Origin: Sulfuricella denitrificans | Lineage (GTDB): Bacteria; Pseudomonadota; Gammaproteobacteria; Burkholderiales; Sulfuricellaceae | Direction: 5' to 3' | Assembly: GCA_002632355.1 (NCBI GenBank) | Contig: NSJJ01000022.1 | Coordinates: forward strand, 1-34,559 | DNA length: 34,559 nt | Shown here: positions 1-34,559 of the stretch, piece after piece | How the letters are laid out: every line of letters begins with the position of its first letter | How positions within the stretch are numbered: the first letter of the stretch is position 1 | Made by a program: the position numbers and the translations under genes | Notes under the pieces: model-generated | The model's database searches: none | Told to the model about the DNA's origin: nothing | The model's input: the letters and a program-made list of their open reading frames with translations, nothing else

Positions 1-1
1 T

Positions 2-1135
2 CCGCCGCCTCCGCCGCCCCCTCTACCTCCACCAAAAATTGACATCTTCCGGCTCTATGACTTCATTGCGCCACCAGTTGCCGATACTCCGCAGGCTTTT
101 CGGGTCGACTCCGGCACCATAAACTGGGTGATTCCCAGCTTTGAAATTGGCAGCGGCGGCCACCTGAATATTTTCCGCATGATCTGGGGACTGGAGAAAC
201 TGGGGTTCCGCAGCCGCATCCATATCGTTGGAGAATGCCGCTATCCGGATGGCGAAGCCGCCCGCGCCGTAATAATCAAGCACTTCGTGCCGCTGGCCGC
301 CAGTGTCGAAATTGGTGAAGAAACGCTTCTGCCGGCCGAATTCACCATGGCAACCTCCTGGACAACAGCCTACACCGTACGCAGGTTCGGCCGAACTCTT
401 CACAAGCTGTACTTTATTCAGGACATGGAACCGTGGTTCACTGCCCGGGGCAGTGAATATGTCTTTGCCGAAGCCACTTACAATTTTGGATTCACCGGGA
501 TCACGGCCGGGGACTGGCTAGCGGGCCTGATGAAGGAAAAATACGGGATGCGAGCATACCCGTTTGGCTTCTCCTGTGAACACGAGATGTACCATGCTCG
601 CCCACGCCAACCCGGACCGCGCAAGGTTTTCTTCTATGCCCGACACGTTACACCGAGAAGAGGTTTCGAACTGGGCATGCTGGCACTGAAACGGGTTCAT
701 GAACTGCTGCCGGATGTCGAATTTCTGCTGGCGGGCTGGGATATGTCTGCGTACGAGATTCCTTTTCCTCATGTCGATGCAGGCGTTGCGGCCCTGGATG
801 ACCTGCCCGGACTTTATGCCCAGTGTGACGTAGCCCTTGTCATCTCGCTGACCAACCTTTCCCTGTTGCCGCTCGAAATCATGGCTTGCGGCTGTCCCGT
901 AGTCTCGAACCACGGACCGAATGTCGAGTGGTTACTGAAGGACCGCGAGAATGCCATATTGGCCGCCCCGCTTCCAGAAGCGCTGGCTGAAGCGCTGATC
1001 GAAATGCTGGAGAATCGGTCACTGAATGAACAAATTACCCGAAACGGCCTGGATTTTGTCTCCCGGACCAGCTGGGATACTGAAGCACTCAGAGTGAGCG
1101 GCTACCTTGAAGCCATCCGTGAGGAAAACGTATGA
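2..1135 (+). CDS. WsaF-like GT4 glycosyltransferase (5' partial)
   Basis: The reading frame is open to the window edge, so the gene starts upstream; the GTG at 128 is internal. The visible 377 residues begin with a proline run (PPPPPPPLPPP), probably a linker from an upstream domain. Next comes INWVIPSFEIGSGGH, the N-terminal nucleotide-sugar glycosyltransferase motif typical of the rhamnosyltransferase WsaF family. The C-terminal GT-B half has KVFFYARHVTPRRGFEL and LLPLEIMACGCPVVSNHG, the acidic donor-binding helix of GT4 enzymes. Its stop overlaps the start of the permease gene (ATGA), so it is co-translated with an exporter. A role in assembling an exported polysaccharide, perhaps transferring rhamnose or another deoxysugar, is inference. 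Sugar specificity cannot be read from the sequence. Confidence 0.85.
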   Translation, partial: PPPPPPPLPPPKIDIFRLYDFIAPPVADTPQAFRVDSGTINWVIPSFEIGSGGHLNIFRMIWGLEKLGFRSRIHIVGECRYPDGEAARAVIIKHFVPLAASVEIGEETLLPAEFTMATSWTTAYTVRRFGRTLHKLYFIQDMEPWFTARGSEYVFAEATYNFGFTGITAGDWLAGLMKEKYGMRAYPFGFSCEHEMYHARPRQPGPRKVFFYARHVTPRRGFELGMLALKRVHELLPDVEFLLAGWDMSAYEIPFPHVDAGVAALDDLPGLYAQCDVALVISLTNLSLLPLEIMACGCPVVSNHGPNVEWLLKDRENAILAAPLPEALAEALIEMLENRSLNEQITRNGLDFVSRTSWDTEALRVSGYLEAIREENV

Positions 1136-1920
1136 TCAATCACCGCTGGCTCAGGGATTGGGGCTTTGTCTTTGTACTGTGGCTAAAGCGTGACCTGAAG
1201 TCACGCTACACAGGTTCGTTTGGTGGCGCCTTGTGGGGCATCTTGAATCCACTGATGACAGTGGCGGTATTCTATGTCGTGTTTGCAGTCGTTCTTAAAA
1301 TCCGTATCCCGGAACTGGCCAGCGAATCCGGCTATTTCTATTTTCTGCTTGCTGGCCTGTTGCCCTGGATGGGCATATCGGAAGGTTTGTCGCGAGCTGT
1401 CGGATCACTGGTTGCCCAGGAGCAGTTCATCCAGAAACTGGTGTTTCCGATCGAGATCATTCCTGCCACTGTGGTCGTAAGCAGCTTCGTAACCCAGCTT
1501 GTCGGACTGCTGATATTACTGGCTCTGCTTGCCGCCGGCGGAGTCCTCCACCTTTCCAGCCTGGTCTGGCTACCTTTCCTTTTCATTGCGCAACTGATTC
1601 TGTGTCTCGGCATGGGCATGCTATTCGCGATCCTGACCGTCCACGTCAAGGATCTTGCCCAGCTTGTGCCTGTGTTTCTGCAGGTTTTCTTTTACCTGAC
1701 ACCCATTATTTACGCACGAAGCATGGTGCCGGCCAAGTACCATTATCTTTATGCATTCAACCCCTTTGCCGGCCTGATCGACCTTTACCAGCGCGTGTTT
1801 CTGGGCTTGCCCCTCAACCCGGACAGCGCCTTGTCACTGGCAATCTGGGTTCTGATCGCCGGTGCAGGAGGATTGCTGATGTTTCGTGCCCTGAAACCGA
1901 CACTGGGAGATTACCTGTGA
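1132..1920 (+). CDS. wzm: polysaccharide ABC transporter permease (Wzm)
   Basis: This 262-residue inner-membrane protein has the ABC-2 type permease layout: a charged N-terminus (WLKRDLKSRYTGSFGG) ahead of about six hydrophobic segments. The NPLMTVAVFYVVF helix and the YLTPIIYARSMVP region match Wzm/TagG/KpsM permeases. The length is normal for the family. It overlaps the upstream glycosyltransferase by 4 bp, and its stop codon overlaps the GTG start of the ATPase, so the two transporter halves are translationally coupled. It would form the channel that flips an undecaprenyl-linked O-antigen or capsule-like chain across the inner membrane. Confidence 0.93.
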   Translation: MINHRWLRDWGFVFVLWLKRDLKSRYTGSFGGALWGILNPLMTVAVFYVVFAVVLKIRIPELASESGYFYFLLAGLLPWMGISEGLSRAVGSLVAQEQFIQKLVFPIEIIPATVVVSSFVTQLVGLLILLALLAAGGVLHLSSLVWLPFLFIAQLILCLGMGMLFAILTVHVKDLAQLVPVFLQVFFYLTPIIYARSMVPAKYHYLYAFNPFAGLIDLYQRVFLGLPLNPDSALSLAIWVLIAGAGGLLMFRALKPTLGDYL

Positions 1921-3146
1921 GTAGCGGCGATCAGCCTGTCAGCGACATACCGGTTCGGATCGAGCAGGTATCAAAGGGCTACCGGTTTTACCGTCAGCCC
2001 ATGGACCGCCTGCGGGAGTTGTTGTTTAATGGCGTTCACCACCAGACCCACTGGGCCTTGAAAGATGTCAGCATCAGCGTGGGCCGGGGCGAAACTTTTG
2101 GCCTGATCGGCGAAAATGGCGCGGGCAAGAGTACGCTGCTCAAACTGGTCGCCGGAACCTGCGGCCCCACTACCGGGACCGTTTCAGTTGAAGGCAAGGT
2201 GGCGGCATTACTGGAACTGGGCGCGGGCTTCCATCCGGAAGAGAGTGGGCGCGACAATGCCTATTTGATGGGGGCACTGTCTGGCGTCCCCCCATCCAGG
2301 ATGGAGGAATACTACCGCAGTGTGGCCGACTTTTCCGAACTGTCGGCGGAGACGCTGGAACGCCCGGTCAAGACCTATTCTTCCGGAATGTTCATGCGAT
2401 TGGCTTTTGCCACAGCGACAGCCGTCGACCCGGACGTGCTGATCATTGATGAGGCGCTATCGGTCGGCGATATGCATTTCCAGAAAAAAAGCCTGGACCG
2501 CACCATGGCTTTTCGTGATAAAGGGCGCACCATTTTATTCTGTTCCCACAATCTCTATCAGGTGCGCAGTTTGTGCAACCGTGCAGCCTGGATACATCAG
2601 GGACAAGTGATGGCGATTGGCAACACCGAAGAAGTGGTGACCGCCTATGAAAGTCACGAGCGCGAAAAGGCTGCTCGCATGCATGTGCCCGGCAGCCAGC
2701 TGGCCTTCAAGCCTGCAGCGGTTTCCAGTGCTCCGGTGCGTATTCGCGAAGTGGTATTACTGAATGAGGACAATCTGATTTCCGGTATCCTTGATACCTT
2801 CCAACCCGTTTCTATCCGCGTGAGTGTTGAAAGTGTGGAAGTTGGCGTGCCTTTTCATGTTGGCATAGCCCTGATGCGCAATGACCGTGAAAATGTGTTT
2901 GGTACAAGTACACATTTCGAGCATGCCGCCACCCCCCTGACAGCAAATGGAGAGCGTACTGTCGAGCTTTCACTCCCGCACTTGAACCTGTTATCCGGTC
3001 AGTATGGCGTTGCGGTCTATGTGCTGGATGACACGGGTCTGCAGGTCTACGACATGGCCGAGATGATCTGTCCGTTTACAGTGCATAGCACATGCCGAGA
3101 GCCTGGCATGGTTTACATTCCTTACATTTGGAATCTTGATCACTGA
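1917..3146 (+). CDS. wzt: polysaccharide ABC transporter ATPase with C-terminal glycan-binding domain (Wzt)
   Basis: The chosen start is the GTG at 1917, which overlaps the permease stop. The open frame extends upstream to 1602, but that part is a shadow of wzm. The 409-residue product has Walker A GENGAGKST (about 65-73), the Wzt-type signature YSSGM (154-158), Walker B VLIIDE (174-179) and the switch His at 211. Residues from about 255 form a beta-rich tail (HVGIALMRNDRENVFGTST) like the Wzt C-terminal domain, which in E. coli O8/O9a recognises the terminal modification of the O-chain. This implies export of a finished, end-modified chain. The methyltransferases nearby could supply such a cap; that link is inference. 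Confidence 0.93.
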   Translation: MSSGDQPVSDIPVRIEQVSKGYRFYRQPMDRLRELLFNGVHHQTHWALKDVSISVGRGETFGLIGENGAGKSTLLKLVAGTCGPTTGTVSVEGKVAALLELGAGFHPEESGRDNAYLMGALSGVPPSRMEEYYRSVADFSELSAETLERPVKTYSSGMFMRLAFATATAVDPDVLIIDEALSVGDMHFQKKSLDRTMAFRDKGRTILFCSHNLYQVRSLCNRAAWIHQGQVMAIGNTEEVVTAYESHEREKAARMHVPGSQLAFKPAAVSSAPVRIREVVLLNEDNLISGILDTFQPVSIRVSVESVEVGVPFHVGIALMRNDRENVFGTSTHFEHAATPLTANGERTVELSLPHLNLLSGQYGVAVYVLDDTGLQVYDMAEMICPFTVHSTCREPGMVYIPYIWNLDH

Positions 3147-4054
3147 TGCTTATTCGACAGGATTGGGGAAAACGCATGAGGTTGTTTGGCATTTGCCAGA
3201 ATGCCGCCAGATTGCCTTTACCGTTCCCTTATGTATTTGCAGATTGGATAGGCCATTATGATACCTTCAGAAACAAGGCGCTGCATGCACTGATTACCGG
3301 GAATATGGCCAAAGTTTTGGCTGCATATGGGTTTGACCAGGCACAGATAGAGGATGCAGCCCGCCGTTATCAAATTCTGCTGGCAAGAGAGGTAATGGAT
3401 GCATTTGTAATGTCACGACTTAATGACATTAACTTTCGTTGTGTCGTGGAGGTCGATACGGATTCCGAAGGGGTCTTCAAGAAAGCGCGAGATGAAGGGC
3501 GAGGCACTATTATCGTAATGAATCATTTTGGCCGTCTAAATTTGTCAGCGCTCGCACTTGGACAAATGGGATACAAAACCGGCATGCTTACTATCAGCCT
3601 TGGAGAAGGCAATGTGGGGTTAGGCGGGGTAGATAGACGTTATTTGAGCATGAAAGTCAATAATCTCCGGCAGCAGACCCAAGGCCGATGGGTTACGTTG
3701 GGAAGCAGCATGCGGGGCCTTTACGAGGGATTATCCATGGGTGAAGCGATCGTCATTTTGCCTGATGCCTTTTTTCCGGATCAAAAAAATGGCAAGGTGG
3801 AGTTACCATTTTTGGGTGGTCGATTGTCAATAAATTCCGGCGTTGTTCGGCTAGCAGAGAAGACGGGTGCAAATCTGGTCTATATCTCGGCGTTGGAAGA
3901 CAAGCGAAAAGTTACTTCAAAAATCTTACGACTGCCTGATGACCCTCGCAGTGCACTTGAGCACTCCGTAGCGATGCTGGAAAAGGATGTGTTAAAGATG
4001 CCTTGGCTGTGGTGGCACTGGAATATTTTTGATCAGATCTGGCTTCGTGGGTAA
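3146..4054 (+). CDS. LpxL/HtrB-like acyltransferase family protein
   Basis: The 302-residue product resembles lipid A late acyltransferases (LpxL/HtrB superfamily). TIIVMNHFGRLNL sits where the family has its HX4(D/E) catalytic motif, and GEAIVILPDAFFPDQKNGK matches the later Asp-containing block. His127 is present, but the acidic partner is Asn132 (codon aat, 3539-3541), so classical acyl transfer is doubtful unless another residue substitutes. The N-terminus lacks the clear membrane anchor of LpxL. The ATG overlaps the wzt stop (TGATG); Met11 is an alternative start. Base composition is visibly more AT-rich than in the genes on either side. It may acylate the exported glycan or its lipid carrier, or be a non-catalytic relative. 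Confidence 0.72.
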   Translation: MLIRQDWGKRMRLFGICQNAARLPLPFPYVFADWIGHYDTFRNKALHALITGNMAKVLAAYGFDQAQIEDAARRYQILLAREVMDAFVMSRLNDINFRCVVEVDTDSEGVFKKARDEGRGTIIVMNHFGRLNLSALALGQMGYKTGMLTISLGEGNVGLGGVDRRYLSMKVNNLRQQTQGRWVTLGSSMRGLYEGLSMGEAIVILPDAFFPDQKNGKVELPFLGGRLSINSGVVRLAEKTGANLVYISALEDKRKVTSKILRLPDDPRSALEHSVAMLEKDVLKMPWLWWHWNIFDQIWLRG

Positions 4055-4074
4055 CATCACTGCCGTTGTCGCAA

Positions 4075-4104
4075 TTGGCGATAATAGGAACAGTATTTCA
4101 TAAT
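4075..4104 (+). promoter_or_regulatory. candidate sigma70 promoter for the secreted orphan protein
   Basis: TTGGCG (4075-4080) and CATAAT (4099-4104) are separated by 18 bp and lie 25 bp before the ATG at 4130, in the 75-bp gap after the acyltransferase. The matches to consensus are 4/6 and 5/6. A GGGG stretch about 9 nt before the ATG can serve as ribosome binding site. This would let the orphan gene be expressed separately from the transporter genes. It rests on sequence match only. Confidence 0.35.
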
Positions 4105-4129
4105 ACTTTAGATTATTCGGGGTATCGGT

Positions 4130-4849
4130 ATGTTTAGGCAATTAATCGGGTTATTTTTTACAATGATCGCCTTTGCAAGCGGCTCAAATGCAGCGAGTTC
4201 CTCTGGGACGTTAATTCAAAATATTGGTTATGACTGGAGATATTTATGGACAAAGACAGATTCCGTTAAGCGGATACAGTCGCAGTTTATTTGGCAGAAA
4301 ACGCCAGTAGGTACTGAACACGGAATTGTGGCGTATACGATAGGTGGGCAGAATGGGTACTTGAATTCAACGAAGACAGACCCTCTTTGGTCTTATGGGG
4401 TTGGCGCGTATGTAATGCAATCAAAAGGGCTGGCATTAGAGGTTTGGGGACCAGCCCAGTTTGCTTATACTTGGGATCAAAATGGTGCTGGTAGTATCGG
4501 CTACCCTTCAAATGGAACTATTCTTCCGGTAATTACCCTTGACCAAGCAAAAAGTGGACTTTTCTCGTATTATATAAGCTCAAACTCAGGTTTTGCTCTG
4601 AAGGACGGTTTCCAAGCGGCGTACTGGGTCAGGCTGACCCTTACTCGACTATCCGGGGGTTGGCTAGATGTTCGAGCTGATCTGTATGAAAATTCAACGC
4701 TTGTTCAGATGGCTCGGATGCAGGTGGTTGAAAATAGCTGGCTTCCTGCTTTCTTGAATGGCGTTCCCCAAGCACCCAGAGGTACTGTTGCATGTGGCAA
4801 CTGCTCCGCAGGCAACACCCTTTATTACACTGCTTTTGACAGTTTCTGA
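4130..4849 (+). CDS. hypothetical secreted protein
   Basis: I do not recognise this 239-residue protein. It starts with a clear Sec signal peptide: MFRQ, a hydrophobic core (LIGLFFTMIAFAS) and a likely cleavage after SNA near residue 22. The mature part is rich in Gly, Ser, Tyr and Trp, with alternating hydrophobic stretches suggesting an all-beta fold. There is a Cys pair near the end (VACGNCSAG) that could form a disulphide after export. There is no lipobox and no C-terminal anchor. The gene is AT-richer than the pse genes, stands apart from its neighbours (75-bp and 81-bp gaps) and has its own candidate promoter, so it was probably acquired separately. A periplasmic or extracellular glycan-binding role would suit the position but is a guess. 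Confidence 0.75.
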   Translation: MFRQLIGLFFTMIAFASGSNAASSSGTLIQNIGYDWRYLWTKTDSVKRIQSQFIWQKTPVGTEHGIVAYTIGGQNGYLNSTKTDPLWSYGVGAYVMQSKGLALEVWGPAQFAYTWDQNGAGSIGYPSNGTILPVITLDQAKSGLFSYYISSNSGFALKDGFQAAYWVRLTLTRLSGGWLDVRADLYENSTLVQMARMQVVENSWLPAFLNGVPQAPRGTVACGNCSAGNTLYYTAFDSF

Positions 4850-4930
4850 ATGCTTTTTGAGTAAAAGACATGCCATCGTTATGGTGACACTGGAACATAC
4901 TCGATTACATCTGGAAACCGGCGGTCACAC

Positions 4931-5869
4931 ATGAATAGTGTCGTTTTTGGTGCCAATGGCTTTATCGGCAGTCATGTCTGCGCAGCTCTGCTTGGTGCAG
5001 GGCACCGTGTCCGGGCATTTGATATATCAAGGGATTTCCATTCGCTGGCGCATCTGGATTCCCCGCTACTGGAAACCTTCACCGGTGATTTTCTGGACCG
5101 GATGACTGTCAAGCAGGCTCTCAAGGGAATGGACTGGGTGTTCCATCTAGTCAGCACGACCATCCCATCCAGCTCCAACAGCAATATGGTTTTCGATGTT
5201 CAGACCAACGTAGTGGCTTCAATCGAACTGCTGGAGGAATGCGTGGCAAGCGGCATCAAGCGGCTGATCTTTGCCTCTTCTGGCGGAACGGTCTATGGCT
5301 GCCCGGCCACGGACCCGGTAAGCGAAGAATCGCCAAAACAGCCCATCGTGTCCTATGGCTGCACCAAACTGGCGATAGAGCATTATTGCCAGCTATTTCA
5401 GTATCAGACAGGCTTGCGCACCATCAGCTTGCGGTTGGCAAACCCATATGGTCCGGGTCATCATGGCATGAGCCAGGGGGCAATTCCGGTTTTTCTCAAA
5501 CGGATACGCTCTGGCAAACCCGTTTCGGTATGGGGAGACGGATGCGTTACGAGAGACTATGTTTACGTCGACGACCTGGCAGGCGCCTTTCTTGATGCTG
5601 CGTCATATCAAGGCCATGAGAGTATCTTCAATATCGGCAGCGGCCAGGGGGTTTCGCTACTCGAACTGATCTCACTGCTGAAGGAAGAAACTGGACGTCA
5701 GTTCGAAGTCATTCATGAAGCCGGCAGGAACTATGATGTCCCACGCATCGTGCTCGATGTTTCACGCGCCGGCAACGAACTTGGATGGACCGCGACCACC
5801 CCCCTGCGGGAAGGCATTCGCAGGACATGGCAACATCTACTCGCACAGGAGCCACACCATCATGAGTGA
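4931..5869 (+). CDS. NAD-dependent sugar epimerase/dehydratase (GalE-like, extended SDR)
   Basis: The 312-residue product is an extended short-chain dehydrogenase acting on a nucleotide sugar. The Rossmann motif GANGFIGSH lies at residues 7-15, an SSGGTVYG serine block follows, and the catalytic Tyr-x3-Lys pair is in VSYGCTKLAIEHY. RLANPYGPG and WGDGCVTRDYVYVDD are typical of UDP-glucose 4-epimerase relatives. It probably interconverts UDP-sugars (4-epimerisation) for the local glycan, but the substrate cannot be told from the sequence. Its stop overlaps the start of the methyltransferase at 5862, so the two are co-translated. It opens the GC-richer block running to the GT2 gene. Confidence 0.88.
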   Translation: MNSVVFGANGFIGSHVCAALLGAGHRVRAFDISRDFHSLAHLDSPLLETFTGDFLDRMTVKQALKGMDWVFHLVSTTIPSSSNSNMVFDVQTNVVASIELLEECVASGIKRLIFASSGGTVYGCPATDPVSEESPKQPIVSYGCTKLAIEHYCQLFQYQTGLRTISLRLANPYGPGHHGMSQGAIPVFLKRIRSGKPVSVWGDGCVTRDYVYVDDLAGAFLDAASYQGHESIFNIGSGQGVSLLELISLLKEETGRQFEVIHEAGRNYDVPRIVLDVSRAGNELGWTATTPLREGIRRTWQHLLAQEPHHHE

Positions 5870-6860
5870 GCACTGGAAAAAATACAGCTACCACGTCGAG
5901 CCCGATGCCGACACGACAGCAACCAAAATCCTGCGTCTGATCGGCCAGAACAAACGTGTTCTGGAGCTCGGCACGGCGGTGGGCTCAATGACCCAGCTCA
6001 TTCACGAAGTCAATGCTTGCACCGTGGTCGGAATGGAAATTGACCCGGAAATGGCGAAAATGGCCGCCCCCTGGTGCGAGCGCATGATCGTCGGCAACAT
6101 CGAGTCGATGGACCTGACAGAAACGCTGGGAAACGACCTTTTTGATGTAATCGTTGCGGCAGACGTCCTGGAGCACTTGCACGACCCCTGGGCCTGTCTG
6201 CACAAGATCAGGTCGTATTTGCGCCCGGAGGGATTTATCGTCCTGTCGGTACCCAATGTAGCACACAACGCCCTGCTGGCAGAGTTGCTCAATGGCCGCT
6301 TTCCCTATCAGGAAAAAGGCCTGCTCGATCGTACTCACCTCCGTTTCTTTACCCGCACCAACCTTGAAGAGATGCTTCTTGAGACCGGCTATCTGCCCAG
6401 CAAATGGGATCGAAACCGGGTAGCGGAATCGGCAACCGAATTTGCCATGGACTGGAAAAACACGTCCAGTCAGGTCAAAGCAAGCCTGGCAGACAATATT
6501 GAAGGGCAAACCTACCAGTTCATCGTCAAGGCCTTTCCCAGCACCGAAACCGGCTGGATGCAAAAAACCGGGGCTGACCTGCAATCCGTTGAACAGACCA
6601 GGCAGAAACTCGAAGAAATTTTGAACCTCACCCTGGCTGAATTGGCGTCGGCAAGGGAAGAACTGAACTCGACACAAAACGAACTGAACAAGCGGATACA
6701 GGAAAAGGAATTGGCTGAAGCCGCGACACGAACCATCAATTCCGCTTTAGGTGAGGCCCAATCCATATTGGCAGGCATCCAGAACCGGCCCTATGCCTAT
6801 GCCTTGCGCCGCGTGGTCATGAAAGCCCGGCGCATGCTCGGTCTGGACTGGCCCTCATGA
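5862..6860 (+). CDS. SAM-dependent methyltransferase with C-terminal coiled coil
   Basis: The start is taken as the ATG at 5862 overlapping the epimerase stop; the frame is open further upstream only as a shadow. The 332-residue product has class I motif I RVLELGTAVGSMTQ, an acidic GMEID ribose-binding loop, and DVIVAADVLEHLHDP, typical of Methyltransf_23-type small-molecule or sugar methyltransferases. Residues from about 240 form a heptad-rich region (LEEILNLTLAELASAREEL) ending in a basic tail. Such coiled coils are known from chain-capping methyltransferases like WbdD, where they set polymer length. That parallel, and a link to the Wzt glycan-binding domain, are inference. The stop overlaps the next gene by ATGA. 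Confidence 0.87.
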   Translation: MSEHWKKYSYHVEPDADTTATKILRLIGQNKRVLELGTAVGSMTQLIHEVNACTVVGMEIDPEMAKMAAPWCERMIVGNIESMDLTETLGNDLFDVIVAADVLEHLHDPWACLHKIRSYLRPEGFIVLSVPNVAHNALLAELLNGRFPYQEKGLLDRTHLRFFTRTNLEEMLLETGYLPSKWDRNRVAESATEFAMDWKNTSSQVKASLADNIEGQTYQFIVKAFPSTETGWMQKTGADLQSVEQTRQKLEEILNLTLAELASAREELNSTQNELNKRIQEKELAEAATRTINSALGEAQSILAGIQNRPYAYALRRVVMKARRMLGLDWPS

Positions 6861-8914
6861 ATATGGCAGAAGAAGGGTTAAGCAAAGACGCTGAAGCACC
6901 CAGACAATGCCCTGATCCGAGATCGGCATGGCGCATACGCCAGAAAGATGAACAGATTGCCTGGCTGATGCAGAGACTTGTCAAGCGGGACGAGGAAATC
7001 CGGAAGCTGAAAGGGTCCCGGAGCTGGCGCTGGACGCGGTCACTGAGAATGATCAACGCCATCAAACGGCGCCTGCCCGGATTTCTGGCCCTTTTCAGAC
7101 GGGAGGGGCTGGTAAAGATTCTGCGTAAAACCATGACTGTTTTGCACGTGGAAGGCTGGCTCGGCGTGCGTCAACGACTGGCAGCAATGGGCAACCCGGC
7201 AACGGACTACACCGAGTGGGTGCGCCGCTACGACACGCTTGACACGCTTCAGCGCACCCGCATTGGCGAACGGATCGCAGATCTGGTCACCCCTCCCCTC
7301 ATTTCAGTGTTGATGCCCTGTTTCAATCCCAATCCGGAGTGGTTTCGCGAAGCCATCGAATCTGTGCGTAACCAGCTTTATCCCCACTGGGAGCTGTGCA
7401 TCGCTGATGACGCATCAAGCAACCCGGCCATCCGCCCGATACTCGAAGACTACGCCCGGCGCGATCCACGTATCCGGGTAGTATTCCGGTCAGAAAACGG
7501 TCATATCAGCGCATCGTCCAACAGCGCACTGGAAAGGGTCACAGGCGAATTTGTCGCCCTGTTCGACCATGATGACCTGTTGCCAGAACATGCTCTTTTC
7601 TGGGTGGCTGACGCAATTTCCCGGCATCCGGATGCCGGCGTGATTTACTCGGACGAAGACAAATTCGATCCGGAGAACGGGCGATTTGGCCCCTATTTCA
7701 AGAGCGACTGGAACGCTGATCTGTTCCTGTCGCAAAACATGGTTTCGCATCTGGGGGTCTACCGCACCCGCCTGCTGAGAGAAATCGGCGGCTTCCGTAC
7801 CGGACTTGAGGGCTCGCAGGATTATGATCTGGCCCTGCGCTGCATCGAGCAGCTGGAACCCCGGCAGATCATTCATATTCCGCGAGTACTCTATCACTGG
7901 CGGGTACACGCCGACAGCACGGCCCAGTCGATGGAAGCCAAGCCCTATGCCCTGCTGGCCGGACAGAAGGCGATTGCAGATCATCTGGCCCGCTGCGGCA
8001 CGGCAGCCACCGTCGAACTCGGCAATCCGACCGGATACCGGGTACGCTACGCATTGCCGACACCATTGCCGCTGGTATCCATCCTCGTCTCAATCCACAA
8101 CGGACTGGAATCACTACGCCGGTGCATCGGTAGCATCACCAGCCGGACTGACTATGCCGCTTATGAAATTCTTGTCATTGATAACAGCACTGATGACCCG
8201 GCCATCCAGCCTTATCTGGAAAGCCTGTCCGGCAAGCAGAACATCCGGGTGCTGCGCGGCGACCAGCGACTCAACAATGCCGCACTAAGCAACTGGGCTG
8301 TCGAGCAGGCCAGCGGCGAACTGATCTGCCTGCTGGACGACACGACTGAAGTCATCACCACCAACTGGCTTGGCGAACTGGTCAGTATCGCCCTGCAGCC
8401 AGGCGTTGGCGCGGTTGGCGCTCGCCTGTGGTATCCGGACGACACGCTCCAGCATGGAGGAATTATTCTGGGAATCGGCGTGGCCACTTACGCCCACAGG
8501 TACATGCCACGACGTTACAGCGGATATTTCGGCCGTGCGGCCCTGATCCAGTCGTTTTCTGCAGTCACGGCAGCCTGTCTGGTCATGCGTCGCGATCTTT
8601 ACCGCTCAGTCGGCGGACTGAATGACAACGAACTGCTCTCCACCTTCAGCGACGTGGATTTCTGTTTACGGCTGCTCAAAAAAGCTTATCGCAACGTCTG
8701 GTGCCCCTTTGCCGAGCTATACCACCATGAACCGGCCAGCCTGGATGATGGGGATGCCGGTGGCAAACAGAACCGCCTTGCTGCTGAAGTTCGTTATATG
8801 CAACAGCAATATGGCGCATTCATGCTGAATGACCCGGCTTACAATCCCAATCTGGACTCCAGCCCTGACAATAGCTTTGCTCTGGCCTGGCCTCCGCTTG
8901 TCGAGCAGGCCTGA
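6857..8914 (+). CDS. glycosyltransferase with tandem GT2 domains
   Basis: This 685-residue enzyme has two GT-A (family 2) modules. A basic N-terminal helical region (about 28-110) precedes module 1 (about 148-350), which opens with PLISVLMPCFNPN, has DDASS for nucleotide binding and the metal motif FDHDD (236-240), and ends in a YHWRVHADS segment. Module 2 (about 405-680) opens with PLVSILVSIHNG and has LLDDT (492-496) and GGLNDNELLSTFSDVDFC. The layout matches bacterial dual GT2 proteins that add successive sugars to O-chains. The acidic motif of module 2 is the weaker one. It overlaps the methyltransferase by 4 bp, and a 110-bp gap with a promoter-like sequence follows. Confidence 0.92.
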   Translation: MNMAEEGLSKDAEAPRQCPDPRSAWRIRQKDEQIAWLMQRLVKRDEEIRKLKGSRSWRWTRSLRMINAIKRRLPGFLALFRREGLVKILRKTMTVLHVEGWLGVRQRLAAMGNPATDYTEWVRRYDTLDTLQRTRIGERIADLVTPPLISVLMPCFNPNPEWFREAIESVRNQLYPHWELCIADDASSNPAIRPILEDYARRDPRIRVVFRSENGHISASSNSALERVTGEFVALFDHDDLLPEHALFWVADAISRHPDAGVIYSDEDKFDPENGRFGPYFKSDWNADLFLSQNMVSHLGVYRTRLLREIGGFRTGLEGSQDYDLALRCIEQLEPRQIIHIPRVLYHWRVHADSTAQSMEAKPYALLAGQKAIADHLARCGTAATVELGNPTGYRVRYALPTPLPLVSILVSIHNGLESLRRCIGSITSRTDYAAYEILVIDNSTDDPAIQPYLESLSGKQNIRVLRGDQRLNNAALSNWAVEQASGELICLLDDTTEVITTNWLGELVSIALQPGVGAVGARLWYPDDTLQHGGIILGIGVATYAHRYMPRRYSGYFGRAALIQSFSAVTAACLVMRRDLYRSVGGLNDNELLSTFSDVDFCLRLLKKAYRNVWCPFAELYHHEPASLDDGDAGGKQNRLAAEVRYMQQQYGAFMLNDPAYNPNLDSSPDNSFALAWPPLVEQA

Positions 8915-8956
8915 CAAGCAAGCCGCCAGAAAGATGAATCCGATGACGAAGAAACC

Positions 8957-8986
8957 CTGTCATCCCCGCAACAAAAAATTTATAAT
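8957..8986 (+). promoter_or_regulatory. candidate sigma70 promoter of the pse operon
   Basis: CTGTCA (8957-8962; 4/6 to consensus) and a perfect TATAAT (8981-8986) are separated by 18 bp. They lie in the 110-bp gap between the GT2 gene and pseB, the only real gap before the pseudaminic acid genes. The implied leader is about 30 nt, with a purine-rich AGGACGGG shortly before the GTG start at 9025. This fits independent transcription of the pse genes. No operator was seen. Confidence 0.5.
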
Positions 8987-8997
8987 CCAGCGTTTGA

Positions 8998-11173
<2,176 letters not shown>

Positions 11174-11177
<4 letters not shown>

Positions 11178-11911
11178 ATACCGCCATCATCGTTCAGGCC
11201 CGCATGACCTCGACCCGGCTTCCAGGCAAGATCCTGAAGCCGGTATTGGGCAAACCGCTGCTCGAATACCAGCTGGAGCGCATACGCCGCTCAGAACTGG
11301 CCAATGACATCGTGATCGCCACCACAACCAACAAAACCGACCAGCCCATCGTCGATTGGTGCAATCGCTGCGGAGTCACCTGTTTCAGGGGGCCGGAACA
11401 TGATGTTCTTGCGCGCTACCATGGCGCTGCCGCCCTGTGCCACGCCGATACGGTGGTGCGAGTCACATCCGATTGCCCATTGATCGACCCGGCAGTAATC
11501 GACAAGGTCATCGACTACTATCTCACTCACACCGCCGAGTGCGACTATGCAAGCAACTGTCTTGAGCGCACCTATCCGAGAGGCATGGATGTCGAGGTGT
11601 TTTCCCGCAGGGCGCTGGATGAAGCCCATTCGGAGGCAAGAGACGCCTTGGAACGAGAGCATGTGACCCCTTTCATCTACGGTCACCCGGAACGCTATCG
11701 CCTGGCGAACATCACTTATCCGGAAAACCAGGGCCATCATCGCTGGACAGTCGACACGCAGGAAGATTTCGAGTTGGTGGGCAAAATCCTGAGCTCGCTC
11801 TATCCAGACAATCCGTTATTCACACTGGAAGATGCGCTGGAACTGCTGCGGCAACACCCTGACTGGGCGAGCATCAATGCTCACATAGAACAGAAAAAAC
11901 TTGGGCAATAA
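11174..11911 (+). CDS. spsF: SpsF-type cytidylyltransferase (PseF role)
   Basis: The 245-residue product has the nucleotidyltransferase opening IIVQARMTSTRLPGK, then VIATTTNKTDQPI, DVLARY, VRVTSDCPLIDP and a C-terminal RWTVDTQEDFELV. These are diagnostic of the SpsF/COG1861 family of CMP-Kdo-synthetase homologues, not of the usual NeuA-like PseF, whose N-terminus reads like IIPARGGSKRIP. From its position between pseC and pseG-pseH it should activate pseudaminic acid as CMP-Pse, the last step. The Bacillus sps operon likewise combines an SpsF with PseC-, PseG- and PseI-like proteins. A paralogue lies at 15793-16554. Function within the family is an inference from context. Confidence 0.85.
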
Positions 11912-11921
11912 AGGAACCGAC

Positions 11922-12551
11922 ATGAACGAAAATTACAAGACCGCACAGGAATCCTTCTGGGCAGGCGAATTCGGCGATGCTTATGCGGATCGTAACCAGG
12001 GCCAGCACTGGGTCGCCGCCAATCTGGCGTTTTTTTCCAAGGTCCTCACCCGTACCAGCGACATAGGCTCGATCATCGAGTTCGGCGCCAACATCGGGCT
12101 CAACCTCATGGCGCTGAAGCAGCTTCTGCCAAAGGCAAAACTCTCCGCCATCGAGATCAACCAGAAGGCCGTCGATGGCCTGAACAGCCTGGGATATGTC
12201 AGCGTCCATCCCCAGTCCATCCTCGACTTCGTTCCCAGCCAGCCGCACGACCTGACGCTTATCAAGGGCGTACTGATCCACATCAACCCGGACATGCTGC
12301 CCCAGGTCTATGAATTGCTCTATCAGAGCAGCGCCCGTTACATCTGCGTCGCCGAATACTACAACCCATCGCCGGTCACCATTCCCTACCGGGGCGAAAG
12401 TGACAGGCTGTTCAAGCGCGACTTCGCCGGTGAAATGCTGGATCGCTACGGCGACCTCAAACTGTTGGACTACGGCTTCAGCTACCACCGCGACAACAAC
12501 TTCCCGCAGGACGACCTGACCTGGTTCCTGCTGGAAAAAACCCGCACATGA
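11922..12551 (+). CDS. pseudaminic acid biosynthesis-associated methylase
   Basis: The start is the ATG at 11922, preceded by AAGGAA; a TTG at 11901 is in frame but lacks a ribosome binding site. The 209-residue product opens MNENYKTAQESFWAGEFGDAY, typical of the methylase family regularly found in pse clusters. Its class I SAM motif is IIEFGANIGLNLMALK, and TLIKGVLIHINPDML stands in the position of motif IV. It probably methylates pseudaminic acid or an intermediate. The modified atom is unknown. It lies between the cytidylyltransferase and pseG-pseH, and its stop overlaps the next ATG. Confidence 0.88.
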   Translation: MNENYKTAQESFWAGEFGDAYADRNQGQHWVAANLAFFSKVLTRTSDIGSIIEFGANIGLNLMALKQLLPKAKLSAIEINQKAVDGLNSLGYVSVHPQSILDFVPSQPHDLTLIKGVLIHINPDMLPQVYELLYQSSARYICVAEYYNPSPVTIPYRGESDRLFKRDFAGEMLDRYGDLKLLDYGFSYHRDNNFPQDDLTWFLLEKTRT

Positions 12552-14068
12552 ACGTATTGATCCGTGCCGACGCCTCGGTGGTGATCGGCACGGGCCATGT
12601 CATGCGCTGCCTGACGCTGGCGCAGGCATTGCGTGAAAGCGGCGCTTCCGTCTCTTTTTTGTGCCGGGAACTGGCTGGCAATCTGAACAGCCACATTGAA
12701 GCACAAGGCTTCCGCGTGTATCCGATTCCGCTGGATGAAAGCGGAAACTGGGACACCGATGCCAGTCACACACAAACAGCGATCACCACGAGCGGACAAC
12801 ACCCCGGCTGGATCATCACTGATCACTATGACCTGGATGCACGCTGGGAATCCGCGATGCGCCCCTTCACCCGCCATATCATGGCAATCGATGACCTCGC
12901 CGATCGCCCCCATGACTGCGACCTGCTGCTTGACCAGAACAGCTATACCGGCCAGGAAACCGCCTACAGCGAACTGCTTCCGCCGCACGCCATCCGCTTG
13001 ATGGGCCCGCAATACGCACTGTTGAGAAAGGAATTTGCGCAAACGCGGGCGATGCTCAAACCCCGCGACGGCTCGGTCAAACGCATTCTGGTGTTTTTTG
13101 GCGGCAGCGACCCGAGCAATGAAACCGAAAAGGCGCTGGCCGCACTGACTGCACCGGACTTTGCCGGAATCTTGCTGGATGTCGTCGTGGGCGCATCCAA
13201 TCCTCAAAGGGAAAAAATTCGGGACTTGTGTGCCAGCCGCCCCAATACCACTTTCCATTGTCAGGCTTCCAACATGGCGGAACTGATGGCACACGCCGAC
13301 CTGTCGATCGGCGCAGGGGGTACGACCAGCTGGGAACGCATGGCGCTGGGCCTGCCGACGCTGGTCATCAGCGTCGCCGCCAATCAGGAGCAAATCGCGG
13401 AACACCTTGACGCGCTCGGTGCCCAGCGCTATCTGGGCAAGGCCCGGAACCTCGATGCTGGCCAGCTGGGCGCGGCGCTTGCGAACTGTTTGCACGCTCC
13501 TGCTGACTGCGCTGCCATGTCGGTCAATGCCATGGCACTGGCCGACGGACTCGGCGTATCGCGCGTTGTTGCAGCCATGGCGACGGGAATGAAGCAGATC
13601 GAATTGAGGCGCGCAACCGAAGACGATGAACGCAAACTGTTCGAATGGCGCAATGCACCGGAAACGCGGCGTCATGCTTTCGATTCAAACCCCATTGCAT
13701 GGGAGGACCATGTGCGCTGGTTTCGCGCAACGCTGACAAACGCCGACCGGCGCCTGCTGATTGGAGAAATCGACCAGGAAGCCGTGGGCGTGTTGCGCTA
13801 TGACCTGGCCGGAGATTACGCTGAAATCTCCATTTATCTCGTTCCCGGTCATAGCGGGCGTGGCCTGGGAACTGCTTTGCTACGCGAAGGCAGCATGTGG
13901 ATAAGGCTGAACCTGCCGCAAGTCCGCCACATCCGCGCAAAAATCCTGCCCGACAACCTCCCCTCCCGAAAAGCTTTTGCCAAAGCGGGTTACATGGAAG
14001 TGGACGGCGACTTCGAATACCATATTGCGCCTGGCGCAAGCACTGAAGACAACAGGATGAAAAAATGA
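12548..14068 (+). CDS. pseG: PseG hydrolase - PseH-like N-acetyltransferase fusion
   Basis: A 506-residue bifunctional protein. Residues 1-345 are PseG, the UDP-sugar hydrolase that removes UDP from 2,4-diacetamido-2,4,6-trideoxy-L-altrose. IRADASVVIGTGHVMRC places His17 where PseG has its catalytic His, and FFGGSDPSNET and LSIGAGGTTSWERMALGLP form the GT-B-like UDP site. Residues from about 349 (IELRRATEDDERKLFEWRN) to 497 form a GNAT domain with the acetyl-CoA loop GHSGRGLGTALL, like PseH, which acetylates the 4-amino group just before hydrolysis. Two consecutive steps are thus fused in one chain, and there is no separate pseH in the operon. ATGA overlaps join it to both neighbours. Confidence 0.93.
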   Translation: MNVLIRADASVVIGTGHVMRCLTLAQALRESGASVSFLCRELAGNLNSHIEAQGFRVYPIPLDESGNWDTDASHTQTAITTSGQHPGWIITDHYDLDARWESAMRPFTRHIMAIDDLADRPHDCDLLLDQNSYTGQETAYSELLPPHAIRLMGPQYALLRKEFAQTRAMLKPRDGSVKRILVFFGGSDPSNETEKALAALTAPDFAGILLDVVVGASNPQREKIRDLCASRPNTTFHCQASNMAELMAHADLSIGAGGTTSWERMALGLPTLVISVAANQEQIAEHLDALGAQRYLGKARNLDAGQLGAALANCLHAPADCAAMSVNAMALADGLGVSRVVAAMATGMKQIELRRATEDDERKLFEWRNAPETRRHAFDSNPIAWEDHVRWFRATLTNADRRLLIGEIDQEAVGVLRYDLAGDYAEISIYLVPGHSGRGLGTALLREGSMWIRLNLPQVRHIRAKILPDNLPSRKAFAKAGYMEVDGDFEYHIAPGASTEDNRMKK

Positions 14069-15117
14069 AGGAATTTGACATTGCAGGCCGGAAAATCGGC
14101 TTCGGGCATCAGCCTTTCATCATCGCAGAAATGTCCGGCAACCATAACCAGTCGCTGGAACGCGCCCTGGCCATTGTCGATGCAGCCGCGAAGACAGGCG
14201 CCCATGCGCTGAAAATCCAGACCTATACCGCCGATACCATGACTCTGGATCTGAGCGAAGGGGAGTTTTTCATCAGCGACAGCGGCAGCCTGTGGCAAGG
14301 CAAATCACTGTACAAGCTCTACCAGGAAGCCTATACCCCCTGGGAATGGCACCAGCCCATTTTCGACCGTTGCAGGGAGCATGGGATGATCGGCTTCAGC
14401 ACACCTTTCGACGAAACGGCGGTGGATTTTCTCGAATCGCTGGAGGTGCCCTGCTACAAGATCGCCTCATTCGAAAACACCGACCTGCCGCTGATCCGCC
14501 GGGTCGCCCAGACCGGCAAGCCGATGATCGTCTCCACCGGCATGGCCACGGTGGCCGAACTGGATGAAACCGTGCGCACCCTACGCGCTGCAGGCTGTGA
14601 AAACTTCGTGCTGCTCAAGTGCACCAGCACCTACCCCTCCACCCCGGAGAACACCAATCTGCGCACCATCCCCCACATGCGCGAGCTGTTCGGCTGCCAG
14701 ACCGGCCTGTCGGACCACACCATGGGCGTCGGTGCCGCCGTTGCCAGCGTCGTCCTGGGCGCCACCGTGATCGAAAAACACTTCACCTTGCGCCGTGCCG
14801 ATGGCGGCGTGGACTCGGCATTCTCGCTGGAGCCGGATGAAATGCATACCCTCGTGACCGAAACCGAACGCGCCTGGCAATCCCTGGGAACCGTCAGCTA
14901 CGGCCCCAGCGCAGCGGAAAAACCCTCACTGCAATACCGCCGCTCACTCTATGTCACCCAGGACATCAAGGCCGGAGAAACGTTTACGCACGACAACGTA
15001 CGCGCCATCCGCCCCGGCCTGGGGCTGCCCACCAAGCACCTGGAAACCTTCCTCGGTCGCACCGCCAGCCGCGACATCAGGAAGGGAACAGCGCTGAAGT
15101 GGGACTTGCTGGGGTAA
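14065..15117 (+). CDS. pseI: pseudaminic acid synthase, PseI
   Basis: Condenses the hexose released by PseG with phosphoenolpyruvate to give pseudaminic acid. The 350-residue product has the NeuB-type TIM barrel (IIAEMSGNHNQSLERAL at the start; HALKIQTYTADTM for PEP and metal binding) and a C-terminal SAF antifreeze-like domain (about 290-350, YVTQDIKAGETFTHDNVRAI). EKHFTLRRADGGVDSAFSLE has the GVDSAFSLE variant typical of PseI, in place of the PGPDHxxSLEP of sialic and legionaminic acid synthases. This supports pseudaminic over legionaminic acid. A 47-bp gap with a promoter-like sequence and a palindrome separates it from the toxin-antitoxin pair. Confidence 0.95.
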   Translation: MKEFDIAGRKIGFGHQPFIIAEMSGNHNQSLERALAIVDAAAKTGAHALKIQTYTADTMTLDLSEGEFFISDSGSLWQGKSLYKLYQEAYTPWEWHQPIFDRCREHGMIGFSTPFDETAVDFLESLEVPCYKIASFENTDLPLIRRVAQTGKPMIVSTGMATVAELDETVRTLRAAGCENFVLLKCTSTYPSTPENTNLRTIPHMRELFGCQTGLSDHTMGVGAAVASVVLGATVIEKHFTLRRADGGVDSAFSLEPDEMHTLVTETERAWQSLGTVSYGPSAAEKPSLQYRRSLYVTQDIKAGETFTHDNVRAIRPGLGLPTKHLETFLGRTASRDIRKGTALKWDLLG

Positions 15118-15134
15118 GGCACGAATGATAGACT
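15106..15134 (+). promoter_or_regulatory. weak candidate promoter of the toxin-antitoxin pair
   Basis: TTGCTG (15106-15111, at the end of pseI) and TAGACT (15129-15134) are separated by 17 bp. The match is weak (3/6 and 4/6), but the -10 overlaps the palindrome that starts at 15132, which is what autorepression would need. Treat as tentative. Confidence 0.3.
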
Positions 15135-15147
15135 AACCACGGTTAGT
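15132..15147. promoter_or_regulatory. palindromic operator upstream of the antitoxin gene
   Basis: A perfect inverted repeat, ACTAACC-AC-GGTTAGT, lies 17 bp before the antitoxin ATG. The 2-nt loop and the lack of a following T-run argue against a terminator. Phd/YefM antitoxins repress their own operon by binding such short palindromes, so this is most likely the autoregulatory site. Confidence 0.65.
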
Positions 15148-15164
15148 TCAACTTGGATATTCCC

Positions 15165-15413
15165 ATGTTAACCGTCAACATCCACGACGCCAAAACCCAG
15201 CTCTCCCGCCTGGTAGATCAGGCCGCACGAGGGGAAACCTTCATCATCGCCAAGGCCGGGAAGCCGATGGTCAAGGTCGTCCCGCTCGAAGCGGGTGACC
15301 GGGAAACGGCTTGCCGGCTGGGCTTCATGGCGGGCGAAATCAGCGTACCGGATGATTTCGACCGCATGGGAAGCGACATGATCACAGAGTTATTCGACGG
15401 GAAAACTGCTTGA
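15165..15413 (+). CDS. Phd/YefM-family antitoxin
   Basis: The 82-residue product begins MLTVNIHDAKTQLSRLVDQA and continues GETFIIAKAGKPMVKVVPL, the N-terminal DNA-binding dimerisation domain of Phd/YefM antitoxins. The C-terminal GEISVPDDFDRMGSDMITELF is the disordered toxin-neutralising tail, ending in the acidic helix common to Phd antitoxins of PIN toxins. The ATG at 15165 is chosen over a TTG at 15153 because family members start at MLTVN. It sits directly behind a palindrome that fits self-repression and overlaps the toxin start by 4 nt. Confidence 0.9.
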   Translation: MLTVNIHDAKTQLSRLVDQAARGETFIIAKAGKPMVKVVPLEAGDRETACRLGFMAGEISVPDDFDRMGSDMITELFDGKTA

Positions 15414-15796
15414 ATCTCCTGCTCGACACACATCTGCTGCTATGGGCCGCAGGCCAGCCTGAACGACTGTCATCTTCCATGCGGGACTTGTTGCTGGATT
15501 CGGGAAACCAGCCTGTTTTCAGCTCAGCCAGCCTGTGGGAAATCACCATCAAACGTGGACTGAAGCGCCCTGACTTCAATGTGGACCCGCGCCGTTTATG
15601 GCGCATGTTGCTGGCGAATGGCTACCGCGAGTTGCCGGTCACCAGCGAGCACGCCATGGCCATACATGATTTGCCCCTGTTACACAAAGACCCTTTCGAC
15701 CGCATTCTCGTCGCTCAGGCCCGCACGGAAGCCATGATACTGCTCACCGCAGATACTCTGGTTGCCGCCTATGGCGAGGGTGTGCAGCAAGTATGA
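15410..15796 (+). CDS. PIN-domain toxin (VapC-like ribonuclease)
   Basis: A 128-residue PIN-domain protein. The acidic residues that bind the catalytic metal are all present: Asp6 (LLLDTH), Glu44 (SLWEITIK), Asp94 and Asp97 (HKDPFDR) and Asp115 (LTAD). PIN toxins cleave tRNA or rRNA and are held inactive by the co-expressed antitoxin. It starts at a TTG overlapping the antitoxin stop (TTGA), so it is translated by coupling and probably at a lower rate, as expected for a toxin. Its own stop overlaps the ATG of the following cytidylyltransferase, which is unusual: the pair is embedded in a sugar operon. Confidence 0.9.
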   Translation: MNLLLDTHLLLWAAGQPERLSSSMRDLLLDSGNQPVFSSASLWEITIKRGLKRPDFNVDPRRLWRMLLANGYRELPVTSEHAMAIHDLPLLHKDPFDRILVAQARTEAMILLTADTLVAAYGEGVQQV

Positions 15797-16554
15797 ATGA
15801 CATTACTCAGGCTCAAACAATGAAAACCATCGCCATCATCGAAGCCCGCATGAAATCCACCCGCCTGCCGGGCAAGAACCTGCGCCCCATCCTCGGCAAG
15901 CCCATGCTGGAAATGCTGGTCGAACGCCTGAAGCAGGCAAAGACCCTGGACGGCGTGGTGGTCGCCACCACCACCGACCCGTCGGATGACGCCATCGAAC
16001 AGACCTGCGCCCGCATCGGGGCCGGCTGTTACCGCGGCAGCATGGACGACGTGCTCGACCGGGTGCTGCGCGCAGCCCAGACCTTCGGCGCGGACACCAT
16101 CGTCGAAATCACCGGTGACTGCCCGCTGACCGACCCCGCCATGGTGGACGAGATCGTCAACGCCTACCGCGCCAGCGGCTGCGATTATGCCGGCAATGTG
16201 CGCCCGGCCACCCACCCCATTGGCCTCGCAGTACAGGTATTCGCCACCCGCGTGCTGGAAGAAACCGCCCGCTCCACCCAGGACGCAGCGGACCGCGAAC
16301 ACGTTTCGCTCTACATCTATGAACACCCGGAAAAATTTACTCTGAAAAACGTGGAGAGCGGTCTACCGGAAAAATACCGTGGCTACCGCCTCACCGTAGA
16401 CACGCCCGAGGATTTCGCCGTGGTGAGCGCCGTGTTCGAAGCGCTGTATCCCGCCAATCCTGCCTTCGGTCTCGGCGCCATGCTGGAATTCCTCGACCGC
16501 AGGCCCGACTTGCTTGTGCTCAACACCGGCATCCAGCAGAAAGCCGCGCGCTGA
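15793..16554 (+). CDS. second SpsF-type cytidylyltransferase
   Basis: The 253-residue product is a paralogue of the protein at 11174-11911, sharing IIEARMKSTRLPGKNL, VVVATTTDPSDDAI, DVLDRV, VEITGDCPLTDP and RLTVDTPEDFAVV. It should transfer CMP from CTP to a keto-acid sugar. No second NeuB/PseI condensing enzyme is visible, so it either activates a modified pseudaminic acid or uses a sugar made elsewhere in the genome. The ATG at 15793 overlaps the toxin stop; Met10 (15820) is an alternative closer to the family start. It leads the second sugar module, followed by an oxidoreductase with TGATG coupling. Confidence 0.85.
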   Translation: MNDITQAQTMKTIAIIEARMKSTRLPGKNLRPILGKPMLEMLVERLKQAKTLDGVVVATTTDPSDDAIEQTCARIGAGCYRGSMDDVLDRVLRAAQTFGADTIVEITGDCPLTDPAMVDEIVNAYRASGCDYAGNVRPATHPIGLAVQVFATRVLEETARSTQDAADREHVSLYIYEHPEKFTLKNVESGLPEKYRGYRLTVDTPEDFAVVSAVFEALYPANPAFGLGAMLEFLDRRPDLLVLNTGIQQKAAR

Positions 16555-17516
16555 TGGCCTATCGCGCCGCGATCGCCGGCTGTGGCCTGATCGGCAGCGG
16601 ATTTTCCGACACCATGACGCTGCCCGGCATCTGGTCGCATGCCGACGCCTACACGCGCTGCGGCGAAACCACGCTGGTCGCGGTATGCGACCAGGACACG
16701 GGAAAAGCCGAACGCTGCGCCAGACGCTGGAACGTGGCAGCACACCATACCGATTTTGCCGCCATGCTGGATGATGCCAGGCCCGAAATCGTCAGCATCT
16801 GCACGCCCGATGCCGCCCATTACACACAGATCAGGATCGCGCTGGAACATCCTGCCGTGCGTGCCGTGCTGGCCGAAAAGCCCCTCGCGCTGAAACGTGA
16901 AGAAGCACAGGAGCTGATCACGCTCGCTGCCCGGCACGGGGTTATCCTGGCAGTCAATTACACCCGCCGTTATGCCGAGGGATTCTGGCGGATGAAAGAA
17001 ATGCTGGACGCTGGAAATCTGGGCAGGGTACAGGCCATCTCCGGCTTCTACACCAAGGGGACATTACATAACGGCGCACACTGGTTCGATCTTGCACGCT
17101 GGCTGCTGGGACCAATCGAAAAAACCAGCGGCACCAACGTTCTGCATGAAGAAGGCAGTGATCCGACCCTGGATGTCGCGATGGTGTTCGCCAGCGGCGC
17201 CCGGGGTTATCTGCACGGCCTTTCAGCTAAGGAATACGCCCTGTTCGAAATGGATATTGCCTGTACAGAGGGACGCGCACGCATCGTGGACTCAGGTTTC
17301 CGCATTGAAATCCAGCGTCTTGAAGACAGCCCGTTCGGCGCTGGCTATCGAAGGCTGGGCGAGGCAGAGATCATTTCAGGGGAACTGGGCGGGGCACTTT
17401 ACAACGCAGTGGATAACCTCGCGCAATGCCTGAAGAATGGCACAGCGCCACGCTGTACCGGCGAAGATGCGCTGGCCGCTCTGGATATTGCCCTGGCAGC
17501 GCGAACTTCAGCATGA
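16554..17516 (+). CDS. Gfo/Idh/MocA family oxidoreductase
   Basis: The 320-residue NAD(P)-dependent oxidoreductase has an N-terminal Rossmann fold (AAIAGCGLIGSGFSD), the SICTPDAAHY strand and the hallmark AEKPLAL, in which the Lys is catalytic. The C-terminal alpha/beta domain has NYTRRYAEGFWRM and NGAHWFDLARWLLG, where the His may act in catalysis. In P. aeruginosa O5 a family member (WbpB) oxidises C3 of UDP-GlcNAcA before a DegT transaminase (WbpE) acts. A DegT enzyme lies just downstream here, so an oxidise-then-aminate pair is plausible. The substrate is unknown. It overlaps both neighbours. Confidence 0.88.
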   Translation: MAYRAAIAGCGLIGSGFSDTMTLPGIWSHADAYTRCGETTLVAVCDQDTGKAERCARRWNVAAHHTDFAAMLDDARPEIVSICTPDAAHYTQIRIALEHPAVRAVLAEKPLALKREEAQELITLAARHGVILAVNYTRRYAEGFWRMKEMLDAGNLGRVQAISGFYTKGTLHNGAHWFDLARWLLGPIEKTSGTNVLHEEGSDPTLDVAMVFASGARGYLHGLSAKEYALFEMDIACTEGRARIVDSGFRIEIQRLEDSPFGAGYRRLGEAEIISGELGGALYNAVDNLAQCLKNGTAPRCTGEDALAALDIALAARTSA

Positions 17517-18607
17517 GCCAGCCTGACATCGTCGTCATTTGTGGCGACCCCGGGGGCGCCAACGCTGTCGCGCCGGTGATCGAAGCCCTGCGCGCCGAGA
17601 ACCGTCTCGCCGTGCATGCCATGGCATACCGCCAGGCCCACACCCTGTGGTGCGCACGAGACCTGTCTCACGAAAGCATCCCGGACGACATGACATTCGA
17701 GAAAATTCGCGCCCAGTTACAGCGCCTGAATGCGCGCCTGGTGCTCACCGGAACCTCCGTCAATCCGTTTGAATTCGAAAAACAGTACATCGCAGCCGCC
17801 CACGAACTGGGCATTCCCACCCTCGCGGTACTCGATTTCTGGTCCAACTATCATTTGCGTTTCAGTTACGAGCAAGACCAGCTCGCATACCTTCCGGACC
17901 GCATTGCAGTGATGGATGACCTCGCCCGGGATGAAATGATCGCGGAGGGATTCCCGCCTGCGCGCCTGATCGTTGCCGGCCACCCCGCGCTGGACAGCCT
18001 GGAAGCACACAGCGCCGCCTTCACCCCGTCACAGCGCGACGCCACCCGGAAAAATCTCTCGGTCGGTCCGGAAGACTGGCTGGTGCTTTACGCCTCCCAG
18101 CCGCCGTCTTTCTCCGATCATGACGAAGGCACGCACCCGCCCTGGCTGGATCGTCTGCGCACAGTAGGCGAACTGCTCACTGCACTGGCCGAACTGTCTC
18201 ATACCAGGGGAAAGCGCATTACCCTGCTCATCCGCCCCCACCCGCGGGAAGATGGAGAAATTTACCGTAATCTCAGTCACGGCCAGGTAAGCATCATCGT
18301 CAGCAGCGAAGGCAATTCGCGCGACCTCGCACTTGCCGCCGATCTCGTGGCCGGCATGAACACCATGTTTCTGGTGGAATCGGCCCAGCTCGGCCGCCCC
18401 ACACTGAGCATTCGTCTGCATCTTCCTTTACCGGACGACTTCCCCCCCAACCGTTCAAATCTGACACATCCGGTCTATCTGGAGTCCACGCTGAAACCCG
18501 CGCTCATCTCCCTGCTTGAGGAAAGTGGCAACCGCCGTCGCCCGACCCAGCCGGGCAATGCGGGTCGAAATGTGGCAAAATTGGCATATTCGATGCTCGG
18601 CATTTAG
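17513..18607 (+). CDS. GT-B-fold-like protein of unknown function
   Basis: The start is the ATG at 17513, overlapping the oxidoreductase stop. I do not recognise the exact family of this 364-residue protein. It opens IVVICGDPGGANAVAPVI, a glycine-rich first strand as in GT-B enzymes and UDP-GlcNAc 2-epimerases. AGHPALDSL (about 155-163) marks the inter-domain region. ITLLIRPHPRED (about 236-247) and LVAGMNTMFLVESAQLGRP (about 279-296) resemble the nucleotide-binding half of CDP-glycerol transferases and 2-epimerases. It could be a glycosyltransferase or a hydrolysing epimerase such as WbpI or NeuC. The sequence does not decide between them. The soluble character suggests a cytoplasmic enzyme. 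Confidence 0.65.
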   Translation: MSQPDIVVICGDPGGANAVAPVIEALRAENRLAVHAMAYRQAHTLWCARDLSHESIPDDMTFEKIRAQLQRLNARLVLTGTSVNPFEFEKQYIAAAHELGIPTLAVLDFWSNYHLRFSYEQDQLAYLPDRIAVMDDLARDEMIAEGFPPARLIVAGHPALDSLEAHSAAFTPSQRDATRKNLSVGPEDWLVLYASQPPSFSDHDEGTHPPWLDRLRTVGELLTALAELSHTRGKRITLLIRPHPREDGEIYRNLSHGQVSIIVSSEGNSRDLALAADLVAGMNTMFLVESAQLGRPTLSIRLHLPLPDDFPPNRSNLTHPVYLESTLKPALISLLEESGNRRRPTQPGNAGRNVAKLAYSMLGI

Positions 18608-18621
18608 AAACAGGAAAACTC

Positions 18622-19896
18622 GTGGCAAAACTGGCAATCAACGGCGGCGAACCCGTCAGAAAAACTCCCTTTCCCCTTTACGTCACCATTGGCGATGAAG
18701 AAAAGCGTGCCGTGATGGAAGTGCTCGACAGCACCGTGCTGTCGAAATTTCTCGGCACCTGGTCACCGGACTTTTTTGGCGGCCCGCGGGTGCAGAAACT
18801 CGAACGCGAGTGGGAAGCCTATTTCGGCATCAAGCACGCGGTCAGCGTCAATTCCGCCACATCCGGCCTGTATGCGGCAGTCGGCGCGGCCGGAGTCGGT
18901 CCCGGCGACGAAGTGATCGTTTCGCCCTACACCATGTCCGCCTCCGCTGCCGCCGCGCTGGTATACGGCGGCATCCCCGTCTTCGCCGACATCGACCCGG
19001 ACACCTTCTGCCTTTCCCCCGCCAGCATCCGTGCCTGCATCACCCCCCGTACAAAGGCCATCATCGTGGTGGACATCTTTGGTCACCCTGCGGAAATGAA
19101 CGAGATCATGGCCATCGCCCGCGAGTACAACCTGATCGTGATCGAGGATACGGCCCAGGCACCGGGGGCGAGCTACCATGGCAAATTCGCCGGCACCCTG
19201 GCCGACATGGGCGTGTTCAGCCTCAATTACCACAAGACCATCCACTGCGGCGAGGGCGGCATCGTAGTGACCGACAACCCCGAGCTGGCAGAACGCCTCC
19301 AGCTCATCCGCAACCATGCCGAAGTCGTGGTAAAGAAAAAAGGCGTGGAAAACATCGTCAACATGGTCGGCTTCAACTACCGCATGACCGAGATCGAAGC
19401 CGCCATCGCCGCCGAACAGCTGAAAAAACTGGAAGGTCTGGTCGCTCCGCGCATCGAAGCCGCCGATTTCCTCACCCGCGAGCTATCCGGCCTGCCCGGC
19501 CTGACACCGCCCGCTGTCCAGCCCGGGGTAAGGCACGGCTACTACGTGTACGTCATGAAATACGATGCCGCCGCCACCGGCGTGCCGCGCGAGCGCATCG
19601 TCGCGGCATTGCAGGCTGAAGGCATTCCCCTCGGCCAGGGCTACGTCGAGCCGATCTACCTCCAGCCCATGTACCAGCAGCGCATCGCCTACGGCAAGGA
19701 CGGCTTCCCCTTTACCTATCCCGGTTACCAGGGCACCATCAACTACGAACGCGGCATCTGCCCGGTCACCGAGCGCATGCATTTCCAGGAACTGCTGCAC
19801 GGCGACTTCTGCCATGCCAGCCTGAGCCGTGGCGATCTCGAAGATATCGTGCGAGCTTTTCGCAAGGCATTCGAGAACATTTCCGGGCTCGCCTGA
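18622..19896 (+). CDS. DegT/DnrJ/EryC1/StrS family aminotransferase
   Basis: PLP-dependent sugar aminotransferase of 424 residues. LAINGGEPVRK is the opening seen in StrS/AHBA-synthase-like members. VIEDTAQAPGASYHGK (about 173-188) binds the cofactor, and the Schiff-base lysine is Lys205 in FSLNYHKTIHCGEGG. The protein is longer than PseC and clearly a different subfamily. It should aminate the keto group produced by the Gfo/Idh enzyme upstream; the pairing is inference. The start is a GTG with AGGAAA about 6 nt upstream, 14 bp after the previous stop. Confidence 0.9.
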   Translation: MAKLAINGGEPVRKTPFPLYVTIGDEEKRAVMEVLDSTVLSKFLGTWSPDFFGGPRVQKLEREWEAYFGIKHAVSVNSATSGLYAAVGAAGVGPGDEVIVSPYTMSASAAAALVYGGIPVFADIDPDTFCLSPASIRACITPRTKAIIVVDIFGHPAEMNEIMAIAREYNLIVIEDTAQAPGASYHGKFAGTLADMGVFSLNYHKTIHCGEGGIVVTDNPELAERLQLIRNHAEVVVKKKGVENIVNMVGFNYRMTEIEAAIAAEQLKKLEGLVAPRIEAADFLTRELSGLPGLTPPAVQPGVRHGYYVYVMKYDAAATGVPRERIVAALQAEGIPLGQGYVEPIYLQPMYQQRIAYGKDGFPFTYPGYQGTINYERGICPVTERMHFQELLHGDFCHASLSRGDLEDIVRAFRKAFENISGLA

Positions 19897-19929
19897 GCTC
19901 CCATCGACCCCGCAATCGAAACAGCCCCC

Positions 19930-21072
19930 ATGCGATACTGCAAAAAGTGCGTCAACCCGGACACCCGGCCCAACATCCATTTCGATGAGGAGGGCGTATG
20001 CCTGCCATGTCGTTTTGCCGAGCAGAAGAAGCATCATGAAGTCGACTGGGAAGCGCGCCGTCGGGAACTGGACGATATCATCCAGTGGGGGCGCGACCAT
20101 ACCTCGAACAGTTACGACTGCATCGTCACGGTCAGCGGCGGCAAGGACAGCATGCGTCAGGCCTTCTATGTGCGCGATGTACTGAAAGCCAAACCGCTGC
20201 TGGTCAGTTGCGCCTACCCGCCTGAGCAGATGTCCGAGCGTGGCGCACGCAACTTCGCCAACCTGATCGAGCATGGCTTCGACACCCTTAGCCTGAGCCT
20301 CAATCCGCAGGTCTGGAAAACCATGATGAATCAGGGTTTTCTCAAATATGCCAACTGGTGCAAATCCACCGAACTGGCGCTTTATGCAATACCGATTCAC
20401 GTCGCCATCGCCTACAAGATCCCGCTGGTTTTCCTTGGTGAGAACCCCGCTTTCACTATCGGTGAACGCACGGGTGGTCTGGATGGCGATGCCTCGCGCA
20501 TGAAATATTCCAATACGCTGGCGGGCGGCACTCCCGATCACCTCATGGCCGAGGGCATCACGCCACAGGATGTGCATTTCTACCGTTACCCTTCCGACAC
20601 CGAGCTTAGCGATGCAAACCTGCGTCTGGTCTATCTCGGCTATTACATCGAGGATTTCAACCATTACAGCAATGCCGAATTCGCCATCGCCCGTGGTTTG
20701 GAAATCCGTAACGAACCCCCGGAAGTCATCGGCGATATCAATGGTTACACAGCGCTGGATGAGGACTTCGTCACCGTCAACCAGATGATCAAATACATCA
20801 AGTTCGGTTTTGGCCGCGTCACTGACCAGGCTGCCGAAGGGATTGCCCTGGGGCATATGGATCGCCAGACCGGCATCGACCTGGTGACCCGCTATGACGG
20901 AAAATGCGATCCCGTTTACATCAGGCGTTATTGCCGGTACCTCGGCATCAGCGAAAACAAGTTCTGGGAAATCGTCGAATCTGTCAGAGGCAAGGACATC
21001 TGGGAAAAGGATGCCCATGGCAACTGGAAACTGAAAGTGGACCTGGCTTCCAGCCCGTCCCTTCAGGATTGA
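19930..21072 (+). CDS. N-acetyl-sugar amidotransferase (WbpG/PseA family), copy 1
   Basis: The 380-residue product has two CxxC pairs at the N-terminus (Cys4/7 and Cys24/27, a probable zinc site) and the ATP-pyrophosphatase P-loop SGGKDS (69-74). YIKFGFGRVTDQA and GISENKFWEIVESVRGKDIW near the C-terminus are typical of the family. WbpG and PseA convert a sugar N-acetyl group to an acetamidino group, using ammonia delivered by a HisH/HisF pair. The hisH- and hisF-like genes follow directly, the arrangement seen around wbpG in P. aeruginosa and pseA in C. jejuni. The substrate may be pseudaminic acid or the second sugar. It differs from copy 2 at 22734, which has SGGRDS in the loop. Confidence 0.9.
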   Translation: MRYCKKCVNPDTRPNIHFDEEGVCLPCRFAEQKKHHEVDWEARRRELDDIIQWGRDHTSNSYDCIVTVSGGKDSMRQAFYVRDVLKAKPLLVSCAYPPEQMSERGARNFANLIEHGFDTLSLSLNPQVWKTMMNQGFLKYANWCKSTELALYAIPIHVAIAYKIPLVFLGENPAFTIGERTGGLDGDASRMKYSNTLAGGTPDHLMAEGITPQDVHFYRYPSDTELSDANLRLVYLGYYIEDFNHYSNAEFAIARGLEIRNEPPEVIGDINGYTALDEDFVTVNQMIKYIKFGFGRVTDQAAEGIALGHMDRQTGIDLVTRYDGKCDPVYIRRYCRYLGISENKFWEIVESVRGKDIWEKDAHGNWKLKVDLASSPSLQD

Positions 21073-21078
21073 AAAACC

Positions 21079-21738
21079 ATGAAACCTCGTATCTGCATCA
21101 TTGATTACGGCATGGGCAACACCCAGTCGGTCGGCAACGCCATCCAGTACCTCGGCGTGGATTACCTGATTTCCAGCCGCAAGGAAGACATCCTGACCAG
21201 CACGGCGCTGATCCTCCCTGGCGTGGGCGCATTCGCTGCCGCCATGGACAATCTCCACCGTCTCGAACTGGTAGACTTGCTGACAGACGTGGTCGTCGGA
21301 AGGGGGAAACCCTTCCTTGGGATTTGCCTTGGCATGCAACTGCTGGCCAAAGATTCCGTCGAACTCGGCCTGCATTCCGGGCTGGGCTGGATCGAGGGGC
21401 ATGTGATTGCATTCGAGCCATCGCACGAAGTGCGTATTCCCCATGTCGGCTGGAACAATTGCCATATTCGTAAACAGGAGCCCCTGTTCCGCAATCTGGC
21501 CGAAGACGCCCATTTCTACTTCGACCATAGCTTTCACCTGTCCTGCCCGCACGAACTGGTCAGCGCCACCTTCGACTACGGCGGTCACTTCGTAGCCTCC
21601 GTGCAGAAAGACAATATCTTCGCAACCCAGTTTCACCCGGAAAAAAGCCAGCGTCATGGTCTCAGACTATTGAGAAACTTCCTGAATTTCGCCGCCTCGG
21701 CCCCAGCAAATACCGAACGGGAAAATGAACCATGCTGA
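21079..21738 (+). CDS. hisH: HisH-like glutamine amidotransferase
   Basis: The 219-residue class I glutaminase resembles the HisH subunit of imidazole-glycerol-phosphate synthase. The catalytic triad is intact: Cys83 in GICLGMQLLA, and His186 and Glu188 in QFHPEKSQ. IDYGMGNTQSVGNAI is the family start. No other histidine gene is nearby, and it sits between an N-acetyl-sugar amidotransferase and a degenerate HisF, so it most likely releases ammonia for sugar amidination, not histidine synthesis. The coding region overlaps the start of the HisF gene by 7 nt, which suggests 1:1 synthesis of the two. Confidence 0.92.
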   Translation: MKPRICIIDYGMGNTQSVGNAIQYLGVDYLISSRKEDILTSTALILPGVGAFAAAMDNLHRLELVDLLTDVVVGRGKPFLGICLGMQLLAKDSVELGLHSGLGWIEGHVIAFEPSHEVRIPHVGWNNCHIRKQEPLFRNLAEDAHFYFDHSFHLSCPHELVSATFDYGGHFVASVQKDNIFATQFHPEKSQRHGLRLLRNFLNFAASAPANTERENEPC

Positions 21739-22601
21739 AAACCCGCATCGTAGGCGTGCTGATCATCAAAAATGGCATCGTTGTCCAGAGCCTCCAGTTC
21801 AATCGCTACCTGCCTGTAGGCCGGGTTGCCATTGCCGTGGAATACCTCAATCGCTGGGGCATAGACGATATCGTTTTACTGGACATGGATGCCACCCCCC
21901 AGGGCAGATCGCCGAATTTCGAAAAAATCAGGGAATACTCCCGTTTTTGCCAGGTCCCCCTGACCGTTGGCGGCGGCGTGCGCAGTGTGAAGGATATGGA
22001 GAACCTGTTGCACGCCGGTGCCGACAGGATCGCCCTTAATGCCTCGGCCATCGCCAACCCCCAACTGATCAGCGAGGGTGCAAGGCTCTTCGGCAAACAG
22101 TGCATGGTGATCTCGATCGACGTACGACGCAAAACGGACGGCAACTATGAGGTTTTCAGCCATTCCGGCACTCGACCCACCGGCCAGAGCCCTGAAATAC
22201 TGGCACGGCAGCTTGAAAATCTGGGGGCAGGCGAAATTTTGCTGACATCCATCGACAATGACGGCATGAAACAGGGATTCGATCTGGAACTGGTCAGCCG
22301 GGTTGCCGAGGCCGTGGACATTCCGCTGGTCGCCTGCGGCGGCGCAGGCCACCCCGGGCATCTGCTGGAAGTCTGCAAACTGGGGGTTTCCGGCGTTGCA
22401 GCGGGTAATTTCTACCACTACACCGAGCACAGCGTCATTGTCGCCAAAAGCTATCTGCACGCGGCGGGGATCAATGTCCGGCTCGACTCGTTCGTGACCT
22501 ACGACGACTGCCATTTCGACAGCGATGGCCGTGTAGCGCGGATCAGCGATGAGACGCTGGAAAAATTGCGTTTCAAGGCGGTCCCGGAGGAAGTAATATG
22601 A
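21732..22601 (+). CDS. hisF: HisF-like protein lacking catalytic Asp11
   Basis: A TIM-barrel homologue of the HisF cyclase, 289 residues against about 255 for true HisF, with a C-terminal extension. Much of HisF is kept: LTVGGGVRSVKDMENLL, ADRIALNASAIANP, GAGEILLTSIDNDGMKQGFD and ACGGAGHPGHL. The second catalytic Asp is present in VISIDVRRK. The first catalytic Asp (Asp11 in the CLDVKDG motif of Thermotoga HisF) aligns without gaps to Ile11 in VGVLIIKNG. It probably cannot close the imidazole ring and instead acts as an ammonia channel between HisH and the sugar amidotransferase. The gene ends GGAGGAAG-TAATATGATG, a strong ribosome binding site for whatever follows. Confidence 0.92.
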   Translation: MLKTRIVGVLIIKNGIVVQSLQFNRYLPVGRVAIAVEYLNRWGIDDIVLLDMDATPQGRSPNFEKIREYSRFCQVPLTVGGGVRSVKDMENLLHAGADRIALNASAIANPQLISEGARLFGKQCMVISIDVRRKTDGNYEVFSHSGTRPTGQSPEILARQLENLGAGEILLTSIDNDGMKQGFDLELVSRVAEAVDIPLVACGGAGHPGHLLEVCKLGVSGVAAGNFYHYTEHSVIVAKSYLHAAGINVRLDSFVTYDDCHFDSDGRVARISDETLEKLRFKAVPEEVI

Positions 22602-22720
22602 TGACCTCCAAAAAAATTCTGAATTCGCTCAAATGCAAGGCGTGGAAAAAATTTCGCAGCGCCGCATATGATTTATATGTAAGCAAGAAATTTTTTTCCA
22701 CAACGCCGCAGTTGAGATGA
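22598..22720 (+). CDS. possible 40-residue basic small protein overlapping the hisF stop
   Basis: A short frame starts at an ATG overlapping the hisF-like stop (ATGA), as most genes here do, behind one of the best Shine-Dalgarno sequences in the window (GGAGG at 22586-22590). The predicted peptide begins MMTSKKILNSLKCKAWKKF and is strongly basic. It lies almost entirely inside a long inverted repeat, so it may be a fortuitous or leader peptide. Alternatively the strong ribosome binding site once belonged to the amidotransferase now starting at 22734. No homologue is recognised. Confidence 0.3.
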   Translation: MMTSKKILNSLKCKAWKKFRSAAYDLYVSKKFFSTTPQLR

Positions 22721-22733
22721 AGTCTGGATTTTT
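22610..22733. repeat. ~124-bp near-palindrome (MITE-like element or large RNA hairpin)
   Basis: The left arm (22610-22655) and right arm (22687-22733) are imperfect reverse complements over about 46 nt with a few mismatches and small bulges. The best part is GGAAAAAATTTC against GAAATTTTTTTCC. The 31-nt loop holds a smaller inverted repeat, CATAT-GATTT-ATATG (22665-22679). The element fills the gap between hisF and the second amidotransferase exactly and ends at that gene's ATG. No transposase and no clear target duplication are seen. It could be a miniature inverted-repeat element or a hairpin controlling downstream translation. Confidence 0.75.
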
Positions 22734-23993
22734 ATGAAATACTGCAAACGCTGCCTGTACCCGGAGAATCATCCGCTCAACCTCACGTTCGACGCCGAAG
22801 GCGTATGCAGCGGTTGCCGCGTGCATGAAGAAAAGGACGTCCTCGACTGGGAGGAGCGCAAGGAAAAGCTGCGCAGCCTGCTGACCGAGTTCAGATCGCG
22901 CTCGCGCAGCCTGCACGACTGCATCATCCCCGTCTCTGGCGGACGCGACTCCTACTTCATCGTGCACACCATCAAGCATGAATTCGGCATGAATCCGCTG
23001 CTGGTCAACTACAACAAACATTACAATACCCGCATGGGCATCCGCAATCTGGCCTATTTGCAGTCCCTGCTCGGTTGCGACATCTTCACCCAGACCGCCA
23101 GCCCTTCCATCGTCAAAAAAGTGACGCGCGAATCGCTGCGCCAGCTCGGCAGCATGTACTGGCACTGCCTGGCCGGAGGCACCGTGTTCCCGGTACAGAT
23201 CGCCGTCAAGTTCAAGATCCCGCTGATCATCTGGGGCGCCCACCAGGGCAACGACCAGGTCGGCATGTTCTCCCATCTCGACGAAGTCGAGATGACGCGC
23301 AAATACCGCAAGGACCACGATTTGATGGGCATGGAAGCGGAAGACCTGGTGCGTAACAGCAAAGAACTTACGCTCGCCGACATGGAACCCTTCCTCTACC
23401 CCCACGACAACGAAATCCGCTCCGTCGGGGTACGCGGCATCTACCTCAACAACTACATCCGCTGGGACTCCAAAGCACAGCACGAAAAAATGATCGCCGC
23501 CTACGGTTATGAAACCTCGGTTCAGCAACGGACTTTCGACACCTACAACGACGTGGACAGCTTTCATTATTCCGGCATTCACGATCACATCAAATTCCTC
23601 AAATGGGGCTATGGCAAGGTCAGTGATCATGCCAGCCGGGAAATCCGTCTCAAGCGCCTCACACGAGCGGAAGGCATTGCCCTGGTGCGCCAGTACCAGG
23701 ACAGGAAACCTGAAGATCTGGACCTGTTCCTGAAATGGGCAGAAATCAGCGAAGACCAGTTCTGGCAATGGATTGACCGTCACCGCGACCCGCGCATCTG
23801 GCAGAAAGACCCTTCAGGGCAGTGGCAGCTGCTGGACTCCGTCATTCACCATGAACATGACCAAGGCGTAGATGCGGTCAGACTGCCCAGGCAGGAACCC
23901 TGCCATTTCCAGCTCAATCCCCCACGCGACCCGAACGCTGTCGAGGACAAATACATTTTGATCGGCCGCGGCTGGGTGGACCAGAACGAGTAG
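22734..23993 (+). CDS. N-acetyl-sugar amidotransferase (WbpG/PseA family), copy 2
   Basis: The 419-residue product is the second member of the WbpG/PseA/PtmG family here. MKYCKRCLYPENHP and GVCSGCRVHE supply the Cys4/7 and Cys25/28 pairs, and the PP-loop is SGGRDS (68-73), with Arg replacing the Lys of copy 1. IKFLKWGYGKVSDHASREIR matches the family C-terminal block. It is about 40 residues longer than copy 1 at the C-terminus. It probably amidinates another N-acetyl group while sharing the single HisH/HisF pair. The ATG lies right behind a large inverted repeat, and no convincing ribosome binding site is visible, so translation may depend on coupling or on RNA structure. Confidence 0.88.
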   Translation: MKYCKRCLYPENHPLNLTFDAEGVCSGCRVHEEKDVLDWEERKEKLRSLLTEFRSRSRSLHDCIIPVSGGRDSYFIVHTIKHEFGMNPLLVNYNKHYNTRMGIRNLAYLQSLLGCDIFTQTASPSIVKKVTRESLRQLGSMYWHCLAGGTVFPVQIAVKFKIPLIIWGAHQGNDQVGMFSHLDEVEMTRKYRKDHDLMGMEAEDLVRNSKELTLADMEPFLYPHDNEIRSVGVRGIYLNNYIRWDSKAQHEKMIAAYGYETSVQQRTFDTYNDVDSFHYSGIHDHIKFLKWGYGKVSDHASREIRLKRLTRAEGIALVRQYQDRKPEDLDLFLKWAEISEDQFWQWIDRHRDPRIWQKDPSGQWQLLDSVIHHEHDQGVDAVRLPRQEPCHFQLNPPRDPNAVEDKYILIGRGWVDQNE

Positions 23994-24035
23994 GCGCATG
24001 CCCAATCGGCCGTTTACCTTGAGGCATATCTCCTT

Positions 24036-24064
24036 CCCCCCTGACAAGGGGGGATCGAGGGGGG
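24036..24064. repeat. C-rich/G-rich hairpin with duplicated right arm
   Basis: CCCCCCT (24036-24042) can pair with AGGGGGG at 24047-24053 (4-nt loop) or with a second copy at 24058-24064. It lies in the gap between the second amidotransferase and the GNAT gene. A short TTATT follows but no real T-run, so an intrinsic terminator is doubtful. The form is like dispersed intergenic palindromes common in proteobacterial genomes. The two competing right arms could allow alternative folds. Confidence 0.55.
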
Positions 24065-24124
24065 TTATTGCCCATGCAAGCCAATCCAACCACAGCGCAT
24101 TTTCCTGTTGATCAAGGCAACACC

Positions 24125-24664
24125 ATGGCCCGACTCCCCCTTCTGGAAACACCCCGACTGCGCATCGTGCCATTCGATGCCAGCCTGCTTACCAAACGCT
24201 ATGTCGGCTGGCTCAATGATCCGGAAGTCGTGCGCTTCAGCGAGCAGCGCCACCGCCATCACGATCTGGCAGGCTGCACCGCCTATTTCGACAGCTTTGA
24301 ACACTCCCCGCATTTTTTCTGTGCCATCCTGCACAAGGGCACGCCAGATGAACACATCGGCAACATCAGTATCGCTGTGGATCGCGCCAACCGGGTAGCC
24401 GACATTTCCATCATGCTGGGCGAAAAACAGTACTGGGGGCAGGCACTCGGGGCTGAAGCCTGGGCACGTGTCATGGAAGAGCTCTTTGCCAATCAGAACA
24501 TACGCAAGATCACTGCCGGCACCATGGCCCTCAATCACGGCATGCTTACGGTCATGAAACGTTGCGGCATGGAAGAGGAAGGCCGCCGCAAAAGGCAGTT
24601 CCTGTGCGATGGGCAGGAAGTGGACATGGTCATGGCGGCAGCCTTCCCGCCCACTCTCAGATAA
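24125..24664 (+). CDS. GNAT family N-acetyltransferase (RimJ/RimL-like)
   Basis: The start at 24125 is chosen because MARLPLLETPRLRIVPF is a normal GNAT opening and AAGG lies 8 nt upstream; ATG 24074 and TTG 24068 are in-frame alternatives. In the 179-residue product, VGWLNDPEVVRFSEQR, ISIMLGEKQYWGQALGAEAW (the acetyl-CoA-binding segment) and NHGMLTVMKRCGMEEEGR are typical of sugar-amine and RimJ-like acetyltransferases. In this setting it probably acetylates the amino sugar made by the DegT aminotransferase, giving the N-acetyl group that an amidotransferase could then convert. The order of these steps is inference. The 131-bp gap before it holds a hairpin. Confidence 0.88.
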   Translation: MARLPLLETPRLRIVPFDASLLTKRYVGWLNDPEVVRFSEQRHRHHDLAGCTAYFDSFEHSPHFFCAILHKGTPDEHIGNISIAVDRANRVADISIMLGEKQYWGQALGAEAWARVMEELFANQNIRKITAGTMALNHGMLTVMKRCGMEEEGRRKRQFLCDGQEVDMVMAAAFPPTLR

Positions 24665-24678
24665 ATCGCCACTCCGGA

Positions 24679-26436
24679 ATGCTTCCCGCAAAGAACCCCA
24701 AAACCGGCCGCAACGACCCCTGCCCCTGTGGCAGCGGCAAGAAATTCAAGCAGTGCTGTCAGCAGCCCCCTGCTGCGCCCGCGCCCGACCAGGCGCTGGC
24801 CTGTTACAACCTGGGCAACGCCTTTCTTGCACAGGGCAGGCTGGACGCCGCCATTGAAGGATTCCGGGGTGCGATTGCGTGCCGGCCAGAATATGCCGAG
24901 GCACACAACAACCTGGGTGCAGCGCTCCAGGCACAGGGTCAGATGGAAGCAGCGGTCAAGTGTTTCCGGAAAGCATGTGCGCTACAGCCGAAAAATGCCC
25001 AGGCGCACAACAACCTCGGGGCAGCCCTGTTGACGCAGGGCAACCTGAGTGAGGCAGTCGCATGTTTTCAGAGTGCGCTGGCGCTCAAGCCTGATTATGT
25101 CAGGGCGCTCAGTAACCTGGGCAACGCATTGCAGGAACGCGGCAATCTGCCGGAAGCGGTCGGGAGCCATCGACGCGCGCTGCAACTCCAGCCGGACTTT
25201 ACCGAAGCGCATACCAACCTGCTGTTTGCGCTGGGGACGCACTGCGCCTGCACACCCGCAGAATACCTGGATGAAGCGCTTCTTTATGGCACCAGGATGA
25301 TGGCCCGCATCAAGCCCTTCACAAGCTGGGCCATGCCCGCAGGAAAAACGCTGCGTGTCGGGCTGGTATCCGGCGATCTTTGCGCGCACCCGGTGGGCTA
25401 TTTTCTCGAAAACATTCTCTCTCACATCGATCCCGCACGTATCGAACTGATCGCTTACGCCACTAACCGCCATGAAGACGAACTGACTGCACGTATCAAG
25501 CCGCGCTTTTCATCCTGGCACAACATTACTACCCTGAACAACGAGACAGCGGCCCGCAAGATCCACGCAGACGGCATCCATATACTCATCGATCTCGCTG
25601 GCCACACCGCGCATAACCGGCTACCGATCTTTGCCTGGAAACCCGCACCGGTTCAGGTGAGCTGGCTCGGGTACTTTGCCTCTACCGGGGTGCCAGGCAT
25701 GGATTATCTGCTTGCCGACCCGGTGTCGGTTCCGGAATCCCAGCGTTCGCACTTCAGTGAAACAGTATGGTATCTGCCCGATACCCGGCTGTGCTTCACC
25801 CCGCCGTCAAAGATGGATCAACTCGTGCCTTCTTCCTTACCCGCCTTGCGGAACGGCCATGTAGCATTTGGATGCTTCCAGAATCTGGCCAAATTGAATG
25901 ACGGGGTCCTGGCCTTGTGGGGCCGGATTTTCCAGACGCTGCCGCAAGCCCGGCTGCGCGTTCAGAACAAGCAGATGGGCAACGCAACCGAGTGTGCCCA
26001 CTTGCAGCAGCGACTGGAAAAGGCAGGGATTGAAGCCGAAAGGGTGACGATGCACGGCGCCGAGGACAGGCAGGCTTATCTGGCCGCACATGCCGAAGTG
26101 GATATCATTCTGGATACATTTCCCTATCCAGGCGGCACGACCACCTGCGAGGCCTTATGGATGGGCGTGCCTACGCTGACGCTGGCCGGGGACAGGCTGC
26201 TTGCCCGCCAGGGTGCCAGCCTGATGGCTTGTGCCGGCCTGCCAGACTGGATCGCACAGAACGAGGAAGACTACCTGGCCCGAGCCCTGGCTCTCGCCAG
26301 CAATCTCGATCAGCTGGCACAGCTGCGCTCACGCTTGCGCCAGCAGGTGCTGGTTTCGCCCCTCTTCGATGCCCCCCGTTTTGCCTTGCAGCTTGAAGAT
26401 GCGCTGCAAGACATGTGGCAACAGGGGAAAAGCTAG
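24679..26436 (+). CDS. SEC-C/TPR/GT41 (O-GlcNAc-transferase-like) glycosyltransferase
   Basis: The start at 24679 is the first ATG ahead of the SEC-C motif; the open frame upstream is a shadow of the GNAT gene. The 585-residue product has an N-terminal zinc-binding SEC-C motif ([16 protein letters not shown], 12-27), about five TPRs (38-190) and a SPINDLY/OGT-type catalytic region (225-580). His237 in GDLCAHPVGYF and Lys405 in FQNLAKLND line up with the catalytic-site His498 and Lys842 of human OGT. DLAGHTAHNRL and MGVPTLTLAGD are further family blocks. It should glycosylate Ser/Thr of a protein in the cytoplasm, with the TPRs choosing the target. The target is not in this window; flagellin is a reasonable guess. 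Confidence 0.9.
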   Translation: MLPAKNPKTGRNDPCPCGSGKKFKQCCQQPPAAPAPDQALACYNLGNAFLAQGRLDAAIEGFRGAIACRPEYAEAHNNLGAALQAQGQMEAAVKCFRKACALQPKNAQAHNNLGAALLTQGNLSEAVACFQSALALKPDYVRALSNLGNALQERGNLPEAVGSHRRALQLQPDFTEAHTNLLFALGTHCACTPAEYLDEALLYGTRMMARIKPFTSWAMPAGKTLRVGLVSGDLCAHPVGYFLENILSHIDPARIELIAYATNRHEDELTARIKPRFSSWHNITTLNNETAARKIHADGIHILIDLAGHTAHNRLPIFAWKPAPVQVSWLGYFASTGVPGMDYLLADPVSVPESQRSHFSETVWYLPDTRLCFTPPSKMDQLVPSSLPALRNGHVAFGCFQNLAKLNDGVLALWGRIFQTLPQARLRVQNKQMGNATECAHLQQRLEKAGIEAERVTMHGAEDRQAYLAAHAEVDIILDTFPYPGGTTTCEALWMGVPTLTLAGDRLLARQGASLMACAGLPDWIAQNEEDYLARALALASNLDQLAQLRSRLRQQVLVSPLFDAPRFALQLEDALQDMWQQGKS

Positions 26437-26442
26437 ACCGTG

Positions 26443-27015
26443 CTATTTGCCGGGTTTTGCCCCAAAAACAAGGTCAAAATCGCTGCTGTCTGACCCTCCG
26501 CGCACCAGCCGGACATAGCCATATGGAGCCTGCTTGGTTTTGGGGAAGACATACCCGGTACCGAAATTGATACCCCAGGCATCCGTAGGCGCGAGCGCCA
26601 GCGATGTCGAACTCCAGAACCAGTCAGCGGGAGTGTGGGGGAAAATCGTTTCATTGACGCTTGGCGCACTGCAACTGATTTCCACAATCGACTGGAGCTC
26701 CTTGATATTTGGCAGGCGCCAATCTGAAAAACCCGCAAACCCCTTGGCCCCTGCAGGTGCCGACAGCGCTGCCTGCCAGTCTGCGCTGAGCGCCTTCCCT
26801 TCCCCGCACTGAGGACCGGAAAGGCCTTCCGGGCAGGACTTCCAGGTCAGCCCTGTGGCCTTGTGCGTCACGGTTCCGTTGCCATTATCGACAAAATCGG
26901 CTGTCGGGGTTGTTGGCGTGTTGAATGTCTTGCATGAGGCAGCACTTACCGTTGGTACGGTAACGAGCGCTACAGCAAACGCAAAAGAAATGAGAGTTCG
27001 TTGCGAATTAAACAT
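26443..27015 (-). CDS. exported DUF1566 (Lcl-like) protein 1
   Basis: The 190-residue product has a signal peptide (hydrophobic LISFAFAVALVTVPTVSA, cleavage near residue 25) and one DUF1566 domain. The recognisable blocks are NGTVTHKATGLTWKSC, FSDWRLPNIKELQSIVE, DWFWSSTS and a closing YVRLVRGG. Family members have a C-type-lectin-like fold and occur as adhesins and as variable receptor-like proteins; no enzymatic role is known to me. It is a diverged paralogue of the next gene, only 31 bp away. It ends 6 bp from the convergent TPR glycosyltransferase, with no visible terminator. Confidence 0.88.
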   Translation of the reverse strand: MFNSQRTLISFAFAVALVTVPTVSAASCKTFNTPTTPTADFVDNGNGTVTHKATGLTWKSCPEGLSGPQCGEGKALSADWQAALSAPAGAKGFAGFSDWRLPNIKELQSIVEISCSAPSVNETIFPHTPADWFWSSTSLALAPTDAWGINFGTGYVFPKTKQAPYGYVRLVRGGSDSSDFDLVFGAKPGK

Positions 27016-27046
27016 GTTTGATCCCGATCTGAATATGGAAGTTATC

Positions 27047-27835
27047 TCATCTGGCCTTGCGAACCAGGCGAACGGGGTATTGCATATCCTTGTTGCCTAC
27101 GCCGCTCAATGCTTTTCCGAAGTGGACGTCCCATACCTCTCCCGTGGGGCTTGAAGTCTTGACATTCTGGACCCAGTACCAGTTCGCAGCCGTATTGGGG
27201 AAAAAATCCGCATCGATAGTCGGGGCCTGTTTTGCGCCAAAATCGACCAGCGACTGCAGCTCGGGTAAAACCGGAAGACGCCAGTCCGAAAATCCGCACA
27301 GCCCTGATGCGTTTACGGCTGCAACATAGGCCTGCGTATTGCACAAACTTTCTGGCAGCGTGCCCTTGCAGGTATCGAATACCGGATCGCCCCGTGTTCC
27401 ACTATCCCCGCCGTTGTTCGCCGGATCGCTGGAATACCAGTGGTAGCGATGTCCTCCATGGCGCAAATCATTGGCCGCTGCGGTCTTGACCTCCCACAGC
27501 AGTCCGGTGACGTTGTCACGCGTACAGGCCCAGTCACCCGGCTGGCTACCCAGTTTGGCGCTGGCAGGCAATTCGGCGCCGTTATTGGCAATCTTTGTAA
27601 AATCGAAGCCGGATTTGCCGAGGCCGGTCTTGTTGAGGTGGCCGGTACTGGCGGCCGCATCCCGCCCATAACGACCGTCGTCCGACGCCTGCGAACAGTC
27701 GACACCCTTGCCCCTGGCATCAAAACACTGCAACAAGCCGCTGTCATTAAGGCCGGAACTCCAGGCCTGGGCTGCCCACAGGGAAGAGCCCAGCGAAAAA
27801 AGAACCAGATATGTTGTGGCAGAATTTCTGATCAT
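27047..27835 (-). CDS. exported DUF1566 (Lcl-like) protein 2
   Basis: The 262-residue product has an N-terminal signal peptide (YLVLFSLGSSLWAAQAWS), a spacer with a CFDARGKGVDC loop, and a DUF1566 domain: DNVTGLLWEVKTA, CGFSDWRLPVLPELQSLVD, NWYWVQNVKTSS and YPVRLVRKAR at the very end. It shares the FSDWRLP core and the order of blocks with the neighbouring protein, so the pair arose by an old duplication. The Cys pairs suggest disulphides in the periplasm or outside the cell. Last-but-one gene of the minus-strand run, 27 bp after the methyltransferase gene. Confidence 0.88.
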   Translation of the reverse strand: MIRNSATTYLVLFSLGSSLWAAQAWSSGLNDSGLLQCFDARGKGVDCSQASDDGRYGRDAAASTGHLNKTGLGKSGFDFTKIANNGAELPASAKLGSQPGDWACTRDNVTGLLWEVKTAAANDLRHGGHRYHWYSSDPANNGGDSGTRGDPVFDTCKGTLPESLCNTQAYVAAVNASGLCGFSDWRLPVLPELQSLVDFGAKQAPTIDADFFPNTAANWYWVQNVKTSSPTGEVWDVHFGKALSGVGNKDMQYPVRLVRKAR

Positions 27836-27862
27836 CGTCGATATTCCAAGCTTGGTTGTTGA

Positions 27863-29095
27863 TTATTTACTGGATACGCCAGAGTGATAAGGATGACTGT
27901 CGCGCTCGAAATCGGCCAGACGGCCATCATGCTCGATCAGCACCTTCCCGGCGCGAATTCCTTCACGTCTCATTTCGGCCACGATATCCTGTGCACGCCA
28001 TTGGGTGGGAATGATCACCACATCCGCTGGGTGTGCCTTCAGGGCATCCCGAAACTCGATACACTGACCGGTTCCAGGAACGAAGGTTCCCACCTTGTCA
28101 GGGTCGGAATCCACCACCAGCGGAAAACGCTGCGCATCGAGTCCGAAATGATGGATGAAAGCAGCCCCTTTCCCGGTTCCACCCCAAATTGCAACACGTG
28201 CCCCGCCTGCAGCCAGCTCGTCAAGCTGGGCTGAAATCCTGGCCCGGGCCAGTACCGTTCGTTCGGCAAAACCAGCTGCGTACTGAGCTCTTGCCCGAAG
28301 TTTCTCAGGCACTTCCAGGCGAACCAGGGCATAGACCACCTCGCCATCATAGCCATGTGAAATCCTCTCGATTTCCCCTGCACGCTGCATCAGCGTCCGG
28401 AAAGATTCAGTGCTGAAATGCGACACATGCTCATAGTAGAAGTCCGCCAGCCGTCCGGTCTCAAACACCCGGTCAATACACGGAACCTCGGCAAACAGCC
28501 AGCACGGCTTGTCGAGGCTGCTTCCGCCCCAGGCCAGTTGTTCCAGCAGGGCGGCGGGTTCGGTAAGGTGTTCGATTACATGCCGGATCACGATCGCATC
28601 CGGTAAAAAATCCGCCATATCCTGCAGGGGATCGAAAAGCCGGGCATGAAACTCCACCCCCAGCCCTGTCTCCGGGCTGGCATTGGGGTCGAAACCCACA
28701 AACCGCCCCCGCCCATCCGCCGCTTCGGACAAGCCGCGTACGAAATGGCCCTCACCGCAACCGATCTCTACCACGGTTGGCACCTCCGGCAGCTTCGCCA
28801 GAAGGATGTCCCTTGTGTCGGCAAGATGTCCTTTCCAGATACCGCCGCGGTTGAACATGCGGTTGGGGTTATTCTGGTAGGGAATCGCGTCATAACGGAA
28901 TGAACGATTCCAGACATGCGAGCAGGCAGGACACTGGACAAAATCCAGGGGGTGGTGTGGCATGCCCCTGGCCTCATCAGCGGATGCTGGCCAGCCCAGG
29001 GTAGCAAGGGCCTGCCTTCCGCCATCAAAAAATGGAGCCGCGACGGCATGGGCACAGACCGGACAAGAAGACGCTACAAGCACGGGATGATTCAT
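27863..29095 (-). CDS. class I methyltransferase with zinc-binding and C-methyltransferase-type domains
   Basis: The ATG at 29095 is chosen; a GTG at 29107 adds four residues but has no ribosome binding site. The 410-residue product has an N-terminal Cys quartet (CPVC 11-14, CPAC 55-58), SAM motif I VVEIGCGEGHF (about 108-118), and IVIRHVIEHLTEP. Its C-terminal Rossmann-like domain has VAIWGGTGKGAAFIHHFG and VVDSDPDKVGTFVPGT. This three-part design is that of sugar C-methyltransferases such as TylC3/NovU and their relatives, so transfer of a methyl group to a ketosugar carbon is likely. The substrate might come from the epimerase at 30808. It follows the smaller methyltransferase by 41 bp. 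Confidence 0.87.
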   Translation of the reverse strand: MNHPVLVASSCPVCAHAVAAPFFDGGRQALATLGWPASADEARGMPHHPLDFVQCPACSHVWNRSFRYDAIPYQNNPNRMFNRGGIWKGHLADTRDILLAKLPEVPTVVEIGCGEGHFVRGLSEAADGRGRFVGFDPNASPETGLGVEFHARLFDPLQDMADFLPDAIVIRHVIEHLTEPAALLEQLAWGGSSLDKPCWLFAEVPCIDRVFETGRLADFYYEHVSHFSTESFRTLMQRAGEIERISHGYDGEVVYALVRLEVPEKLRARAQYAAGFAERTVLARARISAQLDELAAGGARVAIWGGTGKGAAFIHHFGLDAQRFPLVVDSDPDKVGTFVPGTGQCIEFRDALKAHPADVVIIPTQWRAQDIVAEMRREGIRAGKVLIEHDGRLADFERDSHPYHSGVSSK

Positions 29096-29136
29096 GAATA
29101 CATCCACTTTCTATTTTTCATTCGATTCAAACTCCA

Positions 29137-29910
29137 TCAACGAAAGTTTTTCCAGGCATCGCTCGCCTTCCGGGAAATTGCTTTCGCATAATAGCCCTGC
29201 ATTGGCACACGGAAGGGCAAAGGTTCCAGAGGGCGCTGCAACACGACATAGATCAGGGAATTTGCGCCGATCTGCCCCGTCTGCGCCATTTCAAGCACAT
29301 GTTCCCGGTCTCGCAATTGCACCAGCTTGACGGGGGTCACTTCTGCGTAAACGGCCAGCAGCATGACATATCCGTTGGCTGCTGCCAAATCCCAGTAGAA
29401 AGTCGGATTGAAATTGTAAAATCCATGATCCAGCCAGCCCGTGAAAGGCAGACCGTGCATCATCAAGCCACCCGGCAGGGTATGGTCATGTATGGTTCTG
29501 AAAGCCTGGGCGACATTGAAAACATGCTCCACCGTACCGAGATTCATGACCAGATGAAACTGCCGCTGCAGGTCAATCGGATTATTCAGATCCAGCTTGA
29601 GCGCCTGATCCGTCCCGTCAAAATCAATCGCCGTCATGCTGCCGGGCAGCAGAAAAGTTTGCCAGAACACCCTGGCAATTTCCCATAACATTCCTGGCCG
29701 CTTGGCCCGGGTTACTTCATCCAGAGTGCGGAACAAAGCCTGCCGCCGGTCTTCGGGGGCAAAGCGATAAATATCCTGGGCCAGTTGCTTGATATCCACA
29801 TCACCGTACCAGTTGGCTTCCCCGAGTTCCAGTACATGACCTCCCTGGGGCAAAGCATGTTTCTCGCGCAGGTTGCGAAACAGGTTATATTCGATTCCGG
29901 TAATTGCCAT
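29137..29910 (-). CDS. SAM-dependent methyltransferase-like protein
   Basis: The start at 29910 is chosen because the upstream extension overlaps the radical SAM gene and carries no domain; the ATG lies 7 nt after that gene's stop. The 257-residue product has motif I HVLELGEANWYGD and a later FHLVMNLGTVEHVFNVAQAF, matching the acidic and EHV blocks of class I methyltransferases. The glycine loop is irregular (GEANWYG), so the cofactor pocket may be unusual. Substrate unknown; its coupling to a radical SAM protein and a nucleotide-sugar decarboxylase suggests a modification of a sugar or glycopeptide. Confidence 0.7.
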   Translation of the reverse strand: MAITGIEYNLFRNLREKHALPQGGHVLELGEANWYGDVDIKQLAQDIYRFAPEDRRQALFRTLDEVTRAKRPGMLWEIARVFWQTFLLPGSMTAIDFDGTDQALKLDLNNPIDLQRQFHLVMNLGTVEHVFNVAQAFRTIHDHTLPGGLMMHGLPFTGWLDHGFYNFNPTFYWDLAAANGYVMLLAVYAEVTPVKLVQLRDREHVLEMAQTGQIGANSLIYVVLQRPLEPLPFRVPMQGYYAKAISRKASDAWKNFR

Positions 29911-29917
29911 GGTCTTC

Positions 29918-30811
29918 TCACAAAAAGCCGCAACGGCGGCAGGGATCTGCTTCGAGCCGGGTACCCAGGCCAGCGCGCAGACGACGAAATTCGGGCTTGT
30001 TGTAGATATCCAGAACGTGCTCGTGGCGCACATTCCCGATGGGGTATTCTGCGTTGCCATCCATGCAGCAGTGCGCCACCACGCCCGTGGCGGTAATCGA
30101 GAGATCGAACCAGCGCACGCACCCTACTGGCGGAACCGGAGCCATCGCCACATCCACCTGGCCGATCCAGCCACCGCGAGGAAACAGGCTGATTTCGAAA
30201 AGAGGGAAGCGTTTTTTTACCCACGACCCGAATTCCTGGTCCGCCTGCGTCCCATCGCCCACTCGCGACAACACCACCGTGGTTGGAAAACGTTTTTCCG
30301 CCTTGGCCTTGTGAATCATCTCCAGCCGTTCGATCGTGCGCGCCCAGGGCAGTTTCATGGTCTGCTCGTACTCCGCCTCGCGGTGATCGTTGAAGCTGAT
30401 CCACAGGTAACCGATACGGGGAAAGGCCGCCAACTGAAGCAGTTTCTTTTCGGTAATCGGCGAGGCATTACTGGTGAGCGTAATGCTGGCATTGGGCAAG
30501 CGTTCCTGAAACAGTGCCAGCAGGTCGAACAGCCGGTTGTCCAGAAAGGGTTCGTTGACCTTGAACGGACTGAGCTGAAAAGGATGCAGGCGCGGAATGT
30601 CGCACAAATCGTTTACCACCTTGGCGATCAGGGCATCGTCCATCACGGCACCCTGCCGCTCAAGCGTGGGATAGGGGCAAAAATTGCAGGCGGCGTTGCA
30701 CTTCGCCATGGTCTCAAGATGAACATGGGCGGGAAAATCGATACTCGACGAATGCCGCATGGATAACACGTTCTGCTGATAAGCCTGAAGCGCGGGGGTG
30801 AGCATCGTCAT
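29918..30811 (-). CDS. radical SAM/SPASM domain protein
   Basis: The ATG at 30811 overlaps the stop of the upstream epimerase (ATGA); the longer frame is a shadow. The 297-residue product has the radical SAM cluster motif CNAACNFC (Cys38, 42, 45), a TIM-barrel region ([17 protein letters not shown]) and a C-terminal SPASM-like region: [23 protein letters not shown], then [20 protein letters not shown] and DPCRRC, whose cysteines would hold an auxiliary Fe-S cluster. Such proteins occur in glycan and peptide-modification loci and carry out difficult C-H chemistry such as epimerisation or dehydrogenation. The substrate is not identifiable here. Confidence 0.88.
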
Positions 30812-31746
30812 AGCGCCAGTGTCTTCCTGAAATAGGCGATCGTTTCTTTCAGTCCGTCTTCCAGCGCCACCTTCGGCGTCCACCCCAGGGTCGCCCTGGC
30901 CAGAGAAATATCAGGCTGACGTTGTACCGGATCGTCCTGCGGCAGGGGACGGAATTCGAGAGGGCTCTTCGAGCCGGTCAGCCGCAGGACTTCTTCAGCC
31001 AGTTGCCGGATGGTGAACTCCACCGGGTTACCCAGATTCATCGGGCCAATTTCACTGTCCTGATCCATCATCCCCACCAGACCGTCCACCAGATCGTCCA
31101 CATAACAGAAAGATCGGCTCTGGCTGCCATCACCGTAAAGGGTCAGTGGCTCACCGGACAGGGCCTGAACGATGAAATTGGACACGACCCGGCCATCGCG
31201 CGGGTGCATGCGCGGACCGTAGGTATTGAAGAGGCGCACGACGCGAATATCCACGCCATTCTGGCGGTGGTAATCGAAGAACAGTGTCTCCGCACAGCGT
31301 TTTCCCTCGTCATAGCAGGAGCGCGGGCCGATCGGGTTCACATGTCCCCAGTAGCTTTCCGGCTGCGGATGGAGCTTGGGGTCGCCGTACACTTCCGAGG
31401 TGGAAGCCTGAAGTATCCGCGCCCGGCGACGTTTTGCCAGCCCCAGCATGTTGATCGCCCCGAGTACCGAGGTTTTCGTGGTGGAAACTGGATCATTCTG
31501 ATAATGAATGGGGCTGGCAGGGCAGGCCAGGTTATAGATGCGATCGACTTCCACATACAGCGGCAGCCAGACATCGTGGCGGATCAGCTCGAAACGCTTG
31601 TGCCCGACCAGATGCCGGATATTGTCCTTGCTTCCGGTATAGAAATTGTCGACACACAGCACTTCGTGGCCGCTGTCGACCAGACGCTCGCACAGGTGAG
31701 AACCGATAAAACCGGCGCCTCCGGTAATGAGAGTGGTAGGAGTCAT
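30808..31746 (-). CDS. UDP-glucuronate decarboxylase-like NAD-dependent epimerase
   Basis: The start at 31746 gives [18 protein letters not shown], a standard SDR opening 2 nt after the upstream stop. The 312-residue product has [23 protein letters not shown], the catalytic SCYDEGKR (Tyr-x3-Lys) and [19 protein letters not shown]. Together these are the signature of UDP-glucuronic acid decarboxylases (UXS), which make UDP-xylose or a UDP-4-keto-pentose; dTDP-glucose dehydratases are the nearest alternative. It would supply a pentose or a 4-keto sugar to the glycan made by the minus-strand genes. Confidence 0.9.
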
Positions 31747-31748
31747 GA

Positions 31749-34235
31749 CTATTCTTCCATATTGAATAAAGAGGGCGACCACCCCGGAGGCAGCCTTTCG
31801 CCACGCGCAGCGGCATCCACGGAAGCCGCCAGAAAATCTTCAAATTCCCGCACTGCCATCTGATCCGCAAAAAGCCGGGTTTGCGCGGTAGCCTGCAATG
31901 ACTTGCCCAAAGCCTCCCGTCGCAGGGAATTCCGCCCCAGCTCAAGGGCGACCGGGGCGTAATCGTCGATATTTCCGGCAACCGGCGCATCGTCAATCCC
32001 CATCTGGCGATAGGCGCCGGCAACCAGTCGGCCGCGCATGAAGCGCCCTGGCCAGGTCACCATCGGGATGCCATAAACCATCGCCTCGTAGAGCGTGTTG
32101 CCGCTACCGAAATGCACCGGATCGAGCAGCACATCCATGTGCGCCATGAGCGCCATGAACTGGTTAAGCGGCATGCGCGGCATGAACAATACCCGCTCTG
32201 CGAGCCGGGGTGCGGATTTTTCCCAGCGCGCGCGCAACTGTTTGCTCCAGGCCGCATGTTTCCCTTCGATCAGGATAATCCACCCTTGCGGATCACCTTC
32301 AACAATGGCCGCCAGCACCCTGTCGAAATCGGGGTGAAACTTGAACAGGGTCTGCGGACAACCATACAGCGTCCCCTTCTCCGGAAGCCCCAGCGCCACC
32401 CGCTCCGGGACCTTGTCAGGTTTGATGAGCGGCTCATAATAACAGGGTAGCCGTTTGAAACGAATCAGCCTTTCGCTGTAGTGCGCGTCGGCCTCCTCCG
32501 GCTCTATAGATGCCGCAGACAGGAAATAATCCATGGTATCGATCCCGGTAGTATCCGGGTGTCCCCAGCTCACTGCCTGCACCGGAGCCAGCCTGGAATA
32601 TGCCAGAAAGTAAGAGGTATGATGCATGCCGATGTCGGGATAGAACAGTACGTCGAGTTCCGCTTCCGCAATGGCCTGTTGCATGGCGGAAAAGGAATGG
32701 GGCAGTGCGATGACCCGGTCCGCCTCACGGTCGATCTGTTCCCGCACGCTGTCCTGCTTCGCGGCTGGCGCATGCAGAACCACCACTTCGAAACGCTGCC
32801 GGTCAAGTTCCCGGATCAACCCCTGGTAAAGCTTGCCAATGGTGTGTGCGCCAAGACACTCGGATAGAAAACCGACACGCAACCTGCGTGAATTCTGAGC
32901 CGGAGCTTGCCAGCCCTGCAGATGCGGCGCGCGAAAGTTCAGCGCCGGGCAACGGGCGCGAAACAGTCTGCACAGCCTCTCCATGAAGGAGCGGTCGTTT
33001 TCGTCATGGTAAGCGAGATAAAAAGCCGGAGCGCCTGCGGTATTGAGCGGATTGTCGATCATGGCCGGATCTTCGGCCAGTTTACCGGTTTCCCTGGCAT
33101 AGCGTTCGCGCCAACTGGCAATATGACTTCTGGACTCCGTGATCACGGGAAGGTTGATGGCAGCTGCCAGCTTGTAACTCAATCGTTCCGGGCTGTTCGT
33201 CACGGCACGCTGGTACCAGATATCTGCCGCATCGGGCAGCCCGGTGTCCTGGAGCGCATTTCCAAGATTAACCTGCATCTCGGCCATTTCCGGCCTGAGT
33301 TCCAGGGCTCGGTGATAACTGGCCATGGCCTCATCCGTCTTGCCGAGGGACTGAAAGGCATTACCCAGGTTGCCGTGGGCGCTGGCCATATCGGGCCGGA
33401 GCGCCAGTGCGCGCTGATAACATACCACCGCCTCATCCAGCCGGCCCAGATCCCTGAACACATTGCCCAGATTGTTCAGGGTATCGGCCGCATCGGGCCG
33501 AATTGCAAGCGCGCGCTGGTAACTGGCTGCTGCCGCCTCGAGTCGCCCCATGCCTTGCAGGACATTACCCAGGTTATTATGCGCATCGGCAAGGCGCGGC
33601 TGAAGGGTCAGCGCATGCTGATAACAGGCCGCAGCCTCATCCATTCGCCCGAGGGATTTCAGGGCATTGCCCTGATTGAAGCTGGCATCGGCGAAATCGG
33701 GGCGGATCGCCAGAGCGCGCTGATAGCAAGCCACGGCCTCATCGAAACGGCCCAGCATGCTCAATGCGTTACCCAGATTGCTGTGCGCATCGGCAAAATC
33801 CGGCTTGAGCGCCAGGGCGCGCCGATAACTCGCTATCGCCTCATCAAACTGCCCGAGATTTTGCTGTGCATTGCCCAGATTGCCATAGGCATCGGCAAAA
33901 TCCGGCCTGAGCGCCAGGGCGCGTTGCAGTGAGTCGATGGCCGCCTGATTCTGCTTGCGCACCAGCAACGCAACCCCCAGGAGAAACCATGCCATGCTGT
34001 CTTCAGGATGCCGCCCTGTCAGCACGCGCGCGGCGGCCTCCATTTCCTGATAGCGTCCGGCATTGAACAGGGCGATGAGCGTGGCCGGATCTACAACGGC
34101 AAGCGATGCCGGCTGTTTTGCCGGATCGGGCGCAACAGGTGCGCCACCCGTTGTATTTTCCGCCAGGCTGCCGCAGCAGTGCTTATACTTCTTTCCGCTG
34201 CCACAGGGACAGGGGGCGTTGCGGTTGATGCTCAT
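31749..34235 (-). CDS. large SEC-C/TPR/GT41-like glycosyltransferase
   Basis: The 828-residue product is built like the protein at 24679 but larger. A SEC-C zinc motif ([15 protein letters not shown], 7-21) comes first, then at least eight near-identical TPRs (about 85-345, consensus A-H-x-N-L-G-N-A), and an OGT/SPINDLY-like catalytic region (about 455-800). [18 protein letters not shown] provides the His, [15 protein letters not shown] the Lys, and [17 protein letters not shown] the UDP-sugar site. It is expected to glycosylate a cytoplasmic protein, perhaps many sites of one substrate. The ATG overlaps the stop of the upstream glycosyltransferase, so both are probably co-translated. The catalytic part has diverged from the other copy, suggesting another sugar or target. 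Confidence 0.9.
33203..33983 (-). repeat. ~102-bp tandem repeats encoding TPRs
   Basis: About eight consecutive units of 34 codons, similar also at DNA level (recurring AATCTGGGCAA and CGGGCGCTGGCG-like blocks), lie within the glycosyltransferase gene. The nucleotide similarity suggests recent unit duplication or gene conversion, so repeat number may differ between strains. Confidence 0.8.
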
Positions 34236-34559
34236 GCTTTCCTCTCTTCGCCTGCCCAGCTTTCAAGGTCCTGTCCGATCTGATCCAGCAGCGGCTCCCA
34301 GGGCGCGTCCCATTTCTTCAGGTACATGTGGATGCTGGGCATCCAGGGGTAGTGTTCTGCTCCCAGCCTGTCCCAGACAGTATCCAGGCTGTACATCCAG
34401 GTTTTCTGGCCCAGGGCGCCGGATGTGGCGGCTACCGATGTCCCGGCCGTGATGACCAGGTCCAGGGCCGCCGTCAGGGCCGCCGCTTCGTCCAGTTCGT
34501 CCTTGAGGTCGATTCCGGGGGGGATGTGGATTTCGACCCCAAAGGCTTCCCGCGCCGAT
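34232..34559 (-). CDS. C-terminus of a GT9-like glycosyltransferase (5' partial)
   Basis: An open frame enters from the window edge and ends in TGA at 34232, overlapping the start of the TPR glycosyltransferase (ATGA). The visible 108 residues include DLVITAGTSVAATSGALGQ followed by KTWMYSLDTVWDRLG. This matches the end of GT9/heptosyltransferase-like domains, whose usual form is DLVISxDTxxAHLAGALG. Such domains are often fused to N-terminal TPRs, as in the flagellin glycosyltransferase FlmG of Caulobacter. Whether this one carries TPRs cannot be seen here. Here Gly replaces the usual Asp in the motif. Confidence 0.75.
   Translation of the reverse strand, partial: SAREAFGVEIHIPPGIDLKDELDEAAALTAALDLVITAGTSVAATSGALGQKTWMYSLDTVWDRLGAEHYPWMPSIHMYLKKWDAPWEPLLDQIGQDLESWAGEERKA

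Follow-up and report, generated by a model that had tools for sequence, protein, structure and literature searches.

The question raised by the window, as the whole stretch of 34,559 nucleotides of Sulfuricella denitrificans DNA analysed here (contig NSJJ01000022.1) will be called, is what kind of sequence fills the gap between a hisF-like gene and the amidotransferase gene that follows it. The hisF-like gene (21732-22601, plus strand, with the stop codon TGA at 22599-22601) is intact and of the WbuZ/AglZ-HisF2 type; its matches to the NCBIfam models TIGR03572 (WbuZ, 3.8e-75) and NF038364 (3.9e-66) both fall below the curated cut-offs, and its protein is 89% identical to that of a relative from the same genus (genome G005, locus L032). 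The gene located immediately downstream of the gap (22734-23993, plus strand), also intact, encodes a WbuX-type N-acetyl sugar amidotransferase, which scores 343 bits against a cut-off of 203 with the NCBIfam model TIGR03573 and is 90% identical to its counterpart in the same relative. NCBIfam models also recognise a WbuX-type amidotransferase at 19930-21072 and HisH at 21079-21738, and within this cluster one HisH/HisF2 pair is flanked by the two WbuX-type N-acetyl sugar amidotransferases. Judging by these gene families, the role of the cluster is presumably surface-glycan amidation.

Between the end of the hisF-like gene (22601) and the first base of the amidotransferase gene (22734) lies a gap of 132 nt. 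A reading of this DNA made from the sequence only had described in it a near-palindrome with arms of about 46 nt and a 31-nt loop, and had proposed either the insertion of a miniature element that displaced the original start or a coupling or attenuation device. The palindrome filling the WbuZ/HisF2-WbuX gap was confirmed by RNA folding: the segment 22590-22760 has a minimum free energy of -46.1 kcal/mol, compared with a shuffled mean of -32.5 (sd 3.5; z -3.93), and none of 200 dinucleotide shuffles folds as well. The main hairpin extends over 22609-22736 with 50 pairs and is imperfect. Long arms are indeed present, but they are interrupted, and a strict ungapped inverted-repeat finder returned a single arm pair of 13 nt (22642-22654 and 22689-22701, 92%); the presumed loop folds into an inner stem of its own. 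The junction element is, with little room for doubt, a degraded copy of a MITE, a type of small, non-autonomous transposable element, inserted in a 4-base stop/start overlap, an assignment based on an empty site, 136 additional bases, dispersed relatives, matching ends, 4-bp duplications and arms kept across a family.

The empty site is found in the same-genus genome G005 (L032), the one genome that provides this evidence, where the two flanking genes are 84% and 86% identical in DNA sequence to those of the window. The junction there is devoid of the element: in its sequence, GAGGAAGTGATATGAAATACTGC, the stop codon of hisF and the start codon of the next gene share the bases ATGA. Instead of being separated, the two alignment blocks have exactly 5 bp in common, and the insert in the window amounts to 136 additional bases (131 unaligned plus the 5-bp overlap) with ATGA or TATGA on both sides. 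The left ATGA, a candidate target duplication, is located at 22598-22601 (TATGA if 22597 is counted; the empty site has a single TATGA), and the right ATGA, at 22734-22737, holds the amidotransferase start codon. The MITE copy itself, in plus orientation, occupies 22602-22733, or 22600-22733 if the GA is assigned to the element. The same -4 overlap occurs in 11 of 27 homologous loci, L032 included, with record titles from several phyla, and the empty junction is for this reason probably the ancestral state; the junction gaps of the 27 loci were projected from protein alignments rather than taken from annotated starts. Among the remaining loci, three have projected gaps of 3, 5 and 5, two have gaps of 92 bp, and 11 could not be read in this way; ten of these have distant HisF relatives, for which the projection of the stop is unreliable, and one has no HisF nearby. 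For the hisF pair of the window and L032 a dN of 0.059 and a dS of 0.79 were obtained, values that include the time before the insertion.

The element is present as a single copy in its own genome (all 11 candidates were scored, the next best having an E-value of 0.1). In a search of 399 genomes of the order, 22, its own genome included, matched at E<=0.001, representing 12 of 158 genera; up to two candidates were scored per genome, and some matches span only 31-64 bases. Of 12 genomes chosen for a count of match rows, 11 gave matches: 23 in G007, 14 in G019, 10 in G015, 9 in G017, 5 in G012, 4 in G013, 2 each in G190, G336 and G294, 1 each in G016 and G000, and 0 in G005. These rows differ from copy counts, as they include split matches and matches of the palindrome to itself on the reverse strand. 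The best matches to the window copy in related genomes are 79-91% identical over most of its length. Of the dispersed copies whose search in the source genome had been suggested, those in other genomes were found, but the source genome contains only the one; the insertion of a miniature element is nevertheless supported by these copies together with the empty site. Blastn searches of plasmids and phages with the window copy and an intact copy as queries gave no match. The exact 22-base end pattern had no matches in viral contigs; a 15-base core recovered 62 stretches, and blastn of the intact copy against these and L032-L058 gave a best E-value of 0.02. No description of the MITE family was found in the literature searched, and other papers on MITEs may describe it; two longer strings were absent among the matches listed in a literature text search.

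Alignment of the family copies with their flanks places GGGYRCCTCTAAAAATTC at one end and, mostly, the inverse of GGGCACCTCTAAAAATCC at the other; with up to three substitutions allowed, terminal inverted repeats of the GGGYRCCTCTAAAAATTC type are present on both sides. The terminal-repeat pairs that differ in their flanks number 47. Of these, 29 have a length of exactly 141 bp, three are of 142 bp, three of 195 bp and 12 of other lengths; a few of the sites are orthologous (e.g., L005 and L081), and three pairs are doubtful (L101, L104 and L198). Identical 4-bp flanks were found in 18 of the 47 pairs, compared with 1.7 on average and at most 6 in 1000 shuffles, and 29 pairs are without an exact 4-bp duplication. 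If the flanks are read as duplications of 2, 3 or 5 bp, they are identical in 11 (shuffled mean 6.0), three (2.0) and one (0.2) of the 47 pairs, and in none if read as 6-8 bp. The 32 pairs of 141-142 bp include 13 with a 4-bp duplication (shuffled mean 1.3, maximum 5). In an alignment of 34 copies, comprising the window copy and 33 others (L070 and the 32 pairs of 141-142 bp), pairing holds for 96.7% of the arm cells and 13 of 36 pairs show double changes, with none of 500 shuffles as high; arm pairing also exceeds that of slid controls. Two subfamilies differing in their arms can be distinguished, and many of the double changes separate the two, hence representing few events. The double changes show that the palindrome has been kept in the family and give no indication of its purpose. 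Longer relatives of 178-251 bp (L105, L108, L222, L120 and L123) have the same terminal repeats, some of them aligning only partly to the 141-bp form, and in a 157-bp copy (L012/L069, G016:C101) the ATTTCGCAGCGCAGC segment is duplicated internally.

The window copy differs from this family pattern by the loss of the right tip AGAGGTGCCC, by a left tip reading GATGACCTCC where the family has GGGCACCTCT, a poor match, and by small length changes in A and T runs. Since the right tip is missing and the left one matches the family poorly, the exact ends of the copy are ambiguous and two histories fit: either ATGA was duplicated and both tips were subsequently worn, or ATAT was duplicated and 12 bp were deleted at the right. 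According to the first, hisF would owe its stop, and the amidotransferase its start, to the duplication itself. Duplication of ATGA is also known from an IS5-type element in G076, and that of ATAT from the MITE copy L120. No match to PF01609 or PF05598 was found in the genome that harbours the window copy, which is therefore probably stranded there as an immobile copy.

From the ends and the duplication length we infer that the MITE was mobilised in trans, by an IS5-type transposase of the DDE class; related genomes contain elements of the IS5 family with near-identical ends, and the parent is probably of the IS5 type. In G011, a genome of the same family, the end GGGCACTTCTATAAATTC adjoins a DDE_Tnp_1 domain (PF01609, 8.4e-15) in an internally deleted copy (L170). 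Of the 20 matches in this genome, 8 or more are found no farther than about 220 bases from a contig end, and at least eight contigs begin or end that close to an IS5-type terminal repeat (L130, L170); this pattern suggests a collapsed multi-copy IS. In G021 the end GGGCACTTCTAAAAATTCAG, with 19 of 20 bases as in the MITE copies, precedes the ORF start MQSSFFDLDNRY at two contig ends; this end was found in 1 of 150 relatives. G076 carries an IS of about 1258 bp with the ends GGGAACCTCGAAAAACCT and GGCCACCTCGAATAACCC and with the 4-bp duplications ATGA, TTAT and TTAA in the three of its eight copies that were aligned, a duplication length which it has in common with the MITE. Relatives of the transposase occur in 149 plasmid records; among the matches listed, 30 in number and all from one species, each carries the annotation IS5 family transposase.

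Against an IS5-type parent, the L170-type transposase was detected in 8 of the 399 genomes of the order at E<=1e-10 and, at the same threshold, not in the MITE-bearing G012, G013, G015 and G016; the MITE-rich G017 and G019 gave no match to PF01609. Among 30 PF01609 loci in genomes of the family only L170 has a close terminal repeat, and five others require about four substitutions. In 11 loci with single terminal-repeat matches, no transposase was recognised near the ends in the ORF lists inspected by eye. The genomes searched yielded no complete IS with ends identical to those of the MITE that could be its parent; the ends found there are close, not identical.

The insertion would have left both proteins unharmed, with the target duplicated or the relevant bases retained in such a way that the hisF stop and the amidotransferase start were kept. 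The original start was not displaced, as had been supposed: its ATG is retained, and it is the Shine-Dalgarno sequence GGAGG (22586-22590, plus strand) that was moved away. In the empty state this sequence precedes the amidotransferase; now it precedes a 40-codon ORF (22598-22720, plus strand) created by the insertion and missing from the empty site; it arises as the ribosome binding site at the end of hisF and the left ATG now lead into the element. The ORF exists as the sequence-only reading claimed, well initiated and basic, with a computed pI of 10.4, and its stop ends 13 nt upstream of the amidotransferase ATG. As for the claim that the amidotransferase has no good ribosome binding site, its predicted pairing with the anti-Shine-Dalgarno sequence (-4.8 kcal/mol) is weaker than that of the small ORF (-9.5) and of the amidotransferase at the empty site (-12.1), a loss compared with the ancestral state, but it is not unusual for the cluster, four other genes of which have values of -4.6, -4.9, -4.3 and -1.3; random 20-mers of the window have a median of -3.6, with 5% at -8.7. 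Re-initiation at the amidotransferase ATG is plausible and, following translation of the 40 codons, may preserve some translational coupling.

The ORF looks like a by-product of the insertion, and no selection is needed to account for it, since open frames are common across the family copies: of 34 copies, 20 have at least 34 stop-free codons in a frame at the same left-end offset, and on the minus strand each of two frames stays open over at least 36 codons in 29 of the 34. The view that it is a functional peptide gene could draw on its strong Shine-Dalgarno sequence, its ATG and its basic character, and on the MITE copies with short basic peptide ORFs reported for QMITE1 (PMC5896051). We consider it very improbable, as the start signal comes from the gene overlap and not from the element, open frames are general in the family, run-length changes shift the frame through the middle of the window copy, which is thus read in a different frame, and the ORF has no NCBIfam match. 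The same open-framed arms could mean that the MITE family has a design that is transparent to translation, with a leader ORF running through the hairpin and re-initiation at the downstream start, an idea that we hold to be unlikely. If true, at insertions into a stop/start overlap the ribosome binding site of the upstream gene would drive the leader ORF, and a leader-peptide junction, with the genes expressed in a new ratio, would take the place of the coupled overlap.

That the hairpin is a selected regulatory device, such as an attenuator, an RNase III site or a coupling element determining how strongly the two WbuX amidotransferases are expressed relative to each other, would agree with its stability, with a ribosome-binding signal downstream that is weaker than in the empty-site relative, and with the cleavage of Correia-containing mRNA by RNase III mentioned in a review (PMC10969869). 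It is, however, missing from the relative in the same genus, as it is from the 10 further homologous loci in which the genes overlap directly, related sequence is present at many different sites in other genomes, and an Rfam scan of 22000-23500 with E up to 10 gave only three matches, all below the gathering scores. Nor is the start region less accessible than at the empty site, the mean unpaired probability around the amidotransferase start being 0.33 compared with 0.28. Such a device is quite unlikely in our estimation, and the coupling or attenuation proposed earlier gained no positive support; control of the amidotransferase ratio by the element is possible as a side effect. An integron attC site, a REP/RAYT palindrome or a simple terminator would likewise be palindromic and short, and dispersed as the element is, but these classes, by their usual defining features, do not fit with 4-bp duplications, a modal length of 141 bp and terminal repeats resembling those of DDE-transposase ISs, and the terminal T run belongs to the terminal-repeat arm; such an origin is scarcely credible. 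A MITE insertion explains the small ORF as well as the unusual junction, and no new regulatory system has to be invoked.

The junction element thus belongs to a familiar kind of element, the MITEs, rather than being a new regulatory device, and it represents a clean natural case, complete with its empty site, in which a palindromic transposon entered a 4-bp stop/start overlap and damaged neither gene. The family alignment could help to recognise such hairpins in related genomes of the order. Like IS5-derived MITEs (those of IS with a PF01609 DDE transposase), the family is short and does not contain a transposase gene, and it shares with them terminal inverted repeats similar to those of IS5-type elements, here of related genomes, and 4-bp target duplications; it differs in that a parent with its exact ends was not found complete among the genomes searched and that the window copy lacks one terminal tip. 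Chunjie, a MITE of Geobacter uraniireducens, is likewise inserted in an operon, and the title cited for it in the review states that the operon structure was left undisturbed; according to the same source it is 178-235 bp long with many copies in a single genome, whereas the window element is a single copy in a stop/start overlap (PMC10969869). The Correia element of Neisseria is also a small gene-adjacent MITE, the transcripts of which are cleaved at the terminal repeats, and promoter, IHF and RNase III roles are reported for it in the review (PMC10969869). Copies of QMITE1 from Coxiella burnetii contain short basic ORFs, as here, yet that element (PMC5896051) is 300-400 bp long with an annotated peptide family, DUF1658, whereas the ORF of the window starts outside the element proper, in the gene overlap.
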